Both the position numbers and the translations under genes were made by a program. Below are positions 1-64,000 of a stretch of DNA of 64,000 bases, piece after piece. Under the pieces are notes generated by a model. The model was not told where the DNA came from, did not search any database, and was given only the letters and a program-made list of their open reading frames with translations. The stretch is from Bifidobacterium breve (lineage in GTDB: Bacteria > Actinomycetota > Acidimicrobiia > Acidimicrobiales > Microtrichaceae). Location: contig CAMDLX010000002.1 of the NCBI GenBank assembly GCA_945901935.1, forward strand, positions 1 through 64,000, given 5' to 3'. Every line of letters begins with the position of its first letter. Positions within the stretch are counted from its first letter, which is position 1.

Positions 1-830
1 GCTGCAACTGAGCTCAATGCAATCGCAGCCATGACGGCTGCGCGCAATACCGAGGGTTCTCCTCGCGTCACGATTGCAAACATCGCTAGCAAGAGCACCC
101 CAAAGAAGACCTGAAGTCGTAGTGGCATTCGGCGGAGAACAGGTGCTGCTACAGCGAGGAGGAATGCGACGTTTTGCCCTGACACGGCAAGCAAGTGACT
201 CAGGCCTGAGGCTTGAAACCGGAACTTCAGGATCTCTGATTGCCCACGGTCATCTCCGAGAACCAGACCCAGATAGAGCGACCGTTGCTCCTCTGGGAAG
301 GAGTCAGCCCCAGCAGAGACCCTGCTGTGAACTGCATTTGCAAGTTGGTACCAGGGGGCAGTTGTGCCTCCAGCTTTGACTGAATTGAGCTGCAGTCGCC
401 CAGCTAGGTGGCGGGCTTGTACCCATCCGGTGGGGGCACCGCGCAGTTCGCTGACCCGCCCGGTTACCTGCAGATGCTCGCCCATCATCATCGGGCGAAC
501 CACAGCCGAATCTTCTATTGGCACCGTGGCGAGATAGCGGCGGCCATCGATGCTCAGCAGGAGTTGTGTCCCAAACATTTGCGGCTCGGGGTCGGCCATA
601 AGTTGCCCTAAGCCGCTCACGCTCGGAGGCAGCGGAGCATGCAGCGCTTCGAGTGAGGCATTGCCCCGGGCGCACACAATCAGTATCAGGCCAAGCGACA
701 GCAGCACCGGGTTGCGCAGCAAGAGTCCAACAAGGAACACCACTGCCGCCAAAACCAGAGAGATTCTTGGAGAGAAGAACGCCGCTCCGCATATCAGTGC
801 TGCGCTGAGTGTCATCCATCGATCAGTCAC
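1..830 (-). CDS. comEC: ComEC/Rec2 competence-type DNA transport protein (N-terminal part, truncated by window edge; GTG start)
   Basis: Manual minus-strand translation from GTG at 830 gives MTDRWMTLSAALICGAAFFSP...LVLGDDRGQSEILKFRFQASGLSHLLAVSGQNVAFLLAV...TRGEPSVLRAAVMAAIALSSVAA, with the ComEC 'SGLSHLLAVSGQN' motif; open to the left edge; not in the supplied ORF track. Confidence 0.9.
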   Translation of the reverse strand, partial: MTDRWMTLSAALICGAAFFSPRISLVLAAVVFLVGLLLRNPVLLSLGLILIVCARGNASLEALHAPLPPSVSGLGQLMADPEPQMFGTQLLLSIDGRRYLATVPIEDSAVVRPMMMGEHLQVTGRVSELRGAPTGWVQARHLAGRLQLNSVKAGGTTAPWYQLANAVHSRVSAGADSFPEEQRSLYLGLVLGDDRGQSEILKFRFQASGLSHLLAVSGQNVAFLLAVAAPVLRRMPLRLQVFFGVLLLAMFAIVTRGEPSVLRAAVMAAIALSSVA

Positions 831-845
831 AGCACCGCGTCGAAC

Positions 846-1826
846 TCAGACCGTAATGAGTTCACGAAGCGCTTCGAACTTGGCGTCTCCGATGCCGCGC
901 ACATCAAGAAGTGCCTCGATGGATTTGAAGCTTCCTTCTTTGTCACGGAATGCGAGGATGGCCTGAGCTGTTGCTGGTCCAACCCCTGGCAGTGTCTCGA
1001 GTTGTTCGAGAGTGGCAGTATTCAAGTTCACTGGGCCGGCTACTTCGCCAGCGCCAGATCCAGCCCCGGCCGATCCAGCAGCACTTGCTCCGCCAGCAGA
1101 TGCGCCCGAGGCTGCACCTTGAACAACGGGGACTTGCACTGGGTTTGGCTGACCGAGAGACGGAATCATGACCTGTGACCCATCGATCAGAGTGGCCGCA
1201 AGATTCACGCGATTGGAATCAGCATCTGGGCGCAGACCTCCGGCAGCAGCTACGGCATCAACCACCCGAGACCCGTTCGGCAGTTTCACCACGCCAGCCG
1301 ACAGGACTGCACCTGCAACATGGATAAACACGGGACCGGTAGCCGCAGATTGACCGCCGACGGGAGCTTTGATTCCTGCTTCAGCCGGATCCGCTACGCC
1401 AGCTGAGGGGGCACCCTGATCAGAAGGGCTGCTGCTCGCAATCGGAAGGCGATCATCTAGCGAGGCCGGCCGCCGTAGTGAGGTCCACCCAAGGCCAAGT
1501 GCGACCAAGGCAACGAGAGACATGACCGCTGCCAGCTTTCGCAGATCTACTTGGGGCATCCGCTCCTGCAACCACTCCTGCAACCGCTGGAGCATCCCCT
1601 GTCGACCCCAGGGGGACTTTGACATATGAGATGGTCGCGCTGACATGTCATGGGGTTGATCTTGCTGCGCGGTTGGCAGTTGACCCTGACCACCCCTGCT
1701 GTGTTCCGGCGGAGCGAAAGGGCTTGCTGCCTCTGTGCGTGAGCGTCGGTACATGGGCCTGCGTGTTTGCTCCCGAGCTAGGGCCTCGAGGACCTCTGCT
1801 GCGCGGGTAGGCGTCCTTGTTTGCAT
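846..1826 (-). CDS. comEA: ComEA family helix-hairpin-helix DNA-binding protein (TM + SLBB + HhH)
   Basis: C-terminus VNLNTATLEQLETLPGVGPATAQAILAFRDKEGSFKSIEALLDVRGIGDAKFEALRELITV; SLBB-like middle; adjacent to comEC. Confidence 0.93.
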   Translation of the reverse strand: MQTRTPTRAAEVLEALAREQTRRPMYRRSRTEAASPFAPPEHSRGGQGQLPTAQQDQPHDMSARPSHMSKSPWGRQGMLQRLQEWLQERMPQVDLRKLAAVMSLVALVALGLGWTSLRRPASLDDRLPIASSSPSDQGAPSAGVADPAEAGIKAPVGGQSAATGPVFIHVAGAVLSAGVVKLPNGSRVVDAVAAAGGLRPDADSNRVNLAATLIDGSQVMIPSLGQPNPVQVPVVQGAASGASAGGASAAGSAGAGSGAGEVAGPVNLNTATLEQLETLPGVGPATAQAILAFRDKEGSFKSIEALLDVRGIGDAKFEALRELITV

Positions 1827-1951
1827 GGTTCCTCGGTTTGACCTGCTGAAAACAAGGGGAAGGCTTCAGAACCTAACGAATGCGCCGGTCAGGTAGTAGC
1901 GCTGAGACCGGGTATCACTCCCCGGTCGGCAGAATCGGCAAGACTTCCCTG

Positions 1952-2458
1952 ATGGAGATTCTTTGCAAACACACCTTTGATGCGCCGATCGAAGCCTGCT
2001 GGGACATGTTCCACGATCCAGCTAGCCACGAGGCCAAGTTCATTGCCATGGGCCACCGAGATTTAGAAGTCATCAGCTGCGATGAAACGGAGACATCGTT
2101 GCGCATTGTCATCGATCGGCTTGTAGATGTAGAAGTGCCGGGGTTCGCAAAGCGGATCATCAAACCCACCAATACCCTGAGATCAACTGACGAGTGGCGA
2201 AGCAATGGGGACGGCACCTATTCAGGAAACTTCGAACTCGTTACCAAAGGCGTGCCAATTCAGATCACTGGCAGCACTGCCCTTGCACCGGCAGCAGGCA
2301 AGAAATCGGCCACAAATACCCTGTACGAGGTGCGCATCGAACTTTCGGTAAACGTCCCGCTCATCGGTGGGAAGATCGCCAACTTCTCAAAGGGAATCGT
2401 GACTGATCAGCTTGAGATGGAGTTCAAGCTTGGCGACGACTGGCTGGCTTCGCACTGA
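1952..2458 (+). CDS. DUF2505-type SRPBCC-like protein
   Basis: ORF 1880..2458, likely start ATG 1952 (MEILCKHTFDAPIEACWDMFHDPASHEAKFIAMGHRDLEV...); resembles actinobacterial DUF2505. Confidence 0.7.
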   Translation: MEILCKHTFDAPIEACWDMFHDPASHEAKFIAMGHRDLEVISCDETETSLRIVIDRLVDVEVPGFAKRIIKPTNTLRSTDEWRSNGDGTYSGNFELVTKGVPIQITGSTALAPAAGKKSATNTLYEVRIELSVNVPLIGGKIANFSKGIVTDQLEMEFKLGDDWLASH

Positions 2459-3419
2459 CATCAGCCCAGACGCCGCAGGCTTTCCACAAGAGCTTTGCTG
2501 CTGGGGTCATGAGTCCGAGCTCGGTGCAAGTGCGTCGAGTCTTGGCTACCGACTCAGCTAGAACTGCTCGTTGGTCTGGGTGACGCAGCGACTGTCGAAC
2601 CTGCTTGCGTGGCACTCCAAATGCTTTGAGCAAACTAGGACGCGGATACACCATCATTCTTGCCATTGACCCGAAGAGCAGCGGGGCAAAGAGCGCTAGT
2701 GCATGGCGACGAGTTGCCGAGAGCTGCGGAACTGTCCGCTTCAGATAGTTGCGGGCAAAGGAGAGGTGGCGAGCCTCTTCGGTCAGATGAATCCTGGTGA
2801 TGCGCTCGAGCAGCGGGTGCAGATCATGACCGGCAAGACTGCGCCGCTGCAGGTAATCAACTGGATCCTCTCCGCCAAGAACAAACATGAAGAACAGCGC
2901 CGGGCGAGTTCTGGAACAACGCAATGCAAAACCGGATCCGAGTTTTTCATCCCGTCGCAGTCCCTTGACGTTGGTTCCGGATCGATTGATGAACTCTTGG
3001 AACATCAGCGTGTGCTGTGACTCTTCAATCACTTCGTGATGCATGTAGCGAAACTCGACTGCGCCATTTGGCAGCCAGAATGCGTGAGTCAGGAGTCCAC
3101 GTTGCAGGACGTTTTCAAACTCGCCGCCCACCTTCATGGCGGTGGCGTATCGAGCAAGACCGAATGCAGCCTGCACCTGCGGGGTCTGCGACTTGTACCA
3201 GTCCGTTCGAGCAACGCATTCCCAGTCGGGCAATTGAAAGCGACTGTCATGTGGGTCGATCGCCATCTCGGGTGAGTCCCAGGCCACATCCGCATAGGCA
3301 TCGTGGTTTTTCTCCACCGATTGCCGACTCAGCCGGGCGACTAATGCGGCAAAGCCAGATGTATCGGCCTGCGGAACAAGTGGAGTGTCTGCAAGAGTCG
3401 CCGGTGCAGTGGGGTTCAT
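2424..3419 (-). CDS. AurF-type diiron oxygenase family protein
   Basis: Carboxylate/His motifs 'YMHHEVIEESQHTLMFQEF' and 'HLTEEARHLSFARNYL'; ORF 2424..3491, likely start ATG at 3419 (MNPTAPATLADTPLVPQ...). Confidence 0.8.
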   Translation of the reverse strand: MNPTAPATLADTPLVPQADTSGFAALVARLSRQSVEKNHDAYADVAWDSPEMAIDPHDSRFQLPDWECVARTDWYKSQTPQVQAAFGLARYATAMKVGGEFENVLQRGLLTHAFWLPNGAVEFRYMHHEVIEESQHTLMFQEFINRSGTNVKGLRRDEKLGSGFALRCSRTRPALFFMFVLGGEDPVDYLQRRSLAGHDLHPLLERITRIHLTEEARHLSFARNYLKRTVPQLSATRRHALALFAPLLFGSMARMMVYPRPSLLKAFGVPRKQVRQSLRHPDQRAVLAESVAKTRRTCTELGLMTPAAKLLWKACGVWADVSAKPASRRQA

Positions 3420-3458
3420 GCAAGCATCTTTACAGTGTTCGATGTAAACGTCAATAGT

Positions 3459-3500
3459 CAATGTCTCAGTTACAAATGTGACATTGGTCAATGATATAAT
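3459..3500 (+). promoter_or_regulatory. Candidate MerR-type operator/promoter between diiron oxygenase and merR
   Basis: CAATGTC(N14)GACATTG at 3459-3465/3480-3486, TATAAT at 3495-3500. Confidence 0.45.
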
Positions 3501-3547
3501 AAATTTCTGATGGATGACTCAAGCAGCAGCGCAAGGACCGAGGTCGT

Positions 3548-4372
3548 ATGAGTGGAATAGATGCAGAACCCACGACATTTCGAATCGACGAGTTGGCAGG
3601 CCTCGCCGAGACCACCGTGCGGAATGTGCGCGCCTACCAAGACCGGGGCTTGATTCCCCCACCCCAGCGATTGGGACGCGTTGGGCTGTATTCCTCTGAA
3701 CACCTAGCTCGGTTGCGACTGATTTCGAGCATGCTCGACCGTGGTTATTCGCTGTCGAACATTGGCGAACTCTTCGAGGCCTGGGAGCAAGGGCACAATA
3801 TCGGCGAGTTGCTTGGATTCGAAGCAGCCCTAGCGGCCCCTTGGAGTACCGAGGCAGAAGTGACCCTCAGCCTCGAGGAACTGAGCGAGCGCTTTGGTGA
3901 CCTAGTGCAGGTCGACACGCTGAGCGAGGTTGAGCAACTAGAACTCTTCGAATTCGATGGGGAGCAGGTTCGAGTGAAGAGCCCACGCCTACTCGAGGCC
4001 GGTGCGGCGCTCGTGGCTGCAGGGGTGACAGTGCCCGCAGTAGTGGGGCATGCACTTGCGCTTCGAACCGATATTGAGCGAATTGCCGAACGTTTCGTCG
4101 ACCTTGTGAAGGCTGAGATTATTGACCCTCTCGGCGAGCCCATCCCGACAGATGAACTCCCCAGGCTGACCGAGTTGGTGACTCGCCTAAGACCTCTTGC
4201 CGAGCAAGTTGTCGACGCTGAACTTGCCCGAGCAATCGACCGGCAGATCCGGGCACGTCTGAGCGAGACAATGGACCGCCTCGCAGCCCAAGCGCCGACA
4301 GCAGACGGGCGGACAGAAGACGGCATAGAAGCTGACTTGGAGTTTGGCCAGGGTCAGCCCGCAGCCTCGTAG
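3548..4372 (+). CDS. MerR family transcriptional regulator
   Basis: N-terminus FRIDELAGLAETTVRNVRAYQDRGLIPPPQRLGRVGLYSSEHLARLRLI is a MerR winged-HTH; divergent from the diiron oxygenase. Confidence 0.9.
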   Translation: MSGIDAEPTTFRIDELAGLAETTVRNVRAYQDRGLIPPPQRLGRVGLYSSEHLARLRLISSMLDRGYSLSNIGELFEAWEQGHNIGELLGFEAALAAPWSTEAEVTLSLEELSERFGDLVQVDTLSEVEQLELFEFDGEQVRVKSPRLLEAGAALVAAGVTVPAVVGHALALRTDIERIAERFVDLVKAEIIDPLGEPIPTDELPRLTELVTRLRPLAEQVVDAELARAIDRQIRARLSETMDRLAAQAPTADGRTEDGIEADLEFGQGQPAAS

Positions 4373-4373
4373 C

Positions 4374-5081
4374 TCAAAACAGCTTTGCGGTGAGCTTTCG
4401 GCGCCATTGTGCCTTGGCGGGGTCCTCGTCATCCATCAACTCAAGCAGGTCGACGAACTGCTGCCGATCGGCCTCATTGTCCTTGGCAGTATCGAGCAAT
4501 TGTGTGAGTTGCGCTGCAACCTGCTCGGCGCCTACTGAGCCGGTTCGGGCCAAGGCAGCCACTCGGCGCGTCGCGGGCGACTCTGGAATCTTTTCGAGTA
4601 ACGCAAGTGCTTCTTGTGGCTGTTGTTCGGTAACGAGCAACTCAGCAAGTGCAACAATCACCTCGGCGTTGCCCGGTTCAAGCTCGAGTGCAACCCGCAG
4701 CGATGACTCATCACCAGCCGACAGCAGCCGCGAAAGCTCTGTCTCTTCCTCAGCGGGAATCAGCTTGTTCACGAATGCCGCAACCTCGGACTCTGGCAAC
4801 GCACCCATGAACTGATCAACCGGTTGCCCATTCACAAGCGCAAACACTGCGGGAATGGACTGCACCTTGAACGCCTGAGCAATTTGCGGATTGGCGTCAA
4901 CATCGACCTTGGCTAGATCAACCTTGCCCTGGGTCTCGGCGATGACCTTTTCCAGAATGGGTCCAAGCTGTTTGCACGGTCCGCACCATTCAGCCCACAA
5001 GTCCACGACAACTGGAACAATCGCCGAGCGTTCAATCACTGCCTGCTGAAATGTTGCATCTGTGACATCAACCATCTGCAC
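4374..5081 (-). CDS. Thioredoxin-TPR fusion, CnoX/YbbN-like
   Basis: VVVDLWAEWCGPCKQLGPILEKVI thioredoxin active site followed by TPR-like helices. Confidence 0.88.
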   Translation of the reverse strand: MQMVDVTDATFQQAVIERSAIVPVVVDLWAEWCGPCKQLGPILEKVIAETQGKVDLAKVDVDANPQIAQAFKVQSIPAVFALVNGQPVDQFMGALPESEVAAFVNKLIPAEEETELSRLLSAGDESSLRVALELEPGNAEVIVALAELLVTEQQPQEALALLEKIPESPATRRVAALARTGSVGAEQVAAQLTQLLDTAKDNEADRQQFVDLLELMDDEDPAKAQWRRKLTAKLF

Positions 5082-5120
5082 AGTCTACGAGAGTGTGGAA
5101 GCCTCGGAGGCAGCACTAGA

Positions 5121-6215
5121 TTGACTCCCAACCTACACACCACCCGAAAGAGCACAGTGACCGAGCACATTGATGGAATCGAGCCAGAAGCCGTCAGTGA
5201 ATGGTTCCAGCTAGAAGTCAGTGATCTTCGCCAGCCGCTGAGTTTTGAGTTCATCCCAGGTGGGCATTCAAATCTGACTTTCGCAGTCTCCGAACCCGCA
5301 GCGGCAGATGGCAGTCCAGGCAGGAAATGGGTCCTACGGCGACCGCCCCTCGGGCAGGTCCTTGCAACCGCTCATGACGTAGGTAGAGAGCACCGCATTA
5401 TCTCGGCGCTGCAACAAAGCGACCTTCCCGTGCCAAAGACCTTGGGGCTCAGCGCTGGCGATGATGTCAACGGCGCTCCGTTTTATGTCATGGAGTTTGT
5501 TGAGGGCCTCGTCATTCGCAGCACTGAACAAGCCGCCTCGCTTGATCTGGCTGCACGCCGGCGCGCAAGCGAGTCGATCATTGACGTCCTTGCGGCTTTA
5601 CATGCTGTTGACGTCGATGCCATTGGCCTCGGCGAGCTTGGTCCGAAAGAGAACTACATCGCCCGACAACTCAAGCGGTGGTATGGACAGTTCCAAAAGA
5701 GCGAGGCACAGGTCGAAGGTGGCCTGAACTTGGACGCGGTGCATCGAGTCCACGCTGCGCTGTCAGAGAAGATCCCCGCTCAAGGCCCAGCCAGCATTGT
5801 TCACGGGGACTACCGACTAGATAACTGCATGCTGGGCCCTGACGGCTCAGTTGTGGCTGTGCTTGATTGGGAGATCTGCACACTTGGCGACCCGATGGCC
5901 GACCTTGGCCTGCTCTGGGTCTACTGGTCAGACCCTGAGGAAGATGCAGTCATGCCGCAGGCCTCGCCGACTGCGCTTGATGGCTTTCTTCGTAAACGAG
6001 AAATGATGCAGCGCTACGCCGAGGTTTCGGGTCGCGACTTGGCCGACTTGGACTACTACGTGGGCTTTGGTTACTGGAAGCTGACCTGCATTATTGCCGG
6101 CGTGTACGCCCGCTATGCCGGCGGAGCAATGGGAGACGTAACACAAGAAACCATTGCTGGTTTCCGTCAGATGGTAGAGCGCCTTGCAGAGATGGCAGAG
6201 GAGTCCGTTTCATGA
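5121..6215 (+). CDS. Phosphotransferase (APH/choline kinase-like) family protein
   Basis: Brenner-type motif IVHGDYRLDNCMLGPDGSVVAVLDWEICTLGDPMADLG; ACAD10-type aminoglycoside phosphotransferase fold. Confidence 0.85.
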   Translation: MTPNLHTTRKSTVTEHIDGIEPEAVSEWFQLEVSDLRQPLSFEFIPGGHSNLTFAVSEPAAADGSPGRKWVLRRPPLGQVLATAHDVGREHRIISALQQSDLPVPKTLGLSAGDDVNGAPFYVMEFVEGLVIRSTEQAASLDLAARRRASESIIDVLAALHAVDVDAIGLGELGPKENYIARQLKRWYGQFQKSEAQVEGGLNLDAVHRVHAALSEKIPAQGPASIVHGDYRLDNCMLGPDGSVVAVLDWEICTLGDPMADLGLLWVYWSDPEEDAVMPQASPTALDGFLRKREMMQRYAEVSGRDLADLDYYVGFGYWKLTCIIAGVYARYAGGAMGDVTQETIAGFRQMVERLAEMAEESVS

Positions 6216-7111
6216 ATGATGACCCACTCGTTGAAGTGATGTTCACCCCCGAATTGCATGAGCCAGTCATGATCGTTGCCCTAGAGGGCTGGATCGACGC
6301 TGGGATGGGCGCTGCGAACGCCATGTCTGTGTTGCTCGGCTCAGCGGGGACCGACCCCGTCGCAGAGTTCAACGCTGACCGTCTACTGGACCATCGAGCG
6401 CGCAGGCCAGTCATGCACTTAGTCAATGGTCTGATTACACATATGAGCTGGCCCGAGATCGACCTGCGGGCAGGAACCGACGCCGACGGCAACGACATTC
6501 TGTTGCTGCTTGGAGCCGAACCTGACTTTGAATGGCGAGCTTTTGCACAAACTGTGGTCGAACTTGCAGAAACTTTCGAATGCCGCATGGTGGTTGGACT
6601 CGGTGCGTACCCCGCTCCGGTTGCCCACACTCGCGAAACCTCCTTGTCCGTCACCACTTCCTCGGCAGAACTCTCCTCAACGCTTCATGGTTATGTTCGC
6701 GGCACATTGGACGTTCCTGGCGGGATTCATGCAGTCCTTGACGTTGCGTGCAACGAGGCTGGAATCCCTGCCCTTGGCCTGTGGGCACAGGTGCCACATT
6801 ACGTGTCCTCTATGGCCTATCCAGCAGCCAGCGTTGCGCTCCTCGAGGGCCTAAAAGATGTTGCAGACCTTCGCATCGAGACTGGGCAACTTCCCACCGA
6901 CGCCCGAGCGACTCGCCTACGCCTCGACGAACTCGTAGCCGAGAATCCCCAACATGAAACCATGGTCACGCAACTCGAAGAGATGATGGACCAAGGACTC
7001 GGTGGACCAGACGAGGCCCCAACTTTTGGTTTCGATGATCTGCCAAGTGGCGACGAGTTAGCCGAGGAACTTCAGGAGTTTCTTCGAGACCGCCCAGAAG
7101 ACCCTGCTTAA
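6212..7111 (+). CDS. PAC2 family protein
   Basis: MIVALEGWIDAGMGAANAMSVLL... and GLGAYPAPVAHTRE are typical of actinobacterial PAC2 proteins; ATGA overlap with upstream gene. Confidence 0.82.
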   Translation: MNDDPLVEVMFTPELHEPVMIVALEGWIDAGMGAANAMSVLLGSAGTDPVAEFNADRLLDHRARRPVMHLVNGLITHMSWPEIDLRAGTDADGNDILLLLGAEPDFEWRAFAQTVVELAETFECRMVVGLGAYPAPVAHTRETSLSVTTSSAELSSTLHGYVRGTLDVPGGIHAVLDVACNEAGIPALGLWAQVPHYVSSMAYPAASVALLEGLKDVADLRIETGQLPTDARATRLRLDELVAENPQHETMVTQLEEMMDQGLGGPDEAPTFGFDDLPSGDELAEELQEFLRDRPEDPA

Positions 7112-7233
7112 CTCGGTGTGTTCCTAGCTGTATGGAACAAGCGGAGGATCCTGCTGACGCCGTCACCGTCGCTGACCGCCTCGAGCTCAGCGAGGTTAAC
7201 CGCTTCTCGCTGATGGTCAGCTGTGCGCTCGCA

Positions 7234-8136
7234 CTATTGCCACTCGCGCTCTGAGGGGTTCCAGAGACGTCCGGCGGCACTGCGGAGGAGGACTGGGTCG
7301 GCAAACACTTCGAGGGCCCTGATGAGTTCGGAGATGTTCTCGGGAGCTTCAGCCTGGAGCTTCTGCTTGTTGCGCCACGCGAACCACCTCGCTTGGGCAG
7401 TCTCACCGAAGCCCTCCAGCGCCGCCCCTAGGGGAACGAGCGTGGCCCCGCGATAGGTCGCCACCGTGTCGCAAGACTCGATGAGTACGTTCCCCGCCAT
7501 CGAGCGTGAGTTGCTGAGCCGGTACATGTCGACGAAGTCACGCCAGCGTGTGTTCGCGGTCCCTCGTTCGATGGCGGTGACGAGCTTCTCTGCGATCACC
7601 ATCTCCACTGGGTAGCCGAGGATCTGGATCGTCCCGCCCAGGATGCGCGGCAATGCGATGACCTCTGGTTTCGGTGTGATCGGATCTCCGACGTTGACGT
7701 CGACGTTGAAGTTAACCTTCGCCGACGCGAGCGCAGCAGGGAACGACACGCGTACCCCCGTGTAGCCGGTGCTGTCCTCGCGGATCACCTCCGCCGCTGC
7801 CTGTCCGATATCGATGTCGAGCCCGTCACCGACGTCGGCTGCAGCGACCTCTCGCAGGACTGAAAGGATGTTGTCCACATCGTTGTCCAAGCCGATCACC
7901 GCGAAGTCGACGTCTCGCGTCGGCCTTCGTTGGTCAAATGCCGCAAGGAGCACACCACCCTTGAGCACGAACTCCTCACGCCGCGGCGACTGACTGAGAC
8001 GGTTCAGGAACCCTTCAAGGGCGTACAGGGTCAGGTACTCGTCGACCGGACGTCCGCGCTGCTTCGCTAGTGCCTGAAGGTCGAGATAGGCATTGCCTTA
8101 GGGCGTCGCTCGCGTCGGCTTCTTCGAGGCGTTCAC
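7234..8136 (-). pseudogene. AbiEii/AbiGii-type nucleotidyltransferase toxin, interrupted by in-frame TAA at 8098-8100
   Basis: Manual reading from GTG 8136: MNASKKPTRATP*GNAYLDLQALAKQRGRPVDEYLTLYALEGFLNRLSQSPRREEFVLKGGVLLAAFDQRRPTRDVDFAVIG...WRDFVDMYRL...; supplied ORF 7234..7968 covers only the part after the last usable start. Confidence 0.8.
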
Positions 8137-8720
8137 AGGAGGATCTGTAGCGTCGAGCGGAGAGGCCCTGCAGCCTTTGGACCAAGCTTGGCCGCCACGG
8201 CGAGCAGCTCGGCCGGCTGTGCCCGCGGTTGGCGCAGCCAGCGCTTCAACGCATTGTTGGCGAGTTCGGACCCCTCTTGATGGCGGAGCCGAAACGCGTC
8301 GCAGATCGAACGCTCGGCTGAGTAGAGGCCCATCTGGTAGCCGGTACCGATGTCGAGCATCTCCCGACCAAGATTGAACGTGTCTGGGCTGAACTTGTGC
8401 CAAGTGGCAGGCGCTGACGTGCCAGGGTGCCGCATGCCTCGCGGCAGCGCGATGTCGATGGTCGCCGGGATCTCGTCGGTGAGGCCGTGGCGTGCCAAGG
8501 CGCTCGTGAGGCACAAGGTAGCGAGCGGGGCTCGGAACGCGATCTCGATGAGGTCTGGGTCAGCGTGCAGGTCTGATGCAGCGAACAGGCCTCGGCCGAT
8601 CTTCTCGATCTCTCCACGGTCCTGCAGCATGCGGAGATCCCTGTCCGACAAACCCTGCTTCCGGGCATCGGTGTACCTGAACAGCGGTGGCAACGCAGTC
8701 AGCAGGTCGGAGGAAGCCAT
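8133..8720 (-). CDS. AbiEi family antitoxin (type IV toxin-antitoxin, winged HTH N-terminus)
   Basis: ORF 8133..8756, likely start ATG 8720; FRYTDARKQGLSDRDLRMLQDRGEIEKIGRGLFAAS HTH and ...TIDIALPRGMRHPG...; GTGA overlap with the AbiEii start. Confidence 0.87.
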   Translation of the reverse strand: MASSDLLTALPPLFRYTDARKQGLSDRDLRMLQDRGEIEKIGRGLFAASDLHADPDLIEIAFRAPLATLCLTSALARHGLTDEIPATIDIALPRGMRHPGTSAPATWHKFSPDTFNLGREMLDIGTGYQMGLYSAERSICDAFRLRHQEGSELANNALKRWLRQPRAQPAELLAVAAKLGPKAAGPLRSTLQILL

Positions 8721-8726
8721 GTAGGA

Positions 8727-8744
8727 GACTGTACCCACACAGTC
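8727..8744. promoter_or_regulatory. Inverted repeat, candidate AbiEi autoregulatory operator
   Basis: GACTGT-acccac-ACAGTC at 8727-8732/8739-8744, a few bp upstream of the abiEi ATG. Confidence 0.5.
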
Positions 8745-8819
8745 GCTATGTGGCAACAGTTTCCTGCACCGTTCGCCGGTGCGATCTGGGATTACTGGGC
8801 GTGTCCCCGCTAGTCCTCG

Positions 8820-10538
8820 CTAGGCCGGAGGCAACGGTTTGTAATCGGGAATAGTGATGCCCTCAGGTGCCTCTGTATAGAGAGTCACTGCACTCTTGGG
8901 ATCAAAGAGTTTCTTTGTGGACTTCGGCCATTCACCGGGAAGGTAACGAACGCCCCCGTCCACATAGGCCCACATGCCCGCCCCCTGCTTTCCGGACTCA
9001 TCAAGGCCCTCTGCAGTTGCATCCCACCAGACCTCGGTCTGATCATCCACGCCGGCATAATCCACGCTGGGCCAGATGCCACGACTCCCCCATGAAAGCT
9101 GCGGGCTCAGAACCGTGCCCGGAATAATCTCGGCTGCAAAGACCGTCTTTTCAAAGGTCTGCGGCGAGAGGTCCGTGCCGATGCCTTGCAGCACTGCGTA
9201 CAGGAACTGCAAGTTGGGCAAGATGAGCGGAGCAGAGGTTCTTGCTGGGGCCGGCACTCCGTAGAACCACTTGTACAGATAAGCCGCGCCGGCTACTTCT
9301 GAAGAAACCCGAGCAAACAGGTTTGATGGCCCAAAGGCATGTGCCCACTGAGCTTGGTCATAGGTGCGAGCAAAGATCGTGGTATCGACGAGGGCAGAAC
9401 CAGAAATGACCCATTCGGGGAAATAATCCTGCTCAGTTGCAACCTGAGTCAGCGTCTGCGGAGCGAGCGGATCGCCGCTGTACAAGACGGTGGTCACGCC
9501 ACTGGCCTTCATACGGGCCAATATTTCACGCGCCTCGCCTGCCATACCAACCGGAGATTTGAAGGATGCAACCTCGGCAAACTCAACTCCATAGTCCTTT
9601 TGTAGGGTCGCTTCGAGTTCCTTTCGAATGATCTCGGAGGACTCAGAATTCGATAGGTAAATCAGGCCGAGCTTGCGCTTTTGATCCTTTACTGCGGGGC
9701 CTCCGAACTCTGCAGTGCCAGCGCCGAGGTGCTTGCCTACATACTCGGCGGTCATGATCGAACCCTGATTGACGTTCTTCTGAACGTCCCAAACGTAAGG
9801 AGCGCGCTCCACATACCAGTCGTTGGTTTGACCTGGACTGCACGAAATGCACATCACCTTGTTCGCAGCGAGCGTGTCGGCAAAGGCCTCCGTCAGAATC
9901 GGGCCACCGAGTACGACGAACGGCTGAATATCTCTGGCAATGGTCTCTGCATCGCTAGTTGCTGCAACCGGATCACTTGCCGCACCAGTTGCGCTATAGC
10001 GGACTAGTTCGACCTTGCGGTCATAGGTCTCAAAGTAAGTGGCAAGAATCTCATTGAAACCCTCATAGGTCTCGAAGGTTCCATCAGGAGTGTCTGTGTT
10101 TCCGATCTGGCTATAAATAAAGCTGAGCACCGGGTCGTTCTCTTGGGCCAGATAGACCACCACCTTGATGCTGTCCGCAGTAACTCCCGTGGAACTCACT
10201 CCCCCGCTCGGGCCGTCATACGGGGCGTAGCAGGATGGCGCTGGGACAACCGGCAGGGCCAGGACGCCTTTGGTTGTGTCGCAGCGGGCACCCCAGTCGA
10301 TCTCTTCGGTCTTCCCCTGCGCCTCGGCAACCGCCCAAGGCAGGACCCCCTCTGGAAGTTCCCCAGCAGCCGGAGATGAATTCACAGTTGTGGCAGTGGT
10401 CTCTGATCCGTTCTTGGGCGAAGTAACAACAAGCCCCAAGATGATTGCAGCCAGCACAAAGCAGATAGCCCCGAGTGGCCCGTACTTAGCCAAAGCCGCC
10501 TTGCCATGGCGATCATCTGTGTCGTTCATTTCTTTCAT
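8820..10538 (-). CDS. Branched-chain amino acid-type ABC transporter substrate-binding protein (Peripla_BP_6-like), N-terminally membrane-anchored
   Basis: 572 aa; SIKVVVYLAQENDPVLSFI..., VVLGGPILTEAFADTLAANKVMCISCSPGQ; N-terminal TM GAICFVLAAIILGLVVTS. Confidence 0.8.
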   Translation of the reverse strand: MKEMNDTDDRHGKAALAKYGPLGAICFVLAAIILGLVVTSPKNGSETTATTVNSSPAAGELPEGVLPWAVAEAQGKTEEIDWGARCDTTKGVLALPVVPAPSCYAPYDGPSGGVSSTGVTADSIKVVVYLAQENDPVLSFIYSQIGNTDTPDGTFETYEGFNEILATYFETYDRKVELVRYSATGAASDPVAATSDAETIARDIQPFVVLGGPILTEAFADTLAANKVMCISCSPGQTNDWYVERAPYVWDVQKNVNQGSIMTAEYVGKHLGAGTAEFGGPAVKDQKRKLGLIYLSNSESSEIIRKELEATLQKDYGVEFAEVASFKSPVGMAGEAREILARMKASGVTTVLYSGDPLAPQTLTQVATEQDYFPEWVISGSALVDTTIFARTYDQAQWAHAFGPSNLFARVSSEVAGAAYLYKWFYGVPAPARTSAPLILPNLQFLYAVLQGIGTDLSPQTFEKTVFAAEIIPGTVLSPQLSWGSRGIWPSVDYAGVDDQTEVWWDATAEGLDESGKQGAGMWAYVDGGVRYLPGEWPKSTKKLFDPKSAVTLYTEAPEGITIPDYKPLPPA

Positions 10539-13500
10539 AGTGCATCCTCTGCTGTGCCAGATCGGGCGACCGCAGCACGGTCATCACCCAAGTATGAAGA
10601 AATCACTCGCTCGTTTGCCAAAACCTGATCGGGAGCCCCCTCCGCAATGCAGGATCCAAGCTCGAGTGCAATCAATCGGTCAGAGATTGAACTCAGTAAC
10701 GGCATGTCATGCTCAATCACGACCAACGCGCAGCCTAATTCCGCTCGAATTCTTAGGAGCAAGAAACCAAGTTGCTCAACCTCTCGCTGGGCTACTCCTG
10801 CCGCTGGCTCATCGAGCAATAGGACCGAGGGTTGGTGCGCGACTGCGCATGCAAACTCAACTATCCGGCGAGTACCCGTAGAGAGTTCTCTCGTAAAGCT
10901 CTGGGCATAGGCCGATAATCCAAACAGTTCCAACAACGCTGCAACTCGTCGATCAGTTCGATGCTCACTCTCTACCGAGGCAGGAAGCGAGAACGCCGCG
11001 TTGAGCGGATCACGGACATCAAGTGAACGTTCCAGCGCAACTGCAACTGACTCGCTCACGGTGAGTCCGGGAAAGAGTCGCCCACCTTGGAAGGTACGCC
11101 CAAGGCCACCTTGTGCCCGTCGGAATGGTGGCGAGGATGCAACGTCGACACCATCAATGAAGATTCGTCCAGCGTTGAGCGGCTGATACCCACAGATCAG
11201 ATCGAACAGAGTGGTTTTGCCTGCACCGTTTTGACCAATCAAACCCACTATCTCGCCGGGTGCAACGCTCAGCGACACATCTTCTACGGCTGCATTTCCG
11301 CCAAACCTGCGAGTGACTCCAACAAGTTGCAAAGCCGGGGAAGTTGTCTCTGCAGGCACAACTTGGGCCGCTCCCTCGTTCAATGCTTGCTCGTTCGGGG
11401 CTGGCTCAATCGAGGGTGACTCAATCGAGGCTGGCTCAATCGAGAGGGCGGGAGGTGAATCCTTCTGCGCTAGGAACACGGCTCTCAACAAGTCTGGACG
11501 GTTGGCGAGTTCATGCGCCGGTCCAGAAAAGCGGATTCTGCCTCGCTCCATGAAGTACGCCGTGCTGGCCATACTCAGTGCAACGTTGAGCGACTGCTCG
11601 ACAAGAATCACCGTCGTCCCAGCGGCAGCAATGCGACGCACCAGAGTACAGAGCTGCGACACCACTGCGGGCGCAAGGCCCAGGCTGAGCTCATCAATGA
11701 GCAGCAATTTCGGTTGAGACAACAGTGCCATGCCGAGTGCCAACATCTGCTGTTGTCCGCCCGACAGATCTGCAGCGGGCTCATCGATCCGTTCGGCCAG
11801 AATGGGGAAGGTCTCGAGTACCTCCGCGACTCGTGCTTGGTGCTTGTGGTGATCCTTGCGAATCATCCAACCCGCAGCACGCAGGTTTTCCCTGACGCTC
11901 ATCGAGCCAAATATGCCTGCCCCTCCGGGAACCTGAGCTATTCCAAACTCGGCGATCTCGTTTGGCGGGGCGTGGGTGATGTCCCGGCCATCAAAAATCA
12001 CTGCCCCGAAGTTGGCTTCGGTCACACCAGAGATTGCTCGCAACAAGGTGGACTTGCCGGCACCATTCGTGCCGAGCAGGGCAACAATCTCGCCCTCATC
12101 GACTTCAATGTTGATGTCGAACAAGACCTGCAGCTGCGCATATGAGACGTTCAAGTCATGCACGATGAGCAACTTGGAGCGACCCTCCGCCCTATCCAAC
12201 ATGGCTTTGGAGCGCGCCGCTGAAGCAGCCCACACATCGTTGATATCGCGGCGCACAACCTGAGCACCCGAGGCGATCATCAACCCACCAATTAACAAGA
12301 TTGGCGATAGGACCAGCATGCCGATGCGGAACCCGACATTGTCGCTGACCCAACCGATCAGCGGAAGGATCAGCAGGCCAGGAATTGCCCACCAAGATGC
12401 AACCGAGAACCCAACCGATCGCGCCCGAGCAGGGATAGCAAGCGAGAGGGTGGAGAACAGCCCCGGAATCAAAATAGCTAGTACCGAGGTCAACAAAATA
12501 TTGGCCAGAATCGACAACCAGAGCGTGGGTGCCAGAGCAAAACAGGCCACGAGGACTGCAGAGGTAAAGGCAACCCCGCGCAGAAACTTAAAGATGAGCG
12601 CTGGGTCACGCAGGAACAGCCGGGTGCCCAACTTTGCACCAACAGCCAACCCCAGAAATTGGAAGGGTTCAACGCAGGCGGCAAGGTAGCCACGCTGCAA
12701 GGTGTCCACGTTGTAGACCTCTTCGTACATCAAGCTCGCCAGCGAGACGAACCCGATAATTGCGACTGACAGAAATGGCACTGCGTACCAGATGCGTCGC
12801 AGCACTTCGATCTTCCACAGCAGGCGCCAGGCCTCGGCAAAACTCGGGGCGGCCTCCTCGGTCTCAATGACCTCTTCCGAAGCGCCCGAGGCTCGTCGCT
12901 CCTGCGCACCCCGAATGGGCTCCTTCATCCTTGTTCCCAGCACGACCAGAATCAGGGTGGGAATCGCGAACACATAGAAGGGTGTTCGCCAAGTGAACGC
13001 AGCCGCTAGAACACCAGCCAGAATCGGGCCGATGAACTGCCCCAAAACATTGGCGGCGCGGTGGAACGAGAAGACACCGGGTCTGCGATCCACCGGGTAA
13101 TAATCCGAAAGCAAGGCATTGTGCGTGGGGTCGACCACCGCCCGTCCAATTCCTGATCCAGTGCGAGCAACGATGAGCATCCAAATTGCTGTAGATGCAC
13201 CCGTCATGACCGAGAACACGGCCCAAACCACGGCGCCAACCAGCGTGATGACCACACGATTCCCACGATCGGCAGCGATCGCAATCGGCATCTGCATCAG
13301 CAGCGCACCCAGAGCAGTGAGCCCTACCAGCGAGAGGATTCCGGTGTTCGACATGCCGAACGCGTCCCGAACATTCGGCAACAGGATTCCAAATGCCGTG
13401 CGGTCGAGTTCATCGGCGGCATTCAGCCCGAAAAGAATTAACAGCGGAAAGACTGGCCCCGTGCCAACGAGTTGTTTGAGTGACGCCCGAGGAGCGCGCA

Positions 13501-13597
13501 GGACTTGCAACCAGTGACCCGGATTAAACACGCCGCGAGACGACTCAGTCAGATCAGTCAAAGTGATCCGGTCAGTTGTTGATTTGGTGTCTGTCAT
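10535..13597 (-). CDS. Fused MFS transporter - LivF-like ATPase - LivG-like ATPase
   Basis: 1020-aa ORF: MFS N-terminal half (ADRGNRVVITLVGAVVWAVFSVMTG...), ATPase 1 (LLGTNGAGKSTLL; LSGGQQQMLALGMALLSQPKLLLIDELSLGLAP), ATPase 2 (LIGQNGAGKTTLFDLICG; LSTGTRRIVEFACAVAHQPSVLLLDEPAAGV; VVIEHDM). Confidence 0.9.
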   Translation of the reverse strand: MTDTKSTTDRITLTDLTESSRGVFNPGHWLQVLRAPRASLKQLVGTGPVFPLLILFGLNAADELDRTAFGILLPNVRDAFGMSNTGILSLVGLTALGALLMQMPIAIAADRGNRVVITLVGAVVWAVFSVMTGASTAIWMLIVARTGSGIGRAVVDPTHNALLSDYYPVDRRPGVFSFHRAANVLGQFIGPILAGVLAAAFTWRTPFYVFAIPTLILVVLGTRMKEPIRGAQERRASGASEEVIETEEAAPSFAEAWRLLWKIEVLRRIWYAVPFLSVAIIGFVSLASLMYEEVYNVDTLQRGYLAACVEPFQFLGLAVGAKLGTRLFLRDPALIFKFLRGVAFTSAVLVACFALAPTLWLSILANILLTSVLAILIPGLFSTLSLAIPARARSVGFSVASWWAIPGLLILPLIGWVSDNVGFRIGMLVLSPILLIGGLMIASGAQVVRRDINDVWAASAARSKAMLDRAEGRSKLLIVHDLNVSYAQLQVLFDINIEVDEGEIVALLGTNGAGKSTLLRAISGVTEANFGAVIFDGRDITHAPPNEIAEFGIAQVPGGAGIFGSMSVRENLRAAGWMIRKDHHKHQARVAEVLETFPILAERIDEPAADLSGGQQQMLALGMALLSQPKLLLIDELSLGLAPAVVSQLCTLVRRIAAAGTTVILVEQSLNVALSMASTAYFMERGRIRFSGPAHELANRPDLLRAVFLAQKDSPPALSIEPASIESPSIEPAPNEQALNEGAAQVVPAETTSPALQLVGVTRRFGGNAAVEDVSLSVAPGEIVGLIGQNGAGKTTLFDLICGYQPLNAGRIFIDGVDVASSPPFRRAQGGLGRTFQGGRLFPGLTVSESVAVALERSLDVRDPLNAAFSLPASVESEHRTDRRVAALLELFGLSAYAQSFTRELSTGTRRIVEFACAVAHQPSVLLLDEPAAGVAQREVEQLGFLLLRIRAELGCALVVIEHDMPLLSSISDRLIALELGSCIAEGAPDQVLANERVISSYLGDDRAAVARSGTAEDAL
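11405..11444. repeat. 15-bp tandem repeat (CTCAATCGAG core x3) encoding the linker between the two ATPase domains
   Basis: CTCAATCGAG at 11405, 11420, 11435; encodes SIEPASIESPSIEPA. Confidence 0.9.
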
Positions 13598-15759
13598 GGC
13601 ACCGCCTCGGTATCAGTATCTGCGCCTGTGTTTGTGTCTGTGCCAATGTTTGTGCCAGCGTCCGCCTGTTCCTGCGCATCGGCCGGAGCCGGATCCTCTA
13701 GCTGCGAGTCAGATTCAGTGTCTCGGTTGAAGTTCAATTCATGTAAGCCGTTTCTGCGGGCTGCAAATGAAAGCGCCCTGTCTCGGACTCGAAACACCAG
13801 ACCACCTAAGCCATCGGGTACTGAGAGCAACACCACCAAGACCCCCACTCCGGTGGCCAGCACTGACCAAGGCGCTGGCAAGAGCCATTGCGACCCACGT
13901 TGAAATACCGATCCAAGTACGGCTCCCAGCAACGAACCAAGCCCACCAACCACAGTGGCCGAAAATACCAGCAGGCTTTCCTCTGCGCCGTAGGTCTGCT
14001 CGCGAAATGCTGCTTGGTGAATCACTAGGACCACTCCAGCAATCGAGGCCATGCAACCAGAAACTGCAAAAGCCGACAGCTTTACGCGGGTGGTGTTCAC
14101 CCCGAATGCCGCTACTCCTGACTCGTTATCTCTGAGCGCTACGAGTACTCGCCCTGTTCGCGTTCGACGCAACCTTCGCAGCACCAAGCCCATGAGGACC
14201 AACATGGTGAGGGCAAAGTAGTAGAGCCGGAGGGGGCTATCTAGGCTGATCCGATAGAGCAATTCTGGGCGTGCAAACCGGCCCTCCGGAATCCAATCAA
14301 CCGCACGGTTTGAGAAGATCCACTCAGAGGCGGCAACTGAAATAGCCAGCGTAGTGACGGCCAGATACAGGCCGCGAAGGCGAAGCGCAGGTAGCCCAAC
14401 TAGCACTGCCACCAAAGCGCCGATCACGCCAGCGACCACTATCGAGGTAAGCGGTTCCCAGCCCTGTTCAACGGTGGCCCAAGCTCCGACAGAAGCACCA
14501 ACCCCGACAAATGCCATCTGCCCAAGTGAGACTTGCCCCGCCCAACCCGTGAGCACCACCACGGACAGGCCAATCATCGCGAAGATCACAATGACTCCAG
14601 CTTTGAATTGGCCGTTCGTACCAAGCAGTAGCGGCAATCCAATCACTGTGGCGACCACGGCGATGCCTACCCCGAGGCGACCAAGTCGCACCTCTCGCAA
14701 CTTGGAAATCGCTAACGGGATTGGGCGGACCTCGCCGAGCGAATCCCAAGAGGATGCATCCTCGGCATCTGAACGGCGCGAACCTCGACGCTGTAACAGC
14801 AGCGAGACGATGATGAGCCCCGCAAGGATCGGGGACATCAAGTAAGAGTCCCCGGTATTCCATCGAACACCAGTCTCAAGTACACCAAGCGAGACAGCAG
14901 TCGCCGCAATTGCCACAAGGTGCGTCATTCGGCCGACGATGAGGGCAGTTAAAGCCCGAAGTACGACCGAAAGTCCCAGGCCGACTCCGAATGGCAGGCT
15001 GCTCACTCCTGCTGTGAGGACCATCGAGATATACGCGAGCCCAGTAGCGAGTACCCAGATTTGAGCTTCTAGGCGGCGGACGGGAATCCCGAGCGTGGCT
15101 GCGCGTTCGGAACGCTCTGCCGAGGCACGAACAGCAATTCCTGTATCAGTGAGTTTGAGAAAGAGCGCAACGGCAACGAGAAGTAACGGTGCCACAATTA
15201 AGGCGAGCAGATCGCTCCCGTCAAAGACCACGCCTCCCGTATTGAAGGTGAATTCAATCGGTGGTGGCATCGTGCGAACCGCCGGCCCTGCATCCCACAA
15301 CTTGGGCAGCAACAGCGCGCAAAACGCAAGCACTTGCGCCAACCCCAATGTGGCCACCGTCAGTTGCAGCCGCGGTGAACTAAAGAACCTTCGGATGACT
15401 AGGACATCCACGATGAGACCAAGAAGTAGGGCTGAGGCAAACCCAATCGTGACGCTCAATAACCACGGAAGGCCCGCCAAGGTCACCAGCAAAACAGCAA
15501 AAGTGGCGGGCAAGCCACCGAGGTCTCCTTGAGCAAAGTTTACGATTTGGTTTGCCCGCCAAACCAAGGCAAGACCCAGGGCACCAAGTGCGCCAAGCAG
15601 GCCAAGGATCACTCCAGAGAGCAGCGCTCCCGAGGGCATGGGAAATATAAGGAACTGGGCGACAAGAATCCCGAGTGCAGGAAGAAATAACAGCAGGTTG
15701 TTCTTTGCTGTCTTGTTGTTGTCTGCCAACCAACCCACGTCCGACGCACCCCTCCCCAA
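13594..15759 (-). CDS. Fused LivH-LivM-type branched-chain amino acid ABC permease
   Basis: LivH-like half (GLALVWRANQIVNFAQGDLGGLPATFAVLL) and LivM-like half (VVLTGWAGQVSLGQMAFVGVGA...LPALRLRGLYLAVTTLAISVA) in one 721-aa ORF. Confidence 0.92.
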   Translation of the reverse strand: MGRGASDVGWLADNNKTAKNNLLLFLPALGILVAQFLIFPMPSGALLSGVILGLLGALGALGLALVWRANQIVNFAQGDLGGLPATFAVLLVTLAGLPWLLSVTIGFASALLLGLIVDVLVIRRFFSSPRLQLTVATLGLAQVLAFCALLLPKLWDAGPAVRTMPPPIEFTFNTGGVVFDGSDLLALIVAPLLLVAVALFLKLTDTGIAVRASAERSERAATLGIPVRRLEAQIWVLATGLAYISMVLTAGVSSLPFGVGLGLSVVLRALTALIVGRMTHLVAIAATAVSLGVLETGVRWNTGDSYLMSPILAGLIIVSLLLQRRGSRRSDAEDASSWDSLGEVRPIPLAISKLREVRLGRLGVGIAVVATVIGLPLLLGTNGQFKAGVIVIFAMIGLSVVVLTGWAGQVSLGQMAFVGVGASVGAWATVEQGWEPLTSIVVAGVIGALVAVLVGLPALRLRGLYLAVTTLAISVAASEWIFSNRAVDWIPEGRFARPELLYRISLDSPLRLYYFALTMLVLMGLVLRRLRRTRTGRVLVALRDNESGVAAFGVNTTRVKLSAFAVSGCMASIAGVVLVIHQAAFREQTYGAEESLLVFSATVVGGLGSLLGAVLGSVFQRGSQWLLPAPWSVLATGVGVLVVLLSVPDGLGGLVFRVRDRALSFAARRNGLHELNFNRDTESDSQLEDPAPADAQEQADAGTNIGTDTNTGADTDTEAVP

Positions 15760-15830
15760 TAGCAGTAACCGACTCTAGCCAAGCATGTCGACCGAACAGG
15801 TCTACAAGTGATTCACGCTGGGGACTTTGG

Positions 15831-15870
15831 GGTTGAGCACGGCTATCTCAGGTTGAGCACGGCTAGCTCA
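15831..15870. repeat. 20-bp tandem duplication across the 3' end of the FAAL-like gene
   Basis: GGTTGAGCACGGCTATCTCA / GGTTGAGCACGGCTAGCTCA, followed by a diverged third copy in the CDS end. Confidence 0.9.
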
Positions 15871-17524
15871 GATCGAGCACTGCCAGGGTGCCCTCAATGA
15901 ACTGCTGCCTGCATGCCGAACGCTGAAGCTTGCCAGAAGATGTCTTCGGCACCGTTCCTGGTTCCACCAGAATGACCTGCTTAGGCGGAATGCCAACTGA
16001 ATCTGTCACCACAGACTGAATGACTCGAGCAACCTCTGCAAGGTCTGCCGCTCGAGCCTCGGCTACCACAATGATGTTTTGAGCACCTTGTCGGCCTTCG
16101 ATGCCGAACGCAATGACATTGCCAGTACGCGCACCCTCTACCTCGCCCGCCACCTTCTCAATATCTTGAGGGAATACGTTGCGACCACCCACAATGATCA
16201 CGTCTTTGATACGTCCGCACACTACGAGCGAACCATCAATGGTGTACGCCAAGTCGCCGGTATGAAGCCATCCGTCGATGATGAGTTCCTCGGTTTCGGC
16301 TGGCTGCTCGTAGTAGCCCGAGGTAAGTGAGTTACCAGTGATTTTGAGTTCACCAACTTGACGATCCCCGCAGATTTCACCGGTCGCACAATCAACAATT
16401 GCGATTTCGAGTCCCGGGACGGCCTTACCGAGCAAGACCAACTCGGTTGCGCCTTCTACCCCTGGCTCTACTGGAATTGCTAGGTGCCGACTTTCGAGTG
16501 CCGACTTGTCGACCCAATCTGTGAGTAGCCCAGCCATCGGCTCGGGGAAGCAACCTGCTATGCAGACCTCGGCCATACCGAATGCGGGGAACGCGCCTTT
16601 GGGTGACAGCCTGAATTTTTCACCGGCAGTAAAGAAGCTGCGAAAGGTTTCGGGGTCAACCGGCTCGGCCCCGTTGAGCCAGACGCGCATATGCGACAGG
16701 TCAAGATCCTCCTCTGTCCGCCGCATTGCTCGCGCTGCGAGTGAGTACGAGAAGTTCGGCCCGGCCGTACCCGTTCCGCCGTATTGAGAAATCCACTGCA
16801 TCCACCGCAACGGGCGAGCAAGAAAGTCCTGCGGTGCCCCTTGAACCAGCGTGCAGCCAATGGTCATTGGGATGGTCAGGAGCCCAACGAGACCCATATC
16901 GTGATACAGCGGCAACCAAGAGACAATCACCTCATCACGAGTGATTGCAGCTGCTTTCCAAGCTCCGTCAAGGTTATTGCAGATGGCTTCGTGCGACAGC
17001 ATCACGCCCTTTGGCTCCGATGTTGAGCCAGAGGTGAACTGCAACACAGCAAGGGAATCCTCGCTGCTCTTTGGCCGCCGATAGCCGGCCTCGGTCACGC
17101 CTTGGTTAGCAAAGAGTTCGTCAAGGGTGACAAAGGGTGGATCGCCCTCTTCACGCTCAATAAAGCCCGCAAGATCTGAATCGATGACGAGAATTTTGGT
17201 ATCCGAGCGATGAATCCTGACTCGGGTCTGAGCGACGAACTGCTCAAGCGCACCCATCCGCATGGGCAGCGGCATGGTCACAAGCGCAGCGCCAGTAAGC
17301 CAGATTGCCTGAATTGTCGTGATCAGCTGTCGTGTTGTTGGGCCGAGGACTGCAACATGGTCGCCGGGTTGAACCCCTCGAGCTTGCAAAGCAGCGGCTA
17401 CCACTCTGGCCTCGGAATGGAGTTGGGACCAGCGAATTGTCTGATGGTCATCTCCCGAGACGAAGGTCACGAGCCCATAATCACGTTCGGCGGTTGCTTC
17501 AATTCGATCAATCAGCGAGAGCAC
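15863..17524 (-). CDS. Fatty acyl-AMP ligase / acyl-CoA synthetase (FAAL-like AMP-binding enzyme)
   Basis: LQFTSGSTSEPKGVMLSHEAICNNLDG, VSWLPLYHDMGLVG, GTAGPNFSYSLAARA, FGMAEVCIAG; C-terminal KTSSGKLQRSACRQQF. Confidence 0.88.
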   Translation of the reverse strand: MLSLIDRIEATAERDYGLVTFVSGDDHQTIRWSQLHSEARVVAAALQARGVQPGDHVAVLGPTTRQLITTIQAIWLTGAALVTMPLPMRMGALEQFVAQTRVRIHRSDTKILVIDSDLAGFIEREEGDPPFVTLDELFANQGVTEAGYRRPKSSEDSLAVLQFTSGSTSEPKGVMLSHEAICNNLDGAWKAAAITRDEVIVSWLPLYHDMGLVGLLTIPMTIGCTLVQGAPQDFLARPLRWMQWISQYGGTGTAGPNFSYSLAARAMRRTEEDLDLSHMRVWLNGAEPVDPETFRSFFTAGEKFRLSPKGAFPAFGMAEVCIAGCFPEPMAGLLTDWVDKSALESRHLAIPVEPGVEGATELVLLGKAVPGLEIAIVDCATGEICGDRQVGELKITGNSLTSGYYEQPAETEELIIDGWLHTGDLAYTIDGSLVVCGRIKDVIIVGGRNVFPQDIEKVAGEVEGARTGNVIAFGIEGRQGAQNIIVVAEARAADLAEVARVIQSVVTDSVGIPPKQVILVEPGTVPKTSSGKLQRSACRQQFIEGTLAVLDLS

Positions 17525-17605
17525 GATGCTTTGACACTCCAGAGTCGTTCACGGTTACAAGAAACTAGCGAAAGGCGAGATCGCTCAGTGCGAAAAGGCC
17601 CCTGC

Positions 17606-17631
17606 CCGGCAGTTCAGACCGGCAGTTCAGA
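17606..17631. repeat. 13-bp perfect tandem duplication across the leuS stop codon
   Basis: CCGGCAGTTCAGA x2. Confidence 0.9.
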
Positions 17632-20203
17632 CCAGCAGATTGAGCAGCTTTGGTGGGCGAGCAATGACCCGATGCGGCTCGGCGCCTTGGAGTTGCTGTT
17701 GCACCTTGTCTGAATCCAGCGCAGCGGCCAAACAGGCTGCCTCATCGGCATCAGAGGCAACCAGAATCCGGTCCCGCACCTTGCCGTTGATCTGCACCAC
17801 CAGTGTCGCCGATTCCTGGACTAGCAACTCAGGATCGGCAGTGGGCCAAGCAGTGGTATGAACATGAGCTCGCTCGCCATCGGGCTGATCCATGTGGCGG
17901 GCCGCCCAGAGCTCAGCAGTCATGTGTGGGCAAGCTGGAGCCAACAACTGCAACAAGATGTTGACAGAGGCATGCAACGTTGGGCCATGCGCGTGCTCGG
18001 GCGCCTGCACGTAGCGATAGAGCTCATTCAAGAAGGCCATGTATTTGGCAACGGCGACGTTGTAGGACCAACGATCAAAGTCCTTTGAGATGCCGTCAAT
18101 GAGAACATGCGTGGCACGCACAATTTCTTGGTCCACTGACTCAGGCTCGCCCTCGCGCAGATCCGAGGTCAGATCAGAGCCGGGTACGGCCAGTCTCCAG
18201 AGACGCAGCAGGAAGCGATGGCAACCTTCGAGTCCAACATCTTCCCAATCAACATCTTCTTCGGGCGGCTTGACTGCTAGATGGCTGAGCCGCAGTGCGT
18301 CTGCTCCAAGGGTGTCGATGATTTCCTCTGGGGCAACAAGGTTTCCTTTGGACTTCGACATTTTTGCACCATCAAGGCGAATCATCCCCTGAGTGAAGAG
18401 TCGCTGGAAAGGCTCGCGAAGATTTGCTGGGAGTACCGACAGATCGGACAGCGCCTTGGTGAAGAACCGGGCGTACATCAGGTGCAGCACAGCGTGTTCG
18501 GCCCCTCCGATGTATTGGTCCACCGGCATCCACTGCGCTAGCTGATCCTGACGAAACGGTGCATCTTCTGACCACGGGTCAGTAAAGCGCAAGTAGTACC
18601 ACGAGCTATCAACGAAGGTGTCCATCGTGTCCGTCTCTCGACGAGCAGGCGCTCCACAAGTTGGGCAAGTGGTATGAAGAAAGCCTTCATGGGACAGCAA
18701 CGGTGATTGCCCTGTTGGGGTGAACTCCACATCATCAGGCGCAAGGACAGGGAGTTGGTCCTCGGGAACGGGAACAATTCCGCAGGCATCGCAGTACACG
18801 ATCGGAATGGGACAGCCCCAGAAGCGCTGACGAGAAAGCAACCAGTCACGCAAACGGAAGTTGACCTTCCGCTCGCCGAGTCCGGTCGCTTCCAACCAAT
18901 CCATAGCCGCGTTTTTGGCTTCGGCGATGTTCAGGCCGTTCAGGTTGAGCTCGGCTGCGGCCACTGCATGGCTTGCGGAGGAAGAATTGATATGCGGGCC
19001 ATCCCCGGTGAACGCTCCGCCCTGAAAGCCTTCGGGCCGCTGCACTGTCTCAATGACTTCCAAGCCGAAGATCGAAGCAAACTCAAAGTCACGCTGGTCT
19101 TCACCAGGAACTGCCATCACGGCGCCCGTTCCATAGGTGGCCAAGACATAGTCGGCCAGATAGATCGGGACTGTGTCTCCAGTAAACGGATTCGTTGCGT
19201 AAGCGCCTGTGAAACAGCCACGCTCGGCTAGGGAACGTTCCGTGGAGAGTCGATCAATCTCGGATGTAGATCGAGCCAACGTGATGAAGGCTTCGACTTG
19301 TTCACGTAGCGACTCACTCACAATCTCGGCTACGAGGGGGTGCTCCGGTGCTAACACGCAGAAGGTCATGCCAAATGCCGTATCGGGGCGAGTGGTAAAG
19401 ACACTGAACTGAAGTGGCGTGGCTGACTCTGCTGACAGCACGGCTTGTCCGTCAGCCGTAACAACTGCCATGTCGAATTGGGCGCCTTCAGAACGACCAA
19501 TCCAGTTGCGCTGCTGTGTCACGACCCGCTCGGGCCAATCAACTTGGTCAAGGTCATCGAGCAACTGCTGTGCGTAATCAGTTATCCGGAAATACCACTG
19601 CTCAAGATCTCGCTTCTCAACCACGGCACCGGAACGCTCAGCAGTTCCATCGGCCAGCACCTGCTCGTTGGCGAGCACGGTCTGGTCAATGGGGTCCCAG
19701 TTCACTGCTGCAGCTTTGCGATAGGCCAAGCCGTTCTCGAGGAACTTCAAGAAGATCCATTGGGTCCAGCGCATATAGCTGGGATCGTGGCTTTTGACCT
19801 CTCGCCGCCAGTCGTACACACCACCGATGCGGGTGATCGAGCTTCGAAGTTGCTCGATTCTTTCGTCGGTAAACGCTCGGGGGTGACGGCCAGTCTTAAT
19901 GGCAGCGTTCTCGGCAGGAAGTCCGAAACTGTCGAAGCCCATTGGAGACAGGACTGCATCCCCGCTCATAGTCCGGTAGCGAGTCAGCAAGTCGCCAAAG
20001 GTGTAGTTGCGCACATGGCCCATATGCGCAGCGCCTGAGGGGTAGGGGTACATGCACAATACGTAATAGCGATTACGTGGGTCGTCGTTGTCCACCTCGT
20101 AGGTGCCCTGATCCATCCAGTACTGCTGCCATCTGGGCTCGATCGTTTGAGGATCGTATGGCTCGTAGAGTTCTACATCTGAGCCGGAACGGGAATCTGA
20201 CAT
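17627..20203 (-). CDS. leuS: Leucyl-tRNA synthetase
   Basis: YPYPSGAAHMGHVRNYTFGDLLTRYRTMSG; KMSKSKGN; 858 aa. Confidence 0.98.
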   Translation of the reverse strand: MSDSRSGSDVELYEPYDPQTIEPRWQQYWMDQGTYEVDNDDPRNRYYVLCMYPYPSGAAHMGHVRNYTFGDLLTRYRTMSGDAVLSPMGFDSFGLPAENAAIKTGRHPRAFTDERIEQLRSSITRIGGVYDWRREVKSHDPSYMRWTQWIFLKFLENGLAYRKAAAVNWDPIDQTVLANEQVLADGTAERSGAVVEKRDLEQWYFRITDYAQQLLDDLDQVDWPERVVTQQRNWIGRSEGAQFDMAVVTADGQAVLSAESATPLQFSVFTTRPDTAFGMTFCVLAPEHPLVAEIVSESLREQVEAFITLARSTSEIDRLSTERSLAERGCFTGAYATNPFTGDTVPIYLADYVLATYGTGAVMAVPGEDQRDFEFASIFGLEVIETVQRPEGFQGGAFTGDGPHINSSSASHAVAAAELNLNGLNIAEAKNAAMDWLEATGLGERKVNFRLRDWLLSRQRFWGCPIPIVYCDACGIVPVPEDQLPVLAPDDVEFTPTGQSPLLSHEGFLHTTCPTCGAPARRETDTMDTFVDSSWYYLRFTDPWSEDAPFRQDQLAQWMPVDQYIGGAEHAVLHLMYARFFTKALSDLSVLPANLREPFQRLFTQGMIRLDGAKMSKSKGNLVAPEEIIDTLGADALRLSHLAVKPPEEDVDWEDVGLEGCHRFLLRLWRLAVPGSDLTSDLREGEPESVDQEIVRATHVLIDGISKDFDRWSYNVAVAKYMAFLNELYRYVQAPEHAHGPTLHASVNILLQLLAPACPHMTAELWAARHMDQPDGERAHVHTTAWPTADPELLVQESATLVVQINGKVRDRILVASDADEAACLAAALDSDKVQQQLQGAEPHRVIARPPKLLNLLV

Positions 20204-20373
20204 GACCTGATCGTAGTGAGGTCAAGGCCGACACCCCGAAACCGCAGGGGTAAGCCCTAACGAGGAGCCGGAGCAAGCCCTCATGATGAGCAGGGATAAG
20301 CCCTCGGAATAAAGAGTCTTATTCGCTCAAATTCCACACTCTGCGGGGTGACCGCTAAGGTTGCCCCTCGTGC

Positions 20374-20447
20374 GGGGCCGTAGCTCAGTTGGCTAGAGCG
20401 CTTCCATGGCATGGAAGAGGTCGTGAGTTCGATTCTCATCGGCTCCA
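20374..20447 (+). tRNA. tRNA-Ala (anticodon GGC), CCA not encoded
   Basis: Cloverleaf GGGGCCG-TA-GCTC-AGTTGGCTA-GAGC-G-CTTCC-ATGGCAT-GGAAG-AGGTC-GTGAG-TTCGATT-CTCAT-CGGCTCC-A. Confidence 0.97.
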
Positions 20448-20465
20448 CAAGCACCCCGCAGTACA

Positions 20466-20494
20466 GAAGACCCGGCCCTGAGCCGGGTCTTCTT
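20466..20494 (+). terminator. Intrinsic-terminator-like hairpin after tRNA-Ala
   Basis: GAAGACCCGGC-cctga-GCCGGGTCTTC-TT. Confidence 0.85.
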
Positions 20495-20520
20495 GCATGT
20501 ACTCAGCAGTTATCTCAGGC

Positions 20521-20916
20521 CTATGGTGTGCCGAGTTGCCAGTCTTGTTGTGCCGAGTCTGCATAGAGGCGCTCAAGACGGTAGAACTCACGATCTTCAG
20601 CCAAGAAGATGTGAATCACCACGTCGCCGTAGTCCAACAGCACCCAACGTCTGCCATCGGCCCCTTCGATAGCTCGGGGATTCTGATTGCAGTCCTCGCT
20701 AATGCGCTGCTGAATTTCGTCTGTCACGGCCTTCACCATGGGCGTGTTCGAAGCAGTAAGGATGACGAAGAGCTCGCAGATGCCCATGACGGGAGCAACA
20801 TCGAGAATCACAATCTCGGTTGCGCCTTTGCTGTCAGCTGCACGAGCGGCCGTAGTGGCAAGCTCCCGCGCAGTTGCGGGTATTTGGTCGGGATTGGTCT
20901 GCGAAGGGGAAGTCAT
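20521..20916 (-). CDS. rsfS: Ribosome silencing factor RsfS
   Basis: GATEIVILDVAPVMGICELFVILTASNTPMVKAVTDEI...WVLLDYGDVVIHIFLAEDREFYRLERLYAD. Confidence 0.96.
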   Translation of the reverse strand: MTSPSQTNPDQIPATARELATTAARAADSKGATEIVILDVAPVMGICELFVILTASNTPMVKAVTDEIQQRISEDCNQNPRAIEGADGRRWVLLDYGDVVIHIFLAEDREFYRLERLYADSAQQDWQLGTP

Positions 20917-22247
20917 GGAAGAAGATCTTGACCCATCGTGACCGTCACGTCGACGTTGCTGTTCTGATCAGTGATCAAAGTGGCCGGCAAACCGAGTTGT
21001 TGAGCAATCGCCTCAGCCGCTGCTTTGGACCCCGACTCGGTGTATTCAACGGTCGAGGTTGCAAGATCAAACGATGCAGCATTACCTGCAAGCGAGATTT
21101 GCCCACCACCTGCGACCACCTTGGGAGCGGACAGGTTGAGCAACCGCTTGTCGGTGGTTCCGTTCAACATAGAAACGGTGGCGCGCTGGCCTGGATAAGC
21201 AGACACGGGGAAGGGAACAAACTCCCCCACCCAACCAGCAATGGCCAGTTCATCAATCTGATTCACCCTCACTGGCGGTGACACATACAGCACAATTTCG
21301 GTTGTGGGCAAGGTGGTCAACGATATTTGGGCGTTCGACATCTGACTAAATAACTCAGCGAAAGATTTCAGCCCCTGCGAGGCGGAAGACGGCAGCGAAA
21401 GACTGCTCTTGGTAGAACTCTCGCTGGCACCGACTGCCTCGAGCAACTTGACCCAAACCATCTGAAGCCGAAGCGACCTGCTGAGTTCTTGTTCCTCTGC
21501 TCCGAGGAACCCTAAGAACTCAGTCACCTGCTCGGGCGGCAGAACAAGAGCGCCGGCTGGGTATTTGACAACAAGTGCGCCCGATTCGTCGGGGCCAAGA
21601 ACATTGTCGGGAAGGTTAATTTCGAGCGGTCCGGCTGCAGCTGCAAGCTCGTCAATGACGGTGCTAGGTACCTCTGAGGAACTCGTTGTCCCAAAGGTCA
21701 GGTCCGCGCCGAGGCGCAGGCTGAGTGCGTCGATTCCACCAGAGGCATAGATGTTGGCTGCGCTAAATGGGGGCGCACCTTCGAACTCCCAAAGGATCAA
21801 ACCGCCAGAAACCACCACCACAGTGTTTGCTGCCGCATCGGCACCCTTCTGCTTGCCCGCTGGGTCTGACAGTAGGAGCAACGCCGTGACCAGCGACCCG
21901 TCCGCAGCGGTGACTGCGACTAGGTCAACGTTGGTGGGCTCGACCTTGGCAATAAAGTTTGGTGCTGCGGGGTCTGTCACTTCGGAGACTCGCCCGCCCG
22001 TAATTTTGAGGGCGGACTTCCATCCAACAAACCCCAAGCCAATCAGAGCAACCACAAACAAAAAGGTCAGCACCCCCTGCATGACAGTTGCTTGGTGCCG
22101 GCGTTTATCGGCTTTGCGTTGACGCATTGCTGCTCGCACAACTGGCTGTGAGCTGCCGGTTGTTGTTGTGCTAGCAGTCGGATCTGCAGCACTCGGATCT
22201 GCCGCAGTCGGATCGGAGGCAAGGGTTTCTTGCGGCGGGCCACTCAT
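20913..22247 (-). CDS. LytR C-terminal (LytR_C) domain-containing membrane protein
   Basis: N-terminal TM, C-terminal ATVSMLNGTTDKRLLNLSAPKVVAGGGQISLAGNAASFDLATSTVEYTESGSKAAAEAIAQQLGLPATL. Confidence 0.75.
   Translation of the reverse strand: MSGPPQETLASDPTAADPSAADPTASTTTTGSSQPVVRAAMRQRKADKRRHQATVMQGVLTFLFVVALIGLGFVGWKSALKITGGRVSEVTDPAAPNFIAKVEPTNVDLVAVTAADGSLVTALLLLSDPAGKQKGADAAANTVVVVSGGLILWEFEGAPPFSAANIYASGGIDALSLRLGADLTFGTTSSSEVPSTVIDELAAAAGPLEINLPDNVLGPDESGALVVKYPAGALVLPPEQVTEFLGFLGAEEQELSRSLRLQMVWVKLLEAVGASESSTKSSLSLPSSASQGLKSFAELFSQMSNAQISLTTLPTTEIVLYVSPPVRVNQIDELAIAGWVGEFVPFPVSAYPGQRATVSMLNGTTDKRLLNLSAPKVVAGGGQISLAGNAASFDLATSTVEYTESGSKAAAEAIAQQLGLPATLITDQNSNVDVTVTMGQDLLP
22174..22215. 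repeat. 15-bp period tandem repeat in the LytR_C protein N-terminus
   Basis: GCAGTCGGATCTgcaGCACTCGGATCTgccGCAGTCGGATCG; encodes DPTAADPSAADPTA. Confidence 0.9.
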
Positions 22248-22870
22248 TGCTCATCACCATAGAGGCCAAGTTGCGATATCAAAGAGATCACCGGCTCGGG
22301 GATCAGGTGCTGCAACGGTGCCGCTGTTGCAGCACGCTGTCGCAGGTCAGTTGAGGACACTTCAAGTCTCGGTACCGAAACTCGCTCGGCTGTAAAGCCC
22401 GGGGGTACCTCACTCAGCACCCCAGGTCGGTCCACCACGATGATTCGGCAGTACTTGGCTACCTCATCTGGGCGTTCCCAACTGTCGAGGCCAGCTGCTG
22501 CGTCGCCGCCGAGAATCAAGAAGAGTTCGCTGTTCGGTTCGAGGGTCAGAAGGGCCTGGAGCGTGTCCACGGTGTATGAGGGACCGCCTCGTTGCAACTC
22601 GATGTCACTCGCCTCGATTCCCTCCTCAACGGCCACTGCGGCCTGAACCATCGCAAGACGATCCTTGGCAGAGGAGAGTGTGCGCGATCCCACTTTCTGC
22701 CAAGGCTCATTGGCAACCACCAAGAGCACTCGATCCAGACTCAACGCGAAGCGAACGTTGATCGCCGTCACGAGATGGCCGATGTGCGGCGGGTCGAAGG
22801 TTCCGCCGAAAACACCGATTCTGACTGGCCGCGCGGCGCTCTCTGTTTCTGATGGAGCGCTCAGCTGCAT
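22244..22870 (-). CDS. nadD: Nicotinate-nucleotide adenylyltransferase
   Basis: RIGVFGGTFDPPHIGHLVTAINVRFALSLDRVLLVVANEPWQK; likely start ATG 22870 inside ORF 22244..22957. Confidence 0.94.
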   Translation of the reverse strand: MQLSAPSETESAARPVRIGVFGGTFDPPHIGHLVTAINVRFALSLDRVLLVVANEPWQKVGSRTLSSAKDRLAMVQAAVAVEEGIEASDIELQRGGPSYTVDTLQALLTLEPNSELFLILGGDAAAGLDSWERPDEVAKYCRIIVVDRPGVLSEVPPGFTAERVSVPRLEVSSTDLRQRAATAAPLQHLIPEPVISLISQLGLYGDEQ

Positions 22871-23046
22871 AGGTGAATGGTAGGCCCAGAAGAATATTTC
22901 ATCAGTATCCTCAACTTGGCGGTCGCAGGGCCGATACCAAGCAGGACGGAAAAACACAACCTGTCATCCGTCACCGTAATTATTTCCTCCGCTCAACTCG
23001 AGCGGCCGAGCGGCCAGATTTGGCCACAACACGAAAGTTGTCTCAC

Positions 23047-23868
23047 ATGAGTGACTCCGTTGGTATGTACCTCAACCAAATTGGAAGGGTTCCACTGCTT
23101 GACGCAGTAGAGGAACGCGAACTCTCCCAGGTGATCGAACTCGGCCACGAGGCCCGAGCTCGAAGAGATGCAGGAGAACGCACCCGAGATATCCGATCAG
23201 CCATTGCCGCAGGAGATGCTGCAAAGGACCGGTTTATTCGCTCCAACCTTCGACTCGTGGTCAGCGTGGCTCGGCGTTACCCGTTGCCGCCAGGAATGGA
23301 CCTGCTTGACCTTGTCCAAGAGGGCAATCTGGGTCTGGAACATGCCGTAGACAAGTTCGACTGGCGCAAAGGCTTCAAGTTCTCGACCTATGCCACCTTC
23401 TGGATTCGGCAGTCAATCGGAAGAGCACTCGACCAAAAAGCGTCTCTGGTTCGACTTCCCGGTGACCGCTCAGCAGCATTGCGCGCGGCGTTGCGCAATG
23501 TCTCTGGAGATGGAGACTCGCTCGATGACGCAAACGCAGAGCTTCATCGCCTGACCACTCCAACCTCACTCGATCGCAGCATCGGCGACGACGACTCAAA
23601 CGAACTCGTCGACATGCTCGCTGATCGCCATTCTGGTCCCGAAGATGTCCTGCTCGACAATGAGCATTCAGAGTGGCTCACAAGCCTGCTCGAGATTCTG
23701 GACCCTCGTGCCCGCAGCGCAGTGGAGCAACGCTTTGGCCTCTCTGATGGCCAGCGCAAGAGCTACCGAGAGGTTGGCGAGGATCTAGGCATCACTGCAG
23801 AGGCTGCTCGCCGACTCGTCAAGCGGGCGATGGGAACGGTTCGCGAGTTGGCACTCACTTCAACCTGA
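23047..23868 (+). CDS. RNA polymerase sigma factor, sigma-70 family (group 2-like)
   Basis: RFIRSNLRLVVSVARRYPLPPGMDLLDLVQEGNLGLEHAVDKFDWRKGFKFSTYATFWIRQSIGRALDQKASLVRLP; start ATG 23047 in ORF 22873..23868. Confidence 0.94.
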   Translation: MSDSVGMYLNQIGRVPLLDAVEERELSQVIELGHEARARRDAGERTRDIRSAIAAGDAAKDRFIRSNLRLVVSVARRYPLPPGMDLLDLVQEGNLGLEHAVDKFDWRKGFKFSTYATFWIRQSIGRALDQKASLVRLPGDRSAALRAALRNVSGDGDSLDDANAELHRLTTPTSLDRSIGDDDSNELVDMLADRHSGPEDVLLDNEHSEWLTSLLEILDPRARSAVEQRFGLSDGQRKSYREVGEDLGITAEAARRLVKRAMGTVRELALTST

Positions 23869-23924
23869 TCCGCTCTGGCACTTCAACCTGATCCGGTCTG
23901 GCACTTCAGGCTGGGCGGCTCTGG
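23856..23924. repeat. 23-bp tandem repeat x3 spanning the sigma factor stop codon
   Basis: CACTTCAACCTGATCCGCTCTGG / CACTTCAACCTGATCCGGTCTGG / CACTTCAGGCTGGGCGGCTCTGG. Confidence 0.92.
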
Positions 23925-23942
23925 CCGGTAACGTGTGGGGCG

Positions 23943-25349
23943 ATGACTAGCACGGCTTCCTCTGACAACTCTAGAAGCGAAATTTCTGGCGAGGGCTCCT
24001 CCTCTGGCGTTTCTTGGTCCCCTGATTCTTGGCGGACCAAAACAGCGCTGCAACAACCGAACTGGCCAGATGCCAACGAGTACGACTCAGTCCTCAAACA
24101 ACTTCGTGGGTTTCCGCCGCTGGTATTTGCTGGCGAGTCCCGCCGCCTGACCGCCGAGCTAGGTCGTGTGTCTGAGGGCAGGGCATTTCTGTTGCAGGCC
24201 GGAGATTGCGCCGAATCTTTTGAATCGTTCTCGGCCGACTCCATTCGTGAACGTCTCAAAGTCATCTTGCAGATGGCCGTTGTACTGACATATTCCGCTG
24301 GGGTGCCAGTGGTGAAACTCGGCAGAATTGCCGGACAGTTCGCCAAGCCCCGATCTGCCGACACAGAGACAATCGACGGAGTCGAACTCCCCAGCTTTCG
24401 CGGTCACCTCATTAACGATGTGGCATTTACTGCCAAGGCCCGAATCCCCGTTCCGGCCCGCATGATTGAGGCGTATCACCAGTCCGCTTCCACGCTGAAT
24501 CTCTTGCGTGCTTTCACCACCGGAGGATTTGCTGACCTCTCGCGAGTGCACCAGTGGAATCAGGAGTTCGTATCTGCGAGCCCACAGGGGCAGCGTTACG
24601 AGCAGCTCGCAGAAGAGATCGAGCGCGCCCTGCGCTTTATGGATGCCTGCGGTCTCGACCACGAGACAGTCCCGGCGCTCCATCAGACCGAAGTCTGGAC
24701 CAGTCACGAAGCACTTGTCCTTGGGTACGAAGAGGCGCTCACCCGCAAAGATTCGCTAACGGGCGACTACTACGACTGCTCGGCACATATGGTGTGGATT
24801 GGCGAACGAACACGAGACCTTGAAGGTGCTCATGTTGAATTTTTCCGCGGCATTCGCAACCCCATCGGATGCAAAGTCGGCCCAACGGCATCGACTGAGC
24901 AAGTGCTCGATCTCTGCGAAGCGCTCAACCCCGAACGCATCCCAGGTCGCCTGACCTTGATTACTCGGATGGGTGCCGAAAACGTCACTGACTCGTTACG
25001 ACCACTGCTGCGTTCTGTGGCCGATGCTGGCCACCCAGTGGTCTGGGCATGTGATCCCATGCACGGCAACACCTTTACTGCGCCCAGCGGCCAAAAGACC
25101 CGCCATTTCGATTCGATCCTCGCCGAGATCAGCGGCTTCTTTGAAGCTCACAGGGCCGAAGGAACTTGGCCCGGCGGAGTGCATGTTGAACTCACTGGGG
25201 ACGACGTCACTGAGTGCCTAGGTGGTGCAGAGGACCTGCTCGACGGGGATCTCGGACTTCGCTACGAGACCATGTGTGATCCGCGCCTCAACGGTCGACA
25301 GTCGCTGGATTTGGCTTTTGGTGTGGCCGAACTCCTGCGAAAAGGCTAA
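23943..25349 (+). CDS. Class II 3-deoxy-7-phosphoheptulonate (DAHP) synthase
   Basis: FPPLVFAGESRRLTAELGRVSEGRAFLLQAGDCAESF; HMVWIGERTRDLEGAHVEFFRGIRNPIGCKVGP; VVWACDPMHGNT. Confidence 0.97.
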   Translation: MTSTASSDNSRSEISGEGSSSGVSWSPDSWRTKTALQQPNWPDANEYDSVLKQLRGFPPLVFAGESRRLTAELGRVSEGRAFLLQAGDCAESFESFSADSIRERLKVILQMAVVLTYSAGVPVVKLGRIAGQFAKPRSADTETIDGVELPSFRGHLINDVAFTAKARIPVPARMIEAYHQSASTLNLLRAFTTGGFADLSRVHQWNQEFVSASPQGQRYEQLAEEIERALRFMDACGLDHETVPALHQTEVWTSHEALVLGYEEALTRKDSLTGDYYDCSAHMVWIGERTRDLEGAHVEFFRGIRNPIGCKVGPTASTEQVLDLCEALNPERIPGRLTLITRMGAENVTDSLRPLLRSVADAGHPVVWACDPMHGNTFTAPSGQKTRHFDSILAEISGFFEAHRAEGTWPGGVHVELTGDDVTECLGGAEDLLDGDLGLRYETMCDPRLNGRQSLDLAFGVAELLRKG

Positions 25350-25430
25350 GAAACCAGACCTTTTCTGGGCAGTTCGGCAATTGCCGACTGGACTAGTCAG
25401 GTTTCGCTGCTAAAGTTGACCTACTCAGTC

Positions 25431-25528
25431 ATGTTTAAGCCTGCATGCGCCGATCCAAGACGCTAACTCCCCCACCCGAACGCTTACTTGCTGCAGCGCT
25501 TTCCGCTGCAATTCAGGAGAACCCATGA
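25431..25528 (+). promoter_or_regulatory. Candidate uORF leader of the sulfite reductase operon (MFKPACADPRR, 25431..25466; MRRSKTLTPPPERLLAAALSAAIQENP, 25445..25528)
   Basis: Two short ATG frames directly upstream; the second ends in an ATGA overlap with the reductase start. Confidence 0.35.
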
Positions 25529-27363
25529 GCACCATCGAGATTGATTCTGACGGCACGGTCACTGGAAGCGACGGTCTTGAACAACACATCGATGCCGGAA
25601 TGGTCGCCGATATCCGCAAGTTTGAACGCTCCCTTGCCGGGTACCTAGCTGGCGAGATTGAAGAAGACGTGTTCAAAGTGTTCCGACTGGCCAATGGCAT
25701 CTATGGGCAACGGCAAGGTGGCCACAACCAGATGGTTCGCATCAAAGCGCCGTATGGGGCAATTACTCCCACGCAGCTCGATGCGCTTGCCGATATTTCT
25801 GAGAAGTACAGCCGAACCTGGGGACATCTCACGACTCGGCAAAATGTGCAGTTTCACTTTGTTGACCTAGAACAGGTTCCCGATCTGCTGTGGGACCTTG
25901 CAAAGGTTGGCCTGACCACCCGCGAGGCCTGCTCAGACACTGTCCGCAATGTCATGGGCTGCCATCTTGCGGGCGCTTGCCCGCACGAGGTTCTAGATAT
26001 TCAACCTTGGGCCGAGGCCACGTTCTGGCACTTCTTGCGCAACCCAATCTCGCAGCGGCTCCCGCGGAAATTCAAGATCAACTTCTCGGGCTGCTCAACT
26101 GACTGTGGACAAGCCATGTTCAACGATGTTGGTGTGATCGCTGTAAGCCGAACCATTCCCGAGGGTGAGGACGGCGCCGGCGGCGTTGAGTCAGGATTCC
26201 GCGTCTTCATTGCCGGCGGATTGGGCGCCAACCCGCATCCCGCACTTGCCCTTGAACCCTTTACTCGTAGAGAAGACTTGCTCCCCACCATCGAGGCATG
26301 TGTTCGGGTGTTCGAACAGACTGGCAACCGCGATAACAAGCTTCGCGCCCGCATGAAGTGGGTAGTAGGAGAACTCGGATTTGAAGAAGTACAGCGACGC
26401 GTGTTCGCATCGCGCAAGTTCCTACTCGCCTCTTCAAGCTGGCCTGGAGGCCTTCCGACTGAAGTTGTGGAACTCGGCGATGCTCCTGCTGGTAAGGGTG
26501 GCGAGGTCGAGGGTGCAGTCACTCCGGTAGGCCAAGGCCAACCAGTCTTCCTGCGAGGCCTGTCCCCCGAACTGCGTTGGAATGAAGCAAACGTGGTGCG
26601 CGGAGTCTCGAACGGCACTGTCTCGGCATTGGCATGGTCTCGTCTTGGGGATGTCACTGCCGAACAGTTCCGAGGAATTGCGGCAATCAGTCGCGAGTTC
26701 GGAGCCGAGGTACGAATCACCAACCGACAGAACTTTATTTTGCGAGGACTCTCCGAGAGCCAACTCATTGAGTTGTACCCCCGGTTGCTAGCTATCGGCA
26801 TGGCCGAGCCCGGAGCAGAACTCAGCCGCGATGTCGTTGCCTGCCCAGGCGCCGACACCTGCAATCTGGCAGTAACACAATCCCGCGGTCTTGCCAGTGC
26901 CATCGGCGAGGCACTCGAGGAGGCAGGCCTTGCAGAGGTGGAGGGTGTGCGCACCAATATCTCGGGCTGCACCAACTCTTGTGGGCAACACCACATTGCA
27001 GACATCGGGTTCTTTGGAGCCGAACGCCGAGCGCATGGCAGGTCGGCACCGGGTTATCAGATGCTGCTTGGAGGCTATGTCGGCCAAGAGCAGATTGAGT
27101 TTGCCAAAACTGCGTTGCGTGTTCCCGCAAAGGCGGCACCAGAAGCGACCGTGCGAGTTGTCCGGCGATACTCAGAAGAGCGCGAGCTAGGAGAACAGTT
27201 CCAACAGTGGCTTGAGCGATCAGGTGGCGCCAAAGGCGTAGCTGTTTGGCTGAAAGACCTTGACGTGTTCCCCACCCCAGAAGAAAACGAGGACTTCTAC
27301 GTAGATTTCGGCGAGACCGGACCCTACGAGAAGGAGCTCGGCGAGTCGGAGTGCGCAGTCTGA
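25525..27363 (+). CDS. Ferredoxin-type nitrite/sulfite reductase (probably assimilatory sulfite reductase)
   Basis: Siroheme/4Fe-4S motifs NFSGCSTDCGQ, CPGADTCNLAVT and NISGCTNSCGQHH; followed by cysH. Confidence 0.93.
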   Translation: MSTIEIDSDGTVTGSDGLEQHIDAGMVADIRKFERSLAGYLAGEIEEDVFKVFRLANGIYGQRQGGHNQMVRIKAPYGAITPTQLDALADISEKYSRTWGHLTTRQNVQFHFVDLEQVPDLLWDLAKVGLTTREACSDTVRNVMGCHLAGACPHEVLDIQPWAEATFWHFLRNPISQRLPRKFKINFSGCSTDCGQAMFNDVGVIAVSRTIPEGEDGAGGVESGFRVFIAGGLGANPHPALALEPFTRREDLLPTIEACVRVFEQTGNRDNKLRARMKWVVGELGFEEVQRRVFASRKFLLASSSWPGGLPTEVVELGDAPAGKGGEVEGAVTPVGQGQPVFLRGLSPELRWNEANVVRGVSNGTVSALAWSRLGDVTAEQFRGIAAISREFGAEVRITNRQNFILRGLSESQLIELYPRLLAIGMAEPGAELSRDVVACPGADTCNLAVTQSRGLASAIGEALEEAGLAEVEGVRTNISGCTNSCGQHHIADIGFFGAERRAHGRSAPGYQMLLGGYVGQEQIEFAKTALRVPAKAAPEATVRVVRRYSEERELGEQFQQWLERSGGAKGVAVWLKDLDVFPTPEENEDFYVDFGETGPYEKELGESECAV

Positions 27364-28097
27364 TGGCGAACCACACCCTGAGCGATCTTCGAGCGACCAA
27401 CGAACCCACGGAACCCTTGCCCGGGCCGTTTCAAGCAGCAGAGTTTTCTGATGATGACCTCGCTGTGCTCAACCAAGAGTTTGAGCAACTCTCTGCCCCA
27501 GAGATTCTTCGTTGGGCTGCCGAGAGTTTTGGACCACACCTATCGCTAGCTGCGTCCATGACAGATGCAGTCCTGATCGACCTTGCAGTCAAGGTTGCGC
27601 CCGCCATTGAGGTGGTCTTCATTGACACGGGCTACCACTTCGACGAGACGCTCGAAACAGTGGAGCGAGTCCGTCGTCACTACGGGTTGAATCTGCGCAT
27701 CATGACTGTTGCCACCCATGATGAGGAATTGTGGAAGGTTGACCCAGCAAATTGCTGTTCGGCAGTCAAGGTCGGCCAGCTCGACCGTGCGCTCGCCGGC
27801 AAAGCTGCCTGGATGTCCGGACTTCGCCGAGATGAATCACCGGCTCGAGCAGTTTCACCGATTTTGGCGCGGGACCTTCGAGGTCTCATCAAAGTGAACC
27901 CGCTTGCCAACTGGACTGCAGCAGATGTGCAGGCCTACATCATGGACAACGACATTTTGGTCAACCCGCTGTTAGATCAGGGGTACCCCTCAATTGGTTG
28001 CATGCCTTGCACAAACAAGGTTCTGCCCGGCGAGGATGCCCGGTCTGGGCGATGGTCCGGCCAAGAAAAGACTGAGTGCGGTCTACATCAGAGCTAA
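27363..28097 (+). CDS. cysH: Phosphoadenylyl/adenylyl-sulfate reductase
   Basis: NCCSAVKVGQLDRAL, WMSGLRRDESPARA, SIGCMPCTNKVLPGEDARSGRWSGQEKTECGLH; start ATG 27363 overlaps the reductase stop. Confidence 0.95.
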   Translation: MANHTLSDLRATNEPTEPLPGPFQAAEFSDDDLAVLNQEFEQLSAPEILRWAAESFGPHLSLAASMTDAVLIDLAVKVAPAIEVVFIDTGYHFDETLETVERVRRHYGLNLRIMTVATHDEELWKVDPANCCSAVKVGQLDRALAGKAAWMSGLRRDESPARAVSPILARDLRGLIKVNPLANWTAADVQAYIMDNDILVNPLLDQGYPSIGCMPCTNKVLPGEDARSGRWSGQEKTECGLHQS

Positions 28098-28166
28098 AGC
28101 TCCTGACAGTTACCGCCAGTTACCGCATCTGACAGTTCTGGCTACTGACAGTGGCCGCGCTAGGAA

Positions 28167-29144
28167 TTAGATCGCTCGCGGCAGGGTCTCTGGGCGTGCG
28201 GGTTTTCCGTCAGAGTCCTTTGGATGAACCGTGTCGAACCATTCAGGACCTGGCCACATCCAGCCATCGGATAACTCGGCGTCGTTCACCGTTCTGCGGG
28301 CAAACCCCTCGGGGTGGTGATAATCGCGAGCCATTTCGCCGGTTCGAGGTCTTCCGGGCATCTGGAACCCAGCCCCTGAGTGGCGGCCGCGCTTAGAGAA
28401 CGGCCCAAACTTCGGGGAATCCGAATTGGGCACCATTCCGACGTGATAGTCGCCGATCTGGTACTCCTTCATGGTCTGCACGGTCCACATGCCATAGACC
28501 AGCGACATGAGTTGCATCGAGGCTTCATTGTCCACGTGTGCGTAGCCGTAGACCCATCGAGCTTGGGGAAAGAACTGATCAACAGCCGCTCCCATCTCAA
28601 AGGCCATGGTGATTCCAACTGCATTGCGACGGAAGTCCCTGTGTACCCAGAGATCAAAGAGGAATATCTCATCCTTTGCGAGTTGTATTGGAAGCAGACC
28701 GCGCTTGCCATCTCCCGATACCGGAGACTCACTCAGCAGCCACATCTTGCCAATCGCTTTATCAGTGGGTTTGTGAATCGCAAGAATCACCAGTGCTCCC
28801 CGGGCGAAGGGACCCTTCATCAGCTCGAGCCGCTGGGCTGGCTCGAGTGCGACTAGGTGGCGGTCAGTCGGATCGAAGACGACTTTGAAGTAAAAGTCTT
28901 CGCCGGCCGAGATGATTTCGTCTGCAATGAGTGGGAGGGGGCGAACCACGATTGCACACTCACTCACTCGGGGCTTGAGATGCTCCGCCTTGGCCTTGAC
29001 CTTGTCTACTAGTGACATATCTACTCCCTGTTGTCGCAACTGCAACGCAACCTGACTTCTTAGGCTATCGAACCCGGCGTTGAACGCGCGCAGGAACTCG
29101 ATCGACATGATGAGGATGCAGCGCCGACTCGTGACCGAGGGCAT
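28167..29144 (-). CDS. GNAT-like/hypothetical protein
   Basis: 325-aa ORF with IFLFDLWVHRDFRRNAVGITMAFEMGAAVDQFF...YGYAHVDNEASMQLMSLVYGM reminiscent of GNAT; start may be internal (MSLVDKVKAKAEHLKP). Confidence 0.55.
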   Translation of the reverse strand: MPSVTSRRCILIMSIEFLRAFNAGFDSLRSQVALQLRQQGVDMSLVDKVKAKAEHLKPRVSECAIVVRPLPLIADEIISAGEDFYFKVVFDPTDRHLVALEPAQRLELMKGPFARGALVILAIHKPTDKAIGKMWLLSESPVSGDGKRGLLPIQLAKDEIFLFDLWVHRDFRRNAVGITMAFEMGAAVDQFFPQARWVYGYAHVDNEASMQLMSLVYGMWTVQTMKEYQIGDYHVGMVPNSDSPKFGPFSKRGRHSGAGFQMPGRPRTGEMARDYHHPEGFARRTVNDAELSDGWMWPGPEWFDTVHPKDSDGKPARPETLPRAI

Positions 29145-29162
29145 CTTCCCTAGGGCAGCGGG

Positions 29163-30635
29163 CTAGACGAGGTTGTCTACGAACCGTTCGAGTTGACGCA
29201 GATTGCGGCACTCAAACGCACCATCGCAGTAGGTGGCGTACTCCCCCACGATTGAATCCCCAGTATCCCAATAGGCCTTGGGCTCTGGGTTGAGCCACCA
29301 GACGTGTCGCGCTTTATTGCGGATCTCTTTGATCACCCAATTTTGCGAGGCGTGATAATTATTGCGGGCATCGCCCAAAATAATCACCGTGGTCTTGGAA
29401 CTGATGTCTTGGCCATAGCGTTCCCAGAACACTTCAAACGCATGCCCGTAATCAGAATGTCCATCCACCCAGATCACATCGGCCTCACTATTGACCCGAG
29501 AAATCGCATCCAGGATGTCGTCGGTGCCCTCAAAGAATCTGGTGACCTCATCAATGCCGTCAATAAAGACGAAACTCCGCACCCGAGAGAACTGACCCGA
29601 GATTGCGTACACCAGATGCAAGGTGAATCGAGCGAATGCCGCAACCGAACCAGAGATATCGGCGATGACAAAAATCTCTGGCTTTGAGGGGCGCGGGTAT
29701 TTGAACTTCGGCTCGGCGGGTACTCCCCCGTAGCTCAGCGAGTGACGCACAGTGTTTCGAAAGTCCAACGCACCTTTGCGGCCATGCTTGCGTTTGCGAG
29801 CAAGGCGAATCGCAAGGCGGCGCGTCAGTGGCTGCAGGGCCTTGCGGAGTTGCACCATCTCGTCACGACTTGCATGCATAAAGTCGATGTCTTCAGGCAG
29901 CGGCTTGCGCAGAGTTTTGGCCATCGCCTCGACTCCCCGATCCGCTACCAAGCGTCGGCGAATCTCTGACTCAATCTCTTTCTTGAAGGAGTCGATTCGA
30001 TTCTCGTACTCGTCGCGCTCTAGGCGCTCTTCGAGGGGAGTAAGCGGTTCTGGGGAGTCCTCTTGGGCCTGTTCCATCAACCTCTCGAGCATGCCCTCTA
30101 GGTTGAGGTTCCGCATGGTGCGATACAGGTAGTAGGTGCCACCAACGGGCCGTCCTGGCTCCATGCCTGCATACCGCCGCACCGACTGCCGAGCCATGGC
30201 GCGCATCATCGACTGGTCGCCACGCATCAAAGACTTGTAGAGCATCTCGGCAAGTTCTTCTGGGGTCAGCGAATCACCAGACCCACCTTGAGCCTGTTGA
30301 CCCTCACCTGCGCCTTCGGGAGCTTGAGACTGATCCTCATCTGGGTCAACAAAGTCGCTGGCATCAGGGTCAAGTGACCACTCTGCGCCGCGCAACGAGA
30401 AGTACACCTCAAACACGGTCTCAAAGGCTCGCCAATGCGAGTGGTTCTTGACCAGCGTTGCTGCGAGGGCGTACTTGAATGCCTCACGGTCGCCAAGGGG
30501 GATGTACTGAACGGCCTCCATGGCATCGAGGTTTTCGGTCAGGCTGACGGGCAGACCGGCCTGACGCAACTCCACGATGAATCCAGCAAGAAGTTCAAGT
30601 AGCGACTCGCCGGCTAGATCAGAGGCCTCGGCCAT
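29163..30635 (-). CDS. VWA (CoxE-like) domain-containing protein
   Basis: FVIADISGSVAAFARFTLHLVYAISGQFSRVRSFVFIDGIDEVT (MIDAS-like DISGS); partner MoxR ATPase upstream. Confidence 0.88.
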   Translation of the reverse strand: MAEASDLAGESLLELLAGFIVELRQAGLPVSLTENLDAMEAVQYIPLGDREAFKYALAATLVKNHSHWRAFETVFEVYFSLRGAEWSLDPDASDFVDPDEDQSQAPEGAGEGQQAQGGSGDSLTPEELAEMLYKSLMRGDQSMMRAMARQSVRRYAGMEPGRPVGGTYYLYRTMRNLNLEGMLERLMEQAQEDSPEPLTPLEERLERDEYENRIDSFKKEIESEIRRRLVADRGVEAMAKTLRKPLPEDIDFMHASRDEMVQLRKALQPLTRRLAIRLARKRKHGRKGALDFRNTVRHSLSYGGVPAEPKFKYPRPSKPEIFVIADISGSVAAFARFTLHLVYAISGQFSRVRSFVFIDGIDEVTRFFEGTDDILDAISRVNSEADVIWVDGHSDYGHAFEVFWERYGQDISSKTTVIILGDARNNYHASQNWVIKEIRNKARHVWWLNPEPKAYWDTGDSIVGEYATYCDGAFECRNLRQLERFVDNLV

Positions 30636-30643
30636 GATCCGGC

Positions 30644-31597
30644 TCAGGCTTCCGGAGAGAGGATGCCGCCGCGACTAAAACTCTTCTGCTCAGCAGCAAA
30701 CTCCTTCACAACTTTTTGAATATCGCTTTGGTACTTCAACAAGATGTTGACTGTTCCGGTAGCAGTCTCTGCATCGATCTGCTCCACGCCGAGCAGCACA
30801 AGCGTGCGAGCCCAGTCGATGGTCTCAGACACCGAAGGCGCCTTCTTCAGTTCAAGCTGGCGAATAGAACGAACCACTCGAGCAATCTGATCAGCCAAAG
30901 ACTCGGTCAAGCCGGGCACCTTGGTGAGCACGATTTCCTTCTCACGTTCCATATCGGGGTAATCCACGTGCAAGTACAAGCAGCGACGCTTGAGGGCCTC
31001 GGACAGCTCTCGCGTGTTGTTTGAGGTCAAGAACACCATGGGAATCTGCCGGGCAGTAATGGTTCCAAGTTCAGGAATCGATACTTGGTAATCAGAGAGG
31101 ATCTCTAGCAGCAGCGCCTCGGTCTCTACCTCAACACGATCAACCTCGTCGATCAGCAGGACTACTGGGTCTGTTGCACGAATCGCTTCCAGCAACGGGC
31201 GCTCAAGCAAAAACTCGTCAGAGAAGATGTCATCTTCAATCTCGTCCCAGTTCTGGCCCTCGGTGTCTGACTTTGTTGCCTGAATGCGCAGCAGCTGCTT
31301 TTTGTAATTCCACTCGTAGAGGGCTTTGGACTCGTCTAATCCCTCGTAACACTGCAGGCGAATGAGTCGAGCTCCGAGTACTTCTGCAACTGACTTGGCC
31401 AGCTGTGTCTTTCCGGTACCAGCGGGACCCTCAACAAGGATTGGCTTGCCGAGCCGATCTGCTAAATACACGATTCCGGCAATGCCTTCATCGGACAAGT
31501 AGTCCACGTTGCGCAGCGCTGTTCGCAGTTCTTCTACTGAATCAAAGCGAGGTTCTGCATCAAAGGGTGAGGGGTTCGTCGGGTCTTGCGAGGTCAT
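30644..31597 (-). CDS. MoxR-family AAA+ ATPase
   Basis: Walker A VEGPAGTGKTQLAKSVAEVLG; Walker B VVLLIDEVDRVE; VFLTSNNTRELSEALKRRCLYLHVDYP. Confidence 0.94.
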   Translation of the reverse strand: MTSQDPTNPSPFDAEPRFDSVEELRTALRNVDYLSDEGIAGIVYLADRLGKPILVEGPAGTGKTQLAKSVAEVLGARLIRLQCYEGLDESKALYEWNYKKQLLRIQATKSDTEGQNWDEIEDDIFSDEFLLERPLLEAIRATDPVVLLIDEVDRVEVETEALLLEILSDYQVSIPELGTITARQIPMVFLTSNNTRELSEALKRRCLYLHVDYPDMEREKEIVLTKVPGLTESLADQIARVVRSIRQLELKKAPSVSETIDWARTLVLLGVEQIDAETATGTVNILLKYQSDIQKVVKEFAAEQKSFSRGGILSPEA

Positions 31598-31716
31598 GAA
31601 CCTAGGTTACTGAGCTACTTGACCGCGCGGTCAATCGGGGCAGCCACGCAGCGAACAATCGCAGCGGTCACTGCGGGCCCTCGGGCCCTGCTTCTCAGAG
31701 TCAGTACGCTTTAGAG

Positions 31717-33363
31717 GTGACTGCACAGCTCGTAGTGAAATCTTTAGAAGCCAGCCACGGATCACGAGTGTTGTTCTCGGGGCTAGATCTGGTTGTAGCT
31801 CCTGGTGATGTCATTGGCCTGTTAGGACCAAACGGGGCCGGAAAATCAACGCTGCTCCGCCTGCTCGCAGGACTAGACCAAACAGTCACCGGAACTCGGG
31901 CCCTTTCTCCTTCGACTGCCACTATTGGCCTGCTACCCCAAGAAACCGAACGCGTAGAGGGAGAGGAAATTCTTGCGTACCTCAGCCGCAGAACGGGGGT
32001 AACTGCAGCCCAAGAAGCACTCGACGCAGCCACACAAGCCTTCGCCGAGGCTCAAGACACTGCCGCAGACTCCTACTCCGATGCCCTCGAACACTGGCTC
32101 GCTCTTGGAGCTGCTGATCTTGAAGATCGTGCACGGATCCTTGTTACTCAGCTCGGTCTTGATGCCTCACTCGATCAACAGATGACTTCGCTCTCAGGTG
32201 GTCAAGCAGCACGCGCAGGCTTAGCCTCACTGCTCCTGAGCCGGTTCGACATTTTGCTCCTCGACGAACCCACCAATGACCTTGACCTTGCCGGCCTTGA
32301 TCAACTCGAACAATTTGTTTTGTCCTCAAGCCAACCCATGGTCATCATCAGCCACGACCGAGAATTCTTGAGCCGAACAGTTACCAAGGTGCTCGAACTC
32401 GACATGCACCAACAATCAATTCACCTCTACGGCGGCGGCTTTGACGCCTACCTAGTGGAGCGAGAGCGCGACCGGCTACACGCGAGAGAGCAGTACGAGG
32501 AATACGCGGGCACCCTCTCCGGGCTTCAACAACGTGGCCGAACCCAGCGAGCCTGGGCTGACAAAGGAGTTCGAGCAGCGCGACGCAACCCTCCCGACGG
32601 AGACAAGATCGGAAAATCACTCCGAGTGGAATCCTCAGAGAAGCAAGCCTCAAAGGCCCGACAGACTGACCGCATGGTTGAACGACTCGAGGTAGTTCTC
32701 GAACCACGCAAAGAATGGGAATTGCAGATGTCAATCTCTGCCGCAGCGCCTTCTGGCCAAGTCGTTGCAGTACTACGCGAAGCAAGCCTGACCCGCGAAG
32801 AATTCCACTTTGGTCCTGTCACACTTCAAATCGACCGCGGCGACCGAGTTGCAGTGACCGGGCCAAACGGCGCCGGCAAGTCCACACTGCTCGGACTCCT
32901 CCTCGGAACACTGACTGCCGACTCGGGGGATGCCTCGCTCGGCTCGGGCGTCGAGATCGGCGAGATCGACCAAGCTCGGGGCGCATTCATTGGAGCTGAG
33001 TCCCTCCTCGATGCATTCTGCGATCAGGTACCCGACCTGCAGACCTCTGAAGTCCGCACGTTGCTCGCAAAGTTTGGCCTGAGTGGCGGACATATTGTTC
33101 GGCCAACACAAACCCTTTCTGCCGGCGAGCGCACGCGGGCAGGCCTCGCCCTGCTGCAGGCTCGTGGCGTCAACCTGTTAGTCCTCGACGAGCCAACCAA
33201 TCACCTAGATCTACCCGCAATCGAACAGCTCGAATCGGCGCTGGGCTCCTTCGATGGCACCATCCTTTTGGTGACCCACGACCGACGCTTGGCCGAAAGG
33301 TTCAACCCAAATCGACGGCTCTCCATGCTCGACGGGCAGCTTCAGGAGCTTGCAGGAATCTAG
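31717..33363 (+). CDS. ABC-F family ATP-binding protein
   Basis: Two ABC domains (LLGPNGAGKSTLL; LDEPTNDLDLAGL; VTGPNGAGKSTLLGLLLG; LDEPTNHLDLPAIE), no TM; GTG start. Confidence 0.92.
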   Translation: MTAQLVVKSLEASHGSRVLFSGLDLVVAPGDVIGLLGPNGAGKSTLLRLLAGLDQTVTGTRALSPSTATIGLLPQETERVEGEEILAYLSRRTGVTAAQEALDAATQAFAEAQDTAADSYSDALEHWLALGAADLEDRARILVTQLGLDASLDQQMTSLSGGQAARAGLASLLLSRFDILLLDEPTNDLDLAGLDQLEQFVLSSSQPMVIISHDREFLSRTVTKVLELDMHQQSIHLYGGGFDAYLVERERDRLHAREQYEEYAGTLSGLQQRGRTQRAWADKGVRAARRNPPDGDKIGKSLRVESSEKQASKARQTDRMVERLEVVLEPRKEWELQMSISAAAPSGQVVAVLREASLTREEFHFGPVTLQIDRGDRVAVTGPNGAGKSTLLGLLLGTLTADSGDASLGSGVEIGEIDQARGAFIGAESLLDAFCDQVPDLQTSEVRTLLAKFGLSGGHIVRPTQTLSAGERTRAGLALLQARGVNLLVLDEPTNHLDLPAIEQLESALGSFDGTILLVTHDRRLAERFNPNRRLSMLDGQLQELAGI

Positions 33364-35048
33364 TTCTGCTTCGAAGCCCGGTGCTCGGGGCTCTCAGGCG
33401 TCTGCACGACTATTGCTTTGCCGAGGCGCTCCGCCAACAGACCGCTTCGCGAAGATGCCGAGTATTGCTCCAGTCCGAGCTCGGCGGTGTCCTCGCTCCC
33501 GTGCAGGGTCATCAGAACGTGATCACCAAGGTGGTCAACCTGAACCGATTCCACTGCTCCATCGTGGTTTCGATCAAATCCAATTGCCACTCGCAAAATT
33601 GCCGCCATGGATCGCACACGAAGTTGGTCGGCCTCGCTGAGGCCAGCAAACTCAGCATGCTTATCTACCGATGGCGGGCTCTTACGGTGATAGCGGGCAA
33701 CCTGCGCAATGAGCTCGATTTCTTGATCAGTAAACCCCATCAGGTGTTCGGAGTTTCGGATCACGTAGTAGCTGTGCTTGTGATGGCCCGAGTGCGCAAT
33801 GAACAGGCCAACGTTCGACAACAGCGCAGCGGCTTCGAGCAGCTCTCGCTCCTCGTCACCAAGGCCAAGGTCTGCTGCAAGTGCGTCATGCAGCTGAAGC
33901 GAAAGTCGGGCAACTTGAACCGAGTGCTCGGGGTCATCGTCGCAGAGTTCCATCAAGTGAAATACCGAGGTGCGACGCAGGTCAGACAGGTGGTGCAAGG
34001 TGCCGCCGCCGATGCGGTGCAAGGCATCGAGCAACACGCCCTCGCGCAGCGCGAACTCCGAAATTACAATCTCAGTCGCCCCAATAGCCATGCATGCTTG
34101 TTCGAGCACGATCGCCCCACCAATCAGAATGTCTGCTCGGGCTGCGTCAATCCCGTCAAGCTTGCGACGCTCCTCGGGGCTCTCCACCGAAGCTAAGAGG
34201 TCAACAATCTCAGAGATTTCCTGGATGGTGACCTTGGATGCATTGAGCTGTTGAGGCGCTTGCTCAGCCCTTCGGGCAAAGATCATGGTGGCAATTGCCT
34301 CTGCCGTGCCCGAGGATGCAATGGCAACTTCTTGGCTGAGTTGCGCCACCTCATGTGCCAGCGGAGCAAGCCTGCCACGCACATAGTCGCGGCATTCCTC
34401 AACGGCGTTGCCATGGACAGCACCCCCCGGAAAGAACCGGTTCGTCATGCGGAGGGATCCCAATTTGACTGAGCGGCCGTACGAGACGGACCCCTTGTAG
34501 CCAAAGAGAATCTCGGTAGAACCGCCGCCGACATCTATCAACGCTAGGTGCTTGTCGAACACCGGCAAGGCCTGCAGCACCCCTAGGAGGATAAGCCTGG
34601 CCTCTTCGAAACCAGAAATGATCTGCACCTCGACCCCGGCCTCTTGCAGCGCGCGTTCGAGGAACTCCTCAGCATTGAGCGCCTCACGAACCGCCGAGGT
34701 GGCCACCGCATAGACGGGTGCTTCAAAGGAGTCAGCTAGGGAGCGGCATCGGGCCAAGGCTGCAACGCCACGATCAATTGCAGCAGGCTCAAGCAGCTTC
34801 ATCTCACCTCGGCCTGAACCAAGGCGGACCATCTCTTTCTGCTTGGTGATCACCTCGAACCGACCGTTCGAAGCAACCCGCGCAATCAGCATGTGAATCG
34901 AGTTCGTTCCAATGTCAATCGCCGCTAGTGCGCCGGGTAACGGCCGGGGCCCGGCGCTTGGATGAGACCCCGGGTGAGCCGTGCTCGTGACGGAGCCGAT
35001 GGATCCCAAATCTGGGCGCTCGCCTAGGTTCGGGGATCGCAGAGGCAT
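33360..35048 (-). CDS. Ppx/GppA phosphatase family protein with C-terminal HD-like region
   Basis: AAIDIGTNSIHMLIARV; LIDVGGGSTEILFG; C-terminal LLSNVGLFIAHSGHHKHSYYVI. Confidence 0.92.
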   Translation of the reverse strand: MPLRSPNLGERPDLGSIGSVTSTAHPGSHPSAGPRPLPGALAAIDIGTNSIHMLIARVASNGRFEVITKQKEMVRLGSGRGEMKLLEPAAIDRGVAALARCRSLADSFEAPVYAVATSAVREALNAEEFLERALQEAGVEVQIISGFEEARLILLGVLQALPVFDKHLALIDVGGGSTEILFGYKGSVSYGRSVKLGSLRMTNRFFPGGAVHGNAVEECRDYVRGRLAPLAHEVAQLSQEVAIASSGTAEAIATMIFARRAEQAPQQLNASKVTIQEISEIVDLLASVESPEERRKLDGIDAARADILIGGAIVLEQACMAIGATEIVISEFALREGVLLDALHRIGGGTLHHLSDLRRTSVFHLMELCDDDPEHSVQVARLSLQLHDALAADLGLGDEERELLEAAALLSNVGLFIAHSGHHKHSYYVIRNSEHLMGFTDQEIELIAQVARYHRKSPPSVDKHAEFAGLSEADQLRVRSMAAILRVAIGFDRNHDGAVESVQVDHLGDHVLMTLHGSEDTAELGLEQYSASSRSGLLAERLGKAIVVQTPESPEHRASKQN

Positions 35049-35098
35049 GGGTCAATCCTAGGCCAGCCCCCACTAGGTACCCGAGCAGTGCTCTGGCC

Positions 35099-36250
35099 GT
35101 GCAAGCATGGTGCGAATGGATGTCGCCCGTGCTTGACCAACCCCAGATGCAACCACCCGGATGGAACAATCATTGGGCACAAGAGTGGTCAACTTCTCAG
35201 GCTGACGGCTTGATCCCATGCCGTGTGGTGCGCATTGATAAGGGCGGCATCATGGCGGCAACTTCCTCTGGCGAGGAACACCTAGTTGTAGCGGCCAAGG
35301 CCGTTCGCCGAGTGGTAGTTGGAGATCTCTGTGGCCTTGACCTAGCTGCAGGCCGGATCGAACTGATCCTGCCGCGCCGCACCGTATTCGAACGCCGCTC
35401 CCCTGGCGTTGCTCGGGATCAACTGCAACTTCAGTCCCGGCCGCTCGCTGCCAATATGGATCGAGTCTTCGTGTTGCAACCACTTGAGTCGGGAGTCAAC
35501 TTGACGCGATTAGCTCGCGAGTTGGTCCTGGCTTGGGAAAGCGGGGCGCAGCCCGTGGTGATTCTCACCAAAGCAGACCTTGTGTCAGCCGAATGGGCCG
35601 AGAAGGAGCGTTCGGAGGCTCAAAGGTTTGCACCTGGAGTCGAGGTCCATGTGATCTCGACTCGCAGCGCGCATGGGCTGAGCGAGTTGCGCTCCTTGCA
35701 TTTGGCGGGCCACACGATTGCGATGCTTGGCGCATCGGGAGCTGGCAAGTCCTCGCTTGTCAATGCCCTTGCTGGCCACCAGGTTCAACTCGTCGCCGAG
35801 GTGCGCGACAACGATCGAAGGGGTCGCCACACCACGAGTGCCGGACAGATTATTGAGTTAGAAGATGGCGCACTTCTGATCGACACTCCAGGGATTCGCG
35901 GGGTCGGGCTGTGGTCTGCTGACGATGGATTTGAAAAGGCATTTGAAGACTTAAGTCTGTACGTGCAGCAGTGCCGCTTTGCAGATTGCACCCACACCAC
36001 CGAGCCCGGCTGCGGCCTACTCGAAGCGGTTGCTCAGGGCGAGATTGGTGCAGACAGAGTCCATGTCTTTCAGGAACTCGCTGTAGAGCTAGAACAACTT
36101 GAAGTGGGCCTAGAAACCCGCGAGCGCGAGGAACAACGAGAGCGCAACCAACGAGCCCGACGCAAGGCCAAACGGCGTGATGACGACTCCTCTGAATCCA
36201 CCGGCCGCTCCTATGAACTCGGCGAAGCAGAGGATGACTCAGAAGCCTGA
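35099..36250 (+). CDS. rsgA: Ribosome small subunit-dependent GTPase A
   Basis: Circularly permuted GTPase: TKADL, LGASGAGKSSLVNAL, LIDTPGIRGVGL, CRFADCTHTTEPGCGL. Confidence 0.95.
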   Translation: MQAWCEWMSPVLDQPQMQPPGWNNHWAQEWSTSQADGLIPCRVVRIDKGGIMAATSSGEEHLVVAAKAVRRVVVGDLCGLDLAAGRIELILPRRTVFERRSPGVARDQLQLQSRPLAANMDRVFVLQPLESGVNLTRLARELVLAWESGAQPVVILTKADLVSAEWAEKERSEAQRFAPGVEVHVISTRSAHGLSELRSLHLAGHTIAMLGASGAGKSSLVNALAGHQVQLVAEVRDNDRRGRHTTSAGQIIELEDGALLIDTPGIRGVGLWSADDGFEKAFEDLSLYVQQCRFADCTHTTEPGCGLLEAVAQGEIGADRVHVFQELAVELEQLEVGLETREREEQRERNQRARRKAKRRDDDSSESTGRSYELGEAEDDSEA

Positions 36251-36260
36251 GCTGCTCAGA

Positions 36261-36926
36261 TCAGGTCAGAAAGGGCGCAGATTCCACGGCTTGCTGAATC
36301 TGGTTGGCGGCTGCAACTACGGCCGGGCCATGCAGCTTTCCTGGTGATCGACCCAGCCGGTCGATAGGTCCAGAGACACTCACAGCCGCTAGCAATTCTA
36401 CTTGCGGTCCGCGCACCGGAGCAGACACAGAGGCGACCCCTGCTTCACGCTCCCCCACTGTCTGCAACCAACCTGTTGCCGTGTGCTCACCCGAAAGAAC
36501 TCGACCAGCAGACCCCACCTCCAAGGGAAGCGCAGCGCCCACCGCCACAATTGTGCGCAGTCCATGCAGAGACTCAAGTGCAGCAATACACACACGGTTT
36601 GAGCCGTCTCGAACGTACAGTTGCACGGACTCACCCGTGATTTCTCGCAGGGCTACAAGCGCCGGCGCAGCAATCTCGGCAAGCGGAAATTGCTCGGCTG
36701 CGACTCGTCCGAGGGCAACAAAGTGCAACCCCAAGGCAAAGCGACCGTCCGGGAGTCGGCGAAGCAGGCCATGCGCTTCGAGCGCCAAGGCCAAACGGTG
36801 TGCTGTGGCTCGACTAAGTCCCGTGCCCTGAATCAGCTCAGCCAAGCTTCGGGGAGACTCTGCTACGAGTGCAACCACCCCAAATGATTTGTCTAATACT
36901 CCAACACCAGATACCTTGGGTTCCAT
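36261..36926 (-). CDS. IclR-family regulator divergent from leuCD (LtbR/NdgR-like by position)
   Basis: [51 protein letters not shown] winged HTH. Confidence 0.88.
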
Positions 36927-36982
36927 TACTCGGGAACTATATCCCAAATAATGAGATTTATCTATTTAGAGGGAGCCTCTCT

Positions 36983-38407
36983 ATGTCTACAGAATCCACC
37001 CCCCGCACCTTGGCCGAAAAGGTTTGGGACCGTCACGTTGTTCGGTCCTCTGAAGGCGAACCCGACCTGTTGTATATCGACCTTCACCTCGTACATGAGG
37101 TGACTTCCCCTCAGGCCTTCGACGGTCTTCGTATGACGGGTCGCTCCCTGAGGCGGCCAGACCTGACGCTCGCTACCGAAGACCACAATGTGCCTACCGA
37201 GCAGATCGATCAGCCCATCTCCGATCCAATCTCACGCAAGCAGGTCGACACGCTCCGAGTCAACGCCGAAGAATTCAATGTCCTTGAGTTCCCAATGGGT
37301 TCGCCAGAACAAGGCATCGTTCACATCATCGGCCCAGAGCAGGGGTTCACACACCCCGGCATGACCATCGTCTGTGGCGATTCCCATACCTCAACCCACG
37401 GCGCCTTCGGGTGCTTGGCATTCGGTATCGGAACATCCGAGGTTGAGCACGTGCTCGCCACGCAGACCCTGCCACAAAATCGGCCCAAAACTCTTGCCGT
37501 CAATGTGGACGGTGAACTCAACCCTGGAGTCACTGCCAAAGATGTCATCTTGGCCATCCTTGGAGTGCTCGGAACCTCTGGAGGTATCGGGTACGTAGCC
37601 GAATACCGCGGCTCCGCAATCCGCTCGCTTTCAATGGAAGGCCGCATGACCGTGTGCAACATGTCCATCGAGGCCGGCGCCAAGGCTGGTTTGATTGCCC
37701 CCGATGAGACGACATTTGAGTATCTCAAAGGACGAACCCATGCCCCCCAAGGTGACTTGTGGGAGGCAGCGGTGGCCGACTGGCGCAGCTTGAGTACCGA
37801 CTCTGGCGCAGTCTTTGACAAGGAGATTTTCCTAGACGCCGCTCTGATCGAACCGTTCGTTACATGGGGAACAAATCCCGGGCAGGTCATTGCACTCTCA
37901 CAGAACGTTCCTGGTCCCGAAGACTTCACTGACCCGGACTTACGAGTAGCTGCCGAACGAGCACTCGAGTACATGGGCCTCACTGCCGGAGTACCCCTCA
38001 AGTCCGTTCCCGTGCAGACCGTCTTTATCGGGTCCTGCACGAATGGTCGCATCGAAGACCTTCGAGCAGCCGCCGCCGTTGCGCAGGGCAGGAGCGCTGC
38101 CGCTGGTGTGAGAACTCTGGTGGTACCCGGATCTCATGCCGTCAAGCGTCAGGCCGAAGCCGAAGGCCTCGACCAAGTCTTCATCAACGCTGGATTCGAT
38201 TGGCGTGAGCCCGGATGCTCGATGTGTTTGGCCATGAACCCCGACAAGCTCGTGGCTGGCGAGCGGTGTGCTTCAACATCAAACCGCAACTTCGAAGGCC
38301 GACAAGGCCGAGGTGGTCGAACCCACCTGGTGTCCCCAGCCGTAGCCGCAGCAACCGCAGTTGCTGGCCACTTCGCAACTCCCACCGACCTTGACCCCGT
38401 TCGCTAA
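36983..38407 (+). CDS. leuC: 3-isopropylmalate dehydratase large subunit
   Basis: [69 protein letters not shown]. Confidence 0.98.
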
Positions 38408-38449
38408 TCGCTGCCCAACTGCCCTCGTTTCAAGAAAAGGAAACTCATC

Positions 38450-39043
38450 ATGGATTCAGTACAAACAATTACCGGCACAGCAGTCCCCCTTGACCGCTCA
38501 GATGTAGACACTGATCAGATCATCCCGAGTGATTGGCTCAAACAAGTCGAACGCACTGGGTTCGACAAGGGCCTCTTCTCGGAATGGCGAGATGACCCAG
38601 AGTTCGTGCTCAACCAGGAGCAGTACTCGGGTGCATCAGTCCTCGTTGCCGGCCCCAATTTCGGCACAGGCTCAAGCCGCGAGCATGCCGTGTGGGCCAT
38701 TCAGCAATACGGATTCGGAGCAGTCATCTCGCCAAGATTCGGCGACATCTTTCGTAACAATGCAACCAAGAACGGTTTGGTTCCAGTTCTTGTCAGCGCC
38801 GAGGTCGGCCGCCAACTCTTGGACGCCATCACCAACGATCCCTCGCTCGAGATCAAGATCGACATTGAGCTGCGGACACTCGAGGTGACCGCACTTGATC
38901 TACTCGTCGACTTTCCGCTCGAGGATTCAATTCAGCACCGTTTCCTCAACGGCCTAGACGACATCAGCCTGACGCTGCTGCACGAACCAGAGATCACCGC
39001 CTATGAGGCAAGCCGACCAGCCTGGATGCCCACCACCCGCTAA
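38450..39043 (+). CDS. leuD: 3-isopropylmalate dehydratase small subunit
   Basis: DVDTDQIIPSDWLKQVERTGFDKGLFSEWR; GPNFGTGSSREHAVWAIQQYGF. Confidence 0.98.
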   Translation: MDSVQTITGTAVPLDRSDVDTDQIIPSDWLKQVERTGFDKGLFSEWRDDPEFVLNQEQYSGASVLVAGPNFGTGSSREHAVWAIQQYGFGAVISPRFGDIFRNNATKNGLVPVLVSAEVGRQLLDAITNDPSLEIKIDIELRTLEVTALDLLVDFPLEDSIQHRFLNGLDDISLTLLHEPEITAYEASRPAWMPTTR

Positions 39044-39106
39044 CCGACTGGGCTAGCTAACCGACTGGGCTAGCTAACCGACTGGGCTAGCTAACCGACT
39101 GAGGCT
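39039..39106. repeat. 17-bp tandem repeat (3 perfect copies + partial) between convergent leuD and serA, covering both stop codons
   Basis: GCTAACCGACTGGGCTA at 39039, 39056, 39073; partial at 39090. Confidence 0.95.
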
Positions 39107-40650
39107 ACCGAGACCACTCCGTCTGTCTGACGGAGGGCTTCAAGCACAGACTCGGGAACTGACTCAGCGGTAGCTAGCACCATCAGAGCTTTTGCACCCT
39201 CGGGCGATGACCCAACCGTCATATCGTCAATGTTCAGGCCGGCCTCGCCGACTAGGGAGCCCACCTTGCCGATCATGCCTGGCTGATCGTGATTACGCAC
39301 GACGAGTAGGTGATCAGCTGGGGGCATATCTATGGTGTAGTCGTCAATCATCACGAGCGTCTGCACTGACTTCAGCCCGACCAGCGTGCCCGACAGGCTG
39401 TGACCAGCCCCACGAACGGTAATTAAGTTGACGTAGTCGCGTGCTGTTGTCGTCGATGTAGGCCGAATTTCGATGCCCTGCTCTTCGGCAATCTGGGGCG
39501 CGTTCACATACGAGACTGGGCCGCCAGTCGTTGCACCAAAGAACCCTTTGAGCAGTGACAACGTCAAGATCCTGGTATCAAACTCGGCAATCTGTCCTTG
39601 GTATTCGATCTCGAGTCCGTCTGAGATCTTTCCGCACAAGCCGGCGAAGATCCGACCTAATTGTTCGCCTAGTGCAAGGTAGGGCCGCACGACCTCGGAG
39701 GCCTCGGCTGCAGACACGTTGACTGCATAGGGAACAAAGTCTCCGGCGAGCGCCAACTGAACCATGTCTGCGATGGTGTCTCCGGCTTTGTCTTGAGCCT
39801 CGGCAGTAGAAGCACCGAGGTGCGGAGTCACCACGACAGAGTCAAGTTCAAACAACGGTGAATCGGTGCAAGGCTCGGTTGCAAACACATCGAACCCAGC
39901 CCCGGCTACCCGACCCTGAGAAATGGCATCGGCTAGAGCTTGCTCATCGATGATTCCACCGCGGGCCACATTAATAACTCGCAGCGAAGGCTTAGCCAGT
40001 TTCAACATGTCGACTCCAATGAGTCCGGCAGTCTCTGGGGTCTTCGCAAGGTGCAAGGTGATGAAGTCAGACTGCGCCATCAGGTCCTCGAGGGAGAGCA
40101 ACTGCACGCTCAATTGCCGAGCTCGATCCTCAGACACGAAGGGGTCATAGGCGACCAGCTTCATACCGAAGGCGAGCGCCCGCTGAGCAACCAGTTTGCC
40201 AATTCGCCCAAGGCCAATGATGCCGAGCGTCTTGTCGGAGAGTTCAACACCGGTCCACTTGGATCGCTCCCACCGGCCGGCTTTGAGTGCTGCACTGGCT
40301 TGGGGCACATTGCGAGCCTGGGCAAGCAACAAAGCCATCGTGTGCTCTGCGGCAGAGAGCGTATTGGACTGCGGTGCGTTGACGACCATCACTCCGCACT
40401 CAGTCGCTGCGGCCACGTCGACGTTATCCAGACCAATCCCTGCGCGTCCGACAGCGATCAAATCAGTTCCTGCAGCAAGAACCGACGCTGTCACCTGTGT
40501 TGCAGAACGAATAATCAGGGCGTGAGCGCCGGGAATAGTGGCTAGCAACTCCTCGGGGGTGAGCCCTTCTTGTACGTCCACCTCGTGGCCTGCGTCACGC
40601 AAACGCTGCAATCCGCCATCGGCAATTTTCTCTGTAACCAGTACTCTCAT
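39091..40650 (-). CDS. serA: D-3-phosphoglycerate dehydrogenase (long form with ASB and ACT domains)
   Basis: [58 protein letters not shown]-terminal ACT NHDQPGMIGKVGSLVGEAGLNIDDMTVG. Confidence 0.97.
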   Translation of the reverse strand: MRVLVTEKIADGGLQRLRDAGHEVDVQEGLTPEELLATIPGAHALIIRSATQVTASVLAAGTDLIAVGRAGIGLDNVDVAAATECGVMVVNAPQSNTLSAAEHTMALLLAQARNVPQASAALKAGRWERSKWTGVELSDKTLGIIGLGRIGKLVAQRALAFGMKLVAYDPFVSEDRARQLSVQLLSLEDLMAQSDFITLHLAKTPETAGLIGVDMLKLAKPSLRVINVARGGIIDEQALADAISQGRVAGAGFDVFATEPCTDSPLFELDSVVVTPHLGASTAEAQDKAGDTIADMVQLALAGDFVPYAVNVSAAEASEVVRPYLALGEQLGRIFAGLCGKISDGLEIEYQGQIAEFDTRILTLSLLKGFFGATTGGPVSYVNAPQIAEEQGIEIRPTSTTTARDYVNLITVRGAGHSLSGTLVGLKSVQTLVMIDDYTIDMPPADHLLVVRNHDQPGMIGKVGSLVGEAGLNIDDMTVGSSPEGAKALMVLATAESVPESVLEALRQTDGVVSVASVG

Positions 40651-42938
40651 GCCCCCATCCTGCCTGAGCTTGGAGCGACCGGCCAACCCGCAAGTTTTTC
40701 GACTGCAGGTGGCTTGCCATCGGGTTGGAATCCAAGCACTTCGCCGTAGAAGGCAAGCTCGGTCTCTAAAGCGTTTACTACCGTTTCTCGCAGCAAGAAT
40801 CCGTGGCCTTCTCCCTGAAATAACACATAGGCATGAGGTACCTGGTTTTGCTGCAGTGCAGTCACCAGAACCTCGGCTTGGGCCGGTGGAACCACTTTGT
40901 CATCGGCACCTTGCAACAAGAGCACAGGCCGGCTCAGGTGGTCCGCATGAAATAACGGGGACCTAGCTTGATATGTTGCAGCCTGTTCGGGCAGCGGGCC
41001 AACCAAACCGTCGAGATAGCGCGACTCGAACTTGTGGGTATCGGCTGCCAGCGCCGCAAGGTCAGTGACCCCATACAGGCTGCAAGCTGCCACAAAGGTT
41101 CCATCAAAGCCCCAAGCCTGTTGGAAACACAGTGCCGCTAGGGCAGTAAACCCGCCGGCAGAGCCACCTCGAATTACACAACGGCTTGGGTCAACGAGTC
41201 CCTGCTCGGCTAAGAAGCGGGCGGCAGCAATGCAGTCCTGCACATCTGCAACTCCCCATTCACCGCGAAGTTGGTCTCGGTACTCTCGCCCAAAACCAGT
41301 TGACCCTCGGTAGTTCACATCTGCGACTGCAAAACCTCGGCTCGTCCAAAACAGCAAGCTCTGCGAGAACTCCGCACGGGCCGAGGCAGTGGGTCCTCCA
41401 TGAATTCGCACGAGCAGCGGAGGTGACTCACCGTCTGGGCCATGAAATCTGGGGCTCTGCGGCGGATAGAACAACGCGTGTGCCTGAACCAAACCGCCTT
41501 CCTGCGAGCCAGTAGGAAAACTGATCGCCTGCGGAGTCGAGACCCAGTCCGCTGAAAGCGGTGCAGCGCCGGATGAGGTGCCGATTGCAGAAGAGGGTGC
41601 AGCAGCGGCCGAACCTGCGGCCGAACCTGCTGCCGAGGGCGGGCCACCATTCTGAGGCGCTCTCAGATCAGTGGCCACCCCAGTTGCAAGGTCGACATGC
41701 CAGACCGAACTCGGTCGATCCTTCAGACCTGCAATGACTGCAACAGAGGAACAGTTAACGCTGACTGAATCAATACAGGTGAACCCTGGGCCCGGAAGCG
41801 GTAGTCGTTGCGCAGTCGCAGGGTTGTAGCTCCAGAGCGAATCAAACCCGCCAGACTTTGCGGCAAACACCACGGTTCCGTCAGAGGTGAAGCCATACCG
41901 GGAACCGCCAGCAACCCAACGAGGCTCTCCGACCTCTTCCTGTGCATCCGCAATCAGAGGCGCCAGATTGTCACCAGATGCAGCCTCGGGAGTCCCTGGT
42001 GCCGCGGAGCGATACAGGTGCCACCAATCCGTCGAGTCATCACACCACCACAAATACCCATCCGGAGACCATTTGGGAAGGCTCACTGACACTGCCCGAG
42101 TCAGGCCACGGGCTTGGCCTCCAGGCAGCCCACCAGCAACGCGACGTGGTTGTGTGATGGCAATTGATTTCCGGCCGCCGTACTGAACATCAGCAGCCCA
42201 GAGTTCGGCTGCATCCCATGGCATATCTGGGTGATCCCAACGAAGCCAAGCCAGGCTCAAGCCGTCTGGCGACAAGGTCGGAGCTGCAGTGAAGTCCCCG
42301 GAACCGGGTTGGCCTTCGCCAACGATCACGACGGGCGGAGCAGGTGTCGTTCGTATCGCCACTAGTTCATTCGCTACCGCTCCATCGGCTGACACTCCAT
42401 CGGCTACTAATTCAGCCGCAGCTAGGTTTGATGCCCCAACAGTTAATTGCGCAGACTCGCGCTCGCAGATCACCCAATTACCATCAGGGGTGACAACCCC
42501 AGACGCGTAGCGGACCGAAGGAGCACCTTCAGAACTGACTAGAGGCCACAGCAAAAGCTCGCGTGCGTAGGCATCCGACCCGGCCCAAAGCAGGCCTTCA
42601 GATGCTGCATCCACCCAGTAGATACGGCCATCGGAGCGAGGGTCTCCATGCACCCAAAACGCCCCACCCCCGTACTCATTCACGTGAGTACGTGCAGAGA
42701 TCTTTGCCCCGGGTAACAACTCCTGATTCATCGCCGTATCCGGCTGCGACACGAATACCACGCCGCTACGGTCATATCCAGGACGTGACTCAGCCCAAAT
42801 GACATCAGAACCGATGTGGGCAAGTTCGCCGAATCTCGGAGAGCCACTAGCAACCGCAAGCGCTGTCAACGGCGAAGACCATGACCCGAAGGGAGCTTCT
42901 ACCGAACCACTGCTGTTATCCGCACTGCCTGTATTCAC
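40647..42938 (-). CDS. S9 family prolyl oligopeptidase-like peptidase
   Basis: C-terminal alpha/beta hydrolase: [58 protein letters not shown]. Confidence 0.9.
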
Positions 42939-44143
42939 ACTGCTCCGTTAACCAGAGCGGCGATTCGAGAAATTCCCTCTTCAAGGTCTTCGTCTCCGAG
43001 GGCAAACGAGAACCGTCCGTAGCCCGGCGTACCAAATGCTTCGCCCGGAACAAACGCAACCTTGACCTCTTCTAGGACCAGATCGGCTAACTCCACCGTT
43101 GTTGAAGCAGTTCGACCACCAAGGTCAACCCCCAACAGTCCTGTCAGGTTTGGGTATGCGTAAAACGCACCTTCGGGCGAAATACAGCTAACTCCTGGAA
43201 TCTCGTTCAGCATGCGGTGCATGGTCTGGCGACGCCGATCAAAGACTGCTCTCATTTGATCCACTGCGCTCAGGTCGCCCTCAACTGCTGCAAGCGCCGC
43301 ACGCTGGGCAACGTTGCACACGTTTGAGGTCAAGTGTGTCTGCAGGTTGGTCGTGGCCTTGACGACATCCGCAGGACCAATCAACCAGCCGACGCGCCAG
43401 CCTGTCATGGCATAGGTCTTGGCAACGCCATTCAGAATCACGCATTGATCAGCCAACTCTGGCACCAGAGCCTGAATGCTGTGATGCACAGCGTCTCCAT
43501 ACACCAGGTGCTCGTAGATCTCATCAGTGACCACGATGATTCCGTGTTTGAGTGCCCACTCACCGATTTCGGTGATCTGCTCCGCCGGGTAGACCGCTCC
43601 AGTCGGGTTGGAGGGCGAGACGAACACCAACAACTTGGTCTTTGGTGTTCGCGCAGCCTCAAGCTGCTCGACAGTTACTCGAAACCCAGTGGACTCATCG
43701 GTTTGCAGAATTACGGGAACGCCACCTGCCAACTCAATTGGCTCCGGATAGGTGGTCCAATACGGTGCTGGGAGTAGGACCTCGTCCCCTGCATCGAGAA
43801 GCACGGTGAACGCCGAGTACACCGCCTGCTTGCCACCATTGGTGACGACCACCTGTTCGGGAGCGATCTGCACGCCAGAGTCCCTCAGAGTTTTTGCCGC
43901 AATAGCTGCACGCAACTCTGGCAGACCAGGAGCCGGGGTATAACGGTGGTTCTTTGGGTCATGACAGGCTGCGGCAGCGGCTTGGACAATGTAGTCAGGG
44001 GTAGCGAAGTCTGGCTCGCCAGCACCAAAACCGATGACCGATTCGCCAGCCGCTTTGAGCGCCTTGGCTTTGCCATCCACTGCCATGGTGGCCGAAGGGG
44101 TGATTGCAGCAACGCGTTGAGCGATTCGAGAGGGAGTATTCAT
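42935..44143 (-). CDS. Class I/II PLP aminotransferase (aspartate aminotransferase-like)
   Basis: [17 protein letters not shown]-like, [53 protein letters not shown]. Confidence 0.93.
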
Positions 44144-44216
44144 GGTCCTGAAGATACCGGGTTGAGCTGGTTTGCTGAAACGAGTTCGCCCAATCCCGCT
44201 CAGCCCGCGAGACTCT

Positions 44217-45350
44217 ATGACTGTGAGCACCCCCGACATTCCCATCCCCGATGAGTTCCTTCCACATGACGGCCGGTTCGGCTGCGGCCCGTCGCGGGTT
44301 CGGCCCGACGCAGTAGAGATGCTTGCCGGCTCCGCCGGGCATTTTCTGGGTACAAGTCACCGACAAGCCGCCGTTCGGTTCAAAGTGAGCGAACTACGCA
44401 ACGGCCTAGCCGAGATGTTTGCCCTGCCAGATGGCTACGAGGTCCTTCTCGGCAATGGTGGAACCACAGCGTTCTGGGACGCTGCGACGTTTGCCCTGAT
44501 CCAGGATCGAAGCCAGCATCTGCACTTTGGTGAGTTCTCCTCAAAGTTCGGTAAGGCTGCCGCCGCAGCACCTCACTTGGGTGAGCCGCAGATCATCTCA
44601 GCAGAACCCGGGGATCACCCGCTCGCTGTTGCTGCAGAGGGGATCGACTCGTATTGCCTCACTCAGAACGAGACCTCGACCGGTGTTGCGATGGAACTGC
44701 TTCGGCCAGAAGGGGCAGATGCAGACTCGCTAGTTCTCGCTGATGCCACCTCGGCTGCGGGCGGTTTGCGCTTCGACCCGCATCAAGTCGATGTGTACTA
44801 CTTCGCACCGCAGAAATGTTTGGCCTCCGATGGCGGCCTCTGGCTTGCGGCCTGCTCCCCCAAGGCAATCGAGCGCATCGAACGTATTGCAGCGAGTGAT
44901 CGTTGGGTGCCTGCGTTCTTTGACCTTGGTATTGCCTTAGAAAACTCCCGCAAAGACCAGACCTACAACACTCCGGCGCTTGCCACCCTGTTTCTTGCAA
45001 CCGAGCAGGTTCGCTGGGTGAATGAGAATGGAGGCTTGGAGTTTGCAGCCTCGCGCTGTGATCAGTCAGCAGCGCACATCTACGACTGGGCTGACGCACA
45101 TGCGCATGCGACTCCGTTTGTAGCTGACCCTGCCAAGCGTTCCCACGTGGTTGCGACCATTGATTTTGACGAAACAATTGACGCCGCTGTTGTGGCCGCT
45201 GTCCTGCGAGACAATGGACTCATCGACGTAGAGCCATATCGCAAGCTGGGCCGGAACCAACTACGAGTAGCCATGTTCCCCGCTATCGACCCATCTGATG
45301 TGGCTGCACTCACGGTGTGTGTGGACTACGTGATTGAACAGCTGGGATGA
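44217..45350 (+). CDS. serC: Phosphoserine transaminase
   Basis: [73 protein letters not shown]; likely start ATG 44217 (ORF from 44172). Confidence 0.95.
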
Positions 45351-47137
45351 CCATGGATTCCGCCGAGACGTACCAGGAATCATCTGATTCACTCCGCGAA
45401 ATTCGCGATCAGTTGACTGGGCCCGGCGGGCAGTTCGAAGTTGTCAGTGCCACAGTCGATGGCATCGAGATGAAGACGTACAAGAACCGCTTCAGCAGCC
45501 TGCGGGAGGTTGCGGCTTTCGGTGCGCTGCACCAAGACAAAGAGTTCTTAGTCTTCGGGGATCGGCGAATTACGTTTTTACAGTTTCTCGCTCAGGCAAA
45601 CTCGCTGAGTCAGGTACTGACCGAACAGGCCGGTGTTCACCATGGTGACCGAGTTGCCGTGTTGGCACAGAACTCGCCTGAGTGGTGCCTTGCGTTTTGG
45701 GGCACCGTAGATCTGGGGGCCGTACTAGTCGGTCTGAACGGCTGGTGGACCACTGAGGAACTCATGTATGGCCTCGACGACTCCGGGTCGAAGGTTCTGG
45801 TTGTGGATCGGAAGCGATTTGAGCGCATCGCCGATCAAGTGCACCTTCTCCCAAACCTTGAACACATCTATTTGATTGATGCTCTGCCTGAGGAGTTCGA
45901 GGTTGATCCGAGATCCGGGCCACAGATCCACAGCTTCGCTGAACTAGCTGCGCATCCCAGCGAGACCTTCCCCACGGTACCGATAGAAGAATCAGACCCG
46001 GCGGTCATTTTCTATACCTCGGGCACCACGGGCAAACCGAAGGGTGCAATCAGTTCTCACCGCAGCATGATCGCGAACCTGCAGAACACTGCCTGCATAT
46101 CAACCGCCTCGGTGATGCACTTGTCCCGCAGACCTGCGAGCAGCACATCGGAGCAAGCCACTCATTCTCCTGCGACTCCCCCACAGATGACTGCGCTCTT
46201 TACTGCACCGCTATTTCACGTGGCCGGCTGTCACTCGACCATGGTGGTTGGAATGCTCGCCGGGGTAAAGCTCGTGATGCTCGAAGGCAAGTTTGAGCCA
46301 GAGAAAGCTCTGACTCTCATCGAGGACGAGAAGATCACGATGTGGTCCGGTGTTCCCACCATGGTGTGGCGAGTGTGTGAGTACCCAGCTCGTCACGATT
46401 TCGATACTTCTTCAGTCACTAACGTGAGCTTTGGCGGCTCCCCCTCTGCAGATGAACTGCTCCGCCGGATCAGAGAGACATTTCCGGGGGTTCGCACCAC
46501 CACCAACGCATATGGCCTCACCGAGTCCTCCTCAGCGGCCACCACACTCTCGGGGGCCGATGCATTTCTCAAGCCCGATTCGGTTGGCCTGCCGATGCCA
46601 ACAGTAGACATCGCAATTCTTGGGTTACAGGGCGAGCACCTGCCCCCGCTGCAGACAGGCGAGGTGCTGCTGCGCGGTCCGATCATCATGCCGGGCTACT
46701 GGAACAAGCCCGAGGCAACTGCAACAACAGTGATTGCTGGCTGGCTACACACCGGAGATGTCGGACACCTTGATTCCGAGGGGTACCTGTTTATTACTGA
46801 CCGTGCCAAGGACATGATTATCCGAGGTGGCGAGAACATCTATTGCGTTGAAATCGAGAATCGGCTGGTCGAACATCCTGGTATTGCTGATGCGGCAATC
46901 ATTTCTGTCCCTCACGAGACCCTTGGCGAAGAGGTCAAAGCAGTGCTGGAGATAGCCGACGGGGCGAACGTCACTGATGAAGAGATTCGCAGTTGGGTAG
47001 CGGCAACCTTGGCAGGGTTCAAGGTGCCTAGTTACATCGAGCGTTGGGACGGAAAGTTGCCTCGCAATGCTTCGGGCAAGCTGCTCAAGAACGTCTTGCG
47101 TGGCGAGGGCCACGTGAGCTTCAACGAAACTATGTGA
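45347..47137 (+). CDS. Class I adenylate-forming acyl-CoA synthetase
   Basis: VIFYTSGTTGKPKGAISSHRSMIANL; GWLHTGDVGHLDSEGYLFITDRAKDMIIRGGENIYCVEIE; ATGA overlap with serC. Confidence 0.93.
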   Translation: MTMDSAETYQESSDSLREIRDQLTGPGGQFEVVSATVDGIEMKTYKNRFSSLREVAAFGALHQDKEFLVFGDRRITFLQFLAQANSLSQVLTEQAGVHHGDRVAVLAQNSPEWCLAFWGTVDLGAVLVGLNGWWTTEELMYGLDDSGSKVLVVDRKRFERIADQVHLLPNLEHIYLIDALPEEFEVDPRSGPQIHSFAELAAHPSETFPTVPIEESDPAVIFYTSGTTGKPKGAISSHRSMIANLQNTACISTASVMHLSRRPASSTSEQATHSPATPPQMTALFTAPLFHVAGCHSTMVVGMLAGVKLVMLEGKFEPEKALTLIEDEKITMWSGVPTMVWRVCEYPARHDFDTSSVTNVSFGGSPSADELLRRIRETFPGVRTTTNAYGLTESSSAATTLSGADAFLKPDSVGLPMPTVDIAILGLQGEHLPPLQTGEVLLRGPIIMPGYWNKPEATATTVIAGWLHTGDVGHLDSEGYLFITDRAKDMIIRGGENIYCVEIENRLVEHPGIADAAIISVPHETLGEEVKAVLEIADGANVTDEEIRSWVAATLAGFKVPSYIERWDGKLPRNASGKLLKNVLRGEGHVSFNETM

Positions 47138-47196
47138 GCGACTGCACCCCTCAAGCCGACTCCACTTGGCAGGCCCTAGCCGCCTAGATTGGAGAG

Positions 47197-47436
47197 ATGA
47201 GCGCATTGTTGCCCGATGGAAGCTACGACGCTTTTGTGATTGACCTCACCGAAGAATCCGAAGATGCAGGGCAGCTCCAAACTCTGGTTGAGCTCACGAT
47301 TGTTGCGGGCGAGCACAAAGGTCTGGTGTTGGAAGTAGCGACTGATTCCTCAATCGGACTCTTTGAGGACATAGTCGGCATGCCTGCGACGCTGACGGTG
47401 ACGAACGGGTCGCCGCAAGTTCGCATCGACGACTAA
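47197..47436 (+). CDS. Small conserved-type hypothetical protein (79 aa)
   Basis: ATG ORF MSALLPDGSYDAFVIDLTEESEDAGQLQTLVELTIVAGEHKGLVLEV... on the coding strand between flanking genes. Confidence 0.6.
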   Translation: MSALLPDGSYDAFVIDLTEESEDAGQLQTLVELTIVAGEHKGLVLEVATDSSIGLFEDIVGMPATLTVTNGSPQVRIDD

Positions 47437-47580
47437 GCAAACCATCGGTTGAGCGATTTCGTTCGTTCACAGTCGGTTAGGTAGCCGGAAACAGAGCCGA
47501 AACAACGTCTCTTTAGGTTTCTCTCATCTTGAGGCACAGAGCTGATGCCATCAAGCGGTCGTCCGAGACACGGGCGGTGA

Positions 47581-47605
47581 CGTGTTACCCCTCTGGGGTG
47601 ACACG
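47581..47605 (+). promoter_or_regulatory. Hairpin immediately upstream of the amt RBS
   Basis: CGTGTTACCCC-tct-GGGGTGACACG (11-bp stem with one G-U). Confidence 0.55.
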
Positions 47606-47626
47606 TGAGATAGGAGGAACCACAGC

Positions 47627-49195
47627 GTGATCAAGAACCGATGGACCAAGTTCGGACTTGGTGTGTTATTTCTGTTTGGAGTTCTTCTCATACCGGGGAC
47701 TGCCTTTGCGCAGGATGCCCCTGTATTCGATCCAGCTGCTGCCGTGCCAGCCGGGGTAGATGGCTTTGGCCTCAACCTTCTCTGGATCATCATTGGTGCA
47801 GCCCTGGTGATCTTTATGCAGGCCGGTTTCGCAATGGTCGAAACCGGGTTCTGTAGAGCCAAGCATGCCGCTCACGTTGTGACGACCAACCTGGCAATCT
47901 TCGGATTGGGTTTTGTTGGCTTCTTCTTCATTGGCTTTCCGCTCATGTTCGGCGGTTATAGCTACCCCGGTTACTTCGGCCTCGATGAAGCCCTCGGCGG
48001 TCCGCTAGTTGGTAGCGGAAGCTGGACGTTTGCGTGGTGGTCCTGGGATGCCTTTGCTCTCAGCAACATTCCTGATGCAGCGTTGCCAGCCGTTGCAGCG
48101 TTCTTCTTGTACATGGTGGCATTCATGGATACCACGGCAACGATCCCAACGGGTTCAATGGCTGAGCGCTGGAAGTTCAAGAGCTTCATCGCATGGGGAT
48201 TGTTCTGCGGAGCTATCTACTACCCACTCTTTGGCGCTTGGACCTGGGGCGGCGGTTGGCTCTCACAGCTGGGCAACAGCTTGGACCTTGGCTTTGGCTA
48301 CGTTGACTTTGCTGGTTCAGGAATCGTGCACGCAACCGGTGGTGCCGCTGCACTAGCTGGTGCTCTTGTTCTTGGACCACGCATCGGAAAGTTCGGCAAG
48401 GACGGCAAAGCCCGGGCGCTACCTGGCCACAACATTCCCATGGCCATGCTCGGCGTATTCATTCTGTTGTTCGGCTGGTTTGGATTCAATGCTGCATCAA
48501 CCTTTGCCGCAACTGACGTGCGATTCACCGTTGCAGCAGTCAATACCGGTATTGCCGGTGCCTTCGGCCTTGTGGCCTCGATGTTCTACATCATGAAGCG
48601 CACAGGAAAGCCAGACCCGGGCATGATTGCGAACGGCATGCTCGCCGGCTTGGTAGCCATTACGGCCCCTTGCGCATTCGTTGATCCTTGGGCTGCAGCC
48701 GTCATCGGAATCATCGCCGGAATCTTGGTCATCGAAGCCGTGTTCTTCATCGAGCGTCGTGGCATCGACGATCCGGTGGGCGCTATTGCAGTACACGGCA
48801 TCTGTGGATCCTTCGGCGTCATTGCACTCGGCTTGTTCGCAAGCGGCGAATACGGCGCAGCTTGGAACCTCACCGATACTGACCTGACTGCCGACAAGGG
48901 CGTCACTGGCTTGTTCTACGACGTCAGCTTGGGCGGAAAGCAGCTGCTAGCCCAGCTCGCAGCACTAGCCGTCATCTGGACAGTCATGCTGGGTATCGCA
49001 TACGCATTCTTCAAGATCCAGAATGCTCTCACCAAGGGCGGCATTCGCTCCTCGGTCGAGGACGAGCTCATGGGCTTGGATTACCCAGAGATGGGTGTCA
49101 CTGCATACCCCGGAGACGCCTCGTTCTCGCTTGATGACATCGTCATCGAGAGCCTGCCAAAGGCTCAGCAAGAAGAGGTTGCCGCCGGCAGGTAG
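47627..49195 (+). CDS. amt: Ammonium transporter
   Basis: ALVIFMQAGFAMVETGFCRAKHA; DFAGSGIVHATGGAAALAGALVLGPRIGK; GWFGFNAAST; AIAVHGICGSFGVIALGLF. Confidence 0.97.
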   Translation: MIKNRWTKFGLGVLFLFGVLLIPGTAFAQDAPVFDPAAAVPAGVDGFGLNLLWIIIGAALVIFMQAGFAMVETGFCRAKHAAHVVTTNLAIFGLGFVGFFFIGFPLMFGGYSYPGYFGLDEALGGPLVGSGSWTFAWWSWDAFALSNIPDAALPAVAAFFLYMVAFMDTTATIPTGSMAERWKFKSFIAWGLFCGAIYYPLFGAWTWGGGWLSQLGNSLDLGFGYVDFAGSGIVHATGGAAALAGALVLGPRIGKFGKDGKARALPGHNIPMAMLGVFILLFGWFGFNAASTFAATDVRFTVAAVNTGIAGAFGLVASMFYIMKRTGKPDPGMIANGMLAGLVAITAPCAFVDPWAAAVIGIIAGILVIEAVFFIERRGIDDPVGAIAVHGICGSFGVIALGLFASGEYGAAWNLTDTDLTADKGVTGLFYDVSLGGKQLLAQLAALAVIWTVMLGIAYAFFKIQNALTKGGIRSSVEDELMGLDYPEMGVTAYPGDASFSLDDIVIESLPKAQQEEVAAGR

Positions 49196-49244
49196 CACCT
49201 GCACTCGGAGTAGCAACTCGCTACCTCCACGACTCCCCCTACAG

Positions 49245-49283
49245 AACGTGCCCGCCTCATCCGAGGCGGGCACGTTTAGTTTT
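49245..49283. terminator. Bidirectional intrinsic terminator between amt and the RDD gene
   Basis: AACGTGCCCGCCTC-atcc-GAGGCGGGCACGTT followed by TAGTTTT (14-bp perfect stem). Confidence 0.93.
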
Positions 49284-49306
49284 GGCTGTCCTACTTCCTG
49301 GCTGGG

Positions 49307-49843
49307 CTACTTCCTGCGAGCTAGCCCGCCCGGAGCAAACAGTTCGATGGTATTTGAGGTCTTCTCGTGGATCCCCCGATACAAGGTGTCGGCCACCGAA
49401 GTTAGGTAGATCACCACTGCGATAGCTGCCGCATAGATGAAGGGGCCACCGATAAAGGCGAGCAACAAGAACACACCTGGCACGAGCGCCCGAATAGCCG
49501 ATTCCAGTGGGGTTGGTAGGTGACCATCTGACCACTGCACCACCTTGATCCGGAAGAGGAATTTGCCAAGAGTCTGCCCAAATCTGGCGACTGTCACTGT
49601 TTCATACACAATGAACATCACCGGAAAGAGCAACCTGGCCCAGAGGTCAATCGGCATCTGGCTGTTTACTCCACGCTGTATCCCGAGCACCAAGATCAGC
49701 AGGTTCCAGAGTTCGTAAATAACAAATAGGTCAAGAAGCCTTGCGGCAGCGCGTAGCCCCCATGGCGCGGGAGAACCTGCCCCTTTATCGGGCAGGTCCT
49801 CTCGCTTGCGTGGTGTTTCGGCTGGATAGGGGAGGTCAGTCAC
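49307..49843 (-). CDS. RDD family membrane protein
   Basis: WGLRAAARLLDLFVIYELW...RFGQTLGKFLFRIKVVQ...; TM-rich. Confidence 0.85.
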   Translation of the reverse strand: MTDLPYPAETPRKREDLPDKGAGSPAPWGLRAAARLLDLFVIYELWNLLILVLGIQRGVNSQMPIDLWARLLFPVMFIVYETVTVARFGQTLGKFLFRIKVVQWSDGHLPTPLESAIRALVPGVFLLLAFIGGPFIYAAAIAVVIYLTSVADTLYRGIHEKTSNTIELFAPGGLARRK

Positions 49844-49850
49844 CTACCTA

Positions 49851-51158
49851 CTATCTCGCTGCGGCGAAGCCCTTGTCCAAGTCAGCCAAAATATCTTCGA
49901 TGGACTCGAGGCCAACTGAGAGTCGGATCATTCCTGGCTCTACACCCGAGTACAGCTGCTCGTCTTCTGTGAGCTGGCTATGCGTTGTCGAAGCTGGGTG
50001 AATCACGAGGGAACGCACATCGCCAATATTGGCCAAGTGGCTATGCAATTCGAGTGCCTCAACAAACTTGATTCCGGCCTCACGACCGCCTGAGATAACA
50101 AACGCCGGCACCGAACCTGGACCCTTTGGCAAGTAAGTCTTTGCACGCTCGTGCCACGGGCTTGAAGGCAGACCCGCATACGCAACGGACTCAACCTGAG
50201 CGTGCCCTTCGAGGTACTCGGCCACCTTCTGGGCATTTGCGATGTGGCGGTCCATACGCAGCGAAAGAGTCTCGACTCCCTGAATAGTCAGGAACGCGTT
50301 GAATGGCGAGACGGCAGCGCCAATGTCTCGTAGCAACTGAACGCGAGCCTTGATGATGTACGAGCCAGCGCCGAGCGCAGGCCAGTAGGCAAGGCCGTGG
50401 TAGCTAGGGTCGGGCTCGGTGAACTGTGGGAACTTGTCGTTCGCAGAGAAGTCAAAGCTGCCGCCGTCAACAATTGCTCCAACGATTGCAGTGCCATGGC
50501 CGCCAATGAACTTGGTTGCCGAGTGCACCACGATGTCTGCGCCGTGCGCTAGTGGGTTGAGCAGGTACGGGGTAGCAATCGTGTTGTCGATGATGAGCGG
50601 CACGCCATTGGCATGGGCTACCTCGGCAATACCAGAAATGTCTAAGACGTCGTTGCGCGGGTTACCGATGCTTTCACCATAAAAAGCCTTGGTGTTGGGC
50701 TGAACCTTCGCTGCCCACTCATCAAGATTGTCAGGGTCTTCGACGAAGCTCACCTGAATCCCAATCTTGGGGAGTGTGTAGTGGAACAAGTTGTACGTTC
50801 CGCCGTAGAGCGAGGCTGAAGCCACGATATGGCTGCCTGCCTCTGCCAGGTTCAAGATGGCGAGGGTCTCTGCTGCCATTCCTGAACTCACCACAAGCGC
50901 GCCGGGCAGGCCAACCGCAGTTGTGGTTGCACCTTCAAGGCTTGCAATCCGAGCCTCGAGTACCCCTTGGGTGGGGTTCATGATTCGGGTGTAGATATTT
51001 CCAATCTCGCCCAGAGCAAACAGGTTCGCTGCGTGCTCGCTATCTCTGAACTGATACGCCGTTGTCTGATAGATCGGCGTAGCGCGTGACCCAGTTACTG
51101 GATCCGGCTCGGCTCCTGCATGAATCTGACGGGTATCAAAACCCCACTGCTCGGTCAT
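49851..51158 (-). CDS. metY: O-acetylhomoserine sulfhydrylase / aminocarboxypropyltransferase
   Basis: [68 protein letters not shown]. Confidence 0.95.
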
Positions 51159-51238
51159 CTCTGCTCCTCGTAGATTGGATCCAACGAGGGGTCACCCTAG
51201 GGCAGGAGAACATCCAATTCAATTCCCGACCAAATGGG

Positions 51239-52096
51239 TCAGGTATTAGGTGTACTCGAGACAAGATTCACGCCTGTGACGCTGACAGCTAGTACTCGGC
51301 TTCGCCCAGACTCAAAGAGCTTGGGTGCAAGCAGATCTGCAGAACTGCCAACGGGCATCAGCGCTGCCACAGTTGGCCCTGATCCCGAGAGCCAGGCAGC
51401 GAGGACCTGCTGATTTGCCAGGAGTTCTTGCAAGACCTCAGCCGAATCTGGTCGAGCGAGGAGTCGTTCATTTTGATGAACTTGATCTTCGCAGGCGACG
51501 CGCAGCTTCGAGAGGTCGCCAGTTGCGATCGCTGCGACCCACAGTGAGGAGCGCGCAATCGAAAATGCGGCCGCTTCCCTACTGAGCGTGGGGGCCAGCA
51601 CGCTGCGAGATGCGTTTGTAGAGGTTGACTTCTCTGGCCACCAGACAAGGATTTCAAGGCCCTCGGGTACCATCAAAGAAAGGGCCTGCTCCCCCGCCGC
51701 CACCGTAAAGCCGCCCCAGGTTGAGGCAGCCGCATTATCTGCATGCCCTTCAAGCTTGGCTGCAACACCAAATGCTTGTTGTTGAGCAGCAGTTGGATGA
51801 GCGCCCGATGTGAGCAGTGCAAGGTAGGCGCCAGCCACCCGCGCCGCTCCCGAGAACCCAAGTCCGCGCCCAGGCGGGATCGGGCTGCGCCAAGAGAGCT
51901 GAGCGTCAGCGTTTCCGCCGGCAGCAGCGTATGCAACGGCTGCCGGGTGGGTGGACTCAACAACATGCCAGCCCTGCTCATCAACATCGTGATGCGCAGG
52001 GCTGTCTGACAACTCAAAGGGCAGGTCAAGCGCTAAAGCAAGGCAATCAAAGCCAGGCCCAAGGTTGGCCGAGGATGCAGGTGCAGAAACGTGCAC
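51239..52096 (-). CDS. thrB: Homoserine kinase (GHMP family)
   Basis: MHVSAPASSANLGPGFDCLALALDL; IPPGRGLGFSGAARVAGAYLA; WLSGSGPTVAALM. Confidence 0.92.
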   Translation of the reverse strand: MHVSAPASSANLGPGFDCLALALDLPFELSDSPAHHDVDEQGWHVVESTHPAAVAYAAAGGNADAQLSWRSPIPPGRGLGFSGAARVAGAYLALLTSGAHPTAAQQQAFGVAAKLEGHADNAAASTWGGFTVAAGEQALSLMVPEGLEILVWWPEKSTSTNASRSVLAPTLSREAAAFSIARSSLWVAAIATGDLSKLRVACEDQVHQNERLLARPDSAEVLQELLANQQVLAAWLSGSGPTVAALMPVGSSADLLAPKLFESGRSRVLAVSVTGVNLVSSTPNT

Positions 52097-52100
52097 CGTG

Positions 52101-53147
<1,047 letters not shown>

Positions 53148-53210
53148 CTAGTTTGTAGAGAACTATCAACTGAGTGAACGGCACTCGGGCACTACACACT
53201 AGAAGCGAAA

Positions 53211-53741
53211 CTAGCTTCGTTCTAATTTGGGTAACGCAACACGGCCAGTTCTCTGCAAATCAATGATTCCGAAGGGCCGCAAAAGTTCCTCGAGATCATC
53301 AAGTCTCTCGGGGTGCTCATCAAGCGAAAGCGCTAGTTCGTCTCGCCCAACATCGATGATTCGACCCTCGAACAGTTCGACGAGTTCAATGATCTGACCC
53401 CGCACCTCAGCCGGAGCCTTGACCGTGACCAGCATGAGTTCGCGCTCCACCGAGTCACGCGGGTCGAGCTCAGAAATTTTGATCACGTGGATCAGCTTGT
53501 TCAACTGCTTGACGACCTGCTCCAACGGAGCCTGCTCAACATCAACCACGACTGTGATGCGACTAAATCGCTCATCATCAGTTGGGGCAACAGCTAGGGA
53601 GTAGATGTTGTAGCCGCGACGGGCAAACAGTGCCGACACCCGGGCCAAGACTCCAGCTCGATTCTCGACGAGCACAGACAACACGTGGTACTTCGGCGGC
53701 ACCGAACCTACCCTCCTACTATTCATGGATTGCAGAGTCAT
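53211..53741 (-). CDS. ilvN: Acetolactate synthase small subunit
   Basis: [49 protein letters not shown]. Confidence 0.97.
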
Positions 53742-55489
53742 CGACCGAGTCCGTTCTGCAGGGGGCCAACGTCAATCTGATCATTCGACGTACCTGGTGA
53801 GACCATCGGAAACACCTTCTCCGAAGCATCCGTGCGGAACTCCAGCACAACTGGGCGATCATCAATCTCATTGGCCTTATCGATTGCCGGGCCGACCTCA
53901 TCTGGCGACTCGACACGCAATGCAACACAACCCATGGCCTCGGCCCACTTGACGTAGTCCGGCAAATCCGGGGACAAGTACACCTCGGAGTAGCGCTCCC
54001 CGTAGAACATCTCTTGCCACTGCCGAACCATGCCAAGGTACGCGTTGTTGAGCAGCGCGATCTTGACTGGAATCCGCTCCGTTGCGGCAGTCACGAGTTC
54101 TTGAGCAGTCATTTGGAAACAACCGTCACCATCAACTGCCCAGACGGTGCGATCAGGGCGGCCAACTTTGGCCCCAATTGCCGCAGGGATAGAGAATCCC
54201 ATAGTGCCCAAGCCACCAGAGTTCACCCAGGTGTAGGGGTAGTTGAACTTCCAGTATTGACTCGTCCACATCTGATGCTGGCCCACGCCCGATGCAACGA
54301 TTGTGTCTGCCGGTGACCGATCTCGAAGTTGTTCAAGCACATACTGTGGCTTGAGCAAATCGCCATCTATGGACTGCTCATAGACAAGCGGATACAGCTC
54401 TTGCCAGGCCGAAATTTGTTGGCGCCATGGGGTGATGTCCATGCGACTCTCTGGGCCACCTAGGGCGTTGAGCGCCTTGATGATCTCTTCAATCACGAGT
54501 CGGCAATCGCCGACGATGGGGACATCAGCCCTGCGCACCTTGCCAAGTTCGGCAGGATCAATATCGACGTGGATGATTCTTGCATCTGGAGCGAACCCGT
54601 CGAGCTTGCCTGTCACGCGATCATCGAAGCGACTCCCAAGAGCGATCAAGAGATCTGACTTTTGAATCGAGGTCACTGCTGTGTAATTGCCATGCATTCC
54701 CGGCATACCCAAGCAGAGTTCATGATCATCTGGGAAAGCCCCCCGAGCCATCAGCGTGGTCACTACGGGAATGCCGGTTAATTCGGCGAGTTCTCGCAGA
54801 GCCTCGGCAGCACGCGCCTTCAAGATGCCACCACCCGCATAGATAATCGGCTTGCGGGCAACAGCAATCAGAGCAGCAGCCTCTTTAATCTTTTTCGGGT
54901 GACCCTTGGTGGTTGGCTTATAGCCAGGCATGCTCGAAGAGACATCTGCATCTGTTGGCCAATTCCAGTTCATCGCCGAGGCCGGATTTCTGGGGTCGAC
55001 GATGTCTTTGGGAATGTCCACCAACACGGGGCCTGGTCGACCCGTGGTTGCAATATGAAAGGCCTGACGAATGGCCATCGGAATATCTTCAGCTCGGGTC
55101 ACCAACTCGTTGTGTTTGGTGACGCCGCGAGTAATCCCGACGGTGTCGCATTCTTGGAAGGCGTCGGTACCGATCGAAGGAAGAGGCACCTGACCAGTAA
55201 TGACCACCATGGGAATGGAATCCATATAGGCATCGGCTAGCGGAGTCACGATATTGGTCGCACCGGGACCCGAGGTCACCATGGCAACTCCAGGGCGGCC
55301 AGTGGCATGAGCAAAACCCTCTGCCATATGCCCTGCTCCTTGTTCATGACGAACCAGAACATGTCGGATCGGGCTATCAAGAATTGGGTCGTACACCGGA
55401 AGAATCGCTCCCCCGGGCAGGCCGAAGATGACCTCAACTCCCTCGAGTTCGAGGGACTTAATCAGGGCTTGTCCACCATTGGTGTTCAT
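53738..55489 (-). CDS. ilvB: Acetolactate synthase large subunit
   Basis: [61 protein letters not shown]; ThDP motif [17 protein letters not shown]. Confidence 0.98.
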
Positions 55490-55565
55490 ATCGCTATTCC
55501 TGGCTTGTTGCTAAATGGCACTGGGCTGGTATTGCTCTGAAATTGAAACTGCTCTGAAAATCACA

Positions 55566-55661
55566 ACAACCTCCCGCTAAGGAGGTTGTAGGCACGTACG
55601 CGGATTGGATCTCCGGTCACGTGCCTCAGGAGGGTACGAGAAGAAGATGCGAAGTAGTCAC
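55566..55661 (-). promoter_or_regulatory. Candidate ilvB leader attenuator: leader peptide MTTSHLLLVPS (55661..55626), hairpin 55619-55626/55590-55597, terminator-like hairpin 55581-55589/55566-55574
   Basis: Minus-strand GTGACTACTTCGCATCTTCTTCTCGTACCCTCCTGA, then AGGCACGT...ACGTGCCT, then ACAACCTCC-ttagcg-GGAGGTTGT-TGTGATTTT, upstream of ilvB. Confidence 0.7.
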
Positions 55662-55779
55662 CTTGTTAGTCTGCCGCGAAGCGGGAGCTGTTGCCAACCC
55701 GGCTCCTCCTCAAGGCCCGAATTGGGCAAGTTCACCGCACCTGCGAAACGTCTTCAGAGAATCGCGGTACCGTCAACCC

Positions 55780-55902
55780 ATGAGCGATTTGGCCCCAATT
55801 CTAGTAGCGGCCGGAATCCTTGCAGTAGTAGCTATTCGTGAAACCCTCCGCTGGCGAGGCCGACGCTGGCGCAAGTCTGGTCCGCGAGGAAATCAGGAAT
55901 AA
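55780..55902 (+). CDS. Small membrane protein (40 aa), tentative
   Basis: ATG 55780: MSDLAPILVAAGILAVVAIRETLRWRGRRWRKSGPRGNQE; single TM plus basic tail. Confidence 0.35.
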   Translation: MSDLAPILVAAGILAVVAIRETLRWRGRRWRKSGPRGNQE

Positions 55903-55937
55903 TCCTCTCAGCTCGAGCAGGCAGGGCCTTGGACGCA

Positions 55938-57533
55938 TTAGCGGGCTGGAGTGATGTGGCCAACAAGATCTGACTCACGGCCAGACAGCCGAGTCACTGC
56001 CGTTGCAGTACCACCCCACAGCAGGCATAGCCCCACCACGGGGCCAAGCAGCGCTGCGAGAGTTGTGAGCAAGGCTGAACGGCTGCTCGCGTAGAGCACA
56101 GCTCCAGCCACCGGCGCCGAGGCAAGCACTAACACCAATAATCCCAAGCTGAGCATCAGGCCGGCCAAGCAGCCTTGACCAGTATCTCCTGCTGCTAGCG
56201 GGTTCGGGCTGTCTGGCACAGCAACCGGTGCCAGAGCGGCGCTTCCCACTGATACGCCGGCAGCGCCCATGAGCGAGCCAACTGCCAGAATCCATGCGGC
56301 GGGCAACCATTTCCAACCGCCGCTCATAGCTGCCAAGCCCACGGGTAGGACTAGGGCGGGAACTGCCATCACCACAATTGAGGACAAGGCCTTTGCTCGA
56401 GCAAGTACCCGAGCATCGGCCCCTGCTTGAATTTCCATCCAGAGCGCAGGCCCATCCACCCCGAAACTGTTGTTGCCATCAAAGAGCACTGCGAAGAACA
56501 ACAATCCTCCCAGCATCACCGTGCGCGGGTCTCCGATTTCTCCATCGAGTAGCGGGCCAACCACAAAGATTCCTGCGCCAATTGCTAGGGCCGTAATCGT
56601 GTTGACTGCCTGCCGAGGGGTACGGAACTTTGTGCGAATCGTTCTGGCTGCAATGGCTCCGACTGCTCCGTGTGGCAGTGCTGCATAGACCCCTGATCGC
56701 AGGCCTTGGAATCCGGTTCGCATCTTGCGGCCGCCACTACCAGGCCTTGGCGAACTCAACGCTAAGCGTTCTGTGCTGACCATATTGAGCCACAAAAGCA
56801 GCGGTAACCAGCTCAGACCTAGCAGCAGATGGACCACAGCTTGGGCTGGTTCACCACTGCTCGCACCTGCGAGTCCTAGCTGCCCCGGCGGAGTCCACTT
56901 GGCGATTTCTGCGAGTTCTGTCCAACGCTCTGCAGTCCAACTTGCCTGCTGCCGGGTTAGCACTTGCACAATGAACCAGACCGATAATGCAGAGATCGTT
57001 GCGAGCGCCTGAGCTACCTGGCGAAATCTGCCCGAACTCCAAGCCCCAACGGCGTTTGCCATCGTGCGGCTGAACAACAGCAAAGTCAGCAGCCAGCCGA
57101 GAATCGCTAGAAACAGAATCAATAATCCGCTTGGGCTACTGCCAGACCAGCCAACAGCAATTCCAGCCCCCGCCAAGAGTGCAAGCAACGTGGGTGGCCC
57201 AACCACTGCACTCACAAGCAGGCCCGTGCCAAGCTGCGAACGAGTGAGCGGTTCAGCTGCAAGATGGCGGGCGTCGATGGTGGACTCAACACCCGCAGCA
57301 GAGGACAACAGCCCCATAGCGATGACGGTTGCGGGAAGCAGGACGACCAAAATCTGATCTGCGCTAGCCGAGCGTTGACCCAGCGTTGAGAGAACCCCAA
57401 AGGCAGACAGCCCAAAGATGATGCACAAAACCAGCGACAAGCCGATTTGGATTCGCTGCTGAGCGCTTCCCTTGACGGCGGCTCGCAGTAACGCCCACTT
57501 CAGGCGAGCCAGCGACCACGATGCATGAATCAC
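55938..57533 (-). CDS. ABC transporter permease (multi-TM)
   Basis: 531 aa, many TM segments; ATGA overlap with ABC ATPase 57530..58330. Confidence 0.78.
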   Translation of the reverse strand: MIHASWSLARLKWALLRAAVKGSAQQRIQIGLSLVLCIIFGLSAFGVLSTLGQRSASADQILVVLLPATVIAMGLLSSAAGVESTIDARHLAAEPLTRSQLGTGLLVSAVVGPPTLLALLAGAGIAVGWSGSSPSGLLILFLAILGWLLTLLLFSRTMANAVGAWSSGRFRQVAQALATISALSVWFIVQVLTRQQASWTAERWTELAEIAKWTPPGQLGLAGASSGEPAQAVVHLLLGLSWLPLLLWLNMVSTERLALSSPRPGSGGRKMRTGFQGLRSGVYAALPHGAVGAIAARTIRTKFRTPRQAVNTITALAIGAGIFVVGPLLDGEIGDPRTVMLGGLLFFAVLFDGNNSFGVDGPALWMEIQAGADARVLARAKALSSIVVMAVPALVLPVGLAAMSGGWKWLPAAWILAVGSLMGAAGVSVGSAALAPVAVPDSPNPLAAGDTGQGCLAGLMLSLGLLVLVLASAPVAGAVLYASSRSALLTTLAALLGPVVGLCLLWGGTATAVTRLSGRESDLVGHITPAR

Positions 57534-58330
57534 GGGGCAGAATTATCGAGCCAACTCAGGCTCGCTGGGTCGACTGGACTTGCACCGATCATGGAGATGA
57601 ACGCGTCTTCAAGTCGACCTCCACCGCGAAGCTCCTCGATAGGACCAACGGCGAGGAGTTCACCCTTTGCCATGACGGCTACAAAATCACACATGCGATC
57701 CACTAAGTCCATCGCATGAGAAGAGAACACGACTGTGCCACCGGCAGCCCGGTACCGATCCAGCATTGTGCGAACTGCGACGGCCGAGACAGGGTCAACA
57801 CCCTCGAAAGGTTCGTCGAGCAACAACACCGCTGGACGATGCAGCAGTGCGGCTGCGATGGCTGTCTTCTTGCGCATCCCGTGGCTATAGCCGCCGATCT
57901 GCTCATCGGCGGAGTCCGTCAGGTCCATCACCGTCAGAAGCTCCTCGGAACGCGAGGTGACCTCCGCCCGGTCGATTCCTCGCAGCTCTCCTAGATGTTG
58001 CAGGAGTTCTCTTGCGGACAGCCGATCAAAAAGATTGAGCGGATCCGGCACCACGCCCAACAATTTGCGAACTGTTACAGGATCAGTCCAAGTTTCGTGG
58101 CCGGCAACCCAAACTTGCCCCGCATCGGGACGCAGCAAACCAGCTGTCATTCTGAGCGTGGTGGTCTTGCCCGATCCGTTTGGTCCGAGCAATCCGCAAA
58201 AACTCCCCGCAGGGATATCAAGGTCCAGAGACTTCACGGCCATGTGACTGCCGAACTGTTTACTCAGACCGCGGGCAACTATCGCTGGCCACCCTGGTAC
58301 GGGTTGATTCACTGCCTCAGTCTGCCCCAC
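57530..58330 (-). CDS. ABC transporter ATP-binding protein
   Basis: LLGPNGSGKTTTLRMTAGLLRPDAG; YSHGMRKKTAIAAALLHRPAVLLLDEPFEGVDP. Confidence 0.93.
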   Translation of the reverse strand: MGQTEAVNQPVPGWPAIVARGLSKQFGSHMAVKSLDLDIPAGSFCGLLGPNGSGKTTTLRMTAGLLRPDAGQVWVAGHETWTDPVTVRKLLGVVPDPLNLFDRLSARELLQHLGELRGIDRAEVTSRSEELLTVMDLTDSADEQIGGYSHGMRKKTAIAAALLHRPAVLLLDEPFEGVDPVSAVAVRTMLDRYRAAGGTVVFSSHAMDLVDRMCDFVAVMAKGELLAVGPIEELRGGGRLEDAFISMIGASPVDPASLSWLDNSAP

Positions 58331-58344
58331 GTCAGCGGATTGAC

Positions 58345-60036
58345 TCAGGCAACGGTCACTGCGCCCTGATCGGCTCCGCGTGCGAGCGTTGCGTACTTGG
58401 CGAGAACACCCTTGGTGTAGCGAGGCTCGGGTGCTTTCCAGTTTGCTAGTCGCTCCTGAAGAGTTTGCTCATCAACTAACAAGTCGATGCTGTGATTGCG
58501 CACGTCGATACGGATCCTGTCGCCCTCTTCGACAAGGGCAATCGGTCCACCCAGAACTGCCTCGGGGGCAACATGGCCAATACAGAACCCGTGCGTACCT
58601 CCAGAGAATCGACCATCAGTAATCAGCGCAGCATCGCCGCCTCTGCCTGCCCCCTTCATGGCACCCGTAATGGCCAACATCTCACGCATACCGGGCCCAC
58701 CTTTGGGTCCTTCATAGCGAATCACCAAGACGTCGCCGGGATTGATCTTGCCGGCCAAGACGGCTTCCATGGCAAGCTCTTCGCCCTCAAAGACACGAGC
58801 GGGTCCCTCAAACTCGTCGAAGTCAATTCCAGCAACCTTGACCACAGAACCCTTTGGGGCGAGGGTCCCTGTCAGGACTGCGATACCACCCAAATCGTGG
58901 ATGGGGTTCGAAAGCGGGTGGATCACTTCGCCGTCTGGAGCAGGGGGCTTAATAAGCGCCAAGTTCTCTGCCACTGTCTTGCCCGTCACCGTGATCTCAT
59001 CACCGTGCAGGAGTCCAGCCTCGAGCAGCATGGCCATTACAACTGGAACGCCGCCCACCCGATCGACGTCGAGCATGTGGTACTGCCCATGCGGTTTGGT
59101 ATCTGCAAGATGGGGAACCTTTGCAGCAATTTTGTTGAACGCATCGAGTTGCAGTTCGACTTCTGCCTCATGAGCAATTGCCAAGAGATGCAGAACAGCG
59201 TTGGTTGAACCACCAAGGGCCATCACCACTGCAATTGCGTTTTCGAATGCTGCTTTAGTCAAGATGTCACGCGGTCGGATGTTGAGCTTGCAGAGGTTGA
59301 GTACTGCTACCCCCGAGGCGTAGGCATAATCATCGCGTCGTCTATCAACTGCTGGCGCAGAGGCCGAACCGGGTAGCGACAATCCCAGCGCCTCGCCAAC
59401 CGAGGCCATGGTGTTGGCAGTAAACATGCCAGCGCAGGCACCAATTGTGGGGCAGGCGTTTCGCTCGATCTGATCAAGTTCTTCAGCATCGATTGCGCCT
59501 GTGGCATAGGCACCGACTGCCTCGAACACCGAGACAATATCGAGCACATTTCCGTTGTAGTTGCCTGGCAACTTGGACCCGCCGTACAAGAACACAGAGG
59601 GCAGATTCAGCCGGGCCGAGGCCATCATCATGCCTGGCAAAGATTTATCGCATCCTGCGAAGGTGACCATGGCATCAAAGCGTTCGGCATGCATCACGGT
59701 CTCTACCGAATCAGCTATCACCTCACGAGAGACCAACGATGCGCGCATGCCCTCGTGGCCCATCGAGATGCCGTCTGAAACGGCGATGGTGTTGAACTCA
59801 ATCGGATAACCGCCCGCATAGCGCACACCCTCTTTTGCCCGCTTTGCCAGATCTGCCAGCGGCATATTGCATGGCGTGACCTCATTCCAAGAAGAGACAA
59901 CGCCGATCTGCGGCTTATCCCAATCATCATCGGTCATGCCAGTGGCACGGAGCATTGCCCGAGCAGGGGCCCGGCTTGGAAAGTCCGTGACCTCATGTGA
60001 GCGGGTTTTCATGTCTGGCTGATCGGTCATGACCAC
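58345..60036 (-). CDS. ilvD: Dihydroxy-acid dehydratase
   Basis: [82 protein letters not shown]. Confidence 0.98.
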
Positions 60037-60047
60037 AATCTAGGCTT

Positions 60048-60590
60048 TCAGGAGGCAGGCACTGCTACGCGAACACATGCAGTTTTGGGAATTGTGACTC
60101 TGGCACCATCGCGGCGCAGTTCTGCCACGATGCAGCGCTCGGTAAATCCGGCCCACCAACCAGAGGGTTGGAACCGAATGAATGACAAATCGGCAACAGC
60201 CTTGACGTTGACAAACCCTGGTTCGTCCCGAACCTTGACTGCTAGTGAACCTGGACGCTTTACCCCAGCGTTGAACGCCAGGAAATCATCTGGGGAAGCA
60301 CCCTGCAACAGGGTTTCGATTCTGGCTGCCTGTGCTTGGGTATCACGATCTGCTGCTCTCTCGGCAGCAAACTTTCCAATTCCAATGACGACAACAATCA
60401 ACAAAACAACAAGCACCGAAACCAAAATGGCTCGGTGCTCGCGTAGGCCCTGAAAGCGAGGAGCCTGAACCACCGGCTCAAGAGACCTACCCGAGAGCAG
60501 CGGCGGGCTGAGCGAGGGCTTGTCCCGACCCGCGGGTCCCTTGGGCGGACGAACGACTCTGGGAACTTCAGGGTCTGAGTTCAGGGCCAA
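60048..60590 (-). CDS. Hypothetical single-TM protein
   Basis: TM AILVSVLVVLLIVVVIGIGKFAAE; between ilvD and an acyl-CoA ligase, overlaps the latter's end. Confidence 0.65.
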   Translation of the reverse strand: MALNSDPEVPRVVRPPKGPAGRDKPSLSPPLLSGRSLEPVVQAPRFQGLREHRAILVSVLVVLLIVVVIGIGKFAAERAADRDTQAQAARIETLLQGASPDDFLAFNAGVKRPGSLAVKVRDEPGFVNVKAVADLSFIRFQPSGWWAGFTERCIVAELRRDGARVTIPKTACVRVAVPAS

Positions 60591-62119
60591 GCCTTGTCAG
60601 CAAAACTGTCACGCAGCTGATACTTCAGAACCTTGCGCAGGGTCTCGTTGCGCGGAAGCGAGTCCACGACCTCGAGCTGTTCGGGGGTCTTGAACCTCGT
60701 CAGTCCCTGTTCGCCTAGGTACGACACCATCTCCTCAAAGGTAATGACCTCACCCTCGGCAGGCCGCTCAACAACTGCGCAGACGCGCTCGCCTCGCTCA
60801 CGATCGGGCAGGCCAATCACGGCCACATCCCCCACGCCGGGATGTGCATAGAGCAGATCCTCAATCTCTTTGGCCGAGATGTTCTCACCCTTACGGATGA
60901 TGATGTCTTTGATGCGGCCTGTGAGCACCACGTGACCGTCGGGGCGAAGATGTCCAATGTCGCCCGTGCGGAAATAGCCATTCTCATCAAATGCCTGCTC
61001 GGTGAGTTCTGCGTTGGTATAGCCCTTTGCAACCATTGGCCCCTTGACTCGTACCTCGCCATCGACTCCTGCAGAAGCCAAGCTGCCATCCTCCAAGACG
61101 ATGCGAACGTCCGCACCAGTCACAGGCTTGCCAGTGGTGTGAGCAAGCTGATCATCAGAGTCGGTGGGCGACCCCTGAGTGATCATTGGAATCTCAGTCA
61201 TGCCATACCCGTGACAGACCTTGATTTCCATTTCATCTAGGACTTCTCGATAAATCTCTGGTGGCATCGGAGCGCCACCCCCGGAGAGTGCACGAAGCGC
61301 AGGCATGACTTTGGTCTCGGGCTGCTTGCGCTGTTCGGCCAAGAACATTTGGTAGAACGCAGTGCTTCCACCTGCCATGGTTACGCCGTTCTTGGCATAG
61401 GTAGCCACAGCGTCAACAGGGTTGAACGCCTCGATGAGTACTGCCGACATGCCGCTGATGAGCATCATCACTAGGTAGTCGGGGCCAGCAATATGTGCGA
61501 ATGGGAAGGCCATGGATCCAACGTCCTCAGCAGTCATCTGCAACGCATCAGCTAGACCCTGTCCCCCTGCTATCAGGGTGGCATCGGTATGCAACACACC
61601 CTTGGGGTCAGAGGTGGTTCCCGAGGTGGAATAGATCCAACGAATGGGTTCTTCCCCCTCGGCAAACTCGGGCACGGGACCTAGATCCGAAGGATCCCCG
61701 GCCGGAAGAGAATCCAAGCTGAGTACCACCGGAGATGGGCTCATCTCAGCAGCAAGGGAGTCCGCCATGGCTGTGAAGTCAAACCCCTTCCACACGCTCG
61801 GAACAATGCAGAACTCGGCCTGCGTGTGACGCATCACGAAACCAAGTTCTTTCTCTCGGTACAAATGCAGAACCGGGCTCTGAACAGCGTCAAGGCGGGC
61901 CAAGGCTGCAGAAGCGACGATGGCAGGAATGCAGGTCGGCAACTGCCAGGTCACTCGAGTCTGCGAGGTAATCCCAAGTCCGGCCAGGCCTGCGGCGCAA
62001 ACCTCGGCAGCATCGCGAAACTCGCCAAAGGTCATGCGAGTGTCATCCTCGGTTACGAAGATGACTGCATCTGGAGTCTGGGCTGCACGCTGCTCAATGA
62101 GTTGCCAAATCGTAGACAT
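60581..62119 (-). CDS. AMP-binding acyl-CoA ligase (cyclohexanecarboxylate-CoA ligase-like)
   Basis: IRWIYSTSGTTSDPKGVLHTDATLIAGGQGL; GYFRTGDIGHLRPDGHVVLTGRIKDIIIRKGENISAKEIEDLL. Confidence 0.9.
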   Translation of the reverse strand: MSTIWQLIEQRAAQTPDAVIFVTEDDTRMTFGEFRDAAEVCAAGLAGLGITSQTRVTWQLPTCIPAIVASAALARLDAVQSPVLHLYREKELGFVMRHTQAEFCIVPSVWKGFDFTAMADSLAAEMSPSPVVLSLDSLPAGDPSDLGPVPEFAEGEEPIRWIYSTSGTTSDPKGVLHTDATLIAGGQGLADALQMTAEDVGSMAFPFAHIAGPDYLVMMLISGMSAVLIEAFNPVDAVATYAKNGVTMAGGSTAFYQMFLAEQRKQPETKVMPALRALSGGGAPMPPEIYREVLDEMEIKVCHGYGMTEIPMITQGSPTDSDDQLAHTTGKPVTGADVRIVLEDGSLASAGVDGEVRVKGPMVAKGYTNAELTEQAFDENGYFRTGDIGHLRPDGHVVLTGRIKDIIIRKGENISAKEIEDLLYAHPGVGDVAVIGLPDRERGERVCAVVERPAEGEVITFEEMVSYLGEQGLTRFKTPEQLEVVDSLPRNETLRKVLKYQLRDSFADKAWP

Positions 62120-62141
62120 GGCCTGACTCTAACCAACTCCG

Positions 62142-62741
62142 CTATTGGCTCGCTATGTCGCAGTTGACTGAAGCCCAAGTTGCAAGCCCCTCGAAGGCGG
62201 CGACGACTTGCGGCTCAATCAGAATTGCTTGGACCTGAGCCTGATTGGTCGCAGCCGAAGAGTTGAGCGAAGAGATCCGAGCCCAAACATCATTAATAGT
62301 TACCGCAGCGGGCTTCACTTGATCGGGCGCAATGGTCTCGATGTAGCTAAAGATGGAATTGAATGCAATCAACAGCTGCGTTAACCCCGACGGGCTCGTT
62401 ACCAAAGTGGTGGTATCGAGACCACCAGTGAACAGCGGCTGTAGTGCCTTGCCCGTGAGGATGACGCAGAGATCCTCCTCAGTCTGCAAAGCAGCAATTT
62501 CCTGCAGCAGGACGTTTGCATCATCGCTCAAGCCAGAGCCGTCGTATTGAGTGGTTGGCGGAAATGTGGGGGGAACTCCCGGCACAGTGACATCAGCGAT
62601 GTCTTCGTTGAGCTCCACAGAGTTTTTTGATCTCGGGGTGCTGCAACCTGCAGTCACTACTACCGACATCAGCACGGCTAGCAACACCAAGATCGCATAT
62701 GCAGGGACTCCCAGCACCCTCGTCTTGGTGTTCGCTTGCAT
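62142..62741 (-). CDS. Putative lipoprotein of unknown function
   Basis: N-terminal TM + lipobox-like VVVTAGCS; 199 aa. Confidence 0.7.
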   Translation of the reverse strand: MQANTKTRVLGVPAYAILVLLAVLMSVVVTAGCSTPRSKNSVELNEDIADVTVPGVPPTFPPTTQYDGSGLSDDANVLLQEIAALQTEEDLCVILTGKALQPLFTGGLDTTTLVTSPSGLTQLLIAFNSIFSYIETIAPDQVKPAAVTINDVWARISSLNSSAATNQAQVQAILIEPQVVAAFEGLATWASVNCDIASQ

Positions 62742-62745
62742 GTGA

Positions 62746-64000
62746 CTACTCCTTGGCTGCGTTTGGAACCCGGTCTGCTAACAAGCCCGCAACGACCTTG
62801 CCATCGGCTTGGCCCTGAGTTGCCTTCATGACCTTACCCACAAAGAAACCCGAAATTTTGGGGTCCCCTTCACAGAATCTTTGCCACTGCTCAGGATTCT
62901 CTGCAATGAGTTGATCCACAACGGCATCAAGTTCGCCGGAATCCATTGCTTTGAATCCGTGGGCCTCGGCAATTTCGCCAGGATCACCGCCGAGTTGCAC
63001 AAGCTCTGCAAGCACGGTCTTTGTCTGAGTCGAACTCAAGTCGCCATCGGCGTCCATCTTCGTGAGCTTGGCAAACATCTCAGGATCAAGTTCAAGCGCC
63101 TTGGGATCGGAGAGATTGTGTTCTGCATGGGTAATGGTGCGGCTGGGATCAGCTCCACAATCAAGCGCCGCTAGGCAGAGGTCATCAAGACCACGTTCCA
63201 CGATGAGAGCCGCCTGTGCAGTGTCTGCCCCAGATCGCTCACACAGCCGATGTCGCCGCGCTGCAGGCAAAATGGGTAGAGCTTCCCGAACTCGATCAAT
63301 CCACTCTTGCGAGGGTGCGAGGCCTACTAAATCTGGCTCGGGGAAGTAGCGGTAGTCATCGGCTTGCTCTTTGGAGCGGAGCTTGAGCGTGCGGCCCTCG
63401 TCCTCGTTCCAGTGCCGCGTCTGCTGCTCAATGCGTTCGCCGGCAAGGATCATGTCGATCTGTCGCTCGGCCTCATAATCCACAGCTCGTCCCAAGCTTC
63501 GCAGGGAGTTGATGTTCTTGATCTCGCAGCGGGTTCCCAGTTCGGCGTCGCCATGTTTGCGAACCGACACGTTGCAGTCAACGCGCAGGGAGCCCTCTTC
63601 CATCTTGCCATCCGAGGCTCCAACCGCCACCAAGATGGCACGCAGTTCCGACACATACGCTCGTGCCTCATCCCCTGAACGGAGGTCCGGCCTGCCGACA
63701 ATCTCGAGCAGCGGTACGCCAGCGCGGTTGTAATCAACGAGCGAGTAGGTGGCATCGTGAATTCGCCCACCTCCGCCTACGTGAGTTGACTTGCCTGTGT
63801 CCTCTTCTAAGTGCGCTCGCTCAATGCCAATCACCTTGCCGCTTGGCAACTCCAGCCAACCTTCGCCATTGATCGGAAGGTCGAACTGCGAGATCTGATA
63901 GTTCGTGGGCTGATCTGGATAGAAGTAGTTCTTGCGTGAAAACACTGACCGATCAATGGTGCAGTTGAGTGCCAGACCAACCCGAATGGCCAATTCAACT
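62746..64000 (-). CDS. gatB: Aspartyl/glutamyl-tRNA amidotransferase subunit B (truncated by window edge)
   Basis: ALNCTIDRSVFSRKNYFYPDQPTNYQISQFDLPI; EEGSLRVDCNVSVRKHGDAELGTRCEIKNINSLRSLGRAVDYE; frame open to 64000. Confidence 0.97.
   Translation of the reverse strand, partial: VELAIRVGLALNCTIDRSVFSRKNYFYPDQPTNYQISQFDLPINGEGWLELPSGKVIGIERAHLEEDTGKSTHVGGGGRIHDATYSLVDYNRAGVPLLEIVGRPDLRSGDEARAYVSELRAILVAVGASDGKMEEGSLRVDCNVSVRKHGDAELGTRCEIKNINSLRSLGRAVDYEAERQIDMILAGERIEQQTRHWNEDEGRTLKLRSKEQADDYRYFPEPDLVGLAPSQEWIDRVREALPILPAARRHRLCERSGADTAQAALIVERGLDDLCLAALDCGADPSRTITHAEHNLSDPKALELDPEMFAKLTKMDADGDLSSTQTKTVLAELVQLGGDPGEIAEAHGFKAMDSGELDAVVDQLIAENPEQWQRFCEGDPKISGFFVGKVMKATQGQADGKVVAGLLADRVPNAAKE

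Follow-up and report, generated by a model that had tools for sequence, protein, structure and literature searches.

A predicted ribosome-mediated attenuator of ilvBNC in Acidimicrobiia, with copies of its module before leuA, cimA, and leuB

The ilvBNC operon in the window (the whole stretch of 64,000 nucleotides analyzed here) is preceded by a short upstream open reading frame (uORF) with BCAA codons and by two adjoining hairpins, P1 and P2, and we consider it very likely, judging from sequence, that this leader is a ribosome-mediated transcription attenuator of the operon. Attenuation is well supported because the uORF, the position of its BCAA codons, P1, and P2 are all conserved, because the hairpins covary, and because copies of the module stand before other genes with codons that match the pathway. 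A preliminary description of the locus had proposed ribosome-mediated attenuation in its classic layout. Conservation, covariation, and the exchange of codons at leuA, cimA, and leuB uphold the attenuation itself, but the classic trp layout with a shared-arm antiterminator was not found. If the reading is correct, uORF attenuation of ilvB would reach across an entire class of Actinomycetota, most of it uncultured, and the copies would form a natural series of exchanged codons (Val/Leu at ilvB, Leu at leuA, Ile at cimA, and Ile/Val at leuB). Such a series speaks for codon sensing, on which earlier data from Streptomyces are ambiguous.

The ilvBNC leader

The sequence contains what had been described earlier before ilvB, namely, a uORF encoding MTTSHLLLVPS, two adjoining hairpins, and a T-rich stretch. 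The features, with the evidence for each, are as follows.

55692..55697, minus strand: putative -35 element TTGGCA, with an 18-nt spacer to the -10 element (sequence; TTGC/TTGG-type boxes similarly placed in relatives)
55668..55673, minus strand: putative -10 element CAGACT, 6 nt upstream of the uORF start (CAnACT-like hexamer in relatives)
55626..55661, minus strand: uORF for leader peptide MTTSHLLLVPS, GTG start and TGA stop (sequence; counterpart in 78/81 ilvB loci including the window)
55635..55646, minus strand: putative regulatory codons CTT CTT CTC GTA (Leu Leu Leu Val), positions -6 to -3 from the stop (codon counts in relatives)
55590..55626, minus strand: hairpin P1, AGGCACGT...ACGTGCCT, candidate ribosome-gated antitermination hairpin (fold, covariation, arm swap test z = -18)
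55566..55589, minus strand: hairpin P2, ACAACCTCCT-TAGC-GGGAGGTTGT, predicted intrinsic-terminator stem (terminator scan, covariation, swap test z = -15)
55556..55565, minus strand: T-rich tail TGTGATTTTC of the P2 terminator (sequence; relatives have a mean of 6.1 T over the 12 nt 3' of P2)
53738..55489, minus strand: ilvB, acetohydroxyacid synthase large subunit, first gene of ilvBNC (TPP_enzyme_N match above the curated cut-off)
53211..53741, minus strand: ilvN, presumably the acetohydroxyacid synthase small subunit (ORF and its sequence)
52101..53129, minus strand: ilvC, presumably ketol-acid reductoisomerase (ORF and its sequence)

The names ilvN and ilvC are those we take from operon knowledge. 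The uORF (55661-55626, minus strand) has 11 codons before its stop, GTG ACT ACT TCG CAT CTT CTT CTC GTA CCC TCC TGA. Its GTG lies 172 nt upstream of the ilvB ATG (55489), the end of P2 lies 76 nt upstream of that ATG, and 66 nt separate the T-rich tail from ilvB. A scan of both strands for a uORF with BCAA codons, a hairpin at its stop, an adjoining terminator hairpin, and a T-rich tail found the whole arrangement at this one site in the 64-kb window and at none of 90 reverse-strand control regions. Along the minus strand, the genes between 51239 and 60036 of the window run ilvD, ABC ATPase, ABC permease, leader, ilvB, ilvN, ilvC, and a homoserine-kinase-like gene, as named by eye.

The first paired base of P1 is the A of the uORF TGA, and P2 adjoins P1 with no gap. 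The preliminary description had given P1 an 8-bp stem; the hairpin is there, but it is longer, with about 9 to 10 outer pairs and an inner helix. P2 has ten pairs and a four-base loop, followed by a T tract that is interrupted and imperfect. The fold of the 112-nt leader has a z score of -3.1, with equally good folds in 1 of 200 shuffles. A terminator scan found P2 to be the sole terminator-like site in 600 bp; since 0.5 such sites are expected by chance over that length, P2 alone is not significant.

No promoter was reported at the leader by a general sigma-70 scan. A CAnACT-like -10 hexamer ends 6 to 9 nt before the uORF start in 69/78 leaders, and an SD-like motif precedes 2/78 uORFs versus 57/78 ilvB starts. 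The uORF therefore looks leaderless, and the spacing TTGGCA-18-CAGACT-6-GTG would place the transcription start probably on the GTG or no more than about two bases away from it. A start downstream of 55626, which the preliminary description had named as counting against its reading, is not what this predicts; the putative promoter is instead just upstream of the GTG.

Conservation of hairpins and codons

The nearest IlvB proteins (84 to 70% identity) come from MAGs named mainly Acidimicrobiia, Microthrixaceae, or Ilumatobacteraceae, and the host of the window belongs with Acidimicrobiia. Two loci in this set (L061 and L067) are from MAGs titled Bifidobacterium breve (TH-08apr19-172 and MaH-09apr19-201) with acidimicrobial ilvB loci, and these record names look wrong. 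The order uORF-P1-P2 precedes ilvB in 77 of 80 relatives' loci, as it does in the window; the three ilvB loci lacking the module are cut by a contig end (L047), have ilvB right behind ilvD (L030), or lie in another context (L066). A covariance model (R2), which includes the window's own sequence so that the window's score is not independent evidence, matches in 249 of 296 genomes of the class. Of 297 genomes sampled across the phylum, 84 have a match, and 24 of these belong to the class; several of the matches outside the class precede ilvB, in genomes whose IlvB is 54 to 64% identical to that of the window.

Both hairpins are strongly compensated in relatives, where the preliminary description had suggested looking for covariation, and far above controls in which the partner was slid. 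In an alignment of 77 sequences, made with the structure supplied, 13 of the 16 pairs of P1 and P2 show compensatory changes on both sides, and 89% of alignment cells are paired natively versus 35 to 51% with the partner slid. The swap test agrees for both hairpins: native arms of P1 and of P2 pair better than exchanged ones (z scores given above), and a P1 flank overlapping the P1 3' arm gives z -8. The first paired base of P1 falls within the stop codon in 65/78 leaders, and P1 and P2 are 0 to 6 nt apart in 78/78.

The P1 loop varies in length and sequence among relatives. An ACAUAU-like sequence recurs in the P1 loops of ten loci (L011, L025, L026, L056, L060, L063, L067, L070, L079, and L147), and P1 loops outside this subset are C-rich. 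The P2 core CCUCCC...GGGAGG (window 55589-55570) hardly varies at ilvB throughout the phylum, including relatives L121-L129; its conservation exceeds what pairing needs, and it resembles an anti-SD/SD sequence.

Elsewhere, ppGpp riboswitches have been described among ilvB leaders (PMC10272879), and a metabolite- or tRNA-binding RNA (a ppGpp/ilvB riboswitch or a T-box) could in principle take the place of a translated leader here. We regard this as extremely improbable, given that the leader matched none of the Rfam covariance models (4227 families) at E <= 5, that there is no large conserved core and the P1 loop is variable, and that conservation follows the codons. One Rfam match elsewhere was set aside as chance.

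Counted back from the stop, 70 of 78 leaders have a BCAA codon at position -3, 74 at -4, and 72 at -5, whereas position -1 is free. GTA is found at -4 in 62/78 leaders and at -3 in 46/78, and it makes up 57% of Val codons in leaders versus 2.8% in ilvB genes; the choice of so rare a codon fits a sensor. Thus, the Leu/Val codons and the stems, on whose conservation the preliminary description had made its reading depend, are both retained in relatives.

Copies before other BCAA genes

Second matches of the covariance model within a genome are copies preceding other BCAA pathway genes. The window's own genome has a second module before leuA (C81:4374-4462, minus strand, locus L135), with leader MLIFTSVVSSTLLLLN and a P1-P2 linker of zero. 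Copies in relatives stand before leuA with LLLL, before cimA with IIII, and before leuB-like genes with mixtures of I and V; four representatives of the genes behind the copies were named by NCBIfam, from N-terminal pieces that score below the full-length cut-offs. Leaders with Ile runs followed by stop, P1, and P2 precede cimA (citramalate synthase) at L136-L141, L143-L145, L154, L158, L161, L166, L169, L171, and L175-L178. Ile/Val leaders with the same stop-P1-P2 module precede leuB-like genes at L142, L146, L148, L151, L218, L221, L224, L235, and L237, several of them with a single GTA. A table of codons by downstream gene gives a chi-square of 222, a value that common ancestry inflates.

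Searches that began from the gene found the module at 19/30 leuA, 9/30 cimA, and 5/30 leuB loci, all with fitting codons, versus 0/90 among reverse-strand controls. No module was found upstream of ilvD and trpE (0/60) or upstream of leuB in the window's own genome (L245). Given these copies at leuA, cimA, and leuB with matching codons, the leader codons follow the pathway of the downstream gene, as read from sequence. Ile codons at leuB would make sense if LeuB takes part in the citramalate route to isoleucine as well.

One weak model match in a relative (L149) was a false positive, with no BCAA gene and no such leader. Upstream of trpE at L270, L271, and L272 are short ORFs with WW or WWW in a different architecture, a candidate trp attenuator of some class members.

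The codon series bears on whether P2 could be simply a constitutive terminator, or a structure at an mRNA end, before ilvB, with the uORF incidental or merely damping expression. P2 is predicted to be stable at any ribosome position, and substitution of leader codons at ilvB of S. coelicolor had no effect, as reported in PMC1262725; both are as such a reading would have it. It is nonetheless most unlikely, as codon identity tracks the pathway of the downstream gene, the distance from codons to P1 is fixed, GTA is strongly preferred, and P1 is conserved and covarying.

Proposed control of ilvBNC

In the attenuator that we propose, transcription would start at or near the GTG, and the uORF would be translated as a leaderless message. 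With ample charged tRNA-Leu and tRNA-Val, the ribosome would reach the TGA and cover the 5' arm of P1, and with P1 blocked, P2 would terminate transcription about 60 to 70 nt further on. When these charged tRNAs are scarce, the ribosome would stall at CTT CTT CTC GTA, 3 to 6 codons before the stop, and P1 could fold; a folded P1, its last base abutting P2, would make P2 fail, and ilvBNC would be transcribed. The start site, the termination, the polarity, and the role of P1 as antiterminator are what we infer from the sequence. A footprint model is consistent with ribosome position gating the hairpin that adjoins the terminator: a ribosome at the stop leaves the P1 5' arm with a modeled pairing of 0.00, and this value climbs to 0.14, 0.61, and 0.93 when the ribosome is at -2, -3, and -4, respectively; the regulatory codons span -3 to -5.

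Alternative pairings of the kind anticipated by the preliminary description did not emerge from RNA folding, and no conserved alternative helix involving P2 was found. Equilibrium folding retained P2 throughout, whether the ribosome was placed at any of eight positions or left out, and folds of truncated transcripts revealed no classical antiterminator. The swap test over all segment pairs found no pairing of P2 arms with other segments, though an interaction among unvarying bases would escape this test, and pairing of the P1 loop or the codons with the P2 3' arm was no better than shuffled. Sequence alone therefore does not account for antitermination, and this, the interrupted T tract, and the dispensable ilvB leader codons of S. 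coelicolor (PMC1262725) count against the proposed attenuator.

How P1 would defeat P2 is likely, from these sequence comparisons, a matter either of weak and variable competition at the boundary or of steric hindrance by the adjoining helix as P2 closes at the polymerase. The attenuator might have an antiterminator of the conventional kind, one that has a few boundary bases in common with P2 and competes with it for them. A precedent is C. glutamicum ilvBNC, where antiterminator and terminator are proposed to share the three boundary bases GCC (PMC11857589). The close spacing of P1 and P2 in every leader is in keeping with this, as is the window, where P1 can gain two pairs (UG of the stop codon with CA at the foot of P2) ahead of synthesis of the P2 3' arm; some overlap at the boundary is seen in 17/78 leaders. 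Against this stand the 61/78 leaders with no overlap, the swap test described above, and the fact that P2 wins in every full-length fold, and we hold competition through shared bases to be quite possible while stopping short of calling it probable.

We also entertain, tentatively and with some doubt, that P1 is an antiterminator sharing no arm with the terminator, which folds against P2 and blocks its closure at the polymerase. Were this true, the module would be a portable cassette of codon run, stop, P1, and P2, reused before ilvB, leuA, cimA, and leuB with the sensing codons alone exchanged. The question it raises is whether a hairpin without shared bases can act as a terminator's antiterminator.

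Leader translation might instead act mainly via Rho, or via translation of ilvB, rather than through intrinsic termination. In mycobacteria, Rho and uORFs reportedly shape premature termination (D'Halluin 2023, going by its title as cited in PMC13236596), and the imperfect T tract of P2 would suit such a route. On the other hand, P2 and its T-rich tail are conserved beside P1, and 57/78 ilvB genes carry an SD-like site of their own, tens of nucleotides downstream of P2. We judge this alternative very unlikely and retain ribosome-mediated transcription attenuation.

Comparison with known systems

A literature search, mostly without subscription papers, found no paper joining Acidimicrobiia with leader-peptide attenuation, which is weak evidence of absence. 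The combination of leader peptide, attenuation, citramalate synthase, and leuA was found only in one paper, unrelated by its title and abstract. Attenuator versions at cimA and leuB were likewise not found in the literature searched, and this, too, is weak evidence, as subscription papers were mostly outside the search. The mycobacterial leaderless polycysteine uORFs that Canestrari 2020 reportedly described (as cited in PMC13236596) resemble the leader here, which looks leaderless too, in being short ORFs that encode a stretch of the sensed amino acid and precede a biosynthetic operon; they differ in being described as translation attenuation and in the amino acid.

At ilvB, uORF attenuators have already been tested in Corynebacterium and M. 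tuberculosis (PMC11857589, PMC10272879, PMC13236596). Seliverstov et al. 2005 predicted actinobacterial ilvB uORF attenuators (PMC1262725), and the leaders given there for Corynebacterium, Mycobacterium, and Streptomyces are similarly short ORFs with Ile/Val/Leu codons followed by terminators. In the accessible portion of that paper, Acidimicrobiia are not among the genera named for ilvB, leuA has a LEU pseudoknot element rather than the stop-P1-P2 module, and no cimA or leuB leaders are given.

The preliminary description drew its parallel with Corynebacterium, which stands as an analogue, but M. tuberculosis ilvB1 is an equally close tested one (PMC13236596). M. tuberculosis ilvB1NC has a short uORF with LVVI, including GUA, and a downstream intrinsic terminator in the same operon type; changing LVVI to AAAA abolishes induction, and the proposal is that the antiterminator is hidden while a ribosome occupies the stop and can form when one stalls at LVVI (PMC13236596). 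It differs in that its leader transcript runs to about +126, in belonging to another class of Actinomycetota, and in that antiterminator and terminator are said there to exclude each other, an exclusivity not found in the window; copies at leuA, cimA, and leuB, as in the Acidimicrobiia module, are not described in the part available (PMC13236596).

The leaders of C. glutamicum ilvBNC and of ilvB-II share with the window a uORF that is leaderless there and looks so here, control codons for Leu and GUA Val, adjoining hairpins, and a terminator before ilvB (PMC11857589, PMC10272879), and GUA at the control site is common to the C. glutamicum and M. tuberculosis leaders (PMC11857589, PMC13236596). 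The ilvB-II uORF spans P1, and a third hairpin, an antiantiterminator, has been proposed there (PMC11857589, PMC10272879), whereas P1 in the window begins at the stop codon. Neither a P1 within the uORF nor pairing between the P1 loop and the P2 3' shoulder was found in Acidimicrobiia leaders, and sharing between P1 and P2 is unconserved among them, in contrast to the GCC of C. glutamicum (PMC11857589). A shared-arm antiterminator, the trait tested for trp-type attenuators, was not found either, and a short interaction among unvarying bases may still operate. The leader differs from known ilvB attenuators in that no conserved alternative helix between P2 and other segments was found. It has the features of their class, a uORF with BCAA codons before ilvB and a predicted intrinsic terminator between the two, and belongs, with codon control predicted from its sequence, among the actinobacterial ilvB uORF attenuators of Mycobacterium and Corynebacterium.
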